Source: Planctomyces sp. SH-PL62
Lineage (GTDB): Bacteria; Planctomycetota; Planctomycetia; Planctomycetales; Planctomycetaceae
Assembly: GCA_945893075.1 (NCBI GenBank)
Contig: CAMDDX010000007.1
Coordinates: 1 to 54,187 of the forward strand
Direction: 5' to 3'
DNA length: 54,187 nucleotides
Positions within the stretch are counted from its first letter, which is position 1, and every line of letters begins with the position of its first letter. The notes beneath the pieces were generated by a model. The model was not told the DNA's origin and made no database searches. It worked only from the letters and a program-made list of their open reading frames with translations. Positions 1 to 54,187 of the stretch are shown here, piece by piece. A program made the translations under genes and the position numbers.

Positions 1-1
1 C

Positions 2-88
2 TTGTGGGACGCCGAAGACGAAGAGTTGCTCGCCGCCGCGAAAAAGCAGTTGGAGCACTTCGTCGAACATCATGCAGCGGTCGCTTGA
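2..88 (+). CDS. C-terminal fragment of an unidentified protein (cut by window edge)
   Basis: An open frame enters from the left edge and ends at TGA 86-88, giving 28 residues (LWDAEDEELLAAAKKQLEHF then VEHHAAVA). The composition, an acidic start followed by an amphipathic Lys/Glu/Ala helix, looks like a real protein C-terminus. The repeat unit on the opposite strand begins about 12 bp after the stop. Too little is present to name a family. Confidence 0.4.
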   Translation: MWDAEDEELLAAAKKQLEHFVEHHAAVA

Positions 89-99
89 GCAAACGTTGA

Positions 100-245
100 C
101 TTCCACTCGCGAGCGAATTGCAGGGCGCGTTGGCGGACGGGTTCGCTGATCGTCTGGTCGGCCGCGATGGCGGCGAGCCATGTGGACTGGGTTGGCCCTG
201 GTCACTCAGCAAGTGAATCAGACTCAGAGCCTAACGCTCCGCACG
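100..245 (-). repeat. Left-most copy of the HEAT-like coding repeat
   Basis: Read on the minus strand, this stretch encodes WLAAIAADQT...EPVRQRALQFAR and then runs on without the palindrome found in the other copies. It is near-identical to 1257-1405, including about 60 bp on its right side beyond the peptide unit. It lies just downstream of the VapC-like gene. The peptide resembles the short alpha-helical repeats often found near the C-terminus of large planctomycete WD40/kinase proteins (recalled, not searched), so these copies may be gene debris. Confidence 0.75.
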
Positions 246-289
246 CAACTCCGGCGTCCACGGCCGAGCGTCCCAATTCCCTCCGCAGG

Positions 290-697
290 TCAAATTGGTG
301 CGGTCCAGTCTTCGACTTCCAAACCAGGAACTCGGCGAAATTCCCCAAGGTTGTTGGTGACCAATCGGAGATGATGGGCTCGGCAGATGGCGGCGATCTT
401 CAAATCGTTGGGACCGATGATCTGACCGGTGGTTTCCAAGAAATGCCGGATGTCCGCGTAGTGCCAAGCCGCTTCGTCATCAAACGGCAACGAAAGATGC
501 CGTGCAAACAGTTCCTCAAGTCGCGCCAAGCGGGCTGGGCGATTGCCGTACTTGTGCGCACCGTGCCACAGCTCGCCTTTCACCACCGAACAGAGCAGGA
601 CGTCGCCGTCTTGACGTTCGGCCAATCGGCGGACAAGTTCCGCGCTGGCCGACTTGAGCAGTGTGATCCAGGCATTCGTATCCAAGAGCCACTGCAT
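290..697 (-). CDS. vapC: PIN-domain ribonuclease toxin, VapC-like
   Basis: A 135-residue protein beginning MQWLLDTNAWITLLK. The LDTNAW motif carries the first PIN-domain acidic residue. A central Glu (KGELWHGA) and a late Asp (GPNDLKIAAICRAHHLRLVT) complete the usual acidic site. It ends with the NN.GEF..VPGL.VEDW pattern typical of VapC toxins. The start is ATG at 697, chosen because the upstream antitoxin stop and this start overlap as TGATG, with GAGG a few bases before. A GTG at 703 is an alternative. Members of the family cleave tRNA or other RNA and are neutralised by the protein encoded upstream. The pair lies between two repeat copies (100-245 and 1056-1405). Confidence 0.85.
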   Translation of the reverse strand: MQWLLDTNAWITLLKSASAELVRRLAERQDGDVLLCSVVKGELWHGAHKYGNRPARLARLEELFARHLSLPFDDEAAWHYADIRHFLETTGQIIGPNDLKIAAICRAHHLRLVTNNLGEFRRVPGLEVEDWTAPI

Positions 698-939
698 CAC
701 CACGCCTCACGTTTCTCGTCTTCACCTTGCGGCGGACGCTCGAACGGTTCGTCGCCGAATGATCCCGCCAGTCGTTCGATGAACTCGCGATAGGACTCGG
801 ATTGGCGGTTGTCGATCGGTGTCGGGGAATGAGCGCCTGGTTGGATGGGAACGACTTCAAGTTGCGTACCATCAGGCCAACCGACCGGTGTTGACAGTTC
901 GACTCGTCCGCTGCGAAACGTGGCCAAGACGCCGACCAT
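697..939 (-). CDS. VapB-like antitoxin (DUF104/AF2212-like)
   Basis: An 80-residue protein with a short beta-rich N-terminal half (TFRSGRVELSTPVGWPDGT followed by LEVVP). This matches the pattern of small antitoxins that begin with a beta-strand DNA-binding or dimerisation module. The second half is acidic and Arg-rich (ESYREFIERLAG, FERPPQGEDEK), as expected for a toxin-wrapping tail. GGGAG lies 9 bp before the ATG. It is translationally coupled to the PIN toxin through the TGATG overlap at 695-699. Autoregulation of the pair is expected from family knowledge, but no operator was identified. Confidence 0.75.
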   Translation of the reverse strand: MVGVLATFRSGRVELSTPVGWPDGTQLEVVPIQPGAHSPTPIDNRQSESYREFIERLAGSFGDEPFERPPQGEDEKREAW

Positions 940-1055
940 GATGAGACTCCCGATTCAAAATGCTTGACGGCTGGAGATTCTATTCGGCTCATGATGTGAT
1001 TTGAAACCTGTTTCCGATCTTCAATAGACCGGGCACAAGGACTGGACTCGCTATT

Positions 1056-1405
1056 TCGACTCGCGGGCGAATTGCAGGGCGCGTTGGCGGACGGGTTCGC
1101 TGAGGGTCTGGTCCGCAGAGAGGGCGGCGAGCCATTCGGTCAGTAGGTTGGGACTCCGTCCCGACCCGCTTGTGAATCTCGAACGCACGAGCCTTTGTGG
1201 CATCGGTCAGGTGTTGCGACCATGCAATTCGGTCGGGACGGAGTCCCAACCTACGGCTTCCACTCGCGAGCGAATTGCAGGGCGCGTTGGCGGACGGGGT
1301 CGCTGATCGTCTGGTCGGCCGCGATGGCGGCGAGCCATGCGGACTGGGGTTGGCCCTAGTCGCGCAGGAAGTGATTCAGACTCAGAGCCTCACGTTGCGT
1401 CTGCC
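1056..1405 (-). repeat. Two HEAT-like repeat units separated by a 112-bp compound palindrome
   Basis: Minus-strand units at 1056-1142 (EWLAALSADQT...VRQRALQFARESK, then TAG) and 1257-1342 (WLAAIAADQT...VRQRALQFAREWKP, then TAG) flank a palindromic element at 1143-1254. Its ends read GTAGGTTGGGACTCC and its inverse. The whole arrangement is repeated at 2266-2544 with a few substitutions. The right end continues to about 1405 with sequence shared with 180-245. The stretch 940-1055 between this repeat and the antitoxin start shows no gene. Confidence 0.85.
1143..1254. repeat. Compound palindromic element, GTAGG family
   Basis: The outer arms are inverted copies of GTAGGTTGGGACTCCGTCCC. Each arm is itself palindromic (GGTTGGGAC-tcc-GTCCCGACC). 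They enclose about 65 bp of unique sequence that is shared with the copy at 2353-2464. On the minus strand the TAG of GTAG closes the preceding HEAT-like peptide. Confidence 0.85.
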
Positions 1406-1448
1406 ACCCAGACGTCCGTGACAATCATCTTGCCGCTTGGCCGTACTA

Positions 1449-1724
1449 TCAGACGCGACTCTTTTCTCGTGCTCTTCGGCGTTGACGAGTTGGCGTGGTC
1501 GGCACCTTCTCGCGCACACGCTCGGTCAATTGCTGGATCAGTTGAGATCGTTCCTTCGATGGTAATTGCTGCGCCGCATCCGCAATCTCGGCTGGTGACA
1601 ATGCGGCTTTTTGTCCCTGACGATAGCCCGCGAGCCAAATCGCGGCCTCTGCGGATTCTTTCGGAGACCATCGGCCGCTGGCCACAATCAAGTCCACGCC
1701 ATTTGGCTCACGAACGATGCCCAT
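1449..1724 (-). CDS. Small Arg-rich protein coupled to the GNAT-like gene
   Basis: A 91-residue protein starting MGIVREPNGVDLIVASGRW. It continues through SPKESAEAAIWLAGYRQGQK, a helical middle with LPSKERSQLIQQLTERVREK, and a very basic tail (TRQRRRAREKSRV). The ATG at 1724 lies inside the 3' end of the upstream gene (17-bp overlap) and is preceded by GGAGACAAAC, so the two genes are probably co-translated. No family is recognised. The size, charge and coupling fit a toxin-antitoxin partner, but that is inference from context only. Confidence 0.6.
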   Translation of the reverse strand: MGIVREPNGVDLIVASGRWSPKESAEAAIWLAGYRQGQKAALSPAEIADAAQQLPSKERSQLIQQLTERVREKVPTTPTRQRRRAREKSRV

Positions 1725-2259
1725 GTTTGTCTCCAAAGTATTGAGCCACAAGTTTTGCGGATGCCGCCGTGTCCAAAAACATTTTGGTGCCGCGGCCCAT
1801 TCTCTTGGCTCCGAGCGTCTTCCCATAGTGCGAAATCAGTTCGGCCTTGGCGATGAACATCACAAAACCACTGTGCCCCAGATCGAAGGCCAGATTCGCC
1901 GCAAAGGCGAAGAGATTTCCCGCAACGCCTTGATACCTTTTTTTGCGACCGCTGTTTTCTGGATGGCTCTCCACCAAGTTGGCTTGGACGAAACCTTCCG
2001 CTCTCGTGAGCGAAATCAGCCCATGAACAGTCGATCCGAGTTTTGGCACGGTCAATTTGTAAACCTCTGACTCCAACATCTCTGCCGACCAATCAAACCG
2101 CCAACCCTCGGACACGAGGTCTTTGACATCTGCCAAACTCGCGCGACGGATGACTGTCTTGTACGATTGGCCGGTGTGAGCGTCTTCGATGGATTCCGTC
2201 AGCTTGTCAATGCGTTGGTCGATCATCGTCGGGCGTGTCTCGTCGTAGGATTCGCTCAT
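1708..2259 (-). CDS. GNAT-like protein, possible acetyltransferase
   Basis: A 183-residue protein. After an N-terminal helix it has RRASLADVKDLVSEGWRFDW, then a beta-rich core (VYKLTVPKLGSTVHGLISLT), the segment GNLFAFAANLAFDLGHSGFV and the terminal HYGKTLGAKRMGRGTKMFLD. The order of a strand-rich core, a helix and a late Tyr-Gly segment is compatible with a GNAT fold that lacks a textbook acetyl-CoA loop. The ATG at 2259 directly follows a repeat copy whose minus-strand peptide ends ...AREWK-TAG one base before the start, so the ribosome-binding site lies in repeat sequence. An alternative ATG is at 2226. It is followed, overlapping, by the small Arg-rich gene. An acetyltransferase-type toxin or a housekeeping GNAT are both possible. 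Confidence 0.6.
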   Translation of the reverse strand: MSESYDETRPTMIDQRIDKLTESIEDAHTGQSYKTVIRRASLADVKDLVSEGWRFDWSAEMLESEVYKLTVPKLGSTVHGLISLTRAEGFVQANLVESHPENSGRKKRYQGVAGNLFAFAANLAFDLGHSGFVMFIAKAELISHYGKTLGAKRMGRGTKMFLDTAASAKLVAQYFGDKHGHRS

Positions 2260-2260
2260 C

Positions 2261-2544
2261 CTACTTCCATTCGCGGGCGAATTGCAGGGCGCGTTGGCGG
2301 ACGGGTTCGCTGAGGGTCTGGTCCGCCGAGAGGGCGGCGAGCCATTCGGTCAGTAGGTTGGGACTCCGTCCCGACCCGCTTGTGAATCTCGAACACACGA
2401 GCCTTTGTGGCATCGGTCATGTGTTGCGACCATGCAATTCGGTCGGGACGGAGTCCCAACCTACGGCTTCCACTCGCGGGCGAATTGCAGGGCGCGTTGA
2501 CGGACGGGTTCGCTGAGGGTCTGGTCAGACGCGATGGCTGGGAA
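2261..2544 (-). repeat. Second double HEAT-like repeat with palindrome, downstream of the WD40 ORF
   Basis: Units at 2266-2352 and 2467-2543 flank a palindrome at 2353-2464, as at 1056-1342. The unit next to the WD40 gene is in the same reading frame as that gene directly after its TGA (FPAIASDQTLSEPVRQRALQ...). It ends at the TAG supplied by the palindrome. This suggests that the HEAT-like units are former 3' coding sequence of the WD40 protein or of a relative. Confidence 0.8.
2353..2464. repeat. Compound palindromic element, GTAGG family (second copy)
   Basis: Nearly identical to 1143-1254 over its full 112 bp, including the central unique sequence. The few differences include acac for acgc near 2393. 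Both copies sit between the same pair of HEAT-like units, so the whole block was duplicated after the palindrome was in place. Confidence 0.85.
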
Positions 2545-3909
2545 TCATTTCGATTGTGACATCGGGTGTTTGTCGGTAAGTACGTTTTGCAGCCGTTCAC
2601 TTCTTGATAGCCCACCGTCGGTTTCCGATTCTGGACGACCATCCCAAACTCTCAGTGCGTTGTCTTCGCTACCAAAAACGATCTGATTCCCGTCCGGGCT
2701 GAAAGACACGCTCGACACGCTGCCTGCGTGCCCCTTGAGCGTGAGCGTCTCCTGTCCGCTTACGGCTTCCCAAATTTTCGCCGTCCCATCGTTGCTTACC
2801 GAAACCAGTCGTGTCCCATTCGGGCTGAAGACCACGCTTCTCACAGCAAAGGTGTGGCCTATGAGTGTCAACGTCTCACGCCCAATCGTGGCATCCCATA
2901 GCTTTGCCGTCTGATCGTTACTTGCGGAAGCTATCCGGCTTCCATCCGGGCTGAACGTGACACAGTTGATCCAATCGGTGTGTCCCTTGAGCGTCATCAT
3001 CTCTTGGCCGCTCTCTGCATCCCACACCTTTACGGTCTTATCCTTGCTTGCCGATGCTAGGCGTTTCCCGTTTGGGCTAAAGGCTACGCTAGTGACATCA
3101 TCGTTGTGTCGATTGGCTGCCCACACTTCTTGGTTAGTAGCGACATCCCAAACCTTGATTTCGCCAGCGAACGACGACAGCCAATCGCTATTTCCACTTG
3201 CTGAGGCGATGCGTTTTCCATCCGGGCTGAAGGCAACGCTCATCACTTTGCCGATGTGATCTCGGAATGTCAGCCGCTTCTGGCCAGTTGCCATATCCCA
3301 CACATTGACTGTCCCGTCAGAACTGCCCGATGCCAGTTGTTCTCCGTCAGGGCTGAAGGCCAAGCTCGTCACTCGATTTGAGTGCCCCTCCAACGTCGTG
3401 ACATTCTTTCCGCGGACGGTGTCCCAAATCTTCACAGTTCTGTCTTCGCTTGCGGAAGCCAACAGATTTCCCTTCGGGTGAAACGCGACAGAATGGATAA
3501 TACCGGCGTGTCCTTTCAGGACCGGAGTGAGCGACTGATACATGGTGTCCCATACCTTCACGGTCCCATCGCTGCTCGCCGAAGCCAACCTCTTACCATC
3601 TGCGCTAAAGCTCAAATCATTGGTCGTATCGCTATGTGCCCGGATGACAAGAGCTTCGCTTCCACTCATCGCATCCCACATTTTCAAGACGCCATCTTTG
3701 GTCGCCGCAGCCAATAGTTGCCCGCTTGCACTGAAGCCTAAGCATGTAATCGTGTCGGTGTGCGTTTGAAACGCCAATGTTTCCTGGCCGTTCGTGGTAT
3801 CCCATAGCTTCAACACTCCGTCTTCGCTTGCCGAGGCCAGCCGTTCTCCGCTGGGGCTGAAGACGACGCATTTCACGGCTTGCAGGTGTCCTCTCAACGT
3901 AAATGTGAC
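2545..3909 (-). pseudogene. WD40 propeller half of the interrupted kinase gene
   Basis: This frame continues directly, without frameshift, from the 3910-3912 TAA of the upstream kinase gene. It reads V-T-F-T-L-R-G-H and then about ten WD40 blades of the pattern GH...V..V.FSPDG..LASAS.D.TVKVWD. The only early start codon is TTG at 3897, in mid-blade and without a ribosome-binding site, so independent translation is doubtful. With the upstream three blades there are about thirteen, close to two seven-bladed propellers. Family expectation at the stop is Gln (compare the blade end DVATNQEVW further on), so CAA to TAA is the simplest change. It ends MSQSK-TGA. It could still be translated by reinitiation, or the TAA could be a sequencing error. 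Confidence 0.75.
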
Positions 3910-6495
3910 TTAGTTAGTAGCGGCATCCAACAATTCCACCACACGACTGTCGTCCAATACGACGGACGCTCGCAGCCTTCCATCAGGGCTGGTTCGCTCA
4001 GCAAGTAGGACTTGCTCGCCCGTGCTCGAGTCATCTCGCTGGCCATTCGACGTATTCCAGAACTTGACTCCTCCGTCAGCGCTTTTTGAAACCAATCGCG
4101 TACCATCAGGGCTAAAGAGAAGTGCGACAATAGGATCGGTGTGAGCTCGCCAAGACAGGATTTCAAGTCCATTCGTTGCATCCCAAACCTTCACGATTCC
4201 TGGCCAGGATGCAGAAGCCAGTTGTTTTCCGTCGGCACTGAACGCGACGCACAACACGGCACTCGTATGCCCCTTCAAAGTAAGCAAATGCGGCCGACAG
4301 GCTCGATTCAAGTAGTACCATTCGAATCCACGCAGATCTTTATCTGGCGAGTTGGCAGGGTATCGTCGCAGCAAATCAACCGTGGTCGCGAAATGCGTAT
4401 TCTCCAAAGCACGCTGCGCCAAATTCATGTGAGCCAAGTAGAGATTCGCACGCAGTTTGGAGTTCGCAGCCTCGCTTGATCGATTGGCGGTAATAGCCCA
4501 CACGGCCAAACCGCCGAGAAGCGCGATGACGACGCATCCGGCAGTCAACAACCGGCGGAATAAACGCGCGCGGCGAGATTGTTCGATGGCTCGGCGTTCG
4601 GCGGCTTCACGGGCGAGGACGGCTTGCGCAGCGACGGCTTTTTGTTCGCGCTCGGTTGTCAGCCTGGCGATTTCGGCGTCCAGACGAGCTTCGAGAGTTT
4701 CCAATCGCTCGGCAAATTCGGAGGCACTATCCAGTCGCCATTTCGGGTTGCCGAACGTCGCGGAGGTGATGTCATGCACCAGCAGCGTGAACAGCGGATC
4801 GACCTCGACTGTCGAAGGACGGTGTTGCCGCATCAACATGGTCATTTCGTCGAAGGGATTGAACGCTGGCGCATCAGACGGCGAGACCATTCGCAGGGCC
4901 GGCCATGTCTCAGGTGAGAACGCTCGATAAACATCGTCTTGCCAACCGGTGGCCAATGGACGGTCGAGGTCGCCGATCACGAGTTGATAGAGCATGACAC
5001 CCAAAGCATAGACATCGCCGGCAGTGGTCGCTGCGTGTCCGTGGCCATCATGCTCCGCGTGGTGAGTCGCGGGTTGCGCGGCAGAGTCGGTGGAATTGCT
5101 CTGTGTCGGCTCCGAGCGCGGTTGCTGCGTGACGTTCGGAATTTCATCACGCGGAATGTGATGGCTGCCTTGCGGTGAGCGAGTGCCGGTCAGAGTTTCG
5201 GGGGCGGCATACAGGCGGGTGCCGGTGCGGCTGCTGTTGTTGCCCAGCAAGAGCGACTGTGTGAAGCCGCGCGCGGTGATGCCGTGACGCTCCAACAGGC
5301 TGCGATCCGTCACCACTCCGATGCCGAAGTCGATCACGCGCGGATGCGGGATGCCTTGACGATCGAGAGCGATCAGGATGTTCGAGGGCTTGAGGTCTTT
5401 GTGAATGACTCCCAACCGATGCGCTTCGGCGACAGCGCGAGCGGACTCGGCCAACAGCCGCAAGCGTGTCATCAGCGGCACACGACCGATGCCGCCTTGA
5501 CTCTCCGCCCATTGCGCGAGGTTGCCGCTGGGGACGTGGTCGCTTTCCAAGTAGTACGGCGGCTGGTCGGTGCGCACGGCATGGAGGGAGACGATGTCGT
5601 CGCGATGTCCCAACTCGGTTTGCAGTAGCCGGAAGATTGCCAACTCGCGTTGAAAGGAGCGCAACCGGTCGGGATCGAAACAGAACTTGAAGACTCGTTC
5701 GGTCTTCGTCTGCTTTTGCCGAGCCAGCCAGACTTCGCCGAAGCCTCCTTCGCCAAGTTGTTTCTCCAACAGAAAATCTTCACGGCTGGGAATCGTCGCT
5801 CCGACGCTCGGCCGCCAGCCCAGCGTGGCGATGTCCTCTTGAGAGACGGCTCGCTTGGCTTTCTCGGAATCGGCCGGCGGCTTGAGCGGCGCGAAACCAA
5901 CGACGCCCACCTCGAACACTTCCAGCGGGTCGTCGTCCTTGCCTTTGAAACGGTACGGCCCGTGAGCCAGCCACTCCAAGTTTTGTGGTGAATCGGTGGC
6001 GATGGGGAACTCGCGGACGTATTGCCGCGCATCGTCGAAGGCCGCACGAGTCATCAGGATTTGTGCCCCGTCGGCCAGCCCCATGATGCGGCCACCCAAG
6101 TCGACCGCCTGCCCCGACAACTGCAACTGGTTCGTCGCTTTGTCGAGGTATTCGATGGCTTCTCCCTGATGGATGCCAATCCGCGTCCGCACTCGCCGTC
6201 CCGCGTTACGAACAACGTCGTTCCACGGCCACGTCTCCAAGTCGTGCTGAAACCGGAGCGCGAACTTCACGGCGTCGCTCGGCTTGGCAAACTTGGCGAG
6301 GAAGCCATCTCCCATGAAGTTTCGCACGGCCGCGCCCGGATATTCAGCCAACAGTCGGCCGAACAATTCGTTGTGCGGCTGCAACACAGAATTCGCATAG
6401 TGCGAGTCGCCAATCAGCGACTTCCACGACGTTGAATCAACAAGGTCGGTGAACAACACGACCATCGACTGCGAAGGGATTTCAGGCTGAACCAT
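3910..6495 (-). CDS. Class III adenylate/guanylate cyclase - Ser/Thr protein kinase - WD40 fusion (truncated by TAA)
   Basis: This 861-residue product has, in order, a class III nucleotide cyclase domain (about 11-160), a eukaryotic-type kinase domain, a coiled coil (about 593-645), one membrane helix (about 648-670) and three WD40 blades. Cyclase metal sites are FTDLVDST (15-22) and MGDGF (61-65). The usual catalytic N...R is D132...R136, so activity is uncertain. Kinase motifs are GEGGFGEVW (248-256), Lys270, HKDLKPSN (365-372), DFG (389-391) and APE (431-433), with a low-complexity His/Ser/Gln insert (about 440-490) after APE. The topology places both enzymes in the cytoplasm and the WD40 region across the membrane. 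ATG 6495 was chosen because the cyclase domain begins right after it; an ATG-less upstream extension is not family-like. The gene stops at TAA 3910 while the next ten blades follow in frame. Confidence 0.85.
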   Translation of the reverse strand: MVQPEIPSQSMVVLFTDLVDSTSWKSLIGDSHYANSVLQPHNELFGRLLAEYPGAAVRNFMGDGFLAKFAKPSDAVKFALRFQHDLETWPWNDVVRNAGRRVRTRIGIHQGEAIEYLDKATNQLQLSGQAVDLGGRIMGLADGAQILMTRAAFDDARQYVREFPIATDSPQNLEWLAHGPYRFKGKDDDPLEVFEVGVVGFAPLKPPADSEKAKRAVSQEDIATLGWRPSVGATIPSREDFLLEKQLGEGGFGEVWLARQKQTKTERVFKFCFDPDRLRSFQRELAIFRLLQTELGHRDDIVSLHAVRTDQPPYYLESDHVPSGNLAQWAESQGGIGRVPLMTRLRLLAESARAVAEAHRLGVIHKDLKPSNILIALDRQGIPHPRVIDFGIGVVTDRSLLERHGITARGFTQSLLLGNNSSRTGTRLYAAPETLTGTRSPQGSHHIPRDEIPNVTQQPRSEPTQSNSTDSAAQPATHHAEHDGHGHAATTAGDVYALGVMLYQLVIGDLDRPLATGWQDDVYRAFSPETWPALRMVSPSDAPAFNPFDEMTMLMRQHRPSTVEVDPLFTLLVHDITSATFGNPKWRLDSASEFAERLETLEARLDAEIARLTTEREQKAVAAQAVLAREAAERRAIEQSRRARLFRRLLTAGCVVIALLGGLAVWAITANRSSEAANSKLRANLYLAHMNLAQRALENTHFATTVDLLRRYPANSPDKDLRGFEWYYLNRACRPHLLTLKGHTSAVLCVAFSADGKQLASASWPGIVKVWDATNGLEILSWRAHTDPIVALLFSPDGTRLVSKSADGGVKFWNTSNGQRDDSSTGEQVLLAERTSPDGRLRASVVLDDSRVVELLDAATN

Positions 6496-6586
6496 GACGA
6501 ACTGACTTGTGCAAGAAGATCGAATTAGGATTGGCCACCCGCAAACAGCGTACACGCGAGGATTCCAAGGGCAATCCAACAGGCGG

Positions 6587-6721
6587 TTATGCTCGGATGG
6601 GGAAGGATTCGGTGAGAGCGGAAGCGGGTTGGTCGTCGAGCCAAGCTTGCCAGCCGCGACTCAGATTGAACAACCGCCGTTCGCTTCCGCAGGCCAGTCG
6701 ATCCGCTACGATTTGGACCAT
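6587..6721 (-). CDS. Possible rhodanese-like C-terminal remnant
   Basis: A short minus-strand frame of 44 residues (MVQIVADRLACGSERRLFNL, then SRGWQAWLDDQP). It has coding-like codon choice, and its RRLFNLSRGWQAWL segment resembles the last helix of rhodanese domains. There is no catalytic Cys loop and no room for a complete domain, because the signal-peptide gene at 6794 begins on the other strand. It is probably a remnant or chance. Otherwise 6496-6793 holds only the 5' regions of the two divergent genes. Confidence 0.25.
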   Translation of the reverse strand: MVQIVADRLACGSERRLFNLSRGWQAWLDDQPASALTESFPIRA

Positions 6722-6793
6722 GAGCGGATGGTCGCTCACCAAGCCACCAGAGATCGCTCCACTCGCTCCCACCTTCTGCTGCACGAGGATGCC

Positions 6794-7939
6794 ATGCCAC
6801 GTTCGACGATCCGTGTTGTTTTGATCGCGACGCTCTTGATTCCGCCTCTGCACTGCATTGCCGCCGACACCGCGACGCTGGTGCTGGCGATTAAGGCCGT
6901 CGGCCGCGAAGGGCGGGGCAACCGCGAGGCGAATCAAGCGGTTGTTGAATTGTCGCAACAGGACGTGTCGGCCTTGCCCGCTGTGCTGAGGGGATTCCGT
7001 GATGCGAATCCGCTCGCGGCGAATTATCTGCGCGGGGCGGTCGAGTCTATCGCGGACCGGACGCTCAAGGCAGGCAAGCCGCTGCCGAACGAGTCGCTCG
7101 AAAAGCTGATTCGCGATGTCGAGCAAGACCCGCGGGGCCGACGCCTCGCTTATGAGTTGCTGGTGCGTGTGGATAACTCCGCGCCGGATCGGATCATCCC
7201 GGACCTGCTGCTCGATCCGAGTCCGGAGTTTCGCCGCGATGCGGTCGCTCGGTTGATTGCTTCCGGAGAGAAGTTGCTCAAGGACAAAGCCGACGATGAC
7301 GCGAAGGCCGCGTTCAAGAAAGCCTTGTCCGGAGCGACCGACGATGACCAAGTCAAAACGATTGCCAAACAGCTCAAGGGATTGAAGGAAGAGATTGATC
7401 TCCAGAAGCACTTCGGCTTTCTGACGTCGTGGCGAGTCGTCGGCCCGTTCGACAACGAGGGTCTGAAGGGTTTTGATATTGCTTATCCGCCCGAAGAAAA
7501 GCTCGACATCGCTGCCAAGTACGAGGGCCAGAAGGGGGAAGTCGCCTGGGACAAGGTCGCGACCGACCACGAGTACGGCATCGTCAACATCGCCAAGCAA
7601 ATCGCGCCGCACAAAGGAGCGGCCATGTATCTGACCACCGATTTTCACAGCCCAGCCGCGCGTGTGGTGGAGTTCCGACTTGGCACGCCAAACGCTTGGA
7701 AGATTTGGGTCAACGGCAAGCTGCTGTTCGGCCGCGACGAATACCATCGCGGCATGGCCATCGACCAATACCGCGTGCGCGGCGAACTGAAGCCCGGAGC
7801 CAACACGATCCTTCTCAAACTTTGCCAAAACGAACAGAAGGATGACTGGGCTCAGCGCTATGAGTTTCAGTTGCGCGTCGCCGACCTGTCTGGTCTGGGC
7901 CTGTCTTCGCAGCCTGCTCAAACGACATCGCAAAATTAG
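6794..7939 (+). CDS. Secreted HEAT-like protein with C-terminal beta domain
   Basis: A 381-residue protein with signal peptide MPRSTIRVVLIATLLIPPL...CIAA. An alpha-helical HEAT-like part (about 30-200: DPRGRRLAYELLVRVDN, DPSPEFRRDAVARLIASGE) is followed by a short coiled helix. The last 170 residues (FGFLTSWRVVGPFDNEG, VEFRLGTPNAWKIWVNGKLL) look like the beta-sandwich often found in planctomycete lipid or sugar-binding exported proteins. The start is ATG 6794, with GAGGA 8 bp upstream (ACGAGGATGCC). A PQQ-propeller gene follows on the same strand after a palindromic element, so the two are probably co-transcribed. The exact role is unknown. Confidence 0.75.
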   Translation: MPRSTIRVVLIATLLIPPLHCIAADTATLVLAIKAVGREGRGNREANQAVVELSQQDVSALPAVLRGFRDANPLAANYLRGAVESIADRTLKAGKPLPNESLEKLIRDVEQDPRGRRLAYELLVRVDNSAPDRIIPDLLLDPSPEFRRDAVARLIASGEKLLKDKADDDAKAAFKKALSGATDDDQVKTIAKQLKGLKEEIDLQKHFGFLTSWRVVGPFDNEGLKGFDIAYPPEEKLDIAAKYEGQKGEVAWDKVATDHEYGIVNIAKQIAPHKGAAMYLTTDFHSPAARVVEFRLGTPNAWKIWVNGKLLFGRDEYHRGMAIDQYRVRGELKPGANTILLKLCQNEQKDDWAQRYEFQLRVADLSGLGLSSQPAQTTSQN

Positions 7940-7941
7940 CT

Positions 7942-8038
7942 GTAGGGTGGGTCGAGTCATCGAGACCCACCAGATTGCCACCCAGCGATGGTGGGTCTCG
8001 ATGACTCAACCCACCCTACGTTCTCGACCCACCCTACG
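7942..8038. repeat. Compound palindromic element between two exported-protein genes
   Basis: Arms GTAGGGTGGGTCGAGTCATC and the inverse, ending in CCACCCTAC at 8019, then an extra half copy TCGACCCACCCTAC ending at 8038. Each arm is itself a near-palindrome (GGTGGGTC...GACCCACC). Confidence 0.8.
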
Positions 8039-8072
8039 TTCTGTCTCACTCAACTTCCGCGAGGACCGCGTC

Positions 8073-9326
8073 ATGTTGTTTCGTTCGATGGTTTCGACTC
8101 TCGTGTTCGGTTTGTTGTTGACCGCAACGCAATCCAGCTTCGCCGATTGGCGACAGTTCCGTGGCAGCGATTCGTCCGCAGTTGCGTTGGACTCCAAGCT
8201 GCCGACCGAATGGGTTGATGGCGACAAGCCGCAGAACATCGGCTGGAAACTTGCGTTGCCGGGACGTGGGCTGGGCAGCCCAATCGTGGTCAATGGCCGC
8301 GTCTTCGTAACGTGCAGTAGCGGCTTTGCTCAGGATCGGTTGCATGTGCTGTGCTTCGATGCGGCGAAGGGACAGAAGCTGTGGGAGCGTCAGTTCTGGG
8401 CGACCGGTCGCACCATGACGCATCCGAAGACTTGTACCGCGGCTTCGTCGCCGTGCAGCGATGGGCAGCGCATCTTCGCGTTGTTTTCGAGCAACGATAT
8501 CGTCTGCCTCGACCTCGACGGCAACTTGCAGTGGTTCCGAGGTATCACGCACGACTTTCCCAATTGCAGCAATAGCCTGGGCATGGCTTCGTCGCCGATC
8601 GTGATTGGTGACACGCTCATCGCTCAGACGGAGAATGATGCCGACTCGTTCGCCAACGGCTTGGATGTCTACACGGGCGAGTCACGCTGGAAACGCACTC
8701 GGCCGAAGCGAGCCAGTTGGACTTCGCCGTCGCCGTTGAAAGATGCCGCCACGGGCGAAACGCTCGCGCTGTTGCAGTCGTCCGCTGGCGTCGAAGCGGT
8801 CAAGCCGCAAACTGGCGAAGTCGTTTGGACCTACAAAAACGGGGCGGGGACAATCCCGTCGCTGACCGTCTCAGAAAGCATCGCCTATGTGCCGTCGAAT
8901 GGTTTGACCGTACTCCAAACCGAAGCGAAAAAGTCCGAACCCAAACAACTTTGGAATGGCCCCAAGCTCGGCCCGGCAATCGCCACTCCGCTGGTACACG
9001 GCAAGAAAGCGTATGTGCTCAACGGAGCCGGAGTTTTATTGTGTGCGAATATCGAAGACGGCCAGACGGCGTGGCAACTGCGTCTCGAAGGTCCGTTCAC
9101 CGCGTCTCCGGTCGCGACCGCAGATCGGATGTACTTCATCAACGAACTCGGCGTTTGCCAAGTCGTGCAACTTGGCGGCGAGAAGGGTGAAGTCGTCGGC
9201 AAGAGCGAACTCACGCTCGGCAAGAATGACCCCGCCGACATCATTCAGAGCACGCCCGCGATTGACGGCAACGCGCTCTTCATCCGCAGTGATGCGTTCC
9301 TATGGAAGATTGCGGAGTCGAAGTAG
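8073..9326 (+). CDS. Exported PQQ-like / BamB-like beta-propeller protein
   Basis: A 417-residue protein with signal peptide MLFRSMVSTLVFGLLLTATQ ending SSFA|DW. The mature part starts WRQFRGS, typical of planctomycete PQQ-binding-like propellers. It contains repeated blade motifs such as SPIVVNGRVFVTCSSG, VLCFDAAKGQKLWER, VYTGESRWKRTRP and KPQTGEVVWTYKNG. No catalytic PQQ dehydrogenase residues are evident, so a binding or scaffold role is likelier than an enzyme. ATG 8073 has GAGGA about 8 bp upstream. The TAG stop at 9324-9326 lies inside the next palindromic element. Confidence 0.85.
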   Translation: MLFRSMVSTLVFGLLLTATQSSFADWRQFRGSDSSAVALDSKLPTEWVDGDKPQNIGWKLALPGRGLGSPIVVNGRVFVTCSSGFAQDRLHVLCFDAAKGQKLWERQFWATGRTMTHPKTCTAASSPCSDGQRIFALFSSNDIVCLDLDGNLQWFRGITHDFPNCSNSLGMASSPIVIGDTLIAQTENDADSFANGLDVYTGESRWKRTRPKRASWTSPSPLKDAATGETLALLQSSAGVEAVKPQTGEVVWTYKNGAGTIPSLTVSESIAYVPSNGLTVLQTEAKKSEPKQLWNGPKLGPAIATPLVHGKKAYVLNGAGVLLCANIEDGQTAWQLRLEGPFTASPVATADRMYFINELGVCQVVQLGGEKGEVVGKSELTLGKNDPADIIQSTPAIDGNALFIRSDAFLWKIAESK

Positions 9327-9418
9327 CACGGGCGGCTCGCCTGTGCCTGTCCGATGATTGGATCTTAATTGGTTGAGCCGTGTGAGTTTTCGGGCACAGG
9401 CAAGCGGCCTGTGCCTAC
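9323..9418. repeat. Compound palindromic element supplying the upstream stop codon
   Basis: Left arm GTAGCACGGGCGGCTCGCC-TGTGCC, right arm the imperfect inverse ending GGCCTGTGCCTAC. The TAG at 9324-9326 terminates the PQQ-like gene, and the element ends 11 bp before the FluC start. Confidence 0.75.
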
Positions 9419-9429
9419 GGTGGGGAACT

Positions 9430-9822
9430 ATGCGTCCGTGGCTTGGTGTGTTGTTGGTCGCGATTGGCGGCGCGATCGGTGCCGTCGCGCGACATGCCTC
9501 GAACGAACTCTGCCGCCGGTTGCTGGAAAACACGCTTGGACGTTTCTGGCCATTGAGCACTCTGCTGGTCAATTCGGTCGGTTGCTTCGCCATTGGTTTT
9601 CTGATGGCGTTGCACCGACGCGAGCAACTGAGCGACGAATGGCGCTTGCTGCTGGTCACTGGCGGACTCGGTGCGCTGACAACGTTCTCGGCCTTTAGTT
9701 TTGACACGCTGATGCTCGCTCGCGATCACACGTTCGCGCTGGCCATCCTCAACACGGCGGCGAATGTCGTGCTCTGTTTGTTGGCCGTGTGGCTCGGCTG
9801 GTGGCTGGGTGGCGGTCAGTGA
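9430..9822 (+). CDS. crcB: Fluoride channel FluC/CrcB
   Basis: A 130-residue membrane protein of normal family length with four hydrophobic segments. It shows the family signatures GGAIGAVARH near the N-terminus, STLLVNSVGCFAIGF with the channel Asn, and GGLGALTTFSAFSFDT with the TTFS..SF core that lines the fluoride path. FluC works as a dual-topology dimer that exports fluoride passively. A fluoride riboswitch was looked for in the 100 bp upstream and not seen; that space is filled by the palindromic element. A Rho-independent terminator follows at 9950-9975 on this strand. Confidence 0.95.
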   Translation: MRPWLGVLLVAIGGAIGAVARHASNELCRRLLENTLGRFWPLSTLLVNSVGCFAIGFLMALHRREQLSDEWRLLLVTGGLGALTTFSAFSFDTLMLARDHTFALAILNTAANVVLCLLAVWLGWWLGGGQ

Positions 9823-9929
9823 ATCTCGATGGCGAGCGGGGGCGTCAGCTCCGTTGCCGTGCCGGAACGCGCTGCTGTGCGAGTGGAGCACAGCCGGTCT
9901 GACTCGGCCCCCGGTCACCATCGGAAAAC

Positions 9930-11378
9930 TCAGCGTGGACTCGATACCAGCCGGCGATGTTTCGCCGGCGTTTTTCTGGATCGCGATTGGAATTTCGGCG
10001 GACGCGGAGTTGCGAGCGACTCGTCCGCAAGGCGTGCGAGTCCGTTCTCAGTGGCTTGTCGATAACACGCTGTCAGCGGTCCTTCGCCCAAATTCTTGTC
10101 GAGAAACGACTCGACCGTTCCGCCAAGTGACATCACCGTCTCACCGAGGCGGATCAGTTTGGTCGCCGACTCGCTCAGGCAGTGAACTCCCAGAAGCTCG
10201 AACGACTCGCGATGAAAAAGCAGCTTCAGCATCGCCGACGGCGAACCGCTGATTTGACCGCGCGACGTGTCTGCAAACCGCGCGACTCCGACTTCGTAGG
10301 CCACGAGGTCGTGGCGGAGTTGTTCTTCCGTCGCACCGACCATCGCGAGTTCGGGAATCGTCAACAGCCCGCGAGAAATCGGCGACGAGACGTTCGATCC
10401 CTTCCCAAAGAGAGACTCGATGACTCGGCGACTTTGATCCAACGCCGCGCATGCGAGAACCGGAAAGCCGACGACGTCACCAATCCCGTAAATGTGTTTG
10501 ATCCATGTCTGGCCCTGCTCATTGCACCACAAGCGGCCTTGCTCGTCGGGCTCTAATCCGGCCTCGCTGAGATCTAGCGAACTCGTGTTGCCGCAGCGAC
10601 CGGCGGCGTACAGCACACACTCCGCCAGCAAGGTCTTGCCCCCCTCCAATCGCACGGCCGCGCGATCATCGAACGTTTTCTCAATGGCCTGAACTGGTCG
10701 GCCAAGTCGAAATCGGACACCGCAACGCTCGGCCTGTCGGCGGAACCGATGGATGAGTTCCCGATCCCACGACGCCAGTAATCTCCGCTGCGGATCGACG
10801 AAGACCACGCGCGTCCCCAGTACGGCGAAGAACATCGCAGACTCCAGCGCCGCGAGGTCGGCACCGATCACGATCATCGACTTCGGCAGACGCGGGAGCG
10901 CCAACAATTCGTCGCTGTCGAGGATTGTCTGACCGTCGAACGGCACCCAACTTGGCCGGATCGGCTTCGTGCCGACCGCCAATAAGATGTTGTCCCCGGT
11001 CAGCCGTTGAACCCCGTTCGAGTAGGTGCTGACTTCAATCTCATTCGGTCCGACAAAGTGAGGTCGTCCGTCGATGAAGTCGGCACCCTGCTGGATCAAA
11101 CCCGTTTCAAACGCGACGGCTTCCTGTTGCGCGGCAGCGTTCGAGATTTGCCACAGTTGCTGCATCGTTCCTCGGCGATCACGGACGCACCGTTGAGGCG
11201 AAGTCTCACGCGACCGAAATCCGGTCATCAGCAATGCCGAGTCGCGGAGCGACTGAGTCGGCGGCGTATCGTCATTGTGGCATTCGATCAACGCCACATG
11301 TTTGTCGCGCTGAGCGGCTTCCAGCGCGGCGAGCCGGCCGTGGCGATCATGCCCGAGGACAATCAAGTCGTACCGCAT
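9930..11378 (-). CDS. Degenerate SthA-like pyridine nucleotide-disulphide oxidoreductase
   Basis: A 482-residue protein with the full domain order of soluble transhydrogenase/lipoamide-dehydrogenase relatives: N-terminal FAD-binding region (YDLIVLGHDRHGRLAALEAA), central NAD(P) domain (MIVIGADLAALESAMFF), GIGDVVG second FAD motif, and C-terminal dimerisation domain (ELAMVGATEEQLR...YEVGVARF...LLGVHCLSESATKLIRLG). Three key features are altered. The first GxGxxG reads GHDRHG, the second reads GADLAA, and the redox Cys region of relatives is absent (NDDTPPTQSLRDSALLMTG stands where CINTGTIPSKTL is expected). It may be a non-catalytic or repurposed paralogue. ATG 11378 begins MRYDLIVLG as in relatives. 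The 3' end overlaps the FluC terminator convergently. Confidence 0.8.
   Translation of the reverse strand: MRYDLIVLGHDRHGRLAALEAAQRDKHVALIECHNDDTPPTQSLRDSALLMTGFRSRETSPQRCVRDRRGTMQQLWQISNAAAQQEAVAFETGLIQQGADFIDGRPHFVGPNEIEVSTYSNGVQRLTGDNILLAVGTKPIRPSWVPFDGQTILDSDELLALPRLPKSMIVIGADLAALESAMFFAVLGTRVVFVDPQRRLLASWDRELIHRFRRQAERCGVRFRLGRPVQAIEKTFDDRAAVRLEGGKTLLAECVLYAAGRCGNTSSLDLSEAGLEPDEQGRLWCNEQGQTWIKHIYGIGDVVGFPVLACAALDQSRRVIESLFGKGSNVSSPISRGLLTIPELAMVGATEEQLRHDLVAYEVGVARFADTSRGQISGSPSAMLKLLFHRESFELLGVHCLSESATKLIRLGETVMSLGGTVESFLDKNLGEGPLTACYRQATENGLARLADESLATPRPPKFQSRSRKTPAKHRRLVSSPR
9950..9975 (+). terminator. Rho-independent terminator of crcB
   Basis: GCCGGCGA-TGTT-TCGCCGGC followed by GTTTTT: an 8-bp GC stem with a 4-base loop and a U-tract, about 130 bp after the FluC stop. 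It lies inside the 3' coding end of the convergent flavoprotein gene, where the same bases encode its basic tail. Confidence 0.75.
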
Positions 11379-11769
11379 GATGGACTCTTCTAAGCTGGCG
11401 TCATCTTTAGAGACGTGCTGTGAAAAGCCACGTCCCCTCCGGTTCGTCATCGGAAGACTTGCGCGGTCAGCTAAACCTGTCTGGTCAAAGCGCCTGGCGA
11501 ATCTGGAAAACCGGGTCCGATCAGAACGGTCGTGCTGACCAAAGCCGGCCGATCCAGTTTTCCCAATCGCTTCAGGAGTTCTTCGTTTGCCGGCGGTCGC
11601 TCGAAAAGCGACTCACTCCGGCTTGTGAGAGATACTGCGGTTGGGTTCGCTCTGGACCAAGCTGGCATAAGATGAAGGGCGAAAGATGAACCGCAGGGGG
11701 CAGGTGCCTGCCTTTATTTTCCGCCCTCCATTTTCCGCCAGCCTGTCCGAACAGATTTCCCATCGCCCC
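11379..11769. other. Divergent intergenic region
   Basis: Holds the 5' regions of the SthA-like gene (left) and the helicase (right) and a palindromic element at 11661-11742. A minus-strand open frame at 11471-11668 (65 residues, containing FERPPANEELLKRLGKLDRP) has a partly coding-like composition. Its ATG lies in the palindrome and no ribosome-binding site is visible, so it is not called as a gene. Confidence 0.4.
11661..11742. repeat. GGCGGAAAA-type palindromic element (copy 1)
   Basis: GCTGGCATAAGATGAAGGGC...GCAGGTGCCTGC...TTTTCCGCCCTCCATTTTCC-GCCAGC. The outer arms are inverted copies, with a small inner palindrome GGCAGG-tg-CCTGCC. The same arm sequence recurs at 17471, 22876 and 28048. 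It ends 27 bp before the helicase start. Confidence 0.7.
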
Positions 11770-13728
11770 ATGAAATCCACCGATCACTTTCAAAACCTGT
11801 TGCATTGCCTCGAACTGGAAGCCGAAGCGGAAGCCAACGACGTTGTGAAACTGTCTCGGCAAACGAGCGGCGAGTTCGCCGAGCGATCCGGCCGATGCCT
11901 GCTCGGCCTGGCGATTCGGGAGGAAGCAGCCGGGTTCGGTGGGCGAGTGTTGCTGACGCTGGGCAAGCGCGATCGGCGCGCCGAGTTGCCGTGGACGAAG
12001 TTGAGTTCTGGCAGCCCGGTCGTCCTCTCCGAAGAGCATGCTGTGGAAAGCGTCGCGTGTCGTGGTGTCGTTACCAGTCGCGATCGCGAGACGATCACGG
12101 TCGCGCTGACTCAGTCTCCGGAGCCGAACAATGATCGGCCGACGTTTCGTTTGGATTGGTCGTCGGATGAAATTTCGCGCGAGCGGCAACGAGCGGCACT
12201 CAAGCAAGTCGCGGCGGCGGATCACGGTCGGCTCGCGGCGCTCAAGCGAAAGTTGCTCGGTGAAGAATCGCCGGAGTTCGATGATTTTGTAGCCGCGCTT
12301 CGCCAGAACGCGGGTCTTGGGTCAGATGCCCGCGTTCTGGCGAAACGCGGCTACACAACGGATGCGGGGCCGCTTGATGAATCGCAATGCGCGGCGGTTG
12401 CTCATGCGTTGTCGGCGAAGGAGGTCGCGGTCATTCATGGACCGCCGGGGACGGGGAAGACGACCGCGGTCGTGGAACTCATTCGGCAGGCGGTACAGCG
12501 CGGCGAGCGAGTGCTGGCATGTGCTCCCAGCAATCTGGCGGTTGACAACTTGCTGGAACGATTGCTCGCGGCGGGCGAGCGAGCGATTCGCGTGGGACAT
12601 CCGGCTCGCGTGTTGCCGGAGTTGCGCGAGCACACGCTCGACCTGCAAGTGGCGGCGCATCCCGATTTGAAGTTGGCTCGCGAGTGGAAAAAGCAGGCGT
12701 GGGCACTGCGGCGTCAGGCGAGCAAGTTCACGCGAACCGCTCCGGAGAAAGGCGCGCGACGCGATCAACGGGACGAAGCCAAGCGATTGCTGTCCGATGC
12801 GCGGAAGATGGAAGAGCGGTTGGTCGCGCACCTGCTCGAATCATCGACGGTCGTGTGTGCGACGCTGACGGGACTCGATGATGAATTGCTTGGCCAGTTG
12901 CAGTTCGACTTAGCGGTGATTGACGAAGCGGCTCAGACGACCGAGCCAGCCTGTTGGATTCCGTTGCTGCGAGCCAAACGGTTGGTACTCGCGGGTGATC
13001 ATTGCCAGTTGCCCCCGACGATTCTTTCGAGCGCAGCGAAGCAACTCGGCTTTGATGTCAGCCTGATGGAGCGGCTCGTCGCGAGTTGGGGCGATGTGAT
13101 CTCGCGGCAACTCACGACGCAGTATCGGATGCACGAGCAAATCATGCGGTTCTCGTCCGACGAGTTCTACGATTCCTCGTTGATTGCCGCCGACTGCGTG
13201 CGCGAACACGTCTTGGCCGATCTGGCTCACGTCGCCCCCTGCCCTCTCACTCAAACGGCAATGCAATTCATCGACACGGCTGGCTCGGACTGCGTCGAAC
13301 AGGCGGAGGCCGACGGATCGAGCCGCAACAATCCGGGAGAAGCGGACATCGTCGCTCGGCAAGTTCAGGAGTTGCTGGCAGCGGGTGTCGCTCCGTCCGA
13401 GATCGCGATCATCACGCCGTATGCCGCGCAAGCTCGGCTGCTGCGAACGCTGCTCGACAACGCAGCCATCGAGATCGACACCGTGGATGGCTTCCAAGGG
13501 CGTGAGAAGGAAGCGGTCGTGATTTCGCTGGTCCGCTCGAACACGACCGGCGAAGTCGGCTTCCTGTCCGACACGCGCCGCACGAACGTCGCTCTCACAC
13601 GAGCACGCCGCAAACTGATCGTCATCGGCGACAGCAGCACGCTGGCCAATCATGAGTTTTATCGGCGGCTGCTTGACCATTTCGAACGCGAAGGAGCGTA
13701 CGGAATCGTGTGGGATCTGCCGGCGTGA
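11770..13728 (+). CDS. Superfamily 1 DNA/RNA helicase, UPF1/IGHMBP2-like
   Basis: A 652-residue SF1B-type helicase. An N-terminal beta-rich domain (about 1-170, with the LPWTKLSSGSPVVLS segment) precedes the core: Q-motif-like LDESQCAAVAHAL, Walker A GPPGTGKTT (224-232), Ia CAPSNLAVDNLLERL, Walker B DEAAQTTEP (385-393), GDHCQLPPT, TQYRMHEQIM, and the C-terminal TVDGFQGREKEAVVISLVRS and NVALTRARRKLIVIGD. This is the IGHMBP2/UPF1 arrangement, so ATP-driven 5'-3' unwinding is expected. A 66-bp palindrome is inserted in frame at residues 174-195. ATG 11770 opens MKSTDHFQNLL. Confidence 0.9.
   Translation: MKSTDHFQNLLHCLELEAEAEANDVVKLSRQTSGEFAERSGRCLLGLAIREEAAGFGGRVLLTLGKRDRRAELPWTKLSSGSPVVLSEEHAVESVACRGVVTSRDRETITVALTQSPEPNNDRPTFRLDWSSDEISRERQRAALKQVAAADHGRLAALKRKLLGEESPEFDDFVAALRQNAGLGSDARVLAKRGYTTDAGPLDESQCAAVAHALSAKEVAVIHGPPGTGKTTAVVELIRQAVQRGERVLACAPSNLAVDNLLERLLAAGERAIRVGHPARVLPELREHTLDLQVAAHPDLKLAREWKKQAWALRRQASKFTRTAPEKGARRDQRDEAKRLLSDARKMEERLVAHLLESSTVVCATLTGLDDELLGQLQFDLAVIDEAAQTTEPACWIPLLRAKRLVLAGDHCQLPPTILSSAAKQLGFDVSLMERLVASWGDVISRQLTTQYRMHEQIMRFSSDEFYDSSLIAADCVREHVLADLAHVAPCPLTQTAMQFIDTAGSDCVEQAEADGSSRNNPGEADIVARQVQELLAAGVAPSEIAIITPYAAQARLLRTLLDNAAIEIDTVDGFQGREKEAVVISLVRSNTTGEVGFLSDTRRTNVALTRARRKLIVIGDSSTLANHEFYRRLLDHFEREGAYGIVWDLPA
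12289..12354. repeat. GTAGCC palindromic element inside the helicase coding sequence
   Basis: A 66-bp inverted repeat, GTAGCCGCGCTTCGCCAGAA ... ending TTCTGGCGAAACGCGGCTAC, with a 14-bp spacer. It is a close match to 42164-42229 (same 66-bp length and arms, different spacer) and resembles 19872-19924. Its length is exactly 22 codons. It is read as VAALRQNAG...ARVLAKRGY, with GTA rather than TAG in frame. Confidence 0.85.
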
Positions 13729-13804
13729 GATGACCATTCCGAAACGTCAGCGCAGGCATGCGCTTCACAGAGTTGTCGCCAAGAATGTTCGGGACGCGAG
13801 CAAA

Positions 13805-13889
13805 ATAGACGAGTCACTCCGTGACTCGACTTCGAGTCACGGAGTGACTCGTCTACTTTACGTCTCCGACGCTGGCAGCGTCGGAGACG
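13805..13889. repeat. Two adjacent palindromes after the helicase
   Basis: TAGACGAGTCACTCCGTGAC...GTGACTCGTCTAC (13806-13856) and CGTCTCCGACGCT-ggc-AGCGTCGGAGACG (13861-13889). The first is a compound element, each arm being CGAGTCAC-tcc-GTGACTCG. The second is a single perfect 13-bp stem. They occupy much of the 235-bp gap before the CocE-type gene. Confidence 0.8.
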
Positions 13890-13963
13890 AGTCGATCAGA
13901 TGTGTGGCCTCGCGAGCGGGTCTCGCGAGTCGTTTCTTCATCTTGATCCTCGGAGCGTGAATC

Positions 13964-15619
13964 ATGCGCGTGCTTCTGATTGGACTCTGGCTCGTCTCCA
14001 TGTCGTCGGTCTTCGCGCAGGAACCGATTGAGGTCGGCGGCGTGCGTGAAGAGCAGATGATGATTCCGATGCGCGATGGGACGAAGCTCTCGGCGTATCT
14101 TTATTTTCCAGCGGGTGACGGCCCGTGGCCGGTGCTGTACGAGCAACGCTATGCGGACTTGAAAGGCGTGGGGACTCGGCAGGGAAACGCTCGGCTGGCG
14201 AAAGCCGGCTACGTTGTCTGTGCCGAGAACTTTCGCGGGGCCGGCAAGTCGGAAGGGACATGGGTCGGCTATCGAGCACTCGGCTGGGGCGAGTTGCAAG
14301 ACGGCTACGACACGGTCGAATGGCTCGCCAAACAAAAATGGTCCACGGGGAAGATCGGGACGTTCGGCAGTTCGCAGGCGGGGTTCGCTCAGAACTTTCT
14401 GGCAGTGTCTCGGCCGCCGCATCTCGTCGCGCAATACATGATCGACACGGGACTGAGCCTGTACCAAGAAGGCTATCGCATCGGCGGGACGACTCGGCCG
14501 GAGCGGTTCAAAGGGATGGACGCCGTCTGCCGTGAGCCGGCTCACAACCGCGCGCTCGTCGCCGAGTGGTTCAAGCATCCGACATTCGATGACTATTGGA
14601 AACAAGAGGATTGCTCGCGGCACTTCGACAAGATGGACGTCCCCTGCTTCACGATCGGCAGTTGGTTCGACTTCATGAACATCGGCTCGATCGAGAGCTA
14701 TCGTGGGCGGCAACATCGAGCGGGACCGAACTCGCGCGGCAAACAACAACTGCTCATCGGCCCGTGGCTGCACGGCGGGTATCTCGGCAAGAACACCAAC
14801 AAAGTCAGCGAGCTGACTTTTCCAGAGAACGCGAAGTTCGACGCCGAATCACACTTGATTCGCTGGTTCGATTTCTGGCTGAAGGGCAAAGACAACATTG
14901 CCGACCGCGATCCGACTGTGCGGTACTACGTCATGGGAGCCGTCGGCGAAGAGGGCGCTCCTGGCAACATCTGGCGAGAGACAAATGATTGGCCGATCTC
15001 ATCGACGCCAACGTCGTACTTCCTGCGCGACGGTGCGAAGCTGACAACATCGTCGCCGGCCGAAGCGGACGCGGCTGCAACCTTCCTGGCTGATCCGCTC
15101 AAGCCTGCCAACATTCCGAACACGCGCGGGTTTCCCGGCGCGGCGGACGCTCGCAAGTTTGAAGAGCAAGCCGAGGTCCGCACCTTCACGACCGAACCAC
15201 TCACAGAATCGGTCGAATGGACCGGGCTCGTGAAGACGGAGTTGTTCGTCACGTCGTCCGCGAAAGACACCGATTTCATCGTCCGAGTCTGCGACGTTTA
15301 TCCCGACGGCCGCTCGATCCTGCTGGTCGATTACATCCGCCGCGGCCGTTATCGCGAGGGCTTCGAGCAAGAAGTCTTCTTCACTCCCGGCAAGGTCGAG
15401 AAGGTCGCTTTCGAGGTCGGCTGGATCAGCCAAATCTTCGCGAAGGGACATCGCATCCGAGTCACCGTCGCCAGCACCGGCGCTCCGTTCTTTGAACCGA
15501 ACCCGAATACCGGCGAACCGCTCGGCCAGGAGTTCCCCACGAACGCGGTCTCGGCGACGAACACCGTTCAACTCAACAAGCAACACGCCTCACGAGTCAT
15601 TGCGCCGTTAAGACCGTAG
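13964..15619 (+). CDS. Exported CocE/NonD-family (X-Pro dipeptidyl-peptidase-like) hydrolase
   Basis: A 551-residue protein with signal peptide MRVLLIGLWLVSMSSVFA|QE. It has an alpha/beta-hydrolase core (MRDGTKLSAYLYFPAG, YVVCAENFRGAGKSEGTW), the nucleophile elbow GSSQAG (Ser137) and a late beta-jelly-roll domain (VRTFTTEPLTESVEWTGLVK, HRIRVTVASTGAPFFEPNPN). This is the CocE/PepX architecture: cleavage of esters or amides with an Asp/His pair further on, including GPWLHGGYLG as a candidate His region. Expected location is periplasmic or surface. ATG 13964 opens the signal peptide. Confidence 0.85.
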   Translation: MRVLLIGLWLVSMSSVFAQEPIEVGGVREEQMMIPMRDGTKLSAYLYFPAGDGPWPVLYEQRYADLKGVGTRQGNARLAKAGYVVCAENFRGAGKSEGTWVGYRALGWGELQDGYDTVEWLAKQKWSTGKIGTFGSSQAGFAQNFLAVSRPPHLVAQYMIDTGLSLYQEGYRIGGTTRPERFKGMDAVCREPAHNRALVAEWFKHPTFDDYWKQEDCSRHFDKMDVPCFTIGSWFDFMNIGSIESYRGRQHRAGPNSRGKQQLLIGPWLHGGYLGKNTNKVSELTFPENAKFDAESHLIRWFDFWLKGKDNIADRDPTVRYYVMGAVGEEGAPGNIWRETNDWPISSTPTSYFLRDGAKLTTSSPAEADAAATFLADPLKPANIPNTRGFPGAADARKFEEQAEVRTFTTEPLTESVEWTGLVKTELFVTSSAKDTDFIVRVCDVYPDGRSILLVDYIRRGRYREGFEQEVFFTPGKVEKVAFEVGWISQIFAKGHRIRVTVASTGAPFFEPNPNTGEPLGQEFPTNAVSATNTVQLNKQHASRVIAPLRP

Positions 15620-15984
15620 TCTTCCACAGACAGTCAGGCGAGTGGGCAGCGTCCGCCCGATGGCACGCACATTGATCAGCCGGAATGCGCTAGCGTCCGG
15701 TTCGGTCACACAAACACCGACAAACCGGACGCTAGCGCGTTCCGGCTCATCATCACACTCATCAAAGCCATTCCGCTCGCCTGTGAGTTATCGCGAGGAT
15801 TCCCAACGTGCGGGTTACGAAGAGTCATTTCATTCGTCGCGGAGTGACGACTTCTCGCATCGCACGAGCCATCAATGGGAAGCTCGCCAGAATCGGCCTT
15901 GAATCCTCGAAATCCGCGACTCACCGCTCGATCTATAGGTGAGACTCCCCAGTGGACTTGATGCCTGCCATAAGGATGCGCGCG
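15620..15984. other. Intergenic region with a palindromic element
   Basis: Between the CocE-type and multiheme genes. It contains an inverted repeat at 15678-15747 (AGCCGGAATGCGCTAGCGTC and its inverse). The remaining 240 bp show no coding pattern or clear promoter. The annotated start of the multiheme gene could also lie a few codons earlier (15952, 15961 or 15976). Confidence 0.5.
15678..15747. repeat. Palindromic element, AGCCGGAA type
   Basis: Inverted arms AGCCGGAATGCGCTAGCGTC-CGGTT and AACCGGACGCTAGCGCGTTC-CGGCT, about 25 bp each with one or two mismatches, around a 20-bp spacer. Confidence 0.75.
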
Positions 15985-17400
15985 ATGAATTGGATACTCC
16001 GATTAGTGGTGGTGGCGAGCGCTGTAACGGCACCGATGGAAACACTGACCGCTCATGCGGCAGATTCGTTGCAAGCGGCAGTACCGCCCGCTCCGGCAGC
16101 GAGCAACTCCGAGGCGCTTGGTCATCAATTGATCGGAGTCGCCGGTTGCAATGCCGTGAGCTGTCACGGCGGACGCTCGCTAGTTGGCGGCGAAGCAGGG
16201 GCCTGGCAGCTTCGCGATACGATGCACCGACGTGCTTACGAGATCCTCTTCAATGAGGTCTCGGTTGCGATGGCCAAGAAGCTCGACCTGAAGAACGACG
16301 CGGGCGTGAGTATTGGTGCTCACCAACATGCTCGCTGCCTGGCGTGTCACTCGTCTTCCCGAGATCCGAAACCCAATCATGGCGATCGGTTCGCGATCGA
16401 ATACGGCGTTGGCTGTGAAAGCTGCCACGGAGCGGCGGGTGATTGGATCGCGAAGCACACGACTCGAACTTGGAAATCGCTTTCCACAACGCAGAAGGCG
16501 GAGTTGGGCTTCCGCGACCTGCGTCCGCTGACCACCCGTGCGGAAACGTGCGTCGCCTGCCATATCGGCTCTCCGGCCGCAACGGTCGATCACGATCTCA
16601 TCGCGGCGGGGCATCCGCGTCTGGCGTTTGAGATGTCGTCATTCCACTCGATGCTGCCCAGGCACTGGGATGCCTCGGCGGAAACTCAACAAGATCCGGG
16701 ACAAGAGATTCGACTTTGGGCCATTGGCCAAGCCGCCTCGGCCAAAGCGATGTCCGAAATCGCCGCCGCGCGAGCCAAGCAGGCCGTTCACGACAAAGTG
16801 TCTCACGTTCTGCCGGACTTCGCCGAGTTCGATTGCAATGCCTGCCATCACGATCTCTCGGAACCGACGCTCGGACGTCCGACGCTTCGCCAACCGCTGG
16901 GAACTCCGCGCTGGGGATCGTGGTCGGTTCCCTCCGCGAGATTCTTGGCTCACGGAACAGCGTCTGAAAAATCTTTGGAATCGTTGCTCGCGGTGATGGG
17001 CCAGTCCCGGCTGCGCTCTGCACCAGCGAGTGAAGTCGTAACGGCCGCTCAGCGATCCAGCGATGACCTGGCAAGTTGGTTGCGCTCGCTGGAGTCCTTC
17101 CGCTATGACGCCGCTCAAGCAGCGCAATTGCTGCATCGCGTGATCGACGCGAAGTCCGATGCCGAGTGGCAACCCAACTGGGACGGCCAGATGCAGCGGT
17201 ATCTCGCCATCGCCGCAGCCAGCCAATCGCTCCAACGACTCACTGGGAAGACGCCCTTCCCGCCGTCGAGTGATTCGCGAGCACTGATTCCCTTGCGGAC
17301 GCGACTGAAATACCGACCGAACTACGCGACCCCGCCCGCATATGATCCGACGGAGGTCGATCACCTCCTCGCTGAACTCCGAAAGAACATGGCACACTGA
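15985..17400 (+). CDS. Periplasmic multiheme cytochrome c (five candidate haem sites)
   Basis: About 471 residues with a signal peptide (MNWILRLVVVASAVTAPMET ending HA|AD). Candidate haem motifs in order are CNAVSCH (CX4CH), CLACH, CESCH, CVACH and CNACH. It also has scattered His that could be distal ligands (GAHQHARC, KVSHVLPDF, HHDL). The pattern is like the cytochrome c554/NapC-type multiheme proteins used in extracellular electron transfer or nitrogen-oxide chemistry, but no specific reductase is recognised. ATG 15985 was chosen for AAGGA 8-9 bp upstream. The last 150 residues lack haem motifs. Confidence 0.85.
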   Translation: MNWILRLVVVASAVTAPMETLTAHAADSLQAAVPPAPAASNSEALGHQLIGVAGCNAVSCHGGRSLVGGEAGAWQLRDTMHRRAYEILFNEVSVAMAKKLDLKNDAGVSIGAHQHARCLACHSSSRDPKPNHGDRFAIEYGVGCESCHGAAGDWIAKHTTRTWKSLSTTQKAELGFRDLRPLTTRAETCVACHIGSPAATVDHDLIAAGHPRLAFEMSSFHSMLPRHWDASAETQQDPGQEIRLWAIGQAASAKAMSEIAAARAKQAVHDKVSHVLPDFAEFDCNACHHDLSEPTLGRPTLRQPLGTPRWGSWSVPSARFLAHGTASEKSLESLLAVMGQSRLRSAPASEVVTAAQRSSDDLASWLRSLESFRYDAAQAAQLLHRVIDAKSDAEWQPNWDGQMQRYLAIAAASQSLQRLTGKTPFPPSSDSRALIPLRTRLKYRPNYATPPAYDPTEVDHLLAELRKNMAH

Positions 17401-17470
17401 TCGAAATCGGTGCCAGCCGCCGTTCAGCAGTTGTGGTTCATTCGAGTAAGCACTCCGGCAAAAGGTCTCA

Positions 17471-17543
17471 TTTTTCGCCCTTCATTTTTCGCCAGCACTT
17501 TTGAGAGTGGTCAGGCGGCTGGCAAAAAATGGAGGGCGGAAAA
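17471..17543. repeat. GGCGGAAAA-type palindromic element (copy 2)
   Basis: TTTTTCGCCCTTCATTTTTC-GCCAGC and inverse GCTGGCAAAAAATGGAGGGC-GGAAAA around a 27-bp spacer. Same family as 11661, 22876 and 28048. It lies between the multiheme gene and the convergent sulfatase gene and could act as a bidirectional terminator. Confidence 0.8.
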
Positions 17544-17574
17544 TTGACGCTCGTGCGGCAGAGTGAGACGGCAA

Positions 17575-19086
17575 CTACTTCGCTCGATCAAGTACCGGCA
17601 GTGGAAACTCCGCCGACGGGACATGCTGGTCGCGCATCAGCCGCTCAAGCTTGGCGACGAGGTCGGGATGCTCGGCAGCGACGTTCTTCGTTTCAGCAAC
17701 GTCGTCTTTCAAGTTGTAGAGTTCGGTCTTGAGGACGACCTTCGCAGAGTCGGCATCAGCCACCTTACCCTTCGGCTTGAGATTCTGCCGAACGGCTTTC
17801 CAATCGCCGACACGCACACTCTGCTGCCCGCTGTAGTCTGGGAACTCGCGGTACAAGAACGGCCGCTCGGTTTGCGATTCGCCGCGCAGTGTCGGCAACA
17901 GGCTCAGACCGTCGATGTCTTTCGGAATCGAGTCTTTCGCGCCGGCAACCTCTAACAGCGTCGGCAGCCAATCTTCAAAGCCGCTGACTCGGTCACGAGT
18001 CGTGCCGGCAGGGATCTTCCCTTTCCAACGTGCAATTGTCGGGACACGGAAGCCTCCCTCGTACAGCGAACCTTTCTTGCCGCGCAGCGGACCAGCGGAG
18101 TTGAAGAAGTCAGCATCCGTTCCGCCGATGCCGTCATAGGCCGGGCCGTTGTCCGAGCTAAACACGAACAGCGTGTTCTCTTCGAGGCCGAGTTCGCGCA
18201 CGAGCGACACGATTCGTCCCACGTCGCGATCCAACCGCGTGATCATCGCGGCGTAAGCCGCCCGTGGTTGCCGATGTGGCAAGTAACCTTTGCCTCCGAC
18301 ATACGGCGGGTCGTCGAACTTGCCGGCATACTCCGCCAGCGAATCTTCTGGGACTTGAATCGCCAGATGCGGGATCGTGCTGGGGACATACAAGAAGAAC
18401 GGACGGCTCTTGTTGTCACGCACAAACCGCAGGGCTTGCTCCATGATGACGTCTTGAGCGAACTCCTTGCCGATAAACCCCGCGTAGCTGGCGGGATCAT
18501 TCGGATTGGCTCCGGCGGCGAGCTTGTTTTGATGCGCGTCGAAGTCCAGGTTGTTGAGCCGCACTTGCTTGTCGTCATCCCACAGATGCGTGGGATAGTG
18601 GTTGTGAGCGACTCCTTGGCAATTGAATCCAAAGAAGCGATTCATCCCTTGCTTGAGTGGCTCGCCAGCGGACCCCGGCCCGCCCAAGCCCCACTTGCCG
18701 AACCCTCCGCAAACATATCCGTGCTTGCCAAGCAACTTCGGCAGCGTGACGGTGTCGGCGGGAATCGGGTACTGCCCCTCCGGCGGCGTGCTGCGATTGT
18801 TCCGAATGAAGGCGTGCCCCGGATGCTTACCCGTCATCAACACGCACCGCGACGGAGCACACACCGCGTTGCCTGAGTAATGCTGCGTCAACCGCGTCCC
18901 CTCGGCGGCCAGCTTGTCGAGGTTGGGTGTCTTGATCTTCGTCTGCCCGAAGCATCCGAGTTCTCCGTAGCCGAGATCGTCCGCCAGAATGAAGACGATG
19001 TTCGGGCGGATCGCGTCAGCGGCGGAGACGGAAGTGACAAATCCCAAAACCAGAACCAGCGAAGTCAACCAGCGGAAACGGTTCAC
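17575..19086 (-). CDS. Secreted arylsulfatase (formylglycine-dependent)
   Basis: A 503-residue protein with signal peptide MNRFRWLTSLVLVLGFVTSV...SA|AD. It is followed by the sulfatase N-terminus RPNIVFILADDLGYGELGCF, whose Asp pair (36-37) binds Ca. CAPSR at 76-80 is the CxPxR signature whose Cys is converted to formylglycine. TGKHPGHAFIR follows, and later FSSDNGPAYDGIGG supplies further metal ligands. It hydrolyses sulphate esters, with polysaccharides likely in planctomycetes. The start is GTG 19086, with AGGAG 7 bp upstream; a TTG 18 bp further out is less likely. A maturase (FGE) gene is not in the window. Confidence 0.95.
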   Translation of the reverse strand: MNRFRWLTSLVLVLGFVTSVSAADAIRPNIVFILADDLGYGELGCFGQTKIKTPNLDKLAAEGTRLTQHYSGNAVCAPSRCVLMTGKHPGHAFIRNNRSTPPEGQYPIPADTVTLPKLLGKHGYVCGGFGKWGLGGPGSAGEPLKQGMNRFFGFNCQGVAHNHYPTHLWDDDKQVRLNNLDFDAHQNKLAAGANPNDPASYAGFIGKEFAQDVIMEQALRFVRDNKSRPFFLYVPSTIPHLAIQVPEDSLAEYAGKFDDPPYVGGKGYLPHRQPRAAYAAMITRLDRDVGRIVSLVRELGLEENTLFVFSSDNGPAYDGIGGTDADFFNSAGPLRGKKGSLYEGGFRVPTIARWKGKIPAGTTRDRVSGFEDWLPTLLEVAGAKDSIPKDIDGLSLLPTLRGESQTERPFLYREFPDYSGQQSVRVGDWKAVRQNLKPKGKVADADSAKVVLKTELYNLKDDVAETKNVAAEHPDLVAKLERLMRDQHVPSAEFPLPVLDRAK

Positions 19087-19116
19087 GATCAATCTCCTGA
19101 TCAAATTCCGATTGGA

Positions 19117-19416
19117 TTACTCAGCACCCCGTTTAATCAGATCCGGGCCTGATCCGAGAACCTTCTCGTAAGTCCCCGTCTTGGATTTTTGGTACTTGGT
19201 GAAACCCAGTTTCTCCAGGTTCTTGTTGCTGGTATCGCCCGTGATTTTCCCACCGCGATACGGCTTTTTGACGCTCGGCGCGGACATGATGCGGCGGACC
19301 TTTTGACTGGTCTCCGGATGCTTCTTCAGCGGTGGATCGCTGATTCGTTGCAGCACCTCAAACGTCTCTCCGTCAGTGCCGTCGGCATTGAGGATCACAT
19401 ATTCGTACAAGGGCAT
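19117..19416 (-). CDS. FmdB-like small protein lacking the zinc-ribbon cysteines
   Basis: A 99-residue protein beginning MPLYEYVILNADG. It goes on with ETFEVLQRISDPPLKKHPET and QKVRRIMSAPS, the layout of FmdB-type regulatory proteins. In those, CxxC...CxxC cysteines sit where this protein has ILNADGTDGE and KHPETSQK. So the fold is recognisable while the metal site is lost. The C-terminal half (KNLEKLGFTKYQKSKTGTYE) is also family-like. Strong GGAGG precedes ATG 19416. It lies 30 bp upstream of the sulfatase gene on the same strand and may form an operon with it. Confidence 0.8.
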   Translation of the reverse strand: MPLYEYVILNADGTDGETFEVLQRISDPPLKKHPETSQKVRRIMSAPSVKKPYRGGKITGDTSNKNLEKLGFTKYQKSKTGTYEKVLGSGPDLIKRGAE

Positions 19417-19641
19417 GATGGCCTCCTGGTTCCAATTCAATCGAGCAGTTTCCGCATCAAAACGAACGGACAAAGTTCATCCGCATGGGCTGGATTGTTA
19501 CGGGAGATTCGGAAAAGTCGCGGCTGAACTCGACACGTCACAATGATTTCCTCAGAATCCGCCCGGTTTCAAGCCTGCTGATTCGTCCGCCGGACGAGTT
19601 TTGAATTCTTCCCACATGCCGCTGAACCCGGAGCCTGTTCG

Positions 19642-19839
19642 ATGTCCGACACGCATAGCCACGAGTCCCCCGCCACCTCCGCAGAACTCTTCGACAAGGC
19701 GGAACTTGCCGAATTCGTCGCCGCCGACCAGTCGGCCGGGCGGGCCATCTGCAAAATGCTCTCGGCTCTGTTTATCTACACGCTGATCGCCATGTCGATC
19801 GCCTCGGGCTGGACCTACTACGCGATCTTGTCCTCGTAG
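19642..19839 (+). CDS. Small single-pass membrane protein
   Basis: A 65-residue protein. An acidic, Ser-rich N-terminus (MSDTHSHESPATSAELFDKA) and the ADQSAGRAICKMLSALF stretch precede one hydrophobic helix (ALFIYTLIAMSIASGWTYYA). GGAG lies about 10 bp upstream of ATG 19642. No family is named; similar tiny membrane proteins are seen in planctomycetes (recalled, not searched). Confidence 0.6.
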   Translation: MSDTHSHESPATSAELFDKAELAEFVAADQSAGRAICKMLSALFIYTLIAMSIASGWTYYAILSS

Positions 19840-19871
19840 TTCGATTGATCAACGGCAGAGGATTTCAAACC

Positions 19872-19924
19872 GTAGCCGCGTTCACCAGAACGCGGGCGGC
19901 CCGCACTCTGGCGAGAGCGGCTAC
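19872..19924. repeat. GTAGCC palindromic element overlapping a stop codon
   Basis: GTAGCCGCGTTCACCAGAAC ... TCTGGCGAGAGCGGCTAC, a shortened (53-bp) relative of 12289 and 42164. The right-end CTAC (19921-19924) reads GTAG on the minus strand, and its TAG is the stop codon of the PSCyt1-WD40 gene. Confidence 0.8.
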
Positions 19925-22797
19925 CGGGAGTTCACGGCCGTTTGCTGCGGCCTGCGCACGATCAACCGCACTGGTCGCGACGCTTGGTTTCCCTCTTGCT
20001 GAGAGATGCCGTAAATCAACCGAGTCGTCTCCGGCACCCAGCTTGACGCCGTGAGGAAGATTTGGCGTTCCGTTTCCCCTTGGCGAATCATCACACCGCT
20101 GAGCCCGATGTTGTCCACGATCACGCCATGCGGCAGGTTGTCGACGTCGAAGCGTAGTTCGTTGTTGAACTTGTCGACACGTTCGATTCGCAGAATCGCG
20201 GTGATGGTCGTGCCGGGCGCGATGGCCAGTTCTGGAATGTCATCGGGAGTTGCCGGCGAGTCGGCAGGCGTCGCGGCTTTGAGCGGCTGCCGATCGGGCG
20301 TAAGAAAGACGGCGAACTTCGGCTTGTCGGCGAGCTTGATCTCGCCGAGCGTGCCGGCCTCCTTCGAGACCGGCTGTCCGTGAATGGTTGCCGTGGCGGT
20401 GATCTTCACGTTCGCCCAAGCTTCCTTCGGCGGAGCTTTCTCTTTGGCATCGAGCGACGTGCTCAGGACCGCGCGAGTTTGCGTGTGACCGGCTTGAACG
20501 ACGGTCGGAGTCAAAATCGAAAATCCATCGGGCAGTCCCGCGACGTCGAAGCGGACGTCGCCGTCGAAACCGTCCGTGCGGTCGATCTGGAAAGTGACTC
20601 GCGTGCCGCTGCTGGCGGCGACGGTCGCGTCTTTGCCTCCGGCGAGCGACGGAGTGAAGTCGGGCTTCGGAGGGCGGATGGTCAGCGAGTAGTCGTGCTT
20701 GTCGCCGCCGAAGCCACGCACGTCGGTGATTTTCGCGAGATACCTGCCGTCGGCCGGCACCGTAAAACTCAGGCGGCTGTCGTTGCCGAATTTGCGTTCG
20801 CCGTCGTCGTCGTTCTCGAAATTCAGCGGATAGACCGGCAGCCCGTTGTCGATCAACTTCGTACCGACGGGATACGGTTCGACGATGTAGCAAACTTCGT
20901 CAAGCGCATGGATCGTGGCACTCGTGTCGAAGTAGTCGATCCGCTTGCCGCCGTTGGCGTACATCTGCATTCCAGAGTCCGGTCCTTGCGGCATGCGGAA
21001 GGTCTTGAGCACTTCGCCGCCGATGTAGAGGAACTGGTTGAGTGCCATCTCTTCCCAGTTCTTCAGACGGATGTCCGGGCCGTTGGAATCAATCGGCCGG
21101 AACTCGTTGTAAGTCTCGCGCACTGCTTGCAGGACGAGCCGTTGCACCGGCCGGCCATCGGGAGTGAGTACTTCGATCTTCGTGTCCGCGAGCGAACCTT
21201 TCCGAGCAGCGTTCGTTTCGAGCACCCAGACTTGCCCCGCTTTTGCCTCGAAGCGGAAGAGGTCGCGATCTCCGGCCGCCGCAAACTTACCGTTGACAGT
21301 CGCGGGGATTGCGACCGCTTGAGCTTGAGCGAACGCATCGTTCGGCTCGGCCTCTTCGACGGTCTGCATCGCAGCAGATTCGCTGGCGAGCGGCGGAATC
21401 GGATCGCCCGTCAGCGGCGTTGAGGTCACAAGTCCCGCCCCGGCGTTCGCAATCGGATACGACTGCAACGATCCGTCTAATCGACCAACCAGCAACGTCG
21501 AACTGTCCGGCGAGATCGCCAGCGCCTGCGGCCAATCGGGCTGAGTCTCCAAGACTTTGAGTTGCGTGAACGACCACGTCTCCCACAACTTGATGCGTCG
21601 ATCCTCGGCCGACGAGACCAGCATCTTTCCATCGGGCGAGAAAACGAGCTTGAGGATTCCTCCTTCGTGAGCGTATCGCGAGAACACCATCGGGTTCGTC
21701 CCCTCTTTGCCTCCGGCCGTGATGTCCCACACGCGAATCCGCTTATCGACTCCACCCGCCACGATCCGCTTGCCGTCGAGGCTGAACGCGACCGCGTATT
21801 GTTCCTTCTCTGGTTGGTTGAGCGTGTCGAGTCGCTCGCCAGTCGCGACGTTCCACAGCTTCACCGTTCGATCGCCCGACGCGCTCGCCAGAATCTGACC
21901 GTTCGGATGAAACGCGACGTCGTACACCGCGTCGTTGTGACCGTGCAGTGTCCGCACCTCCGCACCGGTCTCGACGTTCCAGAGTTTCACCTTTTGGTCG
22001 TAGCTCCCCGTGGCGAGCAGCTTGCCGTCGGGACTCAGTTCCGCCGCGTAGATCGCATCGCGATGCCCTTGAAGCGTGCGAATCGGCGAACCATCCACGG
22101 CCTTGAAGAATCGCACTTCGCCAAACACTCCCGGCTCACCGGCCGCCGCGAAGACGAAACTCAAATCCTGAGCGACTCCGATATCGTTGATGACACCGCG
22201 CAGCCCGACCAGTTCACGAACCAGACTCTTCGAGTCCGGCACGCCACGAGCGACTTCTCCGGGAGTCGGAGGGATGCGGAACAATTCGGCTCGCCCCTGC
22301 CGAGCGATCGCGACGGTCGCCACATCGCGCGACCATGCGAGCGCTTGAATTGGCTGCCGCACCTGCCCCTTGGTCGCAATCTTTGGCGTGACCAGCAACG
22401 TCGGATCGGGAACTTGCCCAGTCGGCCCCTTCGCTCCAGCATCGACCCACGCTCTGAGGATCACGATCTCTTCGGGCTTCGGCCCGGCATTTCCTTCCGG
22501 AGGCATCACCGGCTTGACCTTCTTCTCAACGCTGAGCACCAACCGGCTGAGATCACTCTTGCCGGGAACAATGACCGCCCCACGCTTGCCCCCCTTCAAC
22601 GCCGAGTCGAACGACTCCAGGATCAGCCCCCCTTCCTTCTCGTCGGCGTTATGGCAGCCGTTGCAGTACTTCTTGAAGATTGGCGCAACCTGCGTGTTGA
22701 AGTCCGGCGTCATCGCCTTGGCGTCTTCCGCGAAACTTGTCGCATCCGCGGCAATGACGCACCAGCAGCCAACCAAGCACCAAAGAACACGACTCAT
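19921..22797 (-). CDS. Exported PSCyt1 cytochrome c - WD40 - PPC-domain protein
   Basis: 958 residues. After signal peptide MSRVLWCLVGCWCVIAADAT comes the planctomycete-type cytochrome domain (FNTQVAPIFKKYCNGCHNAD, CNGCH 45-49, then VMPPEGNAGPKPEEI). Next is a WD40 region with about seven blades (GHRDAIYAAELSPDGKLLAT, GHNDAVYDVAFHPNGQILAS, YAHEGGILKLVFSPDGKML). The C-terminal half has PPC-like beta domains (EAEPNDAFAQAQAVAIP, GDRDLFRFEAKAGQVWVLET) and an Ig-like tail. It is probably a periplasmic haem-containing recognition or scaffold protein. The usual DUF1549/DUF1553 partner genes are not beside it. ATG 22797 has GGAGGCGGAGAC just upstream. Confidence 0.85.
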   Translation of the reverse strand: MSRVLWCLVGCWCVIAADATSFAEDAKAMTPDFNTQVAPIFKKYCNGCHNADEKEGGLILESFDSALKGGKRGAVIVPGKSDLSRLVLSVEKKVKPVMPPEGNAGPKPEEIVILRAWVDAGAKGPTGQVPDPTLLVTPKIATKGQVRQPIQALAWSRDVATVAIARQGRAELFRIPPTPGEVARGVPDSKSLVRELVGLRGVINDIGVAQDLSFVFAAAGEPGVFGEVRFFKAVDGSPIRTLQGHRDAIYAAELSPDGKLLATGSYDQKVKLWNVETGAEVRTLHGHNDAVYDVAFHPNGQILASASGDRTVKLWNVATGERLDTLNQPEKEQYAVAFSLDGKRIVAGGVDKRIRVWDITAGGKEGTNPMVFSRYAHEGGILKLVFSPDGKMLVSSAEDRRIKLWETWSFTQLKVLETQPDWPQALAISPDSSTLLVGRLDGSLQSYPIANAGAGLVTSTPLTGDPIPPLASESAAMQTVEEAEPNDAFAQAQAVAIPATVNGKFAAAGDRDLFRFEAKAGQVWVLETNAARKGSLADTKIEVLTPDGRPVQRLVLQAVRETYNEFRPIDSNGPDIRLKNWEEMALNQFLYIGGEVLKTFRMPQGPDSGMQMYANGGKRIDYFDTSATIHALDEVCYIVEPYPVGTKLIDNGLPVYPLNFENDDDGERKFGNDSRLSFTVPADGRYLAKITDVRGFGGDKHDYSLTIRPPKPDFTPSLAGGKDATVAASSGTRVTFQIDRTDGFDGDVRFDVAGLPDGFSILTPTVVQAGHTQTRAVLSTSLDAKEKAPPKEAWANVKITATATIHGQPVSKEAGTLGEIKLADKPKFAVFLTPDRQPLKAATPADSPATPDDIPELAIAPGTTITAILRIERVDKFNNELRFDVDNLPHGVIVDNIGLSGVMIRQGETERQIFLTASSWVPETTRLIYGISQQEGNQASRPVRLIVRRPQQTAVNSR

Positions 22798-22875
22798 GTC
22801 TCCGCCTCCGAAGATAGTTTCGCTCGCATCAAAACAGCGACAAGATATTTGAATCCCGCACTCATCTGCCATCAT

Positions 22876-22936
22876 CTTTCGCCCTTCATTTTCTGCCAGC
22901 TCTGTTCGGAGCTGGCGAAAAATGGAGGGCGGAAAA
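22876..22936. repeat. GGCGGAAAA-type palindromic element (copy 3)
   Basis: CTTTCGCCCTTCATTTTCTG-CCAGC and inverse GCTGGCGAAAAATGGAGGGC-GGAAAA with a short spacer, in the gap between the DUF58 gene end and the cytochrome gene start. Confidence 0.8.
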
Positions 22937-22953
22937 TGGAAGCACCTGAAATC

Positions 22954-23892
22954 TCAATGCCGGACCATGCCAATCCGGTGGTGCATGTAGGCGAGCAGGA
23001 CGGCGTCGATGTGCTCGCTGGTGCGGATGGTGCGGTAGTCGATCGTTTGCTGAGCGCAGAAGCGGCGGAGTTCGTCCAAGTATGAGTGCATCGCGGCGAG
23101 ATAGCCGTCGCGCAGCGAACGCGGATCGCAGAGCACGTCGCCGAGTTCTTCCATTCCCTCGAACTTCGTCGTGCCGGTGAAGTTGAAGTCGAGTTCCTCG
23201 TCGTCGAGCACATGAAAGACGAGCACGTCGTGTCCGCGATGTCGCAGCAGCTTCAGTCCCTTGAACAGCCCTGGACGAGGCACGAGCAAATCGGAGATCA
23301 ACACGATCATGCCTCGGCGGCCTTGAGCTTCAGCGACATGGCGGAGCACATCGAAGATGTCGGTCTTCTGCTTCGGTTCCTCGGCTTCGAGGGCCAGCAA
23401 GATGTCGTTGAGATGCGATCGTTTGGTGTGCGGCGGGATTTGCGCGCGGATCGCCTCGTCGAACGCCACCAGCCCGACCGAGTCTTGTTGCCGCAGTAGC
23501 AAATGCGCCAGCGTCGCCGCCGTCGTGCAAGCGTAGTCGTACTTCGTCGCCAACCCATGCGGCGAGCGACTCGCTCCGCTGCCAAACCGCATCGACTCGC
23601 TGAGGTCCACGATCAGCGTCGTCCGCAGGTTCGTGTCTTCCTCGTAGAGCTTCACATAAACCTTGTCGGTCTTCGACCACACCTTCCAGTCGATGCGCCG
23701 CACGTCGTCGCCAGGGACATACTCGCGATGCTGCACGAACTCGACCGACTGCCCGAAGTACGGACTGCGATGCCCCCCGGACAAAAAGCCTTCGACGATT
23801 TGCCGTGCCTGGATTTCTAGCCGAGCGACTCGCGAGATGACTTCGGGACGCAGATGTTTGTGTGATGTTTTGAGCAATTCGACAACCTTCAA
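22954..23892 (-). CDS. DUF58-domain protein (MoxR partner)
   Basis: A 312-residue protein: [40 protein letters not shown] then [12 protein letters not shown] (the DUF58 signature), followed by a von Willebrand A-like domain with the MIDAS-type sequence DLSESM (about 96). Its MoxR AAA+ partner lies at 25742, but three genes separate the two, an unusual break of a normally tight pair. The start is doubtful: the frame opens with TTG ([12 protein letters not shown]) and no ribosome-binding site. A TTG five codons later has AAGG upstream. No ATG exists near the expected N-terminus. The inserted genes may have replaced its original start. Confidence 0.9.
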
Positions 23893-23912
23893 AAGACGAA
23901 ACCAACATCGCT

Positions 23913-24866
23913 CTATTTGGGCAATCTCCAGAGGATGATTGCCTTTTCAGAATCTTGCGAGACCGCATAGCGTCCGTCGGGCGAGATCATCACCGCCTGA
24001 AGCGGGGAATTGTGCCCACGCAACACAAAGATTTCCTTCCCCGTATTTGTATCCCAAATCCAGATCGTTCCATCCGCAAGTCCGGTCAGCAGGCGATTTG
24101 TTTTGGGTGTCGTGGCGACGGCATAGACATGCCCGCCCGTCACAGTTCCAACAAGCATTTTGGCTTTGCGACGCAAATCCCAAATCTCCCAACTGAAACC
24201 GCCAGCGAGAACAGCCCGTGCGCCATCGTGAGTGAATTGACCACAATAGTTGTGATGTCCGTTGTCGATGCTGAACTCGCGGCCGGATGTCGTGTCCCAA
24301 ATCTTGGTCACGTTCGTAATCCCGTTTGACATCGCCAGTCTTCCATCAACGGTCACGCTGCGAAAAACAACTTCGTTGTCCGTCAAACCGATTCTCTGCA
24401 ATTCGGTTTTCTTGTCCAAATCGACGATCCTCAACATTCGATCTTTGCCTGTTGACAGCGCGACTCGGTTCCCGTTTTGTGCAACCAACAAGACGTTGCC
24501 GAAATCACCGGTGTTGGCATTCATTTCCGTTGTGAGCTTTCCCGATTCGGCATTCCAAGCTCGTATTGTCTCGTCCTGTCCGACGGTCACGACCTTTTTG
24601 CCGTCACCAGAAAAGCGAGCCGCAAATACCGATTTCGAGTGTCCGTTGAGTCGAATCACTTTCGTTTCGTCCTCAACATCCACAATGCAAGCACCATTAC
24701 CAATCGCGTAAACAAGCCGGCTTCCGTCTTTGGAAAAAACACCGAACTGGCTAGTTCCGAGTGAGCCAGTCCAATCGCGAACTTTGCCAACATCGTCAGC
24801 CTGGCTAACGCTGCTGACGGATACGATTGAGGCGGACAACAGCAGCAGAATCCTGCGAAGCCACAT
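23913..24866 (-). CDS. Exported WD40-repeat protein inside the moxR-DUF58 interval
   Basis: A 317-residue protein with signal peptide [20 protein letters not shown]...SQA|DD. It has about seven WD40 blades ([80 protein letters not shown]). ATG 24866 has GAGGAAG upstream. It begins 12 bp after the small gene that follows the zeta toxin and ends 20 bp before DUF58, so all are probably in one transcript. Its role is unknown; propellers of this kind usually bind proteins. Confidence 0.85.
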
Positions 24867-24878
24867 TGGTCTTCCTCG

Positions 24879-25124
24879 CTAACGACGTGACGTCGATTGC
24901 GCGCCAACATCGTTGGCTTCCGCTTTCGCTGGCACTCCAAACTCTGCAAGCACTCGTTCCGGAGACGAGAAAACAATTTGGCCGTTTTCGCAACTGACGG
25001 CCGGAAAGCCGAGCTTTGCGTTGCGGATAACAGACTCTTGGGCAGCTCGCTGGCAATGCCGCTCAAACTCGGCGGGGGCCATGTCGAGTTTCTTTGGTTC
25101 GACGCGAGGAATGGGTTGGATCAT
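24879..25124 (-). CDS. Small protein coupled to the zeta-toxin-like gene
   Basis: An 81-residue protein, MIQPIPRVEPKKLDMAPAEF, then ERHCQRAAQESVIRNAKLGF and ENGQIVFSSPERVLAEFGVP. Its ATG overlaps the zeta stop codon (ATGA, 25121-25124), so it is translationally coupled. Small proteins with a helix and a basic turn of this type often follow zeta-family ATPases (recalled). It is a candidate antitoxin, though classical zeta antitoxins are encoded upstream rather than downstream. Confidence 0.65.
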   Translation of the reverse strand: MIQPIPRVEPKKLDMAPAEFERHCQRAAQESVIRNAKLGFPAVSCENGQIVFSSPERVLAEFGVPAKAEANDVGAQSTSRR

Positions 25125-25699
25125 GTCGCTGGTCCTTTGGAAAAACGTGCCCAAGTTTCTGGTGCATGAACCGTCGTGACCGCCGTTTGAGTCCCCTCAG
25201 CAACGAGTTGATACCCAGTGCGGCGCGAATTATCCACGACTCGCCATTCATCGGCAATCGGTTGATAGAGTCGCAGGAAGTTGTCCCAACTTCGGACATA
25301 ACGCGACCGAATTGTCGGCTCTGGAATTGAATGGCCTCCGGTTTGAACGCGAAGTCGCACGCGCTCAACCGCCAGGTCGGCACTGTTCAACCACGAGTAA
25401 AACAAAAAGACTTGGTAGCCCTCTTCTCGAAGTTTTCTCAGCCATGCGGCATACGTTCGACCCGACAAGGTTGTCTCGAAGGCAAAGTCTTCACCAGCCT
25501 GAGCAAAGTCGTCCAACTGTTGAAGCATCAAGCGGCCCGCCTGAAATGCTTGAGTGTCTGGGGCCAATCCGTTCAACCCTTGGGCGATTGCGTCAGCATT
25601 CACGAACGCTTTCGAGTGCAGAATCTCCGACAACAGCGTCTTCGAGACCGTCGTCTTCCCGGCACCATTCGGACCAGCGATTACGACAACTTGGGGCAT
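25121..25699 (-). CDS. Zeta-toxin-family ATPase
   Basis: A 192-residue protein, MPQVVVIAGPNGAGKTTVSK (Walker A GPNGAGKTT, 9-17), then FVNADAIAQGLNGLAPDTQA, a FAFETTLSGRTYAAWLRKLR segment typical of zeta/PezT-like kinases, and later VRLRVQTGGHSIPEPTIRSR. Zeta toxins phosphorylate UDP-GlcNAc and block cell-wall synthesis; shorter relatives of this subfamily may have other substrates. ATG 25699 is preceded by GGAGG, which lies in a palindromic element (25705-25732). It sits 42 bp after the MoxR gene on the same strand. Confidence 0.85.
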   Translation of the reverse strand: MPQVVVIAGPNGAGKTTVSKTLLSEILHSKAFVNADAIAQGLNGLAPDTQAFQAGRLMLQQLDDFAQAGEDFAFETTLSGRTYAAWLRKLREEGYQVFLFYSWLNSADLAVERVRLRVQTGGHSIPEPTIRSRYVRSWDNFLRLYQPIADEWRVVDNSRRTGYQLVAEGTQTAVTTVHAPETWARFSKGPAT

Positions 25700-25704
25700 A
25701 ACAC

Positions 25705-25732
25705 GCCTCCGCCCGCCTGAAGGCGGGACTAC
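25705..25732. repeat. Half palindromic element carrying the zeta-gene ribosome-binding site
   Basis: On the minus strand it reads GTAGTCCCGCCTTCAGGCGG-GCGGAGGC: an arm of the compound family (CCCGCCT-tc-AGGCGGG with GTAG at its outer end). Its GGAGG lies 6-7 bp before the zeta start codon at 25699. Confidence 0.7.
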
Positions 25733-25741
25733 GATTTTGGC

Positions 25742-26803
25742 TCACGCCGCGAAGATTTTTTGGAAGCGGGGGTCGCGGGAGAGTTCGCCCTCTTTGGCCG
25801 GAGTCGATTCGATCAGCTTGTCGATGACGTGGTCGGGGGTGATCCCTTCGGACTCGGCGGCGAAGTTCAGGACGATGCGGTGGCGGAGGACCGGTTTGGC
25901 CATCTCGATGATGTCGTCGGTGCTGACATGCGTGCGGCCACTGAGCAACGCTCGGGTCTTGCCGCCGAGCAGCAAGTATTGGACGGCGCGCGGACCGGCT
26001 CCCCAGCTCAGCCATTCGTTGATGAAAGCGGGCGTGCCGTCTTGGCGGACTCGCGTTTGGCGAGCGAGGGCGAGGGCGTATTCGACGACGTGGTCGGTCA
26101 CCGGCACTTGGCGGACAATACGTTGGAGTTCGATGATGTCATCATCGTCGAGGACCGCTTCGACGGCGTCGTTGTGGATGCCGGTCGTTTGCTTCGCGAT
26201 TTGTTTTTCTTCGGCGAAGTTCGGATAGCCGACGTGGACCTTGAACATGAAGCGATCTTGTTGCGCTTCCGGAAGAGCGTACGTCCCTTCTTGCTCAATC
26301 GGGTTCTGCGTGGCGAGCACGAAGAACGGGTCGGCGAGAATGTGCCGCGTTTGGCCGACGGTGACTTGCCGTTCTTGCATCGCTTCCAGCAGCGCGGCTT
26401 GAGTCTTCGGGGGCGTGCGGTTGATTTCGTCCGCCAGGATGACGTTGTGGAACAGCGGACCGGTGATGAAGCGGAACTCGCGCTGGCCGGTGCTTTTGTT
26501 TTCTTGCAAGACTTCGGTGCCGGTGATGTCGGCGGGCATCAAGTCGGGCGTGAATTGGATGCGAGCGAACGACATCGACAAGCAGCGGGCCAGTGTGCTG
26601 ATCATCAAGGTCTTGGCGAGTCCCGGCACTCCTTCCAGCAAGCAATGTCCGCGGCTGAACATGGCAATCAACAACTGGTCGATGACCTCATTCTGGCCGA
26701 CGATGACCTGCGCCATCTGCTCGCGGATTTTTCGGTATCCCTGGCTCAGTTTCTCGATGGAATCCCCCGCTGCCGCCTCGATCGCCGCTCGGTCGTCGCT
26801 CAT
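25742..26803 (-). CDS. moxR: MoxR-family AAA+ ATPase
   Basis: A 353-residue protein. Walker A GVPGLAKT (58-65), Walker [10 protein letters not shown], sensor-like [20 protein letters not shown] and [11 protein letters not shown] give the MoxR/RavA clade signature. The C-terminal lid includes [20 protein letters not shown]. MoxR ATPases act as chaperones that assemble or activate von Willebrand-domain partners; a DUF58 gene follows, separated by three inserted genes. ATG 26803 opens [20 protein letters not shown], and a GGTGG sits upstream. The upstream region is shared with the divergent DUF151 gene and contains a direct repeat TCGGGCAATCAG/TCGGGCAATCAA at 26886-26910. Confidence 0.95.
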
Positions 26804-27030
26804 GAAGCCACCAAACTCCGAATGCTGGTTGTGTCGAATCAATTCCTCTCCGCGAGGAGGGCAGACTCTAGCGGTCGTTCGGAAGTCGGGCAATCAGTCG
26901 GGCAATCAATGGATCGGGACCGCTTTGATTGTCCCAGGCAGGACGCTGCCGCGTTCTCAAGGCGACTCCTATAATCCCGCGAACTCGCCGGAAGCATCTT
27001 GCCGGCCGACCTACTTACAAGAGGTGTCCC

Positions 27031-27429
27031 GTGCTCGTGCCGATGGAACTTGCCCGCATCATGATTAGCGAAGTCAGCGACCAGCAGGTGATCTACCTGC
27101 GTGCGGTCGACGGCGAGCGAATGCTGCCGATCTTGATTGGCCTGTTCGAGGCCACCAGCATCGACCGTCGCGTCAAAAAAGAATACCCGCAGCGACCGCT
27201 GACTCACGACTTACTCAAGGCGACCGTCGAGGCCCTGGGCGGCGAGATCGAAAGCATCGTCATCAACGACTTGCGCGAGCACACGTACTTCGCCAAGCTG
27301 CAGATTCGCCAAGGGGGCAACCTCGTCGAAGTCGACAGCCGCCCCAGCGACGCCGTCGCTCTGGCCGTCCATTACGAACCGCACCTGCCGATCTACGTTG
27401 ATTCCAGTGTGCTGGACCAAGTCCCGTAG
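27031..27429 (+). CDS. Bifunctional nuclease-like protein (DUF151)
   Basis: A 132-residue protein: VPMELARIMISEVSDQQVIY, LRAVDGERMLPILIGLFEAT then SIDRRVKKEYPQRPLTHDLL, and DSRPSDAVALAVHYEPHLPI near the end, all diagnostic of the DUF151/BFN family. The GTG start (27031) matches relatives that begin a few residues before MEL and has AGAGGT upstream. Its TAG stop (27427-27429) is part of the following palindromic element. Confidence 0.9.
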   Translation: MLVPMELARIMISEVSDQQVIYLRAVDGERMLPILIGLFEATSIDRRVKKEYPQRPLTHDLLKATVEALGGEIESIVINDLREHTYFAKLQIRQGGNLVEVDSRPSDAVALAVHYEPHLPIYVDSSVLDQVP

Positions 27430-27506
27430 GTCAGGCTTTCCAGCCTGACCCGTTTGCGGATCGCGTGCTGAACTTCAGAGCGGTCAGGCTGGAAAGCCTG
27501 ACCTAC
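27426..27506. repeat. Compound palindromic element between DUF151 and NUDIX genes
   Basis: GTAGGTCAGGCTTTCCAGCC-TGACC ... GGTCAGGCTGGAAAGCCTGA-CCTAC. Each arm is palindromic (GGTCAGGCT-ttcc-AGCCTGACC). It begins with the DUF151 stop codon and ends five bases before the NUDIX ATG, so the whole intergenic space is the element. Confidence 0.85.
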
Positions 27507-27511
27507 TTTTT

Positions 27512-28030
27512 ATGCCCGAAGAACTCTTCGACATCGTTGATGATCAAGACCGCGTGATCGGCCAGATGGCTCGATCCGAAGTTCATCGGCGGAAACTCTT
27601 TCACCGCGCGGTGTCGATCTTCGTGTTCGATTCACGCGGGCGGTTGTTATTGCAGCAGCGCTCGGCAACGAAGGACGAGTACCCCCTGTGTTACACGTCA
27701 TCCGCCTCGGGGCATGTCTCCGCCGGAGAAAACTACGATGAGACCGCCCCGCGCGAGTTACAGGAAGAACTCGGCCTGACGTCGCCGATCGAACGGCTCG
27801 CCGACTTTCCCGCCGGGCCGGAGACGGCGAACGAGTTCACCGTCCTCTATCGCACCATCACCGACACGCCGCCACAGTTCGATCCCGGTGAGATCGCTGG
27901 CGGCGCGTTCTATGAGCTGTCTGAAATCGACGACTGGCTGGCTCGTTCTCCCGAACAGTTTTCGCCACCATTTCGCGTCGCCTACCTGTGGTATCGATCA
28001 ACTTGTGATTCGCATCCACCGCGCGGCTGA
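27512..28030 (+). CDS. NUDIX hydrolase, YfcD/Idi-like
   Basis: A 172-residue protein. The N-terminus ([20 protein letters not shown], then [20 protein letters not shown]) and the Nudix box [20 protein letters not shown] (67-86, GX5EX7REUXEE pattern) are clear, with [18 protein letters not shown] near the end. This arrangement is that of the YfcD branch, related to isopentenyl-diphosphate isomerase; substrate unknown. There is no ribosome-binding site apart from the palindrome immediately before the ATG, so translation may depend on the upstream gene. Confidence 0.9.
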
Positions 28031-28047
28031 GCCATCCTCGGCCTTCA

Positions 28048-28118
28048 TTTTCCGCCCCACATTTTCCGCCAGCCTCTTCCAGATTTTGAATGAGCTGGCA
28101 AAAAATGGAGGGCGAAAG
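28048..28118. repeat. GGCGGAAAA-type palindromic element (copy 4)
   Basis: TTTTCCGCCCCACATTTTCC-GCCAGC and inverse GCTGGCAAAAAATGGAGGGC-GAAAG around a spacer of about 20 bp. It lies between the NUDIX gene and the CehA-type gene. Confidence 0.8.
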
Positions 28119-28159
28119 AGGAAGACATTCCGCCGGCCAAACTTTATCGGAGTTTCCAC

Positions 28160-29773
28160 ATGTCACTCGCGCGTGTGTTGATGATCGCCAGCCTGACTGC
28201 ATTTGTGCTGCCGTTGCTGTCCGGCAAGTTACCTGCCGCACTCTTGCAGGGAGAGATTCGCGACGCCGAGTCCGGCCAACTGCTCCCCGCTCGGCTTTAC
28301 ATCCAGTCGGCGGACGGGACGAAATGGTTCTTCGCGAAGTCCGCCGACCCGAAGGGCTCGGCCATCATTTATGACAAAGCCCGCGATCAGAAGAGCATTG
28401 AGAAACACACAACGCTGTCGGCTCATCCGTTCGTCGCCGAGCTACCTCCCGGCAAGTACACGCTCACCGTCGAACGCGGCAAGGAGTACTTGACCGCGAC
28501 AAAAGAGGTCGCAGTCGGAGCGCAGCCGCTCGACGTAAAAATCGCACTCAAACGCTGGATCAACATGGCCGAGCGTGGCTGGTACTCCGGCGACACGCAC
28601 GTGCATCGTCCCATCTCCGAACTGTCGAACGTCGCGCTGGCCGAAGACCTCAACATGGTCTATCCAATGTCGCAGTGGGTCACGGTGACTCACACGCTGC
28701 CGGAGAAAGGCCGAGTCGATCCGCAGCCGATCCCGACCGAGCCAATCTTCGCCGATCCAACACACGCCATCGTGCCGCGCAACACCGAGTACGAAATCTT
28801 CTCCGTCGGCGAGAAGCGACACACGCTCGGCGCGGTCCTGATCCTCGGCCAGAAGGAACCGCTAAAGATCGGGATCCCGCCGCTGAAGGGAGTCGCCGAA
28901 GAGGCTCATCGGCAAGGTGCGTTGCTCGACCTCGAAAAGCACTCGTGGGCCTGGACGCCGATCATCGCGCCGATCATGAAGGCAGACTTGTACCCGCTCT
29001 CGAACAATCACATCTGGCGCACCGAGTTCGCCTTCAAGTCCTGGACCATCGAAAACAACTGGCGCGACAACCCGCGTATCGAGACCGACAAAGAGGGCTT
29101 CACCGAGTCCGGCTGGCTGCACTTCGGCTGGGAGCAGTACTACGCAATGCTCAACTGCGGCCTACGAATGCGTCCAACTGCCGGCACCGCCAACGGCGTG
29201 CATCCGGTCCCGGCCGGCTTCAGCCGAGTCTACGTCGATCTCGGCGAAGAAAAATTCACGCCGGTACTCTGGCAGAAGCGGCTCAACGAAGGCCGCAGCT
29301 TCGTGACGACCGGGCCGATGGTCACGGCATCGGTCACCAAAAGCGGTGATGACAAAGTGCAGTACATAAAAATTGTCGGGGCCGCAGAGTGTGTGTCATC
29401 AGACCAGCGTGTGGAGGTTGTGAAGAACGGTGAGATCGTCGGAACGATCGCTGGCAGTGCATTTCAAATGGGACGCGACAGTTTTGTCACGAAGTTTGAA
29501 TTTGCTCCCGATCAAATCGCAGGCACTTCGTGGTATGCCCTCCGCTGCATTGAGAAACTGCCCAATGGACGAATTCGATTCGCTCACACTGCGCCGGTGT
29601 TTTTCGATGTTCCGGCGAAACCACTTCATCCGAATCGAGACCAAGTCCGCTATTTGATCCAGCGTTGTGAAGAAGAAATCGCTCGCAACAAGGACGTGCT
29701 CAGCAAGGCCGAACTGGACGAGTACCGCGATGCGTTGGAGTTCTATCGTGGCAAGCTGGAGACGGCGCGGTGA
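28160..29773 (+). CDS. Exported CehA/McbA-family metallohydrolase
   Basis: A 537-residue protein: signal peptide (MSLARVLMIASLTAFVLPLL), then an N-terminal beta domain (GEIRDAESGQLLPARLYIQS, LPPGKYTLTVERGKEYLTAT). The metal-binding start is YSGDTHVH (142-149), followed by NTEYEIFSV and a late His/Glu region (LLDLEKHSWAWTPI). This matches the PHP-like CehA/McbA hydrolases common in planctomycetes. Substrate unknown; periplasmic location likely. GGAG lies 7-10 bp upstream of ATG 28160. It is followed directly by a long palindrome. Confidence 0.85.
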   Translation: MSLARVLMIASLTAFVLPLLSGKLPAALLQGEIRDAESGQLLPARLYIQSADGTKWFFAKSADPKGSAIIYDKARDQKSIEKHTTLSAHPFVAELPPGKYTLTVERGKEYLTATKEVAVGAQPLDVKIALKRWINMAERGWYSGDTHVHRPISELSNVALAEDLNMVYPMSQWVTVTHTLPEKGRVDPQPIPTEPIFADPTHAIVPRNTEYEIFSVGEKRHTLGAVLILGQKEPLKIGIPPLKGVAEEAHRQGALLDLEKHSWAWTPIIAPIMKADLYPLSNNHIWRTEFAFKSWTIENNWRDNPRIETDKEGFTESGWLHFGWEQYYAMLNCGLRMRPTAGTANGVHPVPAGFSRVYVDLGEEKFTPVLWQKRLNEGRSFVTTGPMVTASVTKSGDDKVQYIKIVGAAECVSSDQRVEVVKNGEIVGTIAGSAFQMGRDSFVTKFEFAPDQIAGTSWYALRCIEKLPNGRIRFAHTAPVFFDVPAKPLHPNRDQVRYLIQRCEEEIARNKDVLSKAELDEYRDALEFYRGKLETAR

Positions 29774-29777
29774 CGTC

Positions 29778-29887
29778 AACGTAGCCATCATCGCTCCGCG
29801 TGATGAGCCGAACGCTCCAAAAGACTTCGCGAAAGCGAGCCGCTGTGAAGCGCTCGGCTCGTCACGCGGAGCGACGACGGCGACGTT
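29778..29887. repeat. Long palindrome whose arms encode the same peptide on both strands
   Basis: Arms of about 40 bp, AACGTAGCCATCATCGCTCC-GCGTGATGAGCC and the inverse, around a loop of about 30 bp. Both strands encode a similar peptide (N-V-A-x-x-A-P-R-D-E-P). It fills the space between the convergent CehA-type and membrane-protein genes. Confidence 0.75.
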
Positions 29888-29890
29888 CAC

Positions 29891-31504
29891 TTACCCGGCC
29901 TTCGCTGCCGGCACTGGCACGGTTGTCTTAAAGTGAAACCCATCCACTCGGCTGACCGTCGCCGTGCAGACGACCGCTTGTAGAACCATCAGCAGCAACC
30001 AACCGCGCGCGGGAGTGCCGGTGTATTCGGGGAGCGTTTGGCCGGGACCGTTGACGATCTTGGCGGTGATTTCTGGTTCGCGGCTGGAGACCCACAGCAG
30101 CCACGGCATCAAGAAGATCCACAACCGCGCCGCCTCGCCGGAGTTCTTTCCACTCAGCCACAACACGGCCAGCGTCACGAAGCACCACAACCGAAAACTC
30201 GCTAACGAGCGGCCGGAACGCAGGCAGCCTTTCGTGCTGGTCAGCCAACTCGAAGCGGCGAAGAGAAAGACTGGCGTACCGGCCGCTAGAGCTAACTCGA
30301 TCGGGTTGACCAGCAACCACGATGAAAACGTTCGCGGGTACTTCGCGTAGAAGCCGGCGTGATTCTGGAAGTTCTGCATCCACACGCTCGGCAGATCGAG
30401 CGAGTACAGCCACCAGGTCATCCCAACAAAAATGGCAAACGTCGCCAGCGCGGCCGCAACGCACTGCGCCAATTCTTTCACGCGAGTGCCAAACGGTTCG
30501 ATGGCCTCGCCGAACGCGCAGTCGGCCAGCGTCCACAGCGCGGCGAGAAATGCGATCGGCAACATCGCGAGACTCAACGTCATTCCCAGGAACATCACCA
30601 ATCCAGCGAGCAATCCCGCCGCAATGGACCGTTGAGACCACGCTCGCCCCCAGACGGCGAGGAACGACGTCGCGAAGAACGGCAGCCATAAATCTGACAC
30701 CGGATGAAACACCGCCAACGCGGGGACCAACGGCCACAAACAGACCGCTCGCCACGCCACTTCGCGCCCGCAGGTCTGACGCGCGAGAAAGAACAGCGGC
30801 ACCACCGTGCTCATCGCCGCCAGCGCGGCCAGTAAGCCAGACAGCCACAACGCGGCTCGGTCCACGTCCGTCAGTGGCATCGTCGTTCTCGACGAGTTCG
30901 CGGCGATGATCTGAATGCCTTCTCGCACCGAGTCTGGCTGATACTCCAGCAGCATCGGTTGCAACTTCGGGAAGCGGGTCAAGAACCTGATGATCGACTT
31001 GTGCAACAGAATGAATCCGGGCGGATGCGTACCGAAGTGCAACACATCTCCTTCGCGCATTCGCTCGGCATACTTGGCGAGGTAATCCGGCTCTTGGCTC
31101 GCGCGGCCTTTCGCTTCTTCGTAGTAACCTTGAAAGCCGTGATACCAAATCACCCAGCCGACCTTGTTCAGCCGATGCGGCTCCGGCGGACATTCCTGAA
31201 CGATGCTGTGCCACGTCGCCCCACCGATTACCAGCGCCGCCAGCCAACCGGTCATCTCCCAGCGATTCGCTTCCAGCACTCGGCGATCGGCGAACAAGCA
31301 AAACAGCAAATAGCCGACGGTTGCCAGAGCCGCGATTCCCCAACCCAACGCGGTCTCTTTGAAGGTCGCATCATCGAACTGAATGCGGTCCCAAGTCCAT
31401 TCGTTGGGAACACCCAGCGGCAGGTCCGATCCCCACAACAACCAGATCGTCGCCGCCACGCCCGCCAACTGAGCCAGCCAGAACAACACCTTCGTCGCAC
31501 GCAT
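29891..31504 (-). CDS. Polytopic membrane protein, possibly glycosyltransferase-like
   Basis: A 537-residue protein with about ten hydrophobic segments and a long loop HFGTHPPGFILLHKSIIRFL. That loop, with its HPPG motif between helices one and two, resembles the loop of GT39/PMT-like or dolichyl-phosphate mannose-using transferases. The rest has no recognisable catalytic motif. ATG 31504 has TGAGGAGC upstream. The call is a membrane protein of unknown function; the GT suggestion is weak. Confidence 0.75.
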   Translation of the reverse strand: MRATKVLFWLAQLAGVAATIWLLWGSDLPLGVPNEWTWDRIQFDDATFKETALGWGIAALATVGYLLFCLFADRRVLEANRWEMTGWLAALVIGGATWHSIVQECPPEPHRLNKVGWVIWYHGFQGYYEEAKGRASQEPDYLAKYAERMREGDVLHFGTHPPGFILLHKSIIRFLTRFPKLQPMLLEYQPDSVREGIQIIAANSSRTTMPLTDVDRAALWLSGLLAALAAMSTVVPLFFLARQTCGREVAWRAVCLWPLVPALAVFHPVSDLWLPFFATSFLAVWGRAWSQRSIAAGLLAGLVMFLGMTLSLAMLPIAFLAALWTLADCAFGEAIEPFGTRVKELAQCVAAALATFAIFVGMTWWLYSLDLPSVWMQNFQNHAGFYAKYPRTFSSWLLVNPIELALAAGTPVFLFAASSWLTSTKGCLRSGRSLASFRLWCFVTLAVLWLSGKNSGEAARLWIFLMPWLLWVSSREPEITAKIVNGPGQTLPEYTGTPARGWLLLMVLQAVVCTATVSRVDGFHFKTTVPVPAAKAG

Positions 31505-31577
31505 CGTCGCTCCTCAACAGATCAAATTCGCCGCTCCATCAGCGGCGCGGGACTCTATCGGAAGACGAGCGTGCGAC

Positions 31578-31641
31578 ACCAGCACGACGCGCGAGCGAGT
31601 GGTTGTTATCGAGCAACCACTCGCTCGCGCGTCGTGCTGGT
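31578..31641. repeat. Perfect 64-bp hairpin
   Basis: 28-bp perfect arms (ACCAGCACGACGCGCGAGCG-AGTGGTTG and its inverse) with an 8-bp loop (TTATCGAG), between the divergent membrane-protein and YheT-type genes. The remaining 31505-31722 shows no gene. It has no U-tract, so it is not a typical terminator. Confidence 0.85.
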
Positions 31642-31722
31642 ATGTCAGCGCGCTTTTCTCAAGTTGAAACATTGGTCAACCGCGTGGCACGGAGAACATA
31701 GACTCGCTCGAATACCGCCCCT

Positions 31723-32703
31723 ATGCCGCCGATTACAATTCCACCGTTCCGATCTCACTGGGCTTTGGCGGGAGGTCATCGCCAGACACTCGCCGGAGCA
31801 TTCTTCCCCGGCCGCTTGCCCGACGAACGCGCCGTAATTCGTCATATTCCTCTGCCCGACGGTGACACGCTCGCCGTTCACGACGACTGCCCGCTGGATT
31901 GGACGAATGCCGATCCGGTCGTCGTGATGCTGCACGGACTCGCCGGTTGTCACCGCAGTTCCTACTTGGTTCGCATGGCAGCGTTGCTCAACGAATGCGG
32001 CATCCGCACGTTTCGATTGGACCTGCGGGGTTGCGGTGCCGGTTTTGGATTGGCTCTGAAACCCTACAACGCAGGCTGCTCGGACGATGTGCTGGCCGTA
32101 TTGCGAGCGGTGATTGAGTGGTGCCCCAACTCGCCGATCTCGTTGTTCGGTTTCTCGCTGGGGGGCAACATCGTTTTGAAGTTGCTGGGCGAGACTCCCG
32201 AACGAGTCCCCTCGGAACTCGTTCGAGCAGCCGCGATCAATCCGCCGATTGACTTGGCAAGTTGCACCTACGGCCTGTCGCGCTGGCCACAGCGGCATTA
32301 CGACGCCTACTTTGTGCGGCAGTTGTTGCAGCGGCTGCGCGAGCTTCAGCAGCAACGAACCGACTTCGTGCCGCCGGCGTTTGCTCGGACACCGCGCCGG
32401 CTGGTCGAGTTTGATGACCAATACACCGCTCCGCGTTCCGGGTATCGCAATGCCGACGACTACTACCAGCAATGCAGCTCCGAGCAGTTCATTCCCGCGA
32501 TCCGACTCCCGACGCTGATCCTCACCTCACGCAACGATCCACTGATTCCAATCGCGTCTTTCGAACGTCTCTCTCCACCAGCCAACGTCCGGCTGCACAT
32601 CGCCGAGGGAGGCGGACATCTCGGCTACCTCGCGACCGGCAACGGCGAGCGTTCCAGAGATTGGCTACAGACGCAGTTGCGCGATTGGGTGCTGCCGCAG
32701 TAG
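31723..32703 (+). CDS. YheT-family alpha/beta hydrolase
   Basis: A 326-residue protein. It has the oxyanion-type HG at 71-72 (VVVMLHGLAGCHRSSYL), nucleophile elbow GFSLGG (Ser145), TFRLDLRGCGAGFG and a late His in EGGGHLGYL. This is the layout of the YheT branch of alpha/beta hydrolases, whose substrates are unclear. ATG 31723. The TAG stop (32701-32703) is in the outer arm of the following palindromic element. Confidence 0.9.
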   Translation: MPPITIPPFRSHWALAGGHRQTLAGAFFPGRLPDERAVIRHIPLPDGDTLAVHDDCPLDWTNADPVVVMLHGLAGCHRSSYLVRMAALLNECGIRTFRLDLRGCGAGFGLALKPYNAGCSDDVLAVLRAVIEWCPNSPISLFGFSLGGNIVLKLLGETPERVPSELVRAAAINPPIDLASCTYGLSRWPQRHYDAYFVRQLLQRLRELQQQRTDFVPPAFARTPRRLVEFDDQYTAPRSGYRNADDYYQQCSSEQFIPAIRLPTLILTSRNDPLIPIASFERLSPPANVRLHIAEGGGHLGYLATGNGERSRDWLQTQLRDWVLPQ

Positions 32704-32822
32704 CGCACGCGGCTCGCGGACGTAGACCGGACGCCTACGTCCGGTCACCTCTGTGGTGATTATCGTGACGAGTTATGGAACAGTGAGACCGGACGTGGGC
32801 GTCCGGTCTACATCCGCGCTAC
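32700..32822. repeat. Nested palindromic elements, GTAGACC family
   Basis: Outer arms GTAGCGCACGCGG ... CCGCGCTAC enclose a compound element at 32722-32811 (GTAGACCGGACGCCTACGTC-CGGTC ... GACCGGACGTGGGCGTCCGG-TCTAC). The outer TAG is the stop codon of the YheT-type gene. It lies between convergent genes. Confidence 0.8.
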
Positions 32823-32825
32823 GTT

Positions 32826-34397
32826 TCACCCAATCCACTTCCGCACCACGTCGTAACCGGCGATCAACGACATCGTGCCGTAGGACAGCGAGCACAGCAG
32901 CAGCGCCGCTTTCCGCCACCAACTCGGTTGCAGTTCGCGAGGCAGCAGCCGCGTGTTGACCAGATAAAGCTGCACGCCGGCAATCGCCATCACCACGCCC
33001 GCCATCGTGCCGAGGTACTTGAAGAGCGTCATCGCGCTCCCCAGATGCACCGCGACCAATCCCCAGGCCGTGAACACGAACAGCAGCGAGTAATAAACCT
33101 TCGCGATCGAACCATCACGCCACGAGCGGACTCGCGAGCTGGCGGTCCACAGCGTGTCGGTCAGCGTGCGGATCAAGACGTCGGTGTTGCCCAACTGCGT
33201 CGAGAACAGAATCCAAAACCCGTTGAGCAATCCCAGAATCCACAGCCCGCGCCAGAAATGCTCGGCCATGAACTGAGCCTGAAACGCGCCGGCTCCGATC
33301 TTCGAGAGATCGGTCCCCTGCGGGATGATGGCTCGCGCGAGATTCACGTTCAGGAACATGCCCAGGAAACAGCCGAGTGCCCACACCCAAACCTGATCGA
33401 TCACGACATAGCGCCACCAGATTCGCCAGCGCCGCATGTTTTCTGTCGTGATCGCGAACACCTTGCCGACGTGCGACAGCCGCACTTCTTTCGCTCCAAC
33501 TGCACTGGGGATCGCGCCGACCACCGCGCCCATGCCGAACCCTTTGTCGCGGATCCAATTCGAAATCGTCAGGTTGCCGATGCCTCCGGAACCAGCCGTC
33601 GCGAAGAACGTCGCCATCAACAGCGGCTCGATCCCGGTCGGCCAGTTGCCGAATTCCAAGAAGCCCGCCAGCGTCCCCACCCAGATGTCTGCCGGCACGA
33701 ACCACAGATTGACCGTGGTCAAGAAGATGAAGATGTACGCGATCATGAACCACGAGGCGATTTCCAGCATCCGCTCAATCGTCCCGCCGAACATCAGAAT
33801 CAGCAGCGTGATGACGATGATGCCGTAGGTGATCTTGAGATTGGAACTGCGATCCGCACCCGCTTGATCTTGTTGCTTCCGCAGCAACGCTTCCGCTTCC
33901 ACGGCCCCCGCGTGAGCGACGTCCTGCCACTCTTCGTCCGCGGGCGCTGAGACCGGCACGCGGTCGAGCACCATGCCAAAGACCGTCACCGCAGCCGCCG
34001 GCGCGAGCGCGGGAACTCCAAGCTGCATCGCCGTGAGCAACACATACGCACCGCCCCAAAAGCGGCAGCCGGGTTTCAGTCGCATGATGCCGGAGATCGC
34101 CGGCTCGCCCGTGTAAAGCGTGTAACGAATGCCTTCGAGGTTGAAGATCAATTGCAGCACGATGGCGACGGTCGCGATCCACAGAACTCCGGGACCATGC
34201 TTAATGGTGATCGCCGGTCCGATCAGCCACTCGCCGCCACCAATCGACGCCGCCAGCAAGATCGCACCGGGGCCGATAACTTTGAATGCGTTGCGGATCG
34301 AGAAGGGGAGCGGCTCCGGCAGTTCAGCAACCTCCCACGGTGGCAGTTGGCCAGGAACGAGTGAATTGGTCTCGGTCGATCGCGTTGTGTCGGTCAC
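32826..34397 (-). CDS. Nramp-type divalent metal transporter
   Basis: A 523-residue protein with about eleven membrane segments. The first-helix region (PGAILLAASIGGGEWLIGPA) and the later GSGGIGNLTISNWIRDKGFG are those of planctomycete Nramp-like transporters; the canonical DPGN of metal-transporting Nramps is not present as such, so substrate is uncertain. A charged loop (PVSAPADEEWQDVAHAGAVE) follows helix four. GTG 34397 is preceded by AGGGA. A palindrome lies upstream at 34428-34482. Confidence 0.8.
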   Translation of the reverse strand: MTDTTRSTETNSLVPGQLPPWEVAELPEPLPFSIRNAFKVIGPGAILLAASIGGGEWLIGPAITIKHGPGVLWIATVAIVLQLIFNLEGIRYTLYTGEPAISGIMRLKPGCRFWGGAYVLLTAMQLGVPALAPAAAVTVFGMVLDRVPVSAPADEEWQDVAHAGAVEAEALLRKQQDQAGADRSSNLKITYGIIVITLLILMFGGTIERMLEIASWFMIAYIFIFLTTVNLWFVPADIWVGTLAGFLEFGNWPTGIEPLLMATFFATAGSGGIGNLTISNWIRDKGFGMGAVVGAIPSAVGAKEVRLSHVGKVFAITTENMRRWRIWWRYVVIDQVWVWALGCFLGMFLNVNLARAIIPQGTDLSKIGAGAFQAQFMAEHFWRGLWILGLLNGFWILFSTQLGNTDVLIRTLTDTLWTASSRVRSWRDGSIAKVYYSLLFVFTAWGLVAVHLGSAMTLFKYLGTMAGVVMAIAGVQLYLVNTRLLPRELQPSWWRKAALLLCSLSYGTMSLIAGYDVVRKWIG

Positions 34398-34767
34398 AGA
34401 GTGGTTCCCTTTGCTGGGGCTGCATCATTCTGCCCCCATCGTTCTGCCAAGAAATCTTTTGGCAGAACGATGGGGGCAGAACGATAGGGATCTCATTGAG
34501 GCGGTTGCCAAAGCGGTTCGTCGGGGTCGAGGCGTCGGAAGATCCTTGGCGGGAGATAACGGATCGAGTTCGTCCGGTTCATAGCGGCAGAGGCCGAGGG
34601 CATACTAAATGATCCCGGCGGGGTTGCCACCCAGCTTGAAGCACCAGCCATCGGCAGTGAAGGCCGCCCAAGCTTCGCTGGCGATGGTGAACAAGTCCAA
34701 GCATACTGCTCCGCGTTCTGTTCCCTGCTAACACGAGCGCCATGCAACCGGAGGTCCAACACAAACC
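34398..34767. other. Region between Nramp-type and SIR2-TPR genes
   Basis: Holds a perfect palindrome at 34428-34482, then sequence without a confident gene. On the minus strand 34493-34582 encodes a coding-like peptide (RYLPPRIFRRLDPDEPLWQP) without a start context, perhaps a gene remnant. GGAGG precedes the SIR2 gene start by 12 bp. Confidence 0.4.
34428..34482. repeat. Perfect palindrome, TTCTGCCCCC type
   Basis: TTCTGCCCCCATCGTTCTGC-CAA, 8-bp loop, and exact inverse: 23-bp arms. It lies upstream of the Nramp-type gene. Confidence 0.85.
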
Positions 34768-36312
34768 ATGCCGAGCATTGAGCAAACGATTGACGCCGTT
34801 CTGGAGACCGTCAAGAAGGCGAAGGACCGTCAGAAGAAATGTTGTCTGCTGATCGGTGCCGGCTGTTCGGTGAAGGCGGGTGTGCCACTGGCGTCCGGAT
34901 TCGTAGACATCATCAAACGGGACTGGCCAGCGGCGTTTGGTCAGGCCAACGAGCCGAAGCACTATCCGCAGTGCATGGCCGCACTCTCGCTCTCCGAGCG
35001 TCGCGATTTGATTGGCGAGCATGTGGACAAGGCCAAGCTCAACTGGGGGCACATCGCCATCGCGCAGTTGATGAAGCACGGCTACGTGGATCGCGTGTTG
35101 ACGACGAATTTTGATCCGCTGGTGGTGCGTGCGTGTGCGATGGTCGGACATTTCCCGGCAGTCTACGACTTCGCGGTCTCGCAGGTACTCAAGCCCGCCG
35201 ACATTTCGGGTGACGCGGTCTTTTACCTGCATGGCCAGCGGAACGGCTTCGTGCTGATGAACACCGTCGAGGAATGCGGCGAACACTCAAAAAAGCTGGC
35301 ACCGTTGTTTCAGGATGCTGGTCAAGGTCGGGTCTGGATTGTCGTCGGCTATAGCGGTGAGAACGACCCGGTCTTCGACCATCTGGCGCGAGTCGAATCA
35401 TTCGACAACAAGCTCTATTGGATCGGGTACAAGGACAACGAGCCGGCTGAACATGTCCGCACCCGGCTGCTGCAAGACGGCAAGTACGCCTTTCATGTGA
35501 AGGGGTTTGATGCGGATGACTTCTTTGTCACGCTGACGCAGAAGCTCGGCTGTTTCCCACCCCGGCTCGTTTCGGAGCCGTTCTCGCACCTCAATGATTT
35601 GTTCAAAGAGTTCACCGACTACAAGGCTCCGCAGCAGGAGCAGGCACGCGACATCACAGAGCAAGCACGCCAGATGGTCCGCGACGCCATTGGTAAGTAC
35701 GAAAAACCTGCCAAGCCGCGTAAGAGCCGACACCCAGCGAAAACTCTGGCAAAGTTGCCTTCGCTGGAACTGCAAGTCATGAAGGAATTCATGGCCGGTA
35801 ACTACGACAAACTCATTCAGATTTTTCCGGCTGACCAACCGGTGCCAGCCGAATTCGTGGACGCTGTGGCTTGGTCGTATATCGCTCAAGCGGACGCGCT
35901 CTCGGAACCGGCGAAGCAGAAGTCCGGTGCAGAGGCCGACCGGCTGTTCGCTCAAGCGGGCGAAAAGTACGAGGCGGCGTTGCGGATCAAGCCGGACAAG
36001 CATGAGGCCCTCAACAACTGGGGCAACGCGCTCTTGGATCAGGCAAAGCAGAAGTCCGGTGCGGAGGCCGACCGGCTGTTTGGCCAGGCTGCGGAGAAAT
36101 ACCTGCGCGCCGAAGAACTGATGCCAGGGCAAGGAGCTTACGGTCTGGCCTGCATCAGTGCCCTTCAAGGCCGCGAGCAGGATTGCCGGGCATGGTTGGA
36201 GAAGTCGCAGGCCCAGGGCCAACTTCCGTCCCAGCAACATCTTCTCGATGACACAGACTTGATGAGCGTCCGCAGCCGAGATTGGTTTCAGTCGCTGATC
36301 GCCAATCTCTGA
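34768..36312 (+). CDS. SIR2-like NADase - TPR protein, candidate antiphage defence
   Basis: A 514-residue protein. The N-terminal SIR2-type domain keeps the catalytic features: GAGCS (30-34), TTNFD (112-116, the NAD-binding Asn/Asp) and YLHG (153-156, catalytic His). After a helical linker (about 270-350) come TPR-like repeats ending VRSRDWFQSLIANL. The repeats include a 44-codon tandem duplication (AKQKSGAEADRLF at 35911 and 36043). Other SIR2 proteins (Thoeris ThsA, DSR1/2, SIR2-HerA, SIR2-APAZ) kill infected cells by NAD depletion. A SIR2 domain with a TPR sensor and an adjacent MazEF-like pair would fit that theme, but defence is inference. ATG 34768 has CGGAGG 12 bp upstream. Confidence 0.8.
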   Translation: MPSIEQTIDAVLETVKKAKDRQKKCCLLIGAGCSVKAGVPLASGFVDIIKRDWPAAFGQANEPKHYPQCMAALSLSERRDLIGEHVDKAKLNWGHIAIAQLMKHGYVDRVLTTNFDPLVVRACAMVGHFPAVYDFAVSQVLKPADISGDAVFYLHGQRNGFVLMNTVEECGEHSKKLAPLFQDAGQGRVWIVVGYSGENDPVFDHLARVESFDNKLYWIGYKDNEPAEHVRTRLLQDGKYAFHVKGFDADDFFVTLTQKLGCFPPRLVSEPFSHLNDLFKEFTDYKAPQQEQARDITEQARQMVRDAIGKYEKPAKPRKSRHPAKTLAKLPSLELQVMKEFMAGNYDKLIQIFPADQPVPAEFVDAVAWSYIAQADALSEPAKQKSGAEADRLFAQAGEKYEAALRIKPDKHEALNNWGNALLDQAKQKSGAEADRLFGQAAEKYLRAEELMPGQGAYGLACISALQGREQDCRAWLEKSQAQGQLPSQQHLLDDTDLMSVRSRDWFQSLIANL

Positions 36313-36519
36313 ATGCAGCTTGGCCCGCGCTGGGTGCGAAGCACAACAGCACAAGAAACCTCAAGCCGAGAAGGGCAGGTCTTCATGATCGCCAGAACCA
36401 CTTCCGACCTGCGACGGCTTGGCCTATGCTGTTTGAGGTTCAACGTTGAAGACAGGCTGGCCTTCAAGATTCCAGTTGTCATTGAACGGCTGTTGATGAC
36501 GCGGTCAGAAAGAAAATAA
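36313..36519 (+). CDS. Possible small ORF between SIR2-TPR and MazEF-like genes
   Basis: The frame opens at an ATG touching the SIR2 stop (TGAATG) and runs 68 residues (MQLGPRWVRSTTAQETSSRE; later RFNVEDRLAFKIPVVIERLL), ending 3 bp before the next gene. Composition is unremarkable and no family is recognised. The positional fit in a tight four-gene run is the only support. It may just be the leader of the MazEF-like pair. Confidence 0.25.
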   Translation: MQLGPRWVRSTTAQETSSREGQVFMIARTTSDLRRLGLCCLRFNVEDRLAFKIPVVIERLLMTRSERK

Positions 36520-36522
36520 ATC

Positions 36523-36774
36523 ATGATTGAACTGACCATCGAGCAGCATTCGTCGGCTTTGGCGGACCCGGAAACTCCCAAGCGAGTTCTGGACCCGGTC
36601 TCGAAGGAAGTCTTTGTCTTGGTGCCCGAGCAGACCTACGAGCATGTCTGCCGGAGACTCTTGGCGGATGGTTCCGGTGAAATCGACGTTGGGCGGCTGG
36701 TTGACGATGCGATGGCTGAGTACGACGCGGACGATCCACTGCTGGCGAGCTATCAACAAGGTCAGGGCCAATGA
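36523..36774 (+). CDS. Antitoxin partner of MazF-like toxin
   Basis: An 83-residue acidic protein (MIELTIEQHSSALADPETPK, FVLVPEQTYEHVCRRLLADG, VGRLVDDAMAEYDADDPLLA). Its small size, position directly before a MazF-like gene and overlap with it (ATGATG at 36771-36776) support the antitoxin role. The fold is not the common AbrB/MazE type by eye. Confidence 0.75.
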   Translation: MIELTIEQHSSALADPETPKRVLDPVSKEVFVLVPEQTYEHVCRRLLADGSGEIDVGRLVDDAMAEYDADDPLLASYQQGQGQ

Positions 36775-37127
36775 TGGTTCGTCGTGGCGATGTCGTGGTG
36801 ATCGACTTCCCGTTTACCAGTGGGACGCAAAGCAAGATCCGCCCGGCGTTGGTCGTGCAGAATGACAACGACAATCAGCGGTTGCCGAAAACCGTCGTTG
36901 CGATGATCACCGGCAACCTACGACGGAGCGGCGAGCCGACCCATTTGTTGATCGATCCCAATACGGTTGATGGGAGCGGTTCCGGGCTTTCCGGACCGTC
37001 ACTGGCCGTGTTCGTGAATCTATTCACGGTCGATCAATCGGCCATCATCCGCACGAGAGGCCATCTTTCGCCGGTGTTGCTTGAACGAGCCGACGACTGC
37101 TTGCGCGTTGCTCTCGATTTGACTTGA
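36771..37127 (+). CDS. MazF/PemK-family mRNA interferase toxin
   Basis: A 118-residue protein: RRGDVVVIDFPFTSGTQSKI, RPALVVQNDNDNQRLPKTVV, then NLFTVDQSAIIRTRGHLSPV, all matching PemK/MazF endoribonucleases. It is translationally coupled to the gene before it. It completes a toxin-antitoxin pair beside the SIR2-TPR gene. Confidence 0.9.
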   Translation: MMVRRGDVVVIDFPFTSGTQSKIRPALVVQNDNDNQRLPKTVVAMITGNLRRSGEPTHLLIDPNTVDGSGSGLSGPSLAVFVNLFTVDQSAIIRTRGHLSPVLLERADDCLRVALDLT

Positions 37128-37276
37128 TGGCTTTCTCGAAGGTCTTTTCGTTTGACTGTCCTGTGCGTAACGCGGGCTCGTGCGAGCGTGAAGATTCAGC
37201 AAAAACCAGGAACGGTCTTGATCGACCGGAAGTCAACCAGCAGAATCCCGCCTCGTTGCGTAGGGTGGCCATGAAC

Positions 37277-37355
37277 GTGGGGCAGGTTTTCAACCTGCCG
37301 AGTACAAAGACTCGCTTGATAGAAGAGTGACGGGCAGGTTGAAAACCTGCCCCAC
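37277..37355. repeat. Compound palindromic element, GGGGCAGG type
   Basis: GTGGGGCAGGTTTTCAACCT-GCC ... GGGCAGGTTGAAAACCTGCC-CCAC; each arm is palindromic (GGCAGGTT-ttc-AACCTGCC). It lies just before the His-rich gene. Confidence 0.8.
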
Positions 37356-37367
37356 GGAGAATGAAAC

Positions 37368-37799
37368 GTGTTCAACCGGTTGGGACGATGCTTGGTGGCC
37401 TGGCTGGCGGCGAGTTCGCTGCTAGTCGCGTCCACGGCCGCCATCGTCCACACGCACGAGCATTCGCCGGGACATGTTCACGAGAAGTGCTCGGAGAGCA
37501 CGAAGCCGGTCAAGCATCAGCACGCTGGCTGCAAGCATCAGCACGCTGGCTGCAAGCATCACCATCATCACGCTGATCCGGTCTCGCAGCCTGAGACGCC
37601 ACATCAGCATCCGACGCCGCAGTCGCACGATGATTGTGCGTTGTGCCATTTCCTCCTGGAACACTCGCTCCCGCCGAGCCACGTTGAGCTGCCGTCGCTC
37701 GATGTGGTGCTGGAGTTCCGACCGACGACTCCGCAAGTTTGCGCAGTCGTTGCGGACTTTGATCTGCCGCCTGCTCGCGGCCCGCCTTGCGCTGCCTAA
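37368..37799 (+). CDS. Secreted histidine-rich protein with tandem repeats
   Basis: A 143-residue protein with an N-terminal signal (MFNRLGRCLVAWLAASSLLV...STAA). Many His follow, including two copies of KHQHAGC and a KHHHHHA run from a 21-bp tandem repeat at about 37511-37552, then a CALCHFLL segment reminiscent of DUF2946-like proteins. A metal-binding or buffering role is plausible. GTG start 37368, with GGAGAATGAAAC upstream. Confidence 0.7.
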   Translation: MFNRLGRCLVAWLAASSLLVASTAAIVHTHEHSPGHVHEKCSESTKPVKHQHAGCKHQHAGCKHHHHHADPVSQPETPHQHPTPQSHDDCALCHFLLEHSLPPSHVELPSLDVVLEFRPTTPQVCAVVADFDLPPARGPPCAA

Positions 37800-37925
37800 A
37801 TCCCCAGATGATTTAGGTTCAACCGAGCGATTTGACGTGGCCTCACTGCCCGTCCGCTCAAGCTTTCATTCTTTTTCGCTGCGGCACTTCATGGCCGTCG
37901 CGTTCCTGCGCAAGGAGTTTTTCAG

Positions 37926-38840
37926 ATGTCATTTCATTGGCTATTAAGTCCCCACCCTGCCCTCCGACTACGTCGTGGTTTCACGTTGATCGAATTGCTG
38001 GTCGTGATCGCGATTGTCGCAGTCTTGATTGCGTTGCTGTTGCCGGCCGTGCAGCAAGCTCGCGAGGCGGCGCGGCGGTCGCAGTGCCAGAACAATCTCA
38101 AGCAGATTGGCCTGGCGCTGCACAACTATCACGACAGCAGCCAGCGTTTTCCGCAGGGTTGGATTGGAATCACTGCCAATCAACCGGATGTCAACGGCCT
38201 CAACGGCTGGGGTTGGGCCAGCAAGCTGCTGCATCGCATCGAACAGCCGGCGCTGTATCACGCGATCAATTTCAAATTGTCGGTGACGAACGCCGCCAAC
38301 ACGGCCAACCTCCTTCGAGCCTTGCCGGTCTTTCGGTGCCCGTCCGATTCCTCGGCCGAGACTTGGATTCTGAAGAACTCGGCGGGCACGCCGGTGGCGA
38401 CTCTGGCAACGGCGAATTACGTCGGCAACTTTGGCACCGATGGGCTGGATGCTTGCTTGAGCTTCACGCCGGGAATGACGTGCCAGGGGGACGGAGTGCT
38501 GATGCACAATCAGACGATCCGCCTGTCCGACATCAGGGACGGCACCAGTTCGACATTGATGATCGGCGAGCGAAAGACACGCGCCGACTTGGATTGGCAT
38601 TCGACCTGGGCGGGTGTCGTGGCAGGAGGAGACGAGAGCTTTCAGCGTATCTTGGGAGTGACCGACCATGTCCCCAACAGCCCGGCGTCCCACTTCGATG
38701 ACTTCAGCAGTGCTCACACGACCGGTTCGTTCTTCGTGATGGCGGACGGCCATGTGAAGCTCATCACGTCGAACATCGACGAGAACGTCTACAAAAAACT
38801 GGCGACTCGCGGTGGAAACGAGCCGGTGGCCGACTTCTAA
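37926..38840 (+). CDS. DUF1559-type prepilin-like protein
   Basis: A 304-residue protein. Type IV prepilin N-terminus ([20 protein letters not shown]) with the Gly-Phe cleavage site, then the DUF1559 features [20 protein letters not shown] and the C-terminal H-X-DG-like [14 protein letters not shown]. Planctomycete genomes carry many such genes, whose roles are largely unknown. AAGGAG lies 8 bp before the ATG. Its TAA overlaps the stop of the convergent lipoprotein gene by 3 bp. Confidence 0.95.
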
Positions 38841-41194
38841 GGCAATAAGCCAAACCAACTGGCCAGCCCGTCGTCGATGGACTTGCCGACGAACAGATCG
38901 CGCCCGGCGGAGTTGCGCGCGATTCGTTCTTCGGCAGCCTGCACTTCGGCCAAGTCGTTTCGTTTCAACGCCGCGGCGCGCAGCACCAGATCAACCGCAA
39001 CGGCTGGGAGACCGTTTTCCAGACGGTCTCGCTCGTCCTTCCAGATCGAAATGTTTTCTTGCAGTGCGGTGTCCGACACGCGATTCAGGAAATCCGAACG
39101 GAACAACGGAGCGAGACACGGGCCGGTCGCGGTCTGCAACACGAAGTTGGCATTCTCCGGCTGGCCGGCGGGATTCTTCCACATCCGCAGCGCGAGCGGA
39201 CGGATGACGGTGGTGACATGCTTGAGATAACCGTCGTTGTCGCGAGCAATCAGCAGCAGTTGGGCGAGGACAATCGCTCGACTCAATGTCTCGTCGTCAT
39301 TGGCGGGGCGTTGCGGTTCGGCTCGGAAATACGTCAGCGCATCGTCGAGGGCATCGACACTCAGAAAGACCTCGGCCACGTACAAGTCGTGGATCAAATG
39401 TTTGAGCAATTCCGCTTGCGGTCCCAACGCACCCAACATGGCGTCGGTCGCATCGGGTGCCTTTGAGTCGGCGGTTGATTCGGCGGACGGAAAGAAGCTC
39501 TGCTCGAATTCCAAGAACTTCGCCGCCGCTTCTTCGTCGCGGCCCAACCGTTTGAGGCAGATGAACTCGAAGAGTTGCGAGTTCACTGGTGCGCCGATCC
39601 GCTGCGTGAACTCGATCCAGTTCTGAGGCGGTTTCGCGGTCGGCAGTTTTTGGCGAGCTTGCTCATACCAACGCCAAGCCTCCGCGTGATTGCGTTTGAG
39701 CAAATGGAAATGGCCGATCTGCAATTCTTCCTGCGGTGAGACGGCCAGCCAGGAAACCTCTCCCGTTCCGATGTCGATGGTCGCGGCGGGATCTCCCGGC
39801 CACAGGCCCCACTGGCGAAGCATCGACAGCAGCGAGCGATAACGCGGAGTGAACGTCAGCCAAAGAGAGAGCCGATCCTCGGTCGGCGACCAGAGCGGAA
39901 AGGTGACTCGCATGCCGGAGAAAACTTCTCGGCCCGGATTGGTCAGATCGGCATCGGCGATCCACACGCTGTCGCGCGACAACGGATCGGGCTTCAGCAG
40001 CAACGCCCACCACGGCGACTCCAGGGGAGGATTCAGCGGACTGACCGCGACATAGGCGAGCCTTTGGCCAGTCGCATCGAACCCAGCAAACTTGCGGATC
40101 GGCTGGCTCGCGACCACGTCCGAGATTGTTCCGGTCGGTTCGAGAATTCGGAGTGATGCGGAAGCGTTCGGTGGCTGTGTGAGGAATCCCAATCGCCGGC
40201 CGTCGGGGGACCAGTGTAGATCGGCGAACAAGCCGTCCGACTCAGCCACCGTGCTCATCGTGCGGCTGGCGAATTCCACTTGATGCAGCCGGTGCTTCGT
40301 CATCATTTCCGGCGGATCGCTGGTTACGCGCGACACGAACGCGAAGCGTGAGTCATCTCTCGTCCAGGCCGGGCGGCTGGCTCGCAGCGACTCGATCATT
40401 GACGGTAATTCTGCGAGCGATAATTGCGCGGACTCCGGCACATGCCACCACGAATCTTTCTTGTCTGGCGATCCGATCCAGATGCCGTCCAGCGCTGCGG
40501 GTGATGACTGTTTTTGATTCGGCCCGTTTCCCACCACGCAGACCAACGCAGAGCCGCTCGGAGTCCAATCGCACAGGACGGCGTGGCCCGCGTGCGGAAA
40601 GATTCGCCGTGTTTGCTTGGACTCCAAATCGTATTCAAAGATCGAGTGCTGCTCGGTGCTGTCCTCCAGCGAGGCAACGAACAACACATGCTTCCCGTCC
40701 GGATGCCAGCGGACGACAAGCCCCGCCGACACATAGCCGACATGCCCGCACGTCGCGCTGAAGAGTTTCCGCACCTCGGCTGGCTGATCGGCCTGCGGCT
40801 CGTCGCGCAACCAGCATGTGAAGCGCACCGGAATCTGACCGACGATCCGCCCTTCGGCCGGGACCGGGCCGGTCGGAAGCGCGGGATGTGGCTTGGTCTC
40901 ATCGAGCGGCTGTGCGGTCGCGAACAGCAACCGTCCGTCAGTGGGACTGGCCTGCGGACGGCTGGTGGCCAGCACGGTTTCATCCGGTTGGAAAATCTTC
41001 GTGGCCGGCCCGCCATGAGGATCGGCAACAAAGACTCCTTCTTCATCGTGTTGAAAGGCCACTTGATTGCCTTCACGAGAAAACTCGACCGTCCGATCGG
41101 GACGAACCGGTTCTTGAACGCAACCCACGATCATCAGGCTCAGAACTGCCGACATCGAGATCACGAAATCTCTTTGGCCGAGTGAGAGAGGCAT
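38837..41194 (-). CDS. TolB-like beta-propeller lipoprotein
   Basis: 785 residues with a lipoprotein signal ([11 protein letters not shown] as lipobox), then repeats resembling TolB-type propeller blades ([40 protein letters not shown]). The last 250 residues are helical and TPR-like. ATG 41194 was preferred over 41203 because AAGG lies 9 bp before it. It would be anchored in a membrane, probably facing the periplasm; role unknown. Confidence 0.75.
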
Positions 41195-41564
41195 GGTCGT
41201 CATCCTTCATCAGGCAAGCGCAGGGGAAATGTCCGACTCCATGAGTCCGGAGAGCCACAGTTATTCCCGCGATTTCATGAGCGATGGCCCGGTGGTTGAT
41301 CCCGGTCTTTGGCCGCATGGCACAACATCATACGAGAGCCGGTCGTAGCGATTGTGCCGGTCGTGGCGATTTCAGGAACTCGAACGGCGCGACGCGACCG
41401 TGTCTGGAAGACCGACCACGCCAGCAGTTCGGGTTGCTGACAATAATCAACGTGGAAAAGCGGCAACGGATGGCGAGGCTTTGCGGCGCAGGCCAAGTCA
41501 TGTCGTATCTTTGCCGCACTCGTTGTGTAGAGCTGTCCGCGGATTCAACCGGTCGAGGATTCCC
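41195..41564. other. Divergent intergenic region before the Tad locus
   Basis: About 370 bp between the lipoprotein and CpaA-like gene starts. No gene, clear promoter pair or palindrome was seen. It probably contains the 5' regulatory sequence of the pilus operon. GAGGA lies before the CpaA-like ATG. Confidence 0.4.
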
Positions 41565-42140
41565 ATGCCAGAAATGAGTTTGCAGTTAGCGGTGTACTTG
41601 GTCTGCGTCGGAGCCCTCACGCTTTCCACGGCGATCAGCGACATCCGGATCAAGAAGATTCCGAACAAGATCACGCTGCCGATTTTCGGCGCGGGACTGC
41701 TCTATCAGGCGTTGTTCAATCAGCTTGGCGCGGGAGTCGGCCAGCCCGGATTGATCGACGCGACGGCGGCGTTTGCGACCGGGTTCGGGATGATGTGGGT
41801 CTTGTGGATGATCGGCGGTGGCGGCGGCGGCGACGTGAAGCTGATGGGGGCTTTGAGCGTTTGGATCGGGTTTAAGCCCACCTGCATGGTGCTGATTCTG
41901 AGCACGATCTTCGTGATTGTCGGCACAGTCGGAGTAATGGCCTTCAGCGTTTTGACGCACGGACTGTTTCGGACCAAAGAGGTTTATCTCGCCGGCGGCC
42001 AAACGCCGAATGGGCTACCGCTAGCGGCAGAAACTGCCGTTCAACGTCAAACCCGGCGGGTCATGGGTTATGCGCCGCCGGTGGCGTTGGCGACATGGGT
42101 CATCGTGTTGTGGAAGCTGCCGAAGTTTCCTGGGTTCTAA
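41565..42140 (+). CDS. cpaA: Prepilin peptidase CpaA/TadV-like (A24 family)
   Basis: A 191-residue membrane protein. Catalytic Asp sites are AISDIRIKKIPNKITLP (Asp26) and GGGGGGDVKLMGAL (Asp90), the GxGD-type aspartyl protease pair of A24 peptidases that cleave Flp prepilins. About five membrane segments. ATG 41565 has GAGGA upstream. First gene of the Tad run. Confidence 0.9.
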   Translation: MPEMSLQLAVYLVCVGALTLSTAISDIRIKKIPNKITLPIFGAGLLYQALFNQLGAGVGQPGLIDATAAFATGFGMMWVLWMIGGGGGGDVKLMGALSVWIGFKPTCMVLILSTIFVIVGTVGVMAFSVLTHGLFRTKEVYLAGGQTPNGLPLAAETAVQRQTRRVMGYAPPVALATWVIVLWKLPKFPGF

Positions 42141-42163
42141 AGTCGACGAGCAAAGATTTTTGG

Positions 42164-42229
42164 GTAGCCGCGTTTCGCCAGAACGCGGGCGTGTGGCCGA
42201 AAACCCGCGTTCTGGCGAACGGCGGCTAC
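42164..42229. repeat. GTAGCC palindromic element (66 bp) between cpaA and tadE
   Basis: GTAGCCGCGTTTCGCCAGAA ... CGTTCTGGCGAACGGCGGCTAC. Same 66-bp length and arms as the copy within the helicase gene (12289-12354), with different spacer sequence. Confidence 0.85.
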
Positions 42230-42260
42230 CCCAAGAATTCTGCGTCGTGAAACGGAAATC

Positions 42261-42668
42261 ATGAAAGCCTCTCGCAAGTCGATCCAGCGCCGCCGATCCG
42301 GTGTGCTCAGCATGGAGTTGGCGCTGACGTTGCCGATTCTCGCGCTGGTGTTGGCCGGGCTGTTCGAGTTCACGATGTTGTTCTTCGCGCGCGGCGAAGT
42401 GGTCGAGGCGAGCCGAGTGGCCGCTCGCAAAGCCAGCTTGCCAGGTGCGACTGCGGAAGATGTCGAGGACGAAGTTTTGAAGGTGCTACACCCTCGGTTT
42501 CACAACTCGCTGCAAGTGGACGCGCAGTTGGGAGAGAAGTCGGGAGACGTGGTCGCGGTGGTGGTGACGGTCGCGATGAGCGACGCCGCACCGGACCTGT
42601 TGTGGCCGATCGGCTACAGCCTGCAAGGACGCCCGTTGTTGTCGGAAACCTGCATGATTCGGGAATGA
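42261..42668 (+). CDS. TadE-like pseudopilin
   Basis: A 135-residue protein: one hydrophobic N-terminal helix (LSMELALTLPILALVLAGLF) with the TadE-type ME motif, then a small extracytoplasmic part with the VEASRVAARKA pattern. It is a minor pseudopilin of Tad pili in family context. ATG 42261. Confidence 0.85.
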   Translation: MKASRKSIQRRRSGVLSMELALTLPILALVLAGLFEFTMLFFARGEVVEASRVAARKASLPGATAEDVEDEVLKVLHPRFHNSLQVDAQLGEKSGDVVAVVVTVAMSDAAPDLLWPIGYSLQGRPLLSETCMIRE

Positions 42669-42680
42669 AGGAGACCTGCG

Positions 42681-43826
42681 GTGAAACTTACTCCGGCAAA
42701 AGTCACGATGTTGATGCTCGTGGCGGTGGGCGGCTTGATCGGGATGTACGTCATCAAGGGCTTGTTTGCGGTCGAGAAGAAAGTCGTGCGCTCGCAGACC
42801 GTCAACCTGCCGCTGGCGACGGCTTACCTCGCTCCGGGAACAAGAATTACCGACACGCACGTCGGACTTGGTCCGTTTCTGGTCAAAGAACTCAAGGAAG
42901 ACCACCTGCGTTCAGCACGTGTGACGGTGGGCCGTGTGGTCAAAAAGGCGATCCAGCCAGGTAATGCGATTCGAGGATCGGATTTGTATGAACCGGGCGA
43001 GAACTCACCGCTCGAAGTCGGCGAAGGCAAACATGCCATCTCAATCACCGTCAAGAACCCGACCGAGATGCTGGACGGGCTGATTAAGCCGGGCGATTAC
43101 GTGGATGTGCATTTCACGTTGAATCCTCAGAACGCGGGTGGACTCGACGAACGGCTTGTCAAATTAGGCGGCGTCAGCATGACCTTGCTCAAAGGCGTGA
43201 AGGTGCTGGCTGTCAACAAGGGATTTCGGCAGTCGCCGGTGCTGCCCACGGGAAATTCGATCACGCTGGAATTGGAGCCGAGCCAAACCAACGTGTTACT
43301 GGTGGCTCAGCCGCGCGGCACGATCTCGTTCAGCTTCACCCCGGACGGCGAAGGAACGGGTGGCATCGCGTTGAACAACGCCGATCGCGCGACACTCTGG
43401 GAGATCATGGGACTCAGAAAGCCGGTTCAAAAACCCGAAGTGAAACCCGAGGAGCCAGAGAAGCCCTTCATCACGGAAACCTTTCGCGGTGCCGGTGGAA
43501 CCTCGTTGCAGTGGGACAAGGACGGCAAGAAATTTGAAGCCCGCTCTGGATTGGGTGCGAACCAATCCGTCAATCCAAATTCCAGCCCCAACGGTGCCGG
43601 CAAAGACGACGATTTTGATCCAGACAGTGTGTTTCTCAACTCCGGCAGCCGGGGCAACGACGTGCCCATCCAGGAGACCGCGCCCGCTCCGGCATCAGAT
43701 CCGGACATCCCGATGACGCAGCCGGACACGACGAGCAAAGGTGTCCGATCGCGAGTCGGCTCGATGTTGCGAGCCCGTCCGAAAACCGCGGGTTCGACCC
43801 CTGGGCCGACCGCTTTACGAAACTGA
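42681..43826 (+). CDS. cpaB: Flp pilus assembly protein CpaB/RcpC
   Basis: A 381-residue protein: signal anchor (VTMLMLVAVGGLIGMYVIKG), an SAF-like domain (LPLATAYLAPGTRITDTHVG) and the RcpC-type region (HAISITVKNPTEMLDGLIKP, GDYVDVHFTLNP), followed by a long low-complexity tail of about 130 residues (from KPVQKPEVKPEEPEKP). It begins with GTG 42681. Confidence 0.9.
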   Translation: MKLTPAKVTMLMLVAVGGLIGMYVIKGLFAVEKKVVRSQTVNLPLATAYLAPGTRITDTHVGLGPFLVKELKEDHLRSARVTVGRVVKKAIQPGNAIRGSDLYEPGENSPLEVGEGKHAISITVKNPTEMLDGLIKPGDYVDVHFTLNPQNAGGLDERLVKLGGVSMTLLKGVKVLAVNKGFRQSPVLPTGNSITLELEPSQTNVLLVAQPRGTISFSFTPDGEGTGGIALNNADRATLWEIMGLRKPVQKPEVKPEEPEKPFITETFRGAGGTSLQWDKDGKKFEARSGLGANQSVNPNSSPNGAGKDDDFDPDSVFLNSGSRGNDVPIQETAPAPASDPDIPMTQPDTTSKGVRSRVGSMLRARPKTAGSTPGPTALRN

Positions 43827-43862
43827 TTCCCCTTTTCGTTCGAACCTTGGTCAGTGACTTCG

Positions 43863-45158
43863 ATGGCGATGCGACACCTTCCCCGGTCAACACGCTTGCG
43901 AGTCGCGTCACGCCGAGCCGGCATTTTGATGCCGGCGTTGGCGTTGGCGCTGATCGTGGCATTGGCTGGCGCGGCCTTAGTCGTTGATCGGCTGCACTTG
44001 GACTCCGCGAAGAGTGAGTTGCGGATCGCTGCGGAAGCGGCCGCGCTGGCCGCCGCTCGCGAGTTGGCCAACGATGACCGTTTGCGACTCGACTTCGATC
44101 CCGCAGCACTGCAAATGAAATCTCGTTTTGCGGCCGCCAGAATCGCCGCGCAAAACGTCGTCGCCGGTGAGCCGGTGACGTTGAGCACCGATTCGGCGAG
44201 CGACGTTCGCTTCGGCCGCTTGATGAATGATCCCGCCACCGGCGAACCAGTTTTTGTCGAGGCCAACGATCACGAGCCAACTTCCGTAGCCGTCGCCGCG
44301 CGCTGCACGGAGGCTCGTCACTCGGCGGTCCCGCTGCCGTTCCGAACTTTCTACGCACCGACCGATGCGGATGTGGTGGCGGTCGCGGAAGCGTCCCTCA
44401 ACTTCCAGGTCAGAGGGCTGAGATCCGTTGACCGATTGCCGATCCCCACGCTGCCGCTCGCGATCTTGGCACAGCCGAACGCGAAACCAGATGCGTCTCA
44501 CAAGCACTCCACCGTATCGCTCAAACAGTCCGACAAAGCGGGCGCGTCGAGCAACCTTCAGCAGTCAACCGCTCCCAACTGGACGCGAGACATCGAGCAG
44601 CGTCGTGGTGCCGATCACTTTGGCTACGACTCCGCGACGGGTGAAATCACGAACGAGGCGGACGGAATTCCGGAGATCACGTTGCGGACGGCAACTCATT
44701 CGAGCAACTCGAAAACGAATGCGTTCGTCATCACTCTGACGGGAGATTTGACGGAGAACCATTTGCGTCGGCAAATCTCTCACGGTTGGTCGGCGGACGA
44801 TCTCGAACCGTTGGGAGGTGAACTGCTCTTTGATCACGAGCCTTTGACTTTGGCGGGGCTGCGCGGTGTGGACGGCAACGTGCTGGCTCAAGCATTCCGA
44901 TCGGTGCTCGGCCAAAGCCGCGTCGTCTTCTTGTACGAGCGGGCGGAAGGGGATTCTCGCTCGCACGCCGCGTCGTTGCAGGTCACGAGAATGGTGGCGG
45001 GGCGCGTGATGTTCGTTCGCGAAATCTCCGAGTGCGAGTGCGAGATCGTGCTGCAACCGGCCGTGCTGGCGACTCGATCGGCCGTCGCCACTGCGGACGA
45101 GTCTGATTCTGGCTGCGAGAAGAACAAATACGTCGCCAACCTGCGACTGACGAATTAA
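43863..45158 (+). CDS. TadG-like pilus-associated protein
   Basis: About 431 residues: a basic start, one membrane helix (ALALALIVALAGAALVVDRL), then the TadG/TadE-type pattern LHLDSAKSELRIAAEAAALA and a long extracytoplasmic part. The start is uncertain among GTG 43854, ATG 43863 and ATG 43869. Confidence 0.8.
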   Translation: MAMRHLPRSTRLRVASRRAGILMPALALALIVALAGAALVVDRLHLDSAKSELRIAAEAAALAAARELANDDRLRLDFDPAALQMKSRFAAARIAAQNVVAGEPVTLSTDSASDVRFGRLMNDPATGEPVFVEANDHEPTSVAVAARCTEARHSAVPLPFRTFYAPTDADVVAVAEASLNFQVRGLRSVDRLPIPTLPLAILAQPNAKPDASHKHSTVSLKQSDKAGASSNLQQSTAPNWTRDIEQRRGADHFGYDSATGEITNEADGIPEITLRTATHSSNSKTNAFVITLTGDLTENHLRRQISHGWSADDLEPLGGELLFDHEPLTLAGLRGVDGNVLAQAFRSVLGQSRVVFLYERAEGDSRSHAASLQVTRMVAGRVMFVREISECECEIVLQPAVLATRSAVATADESDSGCEKNKYVANLRLTN

Positions 45159-45179
45159 GTGGAACTGGAGTGACTCATC

Positions 45180-45692
45180 ATGGAAGCGACCGTCAACAAA
45201 CCGACCGATGGACGCCAGGCGTTTCAACGACTGAAGACGCACCTGCACCGGCGGATGATCGACGCGATCGACCTGTCGAAGGCGGGGCAGCTCAACGAGA
45301 ACGATCTGCGGGCGCAGTTGCGTGGTCTGGCGACGCACCTCTGCACGATGGAGGCGGTCGCGTTACCGCCGGAGCAGCGTGACCTGATGGTCCGCGAAGA
45401 TCTACGGCTTCGGTCCGTTGGAACCGCTGATGAACGATCCGGAGGTCAGCGACGTGCTGGTCAATGGGCCGGACCGCGTATTCGTCGAGCGTCGCGGCCT
45501 GTTGGAAGCGACCGACATTCGCTTCGCCGACGAGCAGCACTTGATGCGGCTGATTCACCGGCTGGTCGGCCGCGCGGGCCGGCGCATCGACGAAGTCTCG
45601 CCGATGGTCGATGCCAAGCTGCCGGACGGCTCGCGTCTGAACGCGGTGATCCCGCCCTTGGCTTTGAAGGGACCGACGATCTCGATTCGTAA
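45180..45692 (+). pseudogene. cpaF: N-terminal part of CpaF, shifted out of frame
   Basis: The first 73 residues (MEATVNKPTDGRQAFQRLKT ... PPEQRDLMVRE) are the usual CpaF N-terminal region. At GAA 45396-45398 the frame leaves the family sequence, and the rest of this ORF (to 45692, Arg-rich) is shadow. Relatives would continue with about three to four more residues and then IYGFGPLEP, which is found one frame over from 45400. A deletion of 8 or 11 bp near 45399 fits. No slippery sequence is seen. Confidence 0.75.
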
Positions 45693-46500
45693 GTTCGCCA
45701 AGCGCACGCTGGTGTTCGAGGACATGGTCCGATTCGGCTCGCTCGCGCCGGAGATGGCCGACTTCCTGATCTTGGCGATTCGTGCCCGGCTCAACGTGCT
45801 GATCAGCGGCGGCACCGGTGCCGGCAAGACGACGATGCTCAACAACGTCAGCCGGTTCATCTCGCCGAACGAGCGAGTCATCACGATCGAACAGACGGCC
45901 GAATTGCAGTTGCAGCAACCGGACGTCGTGTCGTTGGAAATGCGACCGGCCAACGTCGAAGGCAAAGGGGAGATCAACCAGCGCGACTTACTGAAGAACA
46001 GTCTGCGAATGCGGCCGGATCGGATCATCGTCGGCGAAGCTCGCGGCGGCGAAGTGCTGGAAATGCTGCAAGCCATGAACACCGGCCACGAAGGCTCGAT
46101 GAGCACCGTCCACGCCAACGACACGCGCGATGCGCTCGACCGGCTGGAGATGATGATCGCCCTGTCCGGCGTGGATCTGCCGGCCTCGATCGCTCGCCAA
46201 TACATCTCGACGGCGATTCATGTCCTGGTCCACATGTCGCGCTTGAGCACGGGCGAACGCAAAGTGACCCGCGTCTCCGAACTCTGCGGCTGCCGCGATG
46301 GCTCGTACTTGATCGAAGACATTTTTGTGTATCGCATGACCGGCATCGGTCCGGACGGGAAAGCCCGCGGCGCGTTTTATTCGACCGGCCACGAACCGAT
46401 CTGCTTCAAACGCCTGAGCGCGATGGGCCACGAACCGCCCAAGGGCATCTTCCTGTCCCGCGAATTGAGCTCCGGCGTCAACTACCAAGCCAAGGTCTGA
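45418..46500 (+). CDS. cpaF: CpaF/TadA-family secretion ATPase (main part of frameshifted gene)
   Basis: 360 residues from TTG 45418 or, with upstream in-frame sequence, from ATC 45400 (IYGFGPLEPLMNDPEVSDVL). Walker A GGTGAGKTT (131-139), Walker B RIIVGEARGGE, and NTGHEGSMSTVHANDTRDAL are intact, so the ATPase core is complete. It powers Tad pilus assembly. As it stands there is no proper start codon or ribosome-binding site for this part. Confidence 0.85.
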   Translation: MEPLMNDPEVSDVLVNGPDRVFVERRGLLEATDIRFADEQHLMRLIHRLVGRAGRRIDEVSPMVDAKLPDGSRLNAVIPPLALKGPTISIRKFAKRTLVFEDMVRFGSLAPEMADFLILAIRARLNVLISGGTGAGKTTMLNNVSRFISPNERVITIEQTAELQLQQPDVVSLEMRPANVEGKGEINQRDLLKNSLRMRPDRIIVGEARGGEVLEMLQAMNTGHEGSMSTVHANDTRDALDRLEMMIALSGVDLPASIARQYISTAIHVLVHMSRLSTGERKVTRVSELCGCRDGSYLIEDIFVYRMTGIGPDGKARGAFYSTGHEPICFKRLSAMGHEPPKGIFLSRELSSGVNYQAKV

Positions 46501-46505
46501 ACTCC

Positions 46506-46554
46506 AAAATCTCAAATCTCAAATCTCAAATTTGAAATCTGAAATCTGAAATCT
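46506..46554. repeat. AT-rich short-period repeat before tadB
   Basis: Three AAATCTC units, then AAATTTGAAATCTG units, making a quasi-palindrome. It is an AT-rich patch in a GC-rich region and a relative of 50626-50678. Confidence 0.7.
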
Positions 46555-46563
46555 GGTTCCATC

Positions 46564-47427
46564 ATGGCCACCGACTTTCCGATCTACCGCGCGATTGAAG
46601 CCCAGCCGACTTTTGCCGGCATTTTGCGGAATCAAGAGCGCTTCGCCACGACCGACGACGACAAAGTCTCGAACCGGATCAACACGGAGTTCGACCGGGT
46701 CATGATCCAGTCGAGCGTGGACATCTCGCCGACGACGTTGTTGATGCTCTGCTTGCTGAGCGGCATCGTGGTCGGCGGGTTGATTCTGGTCTTTCAAGAG
46801 AATCCGCTGACGGCTGCGGTGGGCTTGGGAGCGGGGGGCATGTTCCCGCTGCTGTATGTGCTTTTCGCACGCATTCAGCGTCAGCGGCTGATGACGCAAC
46901 AGTTGCCGAGCATGATTGAAGAGCTGGCTCGCGCGGCGAAGACCGGCCGCAGCATCGACCAATGCTGCACGATGGTCGCGGAAGACACGCCTGAACCGCT
47001 CGGCTCCGAACTGCGCGTCTGTGCTCGCCGGATGCAGATGGGCGAAGACATCGCGAGTTCGATGCGCGATCTGCCGGAACGGACCGGCCTGGTCGCGCTC
47101 AACATCCTGGTGACGTCACGGGGAGTGCATCAGCAGACCGGCGGTGATCTGGTGATGGTGCTGGAACGATTGGCTCAGACGATTCGCGACCGCCTGCTGT
47201 TCTTCGGCCGGCTGCGAGCGGCCACGATCGGCAGCCGCTGGACGGCGATCCTGATGATCGCCCTGCCGCCGATCATCATCACGTTCTTCATGTTTCGCGA
47301 CACCAACTACCTGAATCAATTGCTGAGTACCTATTGGGGCCGCTTTTTGACAATCGCCGCCGCGGTCCTGGACCTGGTCGGCGCAGTGTGGGTGCTGTCA
47401 ATTCTGCGCGGCAGCCAGCGGACATAA
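46564..47427 (+). CDS. tadB: TadB-like inner-membrane protein (T2SF domain)
   Basis: A 287-residue protein with T2SF-domain pattern (LPSMIEELARAAKTGRSIDQ, GEDIASSMRDLPERTGLVAL, GGDLVMVLERLAQTIRDRLL) and about four membrane segments. ATG 46564 follows the AT-rich repeat. Confidence 0.9.
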   Translation: MATDFPIYRAIEAQPTFAGILRNQERFATTDDDKVSNRINTEFDRVMIQSSVDISPTTLLMLCLLSGIVVGGLILVFQENPLTAAVGLGAGGMFPLLYVLFARIQRQRLMTQQLPSMIEELARAAKTGRSIDQCCTMVAEDTPEPLGSELRVCARRMQMGEDIASSMRDLPERTGLVALNILVTSRGVHQQTGGDLVMVLERLAQTIRDRLLFFGRLRAATIGSRWTAILMIALPPIIITFFMFRDTNYLNQLLSTYWGRFLTIAAAVLDLVGAVWVLSILRGSQRT

Positions 47428-47463
47428 CCGACGCGGTGACAGACATTGGATGGAATCTCAACG

Positions 47464-48753
47464 ATGTTGACGACCTTCGGATTGCAAGTGGCGTTCTACA
47501 GCCTGTGTGCGGTGATCATCGCGCTGGCGCTGGGCAACATCATCCGTCGCAAACGGCGCGAGCGATTGTTGGCTCAGCGTCCGCACGAAGAACTCAATCA
47601 GCTCGACCGTCTGCAACAGGAACTGCAAGAGGCGGAACGCCGGCAGGCCGAACAAGCGCGCGACGTCGCTACGCCGGCCGCGCCCGCCATTTCGATCCTC
47701 AAGCCGGAGGCCGCCACTTCCGTTCCGTCGCCCGTAACAACGACCGCACCGCGAACGATCAATGCCGATGGAATGCCGGTCTATCTCCCGACCGGAGCGG
47801 CCGTGACCACCTGGCAAGATCGCACGTTGTTTGGTTCGCAGACGCAATCGGGTTGGCGGGGCAGCCCGGCAATTCCGCGCGTCGAACCGCATGAAGTCCC
47901 GACCGTTGATACCAGCGATTACGTCTTTGGCCCGGCGACACCGATCTTGGCGTCGTTCCTCCCGGAAAACGAAACGGCCAAGCTCACGCTCGCTCGCGAA
48001 CTCAAGCAGGCGGGAGACTACGCGCCGCATGCGCGAGAGAACCTTGCCGCCACACGATTCCTGTTCATGTTCGGCTCGCTGCTCTTGGGCGGTGTGAGCG
48101 TGTTGATGGCTCCGCCGGTTCTGGAGCGAATTCTATTGATCGGAACCGTGGCCATGACCGGCTTGGGCTGGGCCTTGCCCTCCCTGATGGTCAAAGGCCG
48201 TGCCAAGTCACGCCGTACCGAGGTCGAACAAGCGATCCCCGACATGATGGACATGCTCAATATGTGCGTCAGTCAGGGACTGACCGTACCGGCCTCGCTG
48301 GCCCGGATCGCACATGACTTGAAGCCGGTGTATCCCGCGTTGGCTCAAGAGCTGGCGATCGCCGTGGACCAAGCCCAAGTCGGCAATTTGAATGAAGCCT
48401 TGCAGAACTTCGCCAACCGCATCGACCTGCCACAAGTCGATTCTTTCACATCGCTGCTCACGCAGACCGAACGCATGGGCACGAGCGTGTCCGACGCCTT
48501 GACCGACTATTCGGACACAATGCGTGAGAGCTTGCGGCAGCGCGCCGACGAGCGAGCCAATCAAGCCTCGTTCTCGCTGCTGTTCCCGACCGTCCTCTGT
48601 CTGATGCCCGCCGTGTTCATGTTCTTGATGGGACCGGCCGTGATTGAGCTTTCCAAATTCACCAATGCCGGAGGCTTGGGCGGCTTGAATCAACAACGTG
48701 AAGCGTCGCGCGGAGCCAGTCGTCCGCAAGTCCGAGGCGGCGCTCAGCCATAG
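47464..48753 (+). CDS. tadC: TadC-like inner-membrane protein (T2SF domain)
   Basis: A 429-residue protein. After an N-terminal helix and a long linker (about 60-160, Pro/Ala-rich) come the T2SF features (EQAIPDMMDMLNMCVSQGLT, QVDSFTSLLTQTERMGTSVS, MRESLRQRADERANQASFSL). Partner of TadB. ATG 47464 has GGAATC upstream. A terminator follows. Confidence 0.9.
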   Translation: MLTTFGLQVAFYSLCAVIIALALGNIIRRKRRERLLAQRPHEELNQLDRLQQELQEAERRQAEQARDVATPAAPAISILKPEAATSVPSPVTTTAPRTINADGMPVYLPTGAAVTTWQDRTLFGSQTQSGWRGSPAIPRVEPHEVPTVDTSDYVFGPATPILASFLPENETAKLTLARELKQAGDYAPHARENLAATRFLFMFGSLLLGGVSVLMAPPVLERILLIGTVAMTGLGWALPSLMVKGRAKSRRTEVEQAIPDMMDMLNMCVSQGLTVPASLARIAHDLKPVYPALAQELAIAVDQAQVGNLNEALQNFANRIDLPQVDSFTSLLTQTERMGTSVSDALTDYSDTMRESLRQRADERANQASFSLLFPTVLCLMPAVFMFLMGPAVIELSKFTNAGGLGGLNQQREASRGASRPQVRGGAQP

Positions 48754-48773
48754 GCGAAACGTGAAACACAATA

Positions 48774-48811
48774 AGCCGGGCCTCCACGCGGAAGCCCGGC
48801 TTTGAGTTTTT
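48774..48811 (+). terminator. Rho-independent terminator after tadC
   Basis: AAGCCGGGC ... GCCCGGCTT, 9-bp stem, then TGAGTTTTT. It lies about 20 bp after the TadC stop. Confidence 0.8.
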
Positions 48812-48826
48812 GCGGTTCAATCCATT

Positions 48827-48887
48827 GAGCCGCAGGGCGCTAGCCCCGGTTTATTTGACGAGAACCGGGGCTAGCGCCCTGCGGCTC
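48827..48887. repeat. Perfect palindrome between tadC and SOD gene
   Basis: GAGCCGCAGGGCGCTAGCCC-CGGTT, 11-bp loop, exact inverse: 25-bp arms. It lies between convergent genes. Confidence 0.85.
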
Positions 48888-48908
48888 ATTCGATTGGCAG
48901 AACAGTGA

Positions 48909-49523
48909 CTACTTCTTCGCGGCCGCGAATCGGCGAGCCACTTCGTCCCAGTTGACGACGCTAAAGAACGCGGTGATGTAGTCCGGACGCCGGTTCTGGT
49001 AATTCAAGTAGTAGGCATGCTCCCAAACATCGAGTCCCAGAATCGGAGTGTGACCATCCGACAGCGGCGAGTCTTGATTGGCGGTGCTTTCCACCAGCAG
49101 TCCGCCACTGGCATCGACCGACAGCCACGCCCAGCCGCTGCCGAACCGAGTCGTCGCGGCCTTGGCGAATTGCTCTTTGAACGCCGCGAAGCTGCCACAC
49201 GCCTTGTTGATCGCTTCGGCCACCGCGCCGGTCGGCTCGCCGCCGCCATTGGGCTTCATCACCGTCCAGAACAGCGAATGATTGGCGTGTCCGCCACCGT
49301 TGTTGCGAACGACCGTGCGAATGTCCTCGGGCACCGTCGCCAGCCCGCGCACCAAATCCTCAACCGATTTCCCTGCCAGTGCCGGATGTTTTTCGAGCGC
49401 TGCGTTGACGTTGTTGATGTAAGCCTGATGGTGCTTGGTCCGATGGATATTCATCGTCTTCGCGTCGATGTGTGGTTCGAGCGCATTTTCCGCATAAGGC
49501 AGTTCGGGCAAGGTATAAGCCAT
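48909..49523 (-). CDS. sodA: Fe/Mn superoxide dismutase
   Basis: A 204-residue protein: [58 protein letters not shown] and [20 protein letters not shown] carry the metal ligands (two early His, then Asp and His in DVWEH). ATG 49523 has GGGAGA upstream. Dismutates superoxide in the cytoplasm. The symbol (sodA or sodB) depends on Fe/Mn preference, which is not decided by eye. Confidence 0.95.
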
Positions 49524-49873
49524 GACAAAATTCTCCCGTGATGATTCGCGTGGCCGATCAATCTGTACCGCGCGATGACTCCTCAAGATGCCGAGCAACC
49601 CGCTCGACCAAAACCGGGCGAGCGCCTCGGCCCTCGCCACAACGGGCAGCATTGTAGGCTTTCGAGGTTCGCTCACAACCGAGTCCGTGTGATGGCGAAG
49701 ACTTTGACGATCGCACGGACGTTCTTCCCTCGGAGAATCGGCGATGCCGCCGATAGGCCGGACGCTCGTTGACTTCACGGATCGACGCTTAAACAATGGC
49801 CGCCCAACCGTGATTCCTCGCGTCTGGCCGCCGGTGGCTGGACCCTGATTCTCCTACTCCGCTTGGGTAAACG
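49524..49873. other. Region between SOD and GT2 genes
   Basis: 350 bp with no palindrome, promoter motif or gene recognised; short open frames on both strands are not coding-like. Confidence 0.4.
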
Positions 49874-50626
49874 ATGACTCCGCGATACCTGACCGCTCTA
49901 CCGGTTTACAATGAGCAATCGCATCTGGCCGAAGTGCTCGCCACCGTGCGGCAGTATGCTCAAGACATCCTGGTCGTGGACGACGGCAGTACCGATGCGA
50001 CTCCGGAGTTACTGAAACGCGAGTCCGGAATTCACGTCGTCACGCATTCGCCGAATCGCGGCTATGGAGCCGCCCTGCAATCGGCGTTCGACTTCGCGGT
50101 CAAGCACAAGTACGACGCACTCGTGACCATCGACTGCGACGGCCAGCACGAACCGCGATTGATCCCGGAACTGGTCGCGCGTGTCTTTGAAGAAGCCGCG
50201 CGGCCGGCAGACATCGTCTCTGGCAGCCGTTACCTCCAAATCTTCGACGGTGACAGTCGCCCGCCGGAAGAACGTCGCCGCATCAATCAGCTCGTGACCG
50301 AACTCATCAACGATCGGCTGAGTTTGAACCTGACCGACGCCTTCTGCGGCTTCAAGGCATACCGAGTCGATGCCCTGCCCCGGCTGAACATCACCGAGTT
50401 CGGCTACGCGATGCCACTCCAACTCTGGGTTCAAGCCGTGCGATCCGAGTTTCGCATCGTCGAGCATCCCGTGCCGCTGATCTACTTGGACGAGTCCCGT
50501 TCGTTTGGTGGTTCACTGGACGATGCGAACCGCCGTCTGGCGTACTATCGCGAAGTGCTCGATCACGAGTTGGCTGCCGGGAACGAGCCCTTGTCGCCGG
50601 CGCTATGTGCCACCGCGCCGTGCTGA
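49874..50626 (+). CDS. GT2-family glycosyltransferase
   Basis: A 250-residue protein: ALPVYNEQSHLAEVLATVRQ, LVVDDGSTDATPELL, then TIDCDGQHEPRLIP with the metal-binding DxD-like site and DAFCGFKAYRVDALPRL. Pattern of polyprenyl-phosphate glycosyltransferases without the membrane helices. ATG 49874. Confidence 0.9.
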   Translation: MTPRYLTALPVYNEQSHLAEVLATVRQYAQDILVVDDGSTDATPELLKRESGIHVVTHSPNRGYGAALQSAFDFAVKHKYDALVTIDCDGQHEPRLIPELVARVFEEAARPADIVSGSRYLQIFDGDSRPPEERRRINQLVTELINDRLSLNLTDAFCGFKAYRVDALPRLNITEFGYAMPLQLWVQAVRSEFRIVEHPVPLIYLDESRSFGGSLDDANRRLAYYREVLDHELAAGNEPLSPALCATAPC

Positions 50627-50678
50627 TTTCAAATTTCAAATTTCAAATCTGAGATCTGAGATTTGAGATTTCAAATCC
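50626..50678. repeat. AT-rich repeat overlapping GT2 stop
   Basis: TTTCAAATTTCAAATTTCAA followed by ATCTGAGATCTGAGATTTGAGATTTCAAATC. Relative of 46506-46554. It fills the space between the GT2 gene and the next gene. Confidence 0.7.
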
Positions 50679-50693
50679 AAGGAGCCTTTCGCC

Positions 50694-52445
50694 GTGTCGC
50701 CGCTGGAACCGAATTGGAAACGGCGTCGCCTGCGTGCTCCCCGCGAAGAGGGTGAAGTCCTGGCGATTCCGCCGCTGGCCGACATGCCCGCCACGATTGC
50801 ACAGAATCGCGAGCAGATCGCCCAATGGAATGTGCCAGTTCTCGGCAGGCCGCTGGCTGATCTACGTCGCCTAGCTCGCGAAGAAGCACTGACGGCGGCC
50901 AAGCGATTCACACACCAACCCGACGCGCCAGCAAGGGACAGCCTGACGCGACGAGCGAGCCTCGACGTACCGCTCATCGTCGGTGGCCACCAGCCGGAAT
51001 TGTTTCACCCCGGCGTCTGGGCCAAGAACTTCGTGCTCGATGGTCTGACCAAGGCCACTGGCGGCATCGGCCTGCATTTGATCGTGGATAACGACGCGAT
51101 CACTTCCACGAGCATCGCCGTCCCCGTCGGCTCGCGCGAACAACCGCGCATTGAGCACATCCCCTTCGATACCGACGCCGGTTCGATGCCGTGGGAGGAA
51201 GCTCGGCTTCGCGATGAGAGTTTGTTTCGTTCGTTCCCCGACCGCGTCGCCGCTGCCCTGTCCTGCTGGCCGATCGAGCCCATGCTGTCGGTCCTCTGGC
51301 CGGCCGCAATCGCGCTTCTTCCCAGCGTCTCCGAACAACCTCGCCCACGCCTCGTCGATTTGCTGACCGTCGTCCGCCGCGAGGCCGAACAACGGGCCGG
51401 CCTCAGTCATCTCGAACTTCCCATCAGCCAACTCTGCGAAACGGAATCCTTCGCCTGGTTCGTATGCAGCCTGCTAAGCGATCCGCGACGGACACACACG
51501 ATCTACAACGAGGTCGTCGCCGAGTACCGCCGCGTCAATCGAGTTCGCAATCGGCAGCGTCCGGTCCCCGACCTCAGCATTCACGCCGACGGTGACTGGT
51601 TGGAGTTCCCGTTCTGGGTCTGGCAACCGGGAGACTCGCAGCGCGGCCGGCTATTTGTCCGAGCGACGACAAATGAGATCCAGCTTGCGAACGGAGAGAG
51701 CATCATCACGTCTCTACCTCTCCCGATGTCCGGCGCGGCCGAGTCCGCCGTCGCACAACTGCGAGCGTTGTCCTCACGCGGCTGGAAGCTGCGCCCGCGA
51801 GCGCTCACGACCACGCTGTTCGCGCGAGTCCTCCTCGCCGATGCCTTCCTGCACGGCATCGGCGGAGCCAAGTACGACGAGATGACCGACCGCCTGATCG
51901 CGCGCCTCTTCGGAGTCGCACCGCCGAACTATCTGACGGTGACGGCAACTCACCGCCTGCCGCTCAGCAGTTGGAACGTCACCCCGTCCGACGTCGCCGC
52001 ACTCAACCATCGCCTCTGGGACTTCGATCACAATCCAGAGCGTTTCATTGCAACGGATCGGCGAACGGAGAGCGTCAGCCCTCTGGTCACATACAGTTCC
52101 GAGATCACCGGAGGGCTGACGCTCCCCGTTCGCTTGGAATTCACCGCGCTGCTCACCGAGAAGCATCGCTTGATTGCCGAGCAACAGACTCAAGACACCC
52201 TCGACCGCCACGATCCACGCCGAGCCTCACACGCGGAGAACGATCAACGCCGCCGCCGCTTGCGAGCGATCAATCGACACCTTGCCACGCTCGCCAGCGA
52301 AACCCGCTCGGCGCTCACCGCCGACCTGCAAGTGGCCGAAAACCACCTCGCCGCCAATGCCGTGCTGCGCAGCCGCGAGTACTCGTTCTGTTTGTTCTCA
52401 AACGCAGACGACGTGAGCCGCCGAGTTGCCGGCGGAGCCAGGTAG
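50694..52445 (+). CDS. Large protein of unknown function with in-frame repeat insertions
   Basis: A 583-residue protein. A segment VGGHQPELFHPGVWAKNF faintly resembles the GxQPxLF motif of BshC enzymes, but overall the sequence was not assigned. GTG 50694 has AAGGAG 9 bp upstream. Two stretches look like inserted repeats read in frame: 50910-50966 (HQPDAPARDSLTRRASL) and 52061-52133 (RTESVSPLVTY...ITGGLTLPVR). The rest has regular soluble-protein composition. Confidence 0.6.
   Translation: MSPLEPNWKRRRLRAPREEGEVLAIPPLADMPATIAQNREQIAQWNVPVLGRPLADLRRLAREEALTAAKRFTHQPDAPARDSLTRRASLDVPLIVGGHQPELFHPGVWAKNFVLDGLTKATGGIGLHLIVDNDAITSTSIAVPVGSREQPRIEHIPFDTDAGSMPWEEARLRDESLFRSFPDRVAAALSCWPIEPMLSVLWPAAIALLPSVSEQPRPRLVDLLTVVRREAEQRAGLSHLELPISQLCETESFAWFVCSLLSDPRRTHTIYNEVVAEYRRVNRVRNRQRPVPDLSIHADGDWLEFPFWVWQPGDSQRGRLFVRATTNEIQLANGESIITSLPLPMSGAAESAVAQLRALSSRGWKLRPRALTTTLFARVLLADAFLHGIGGAKYDEMTDRLIARLFGVAPPNYLTVTATHRLPLSSWNVTPSDVAALNHRLWDFDHNPERFIATDRRTESVSPLVTYSSEITGGLTLPVRLEFTALLTEKHRLIAEQQTQDTLDRHDPRRASHAENDQRRRRLRAINRHLATLASETRSALTADLQVAENHLAANAVLRSREYSFCLFSNADDVSRRVAGGAR
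50910..50966. repeat. In-frame repeat-like insertion in the 50694 gene
   Basis: ACACACCAACCCGACGCGCC-AGCAAGGGAC followed by GACGCGACGAGCGAGCC. It is recalled as a frequent planctomycete intergenic repeat, here read in frame. The identification rests on memory, not on a second copy in this window. Confidence 0.5.
52061..52133. repeat. In-frame palindrome in the 50694 gene
   Basis: Arms GCGAACGGAGAGCGTCAGCC-CTC and inverse GAGGGCTGACGCTCCCCGTT-CGC (22 of 23 positions match), 27-bp spacer, 73 bp in total. It lies inside the coding sequence with the frame kept open. Confidence 0.75.
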
Positions 52446-52483
52446 ATCGGCTCCTGCCCTACAAGACTGTTTTTCCCGATCGC

Positions 52484-53356
52484 TCAGCGCACCGCTTTGT
52501 CCGTCCATTCCTTCTGCGAGCCCTCGATCCGCAGTGGGCCGGCGACTTCCTTTCCATCGCGCACGACGAGATAGGCATCTGCACCATTCACGCTGTCCCA
52601 GCGCAGCTTGGCCAGACCTTTGGCCTTTGTGACGCGCGAGACCGCCGTGCGGTGGCCTTGCACCCCGATCGCGATGAGCGCGTACTGATGCTCTCCCGAA
52701 CCATCGTCGTCGACCACGGTCGGTGCCGCCGGAGTCGCCATCTCCAATTGTCGCAGTTCGCCGCCCCAAAGCTGGAGCACCTCGCTGGGATATGGCAATC
52801 CGCCGCCGCCATAGCCCCCTCCGCCGAGCGACATCATTCCCTGGCCGATGATCGCATCAGTCAGAGGTTCGCCGTGCCCAGGCCGGAATGTTTGAAAGCG
52901 AATCCGGCCGGGATGCGTCAGCCCCGACCACTCCTTGGGGGGAACTTCGGAATGCTCCAGCCCCTCCCCTTGAATGATCGCCATTTGCCGCCACGCTCCG
53001 TCCAACCACACGTTCCAAGAAATGTGGCCGGGCGAACCACGCCGGCTGCCATCTTTTTCGAGAGCATGAAACCGATCGTCAAACGGATCGTCGATCTCAC
53101 CCTTAATCAACCGGCTGCGAACCCACAGCCCGCCCGGTCCGTCCCACAGCGACCGTGCATAGATGCCGCGCGGAATCTGCTGAGCTTCAAACCCCGGCTC
53201 CCAAGTCTGCCCGGTGTCGGACACGATCAATTCTTTCCGAACGATCAGCCGATCCACCTCGATCTGCTCGAACCGCTTCGGCGGCTCTCCGCTCAACTGC
53301 ATCAGCCCGAGCGTGGCTGTGACCGAGAGTACGACGGTGACAAGACGATCAACCAT
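52484..53356 (-). CDS. Exported protein of unknown function
   Basis: A 290-residue protein with an N-terminal hydrophobic stretch (MVDRLVTVVLSVTATLGLMQ). It is otherwise polar, with a Gly/Tyr-rich GGGGYGGGG run and a C-terminal VTKAKGLAKLRWDSVNGADA segment like a fibronectin III strand. GAGGAGG lies upstream of ATG 53356. No family recognised. Confidence 0.6.
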   Translation of the reverse strand: MVDRLVTVVLSVTATLGLMQLSGEPPKRFEQIEVDRLIVRKELIVSDTGQTWEPGFEAQQIPRGIYARSLWDGPGGLWVRSRLIKGEIDDPFDDRFHALEKDGSRRGSPGHISWNVWLDGAWRQMAIIQGEGLEHSEVPPKEWSGLTHPGRIRFQTFRPGHGEPLTDAIIGQGMMSLGGGGYGGGGLPYPSEVLQLWGGELRQLEMATPAAPTVVDDDGSGEHQYALIAIGVQGHRTAVSRVTKAKGLAKLRWDSVNGADAYLVVRDGKEVAGPLRIEGSQKEWTDKAVR

Positions 53357-53462
53357 GGCGCGATCCTCCTCTGTGAAAGTCAACGAGTCGCGGAACAAGC
53401 TCAGGCTGATCCCGGCACCGAGCAACGTCAACTCACGCGGCAAGGAGTCCACCGCCGGTTTG

Positions 53463-53957
53463 CTAAGATCGGCCAGAACTTCCACCGGACACTGTTTGGC
53501 ACCAGCGCTGTGCTGCGGCTTGAACTTCGACAGCGATGCCCTTGGGGACGCTCAACGACAACTTCGAACCATCCGCGAAACGGAACTCCACGATGGTGTC
53601 TTCCGCCGTCATGGGGAGGCTGCCGCTCGATTTCATGGTGATGCTGCGGTCCTCGACAGTGACGTTCGTCACTTGGTCGAGAGGCACTAACCTCTTGTGG
53701 AGGAGATAATGGATCGTCAGGGTGTCGGCCAATTCCAGGTGAGCCGGCACCGTGCGGACGACATAAATCGTGATCGCCAACCCGATGACGACAGCAGTGG
53801 TCGCCACGGTAATCCTTGTTGTGGTACTCATGCCCGGCCCTTGTGGTGTTTCCGTGGGCGCAAGGACCGCCGGAACGATTCCTAACGCGGGTATCACAGC
53901 CATGCCGAGCAGGAGTAGCAGAGTCAGATGCTTGTAATTACCCACGCGAGTGACCAT
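53463..53957 (-). CDS. Small membrane protein of unknown function
   Basis: A 164-residue protein with two hydrophobic helices (LTLLLLLGMAVIPALGIVPA, ITVATTAVVIGLAITIYVVR) and a beta-rich C-terminal part (LVPLDQVTNVTVEDRSITMK, IVEFRFADGSKLSLSVPKGI). ATG 53957 was preferred over 53963 because GGAGG lies 6 bp before it. Confidence 0.6.
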   Translation of the reverse strand: MVTRVGNYKHLTLLLLLGMAVIPALGIVPAVLAPTETPQGPGMSTTTRITVATTAVVIGLAITIYVVRTVPAHLELADTLTIHYLLHKRLVPLDQVTNVTVEDRSITMKSSGSLPMTAEDTIVEFRFADGSKLSLSVPKGIAVEVQAAAQRWCQTVSGGSSGRS

Positions 53958-54176
53958 CACCATCCTCCGATCTATGCGAGTAATAGCGCTTCCAAACGGA
54001 CTCACAATATGACTTGCCCAATCTGCTGTCGAACCCAGCAACCCACGGCCAGCGCGCATAGCTGGGTAGTGTGGGCGAGCTGGCGCGATTGCTGTTTGTA
54101 TGGTATTCCTCTCCTGGAATTCGTCTGCGTGAGTTTGCTGGTCGTGTGACTGCGGACCGGAGCGCAGGAAACCAGA

Positions 54177-54187
54177 CCAGGAGGTGT
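54177..54187 (+). promoter_or_regulatory. Possible ribosome-binding site at the window edge
   Basis: CCAGGAGGTGT at the very end of the window resembles a strong Shine-Dalgarno sequence for a gene beginning just beyond. The preceding 53958-54176 shows no gene. Confidence 0.3.

Follow-up and report, generated by a model that had tools for sequence, protein, structure and literature searches.

GTAG REPs, the closest described relatives of the element considered here, have Planctomycetes among their hosts, and the published account (PMC3733652) tabulates them with a stem of 5-13 bp and a loop of 2-20 nt. Dimers of these repeats are also described inside genes, where they code for 20-30 residues, with RNA helicases among the targets. 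In recB of two Xanthomonas, different REPs lie at about the same site. The same source offers a position in flexible linkers or loops as a possible explanation for the tolerance of intragenic REPs, alongside the speculation that repair genes changed in activity through such insertions (PMC3733652).

The window, that is the whole stretch of DNA analysed here, comprises 54,187 nt of contig CAMDDX010000007.1 from Planctomyces sp. SH-PL62. It contains a helicase gene interrupted in frame by an element of this kind, with the following features.

11686 to 13728, plus strand: IGHMBP2/SMUBP-2-type SF1 helicase gene, 680 aa counted from 11686; TIGR00376, domain, PDB and Foldseek matches
12289 to 12354, plus strand: dimer of a GTAG REP, head to head, giving 22 codons (VAALRQNAGLGSDARVLAKRGY)
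12289 to 12313, plus strand: left REP monomer, GTAG-CCGCGCT-TCGCCAG-AACGCGG, with 1 mismatch to the family consensus
12314 to 12329: spacer of 16 nt, particular to the helicase copy
12330 to 12354, minus strand: right REP monomer, exact consensus
42164 to 42229, plus strand: intergenic copy of the helicase REP dimer; orthologous copy in congener G003, another palindrome in G010

The segment 12289-12354 is a palindrome of 66 nt running from GTAG to CTAC, whose fold as single-stranded DNA has an energy of -34.1 kcal/mol and a z of -9.8, equalled by none of 200 shuffles. The consensus arm alone forms the hairpin of a GTAG-type REP, with GTAG, a 7-bp stem and a 7-nt loop, and the element is therefore a head-to-head REP dimer, two such hairpins joined by a spacer. 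Its left arm agrees with the dispersed repeat in 24 of 25 bases and its right arm in all 25. In the reading frame counted from 11686, position 12289 is codon 202, and the insert takes up codons 202-223, all of them open, with GTAG read as GTA-G. The preliminary description had reported a 66-bp palindrome of 22 codons, in frame and with GTAG read as GTA without a stop, and its sequence and coordinates are correct. The intergenic copy that it had named at 42164-42229 is likewise present, equal in length, with one and two differences in the arms and a different spacer. That the GTA reading avoids a stop is true but nothing special, as only one of the three forward frames, the one reading TAG, contains a stop and the other two avoid the TAG of GTAG.

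The host protein is of the IGHMBP2 type: it scores 534.4 bits against TIGR00376 (cut-off 348.9), shows the domains SMUBP-2_HCS1_1B, AAA_11 and AAA_12 in a domain search, and matches PDB entries 4b3g/4b3f at E 1e-124 and at E 3e-60 with Foldseek. The ATG at 11770 is a likelier start than 11686, because homology starts only near residue 29-33. The insert has the 1B domain (residues 39-145) on one side and the AAA_11 core (230-448) on the other, just as had been proposed when the site was placed between an N-terminal domain and the ATPase core. In an AlphaFold2 model of the helicase (mean pLDDT 84.2, pTM 0.82), residues 208-227 are the sole stretch of at least three residues besides the N-terminus with pLDDT below 50, a low value that is partly expected at the insert, since no homologue in the alignment carries it. 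The gene is open and all columns invariant among 16 homologues are kept; the protein probably still works. The helicase of congener G001 (L065) has additional residues near query position 466-475, and no palindrome scoring 18 was found in this locus.

The arm belongs to a repeat family that is widespread within the genus. Four matches to the 25-nt arm occur in the window at up to 3 mismatches (0 in each of 100 shuffles), and the whole genome, here G000, holds 98 monomer matches (49 + 49) at up to 2 mismatches. Among the 59 genomes searched, the family was found in 10 of the 12 of the genus and in 0 of the 47 outside it, with 0 matches in each for a reversed-pattern control. In the stretches fetched from G000, dimers, defined by up to 6 mismatches an arm and no indels, occupy 39 of 51 places, and thus the high copy number and the dimeric arrangement of GTAG REPs are both found. 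The copy numbers are probably lower bounds, because contigs end at REPs: at least 12 contigs in G000, G003, G004, G007 and G010 start or end within about 60 nt of one.

In the fetched loci of seven genomes, the spacer measures 13-22 nt in all 70 dimers and exactly 16 nt in 35 of them. The arms of 36 G000 dimers (the 39 minus two in L215 and the one in L221) have a mean identity of 98.3% to the consensus, with 51 of 72 arms perfect. The 22 spacers of sixteen nucleotides share a mean pairwise identity of 57% (31% when shuffled), and 15 of them are at least 70% like one sequence on either strand; the spacers thus look old and diverged. Ten pairs of copies at sites common to species have arm identities of 0.94-1.00 and spacer identities of 0.73-0.95, with one of 0.52, and the copies are therefore older than the species split unless they were exchanged between species. 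An origin of the spacer as captured host DNA is unsupported: the mean match to the spacer's own slot in relatives was 6.84, against 6.73 for other spacers, over 25 sites. At one shared site (L044 on G000:C119 and L251 on G004:C313), the two genomes show no difference over 800 nt next to the REP, compared with a likeness of mostly 73-95% at other shared sites, which is possibly a binning error or a recent transfer.

A Y1/RAYT-type transposase would be the likely mover, by analogy with the GTAG end and the hairpin form. The G000 assembly, 92.9% complete and in 484 contigs, contains eight matches to Y1_Tnp, of which seven lie above the cut-off. This REP was found beside none of these eight Y1 loci, several of which end at contig ends, and a search with four of the eight proteins against 97 REP loci (332 kb) gave no match. 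A Y1 transposase gene with a DnaA-type helix-turn-helix match (L013:1462-2589, on G000:C203) carries a near-perfect palindrome of about 100 nt (99-100) in frame, and two further copies lie one upstream of it and one at its 3' end.

The helicase gene was found in nine congeners, no orthologue having been found in G003 and G008. By direct count, the linker between the 1B domain and the core has 16 residues in G010, G007, G011, G009 and G002, 11 in G001 and 31 in G000 (28 by the alignment count). The helicases of G010 and G007 are 88-92% identical in protein and are without the insert. The linker of G000 has thus gained 15 residues, not 22, and about 7 old residues went when the 22 came. The comparison proposed earlier, of the junction with homologues lacking the 22 residues, therefore reveals an insertion, but not a clean one (31 vs 16 residues). 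The linker is free of long palindromes in six of the nine congeners. In the other three, G004, G005 and G006, it contains a different palindrome in frame, of CAGCCGG..CTAGCG type, a type that by eye is also present in the window.

15673 to 15752: intergenic palindrome that by eye belongs to the CAGCCGG..CTAGCG type of the G004, G005 and G006 helicase linkers

Two further palindromes of other sequence occupy the helicase linker in L070 (G047) and in L091 (a Gemmataceae genome). Across 100 homologues (20 loci from a first search and 80 kept of 277; one of them, L105, ends early at the linker), the linker has 1-17 residues in 94 and 28-42 in 6 by the alignment count. All 6 long linkers hold a palindrome, with arms of 21-30 nt and four sequence types among them, and L109 alone among the shorter-linker homologues passes the palindrome cut. 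In the helicase gene tree the genes with the second palindrome fall into separate groups (L057 and L058 with L061 at 0.847, L059 with L062 at 0.977), which loss, recombination or a tree error could explain.

The dimer, its copy number, the reading frame, its absence from congeners and the repeated use of the helicase linker are established. Very probably, a GTAG REP dimer that among the genomes searched occurs only in this genus inserted in this lineage into a loose helicase linker and has been tolerated there, most likely as a near-neutral change. The dimer would have inserted, in a recent event, into the part of the gene coding for the linker that joins the 1B domain to the RecA-like core. 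With its 66 nt, its frame and its absence of stops, it would leave the gene open. A linker that tolerates extra residues would have let it persist, and the insert would add 22 probably disordered residues in place of about 7 old ones.

True domestication, in which the 22 residues confer a new property such as binding, regulation or stability and are kept by selection, is quite unlikely. It draws on the comparison of G004 with G006. In 43 codons at the linker palindrome, 7 changes are synonymous and 3 non-synonymous, giving a pN/pS of 0.15 where the rest of the gene has 0.11, while the G004 palindrome has decayed to a score of 15 against 26 in G006. Against the third carrier, G005, the ratios are however 0.74 and 0.68, and in three insert-free pairs the linker gives 0.31, 0.55 and 0.56, values that suggest loose constraint. 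In addition, 6 of 9 congeners manage without any such palindrome, and the G000 insert, unique to G000 among the genomes searched, is still a nearly consensus repeat. The preliminary description had called the element a likely example of a palindromic repeat domesticated into a protein. The entry of a dispersed repeat into the gene in frame holds; a gained function is not supported, and survival by tolerance in a loose linker explains the insert without one. That description had also passed over the dimeric build of the element and the other palindromes that occupy this linker elsewhere.

The palindrome might instead act as RNA, with an mRNA hairpin slowing ribosome or polymerase and the protein segment as a by-product. 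This agrees with the very stable fold (calculated with DNA parameters) and with the presence of long palindromes in 12 of the window's 24 intergenic gaps, but in 6 of 9 congeners the gene persists with a linker free of long palindromes, and we regard such a role as highly improbable. An assembly artefact, in which two contigs were wrongly joined at a repeat, is scarcely credible: contigs do break at REPs, as seen above, but both sides of the insert belong to one helicase gene, in frame with the orthologues of nine congeners. An ancestral segment with later loss in relatives, the alternative that the preliminary description had named as its refutation, is of negligible probability: 94 of 100 homologues have a short linker, the insert is missing from the two nearest congeners and from four more, and the arms match a dispersed repeat almost perfectly.

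The reading as a tolerated insertion into a loose linker can be set beside other genes with in-frame palindromes, one of which lies in the window.

50694 to 52445, plus strand: second window gene with in-frame palindromes, 583 aa, no Pfam match
50910 to 50966 (approximate ends): slot A of this gene, a decayed CACCAGCCCGACGCGC-type palindrome
52061 to 52133: slot B of this gene, an in-frame palindrome; a palindrome of other sequence is there in G010

Slot A is of GTGGGGCAGG type in G007, G003, G002 and G010 and of CACCAGCCCGACGCGC type in G006, G004, G011, G005 and G009, with a decayed CACCAG type in G000; G001 has a third type, and in G008 none scores 14. Both main types follow the same phenylalanine codon, and their starts are no more than about one codon apart. 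By parsimony, a tree built from the remainder of the protein requires three changes between the two main types; several supports in this tree are low (30-57) and those placing G000 are 79-84. Recombination between species could also explain the pattern. In G006, the orthologue has a further palindrome at about residue 510.

A spermidine-synthase-like frame of 826 codons in G000 (L029:497-2974, minus strand) contains the dimer of this REP, in frame and before the synthase domain. In G007 the REP sits where two contigs end, the two halves of the gene lying on either side, and G010 has a different palindrome array, in frame, at the same place. The helicase and this gene are the intragenic dimers backed by orthologues. 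L207:710-2818 (minus strand, G010), with a degenerate REP dimer in frame between M56 peptidase and WD40 matches, is likely a third. In L226 (sulfatase) and L249 (patatin) a domain lies on one side of the dimer only. Altogether, 26 frames have at least 50 codons on both sides of a dimer, and ten proteins were scanned; many open frames across dimers are probably spurious in GC-rich DNA.

The number of unrelated types per slot is two for the helicase linker within the genus and four among its homologues, three for slot A and two for the spermidine-synthase-like linker. In three genes, the second window gene among them, unrelated palindromes are thus found to use the same protein linker. A bolder idea would be that linkers in this genus are reusable docking slots in which unrelated palindromic cassettes replace one another, an existing palindrome perhaps attracting the next, and that species exchange REP-coded linker peptides; we consider it unlikely.

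Palindromes are also common between the genes. The window holds 14 scoring at least 18, and 10 shuffled windows hold none. By crude gene calls with 50 nt added each side, 14 of its 24 intergenic gaps reach a score of 14 and 12 reach 18, with several sequence types. Some gap palindromes have GTAG..CTAC ends and arms that are themselves hairpin-like. Two segments of the window, 1051-1338 and 2261-2548, form a 288-nt direct repeat of 94% identity.

Nearly all of 25 REP sites in G000 lie between conserved flanks that look intergenic, and at most of them the relatives' sequence between the flanks is unrelated, as expected between genes, though many open frames cross the dimers. A script applied to 60 site-relative pairs scored 23 as another palindrome (at least 18), 12 as a weaker one (14-17), 8 as the same REP and 17 as none, some of the last being slots that end at contig ends. 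By eye, two of the eight same-REP calls (L040/G007 and L023/G010) are chance motif matches with another palindrome, and L051/G010 is a REP variant. In a control at a single setting, 41 of the 60 slots reached 14 and 30 reached 18, compared with 0 of 300 shuffles reaching 14; of 300 random window segments, 11 reached 14 and 7 reached 18. Since about half of the window gaps hold a palindrome anyway, the sharing of intergenic slots is about what chance would give and needs no special explanation, and we do not propose a directed exchange there.

These observations have two kinds of significance. Close congeners with and without the insert make the helicase a well-framed case of a dispersed repeat becoming protein sequence, one in which every long form of the linker goes with a palindrome across the 100 homologues compared. 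If unrelated palindromes truly succeed one another, these genomes would also allow the study of repeats remodelling proteins and of hairpins attracting hairpins. Beyond recB, no account was met of sister species in which several unrelated palindromes had come to use one linker, in searches that were not aimed at this point and covered few subscription journals.

The element and its insertion are of a known kind, as GTAG REPs, their dimers, intragenic copies, helicases as targets and Planctomycetes as hosts are all in print. The host protein shares family and fold with human IGHMBP2/SMUBP-2 (PDB 4b3f, 4b3g), which has a shorter stretch at the place of the linker and gaps opposite the insert in the alignment. 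Rickettsia palindromic elements, as described in PMC10969869 and PMC3733652, are likewise palindromes lying in frame in unrelated genes, and this is also found here. They are set apart by their description, being about 150 bp long and of Rickettsia, whereas the present element has 66 bp and the layout of a REP dimer. The GTAG REPs of PMC3733652 are closer, with GTAG-tailed hairpins, head-to-head dimers and in-frame insertion. That account covers 24 families, to which the present one is likened by layout; the family described here was found in one genus only, and it is accompanied by linkers in three genes that are each used by unrelated palindromes in different species.
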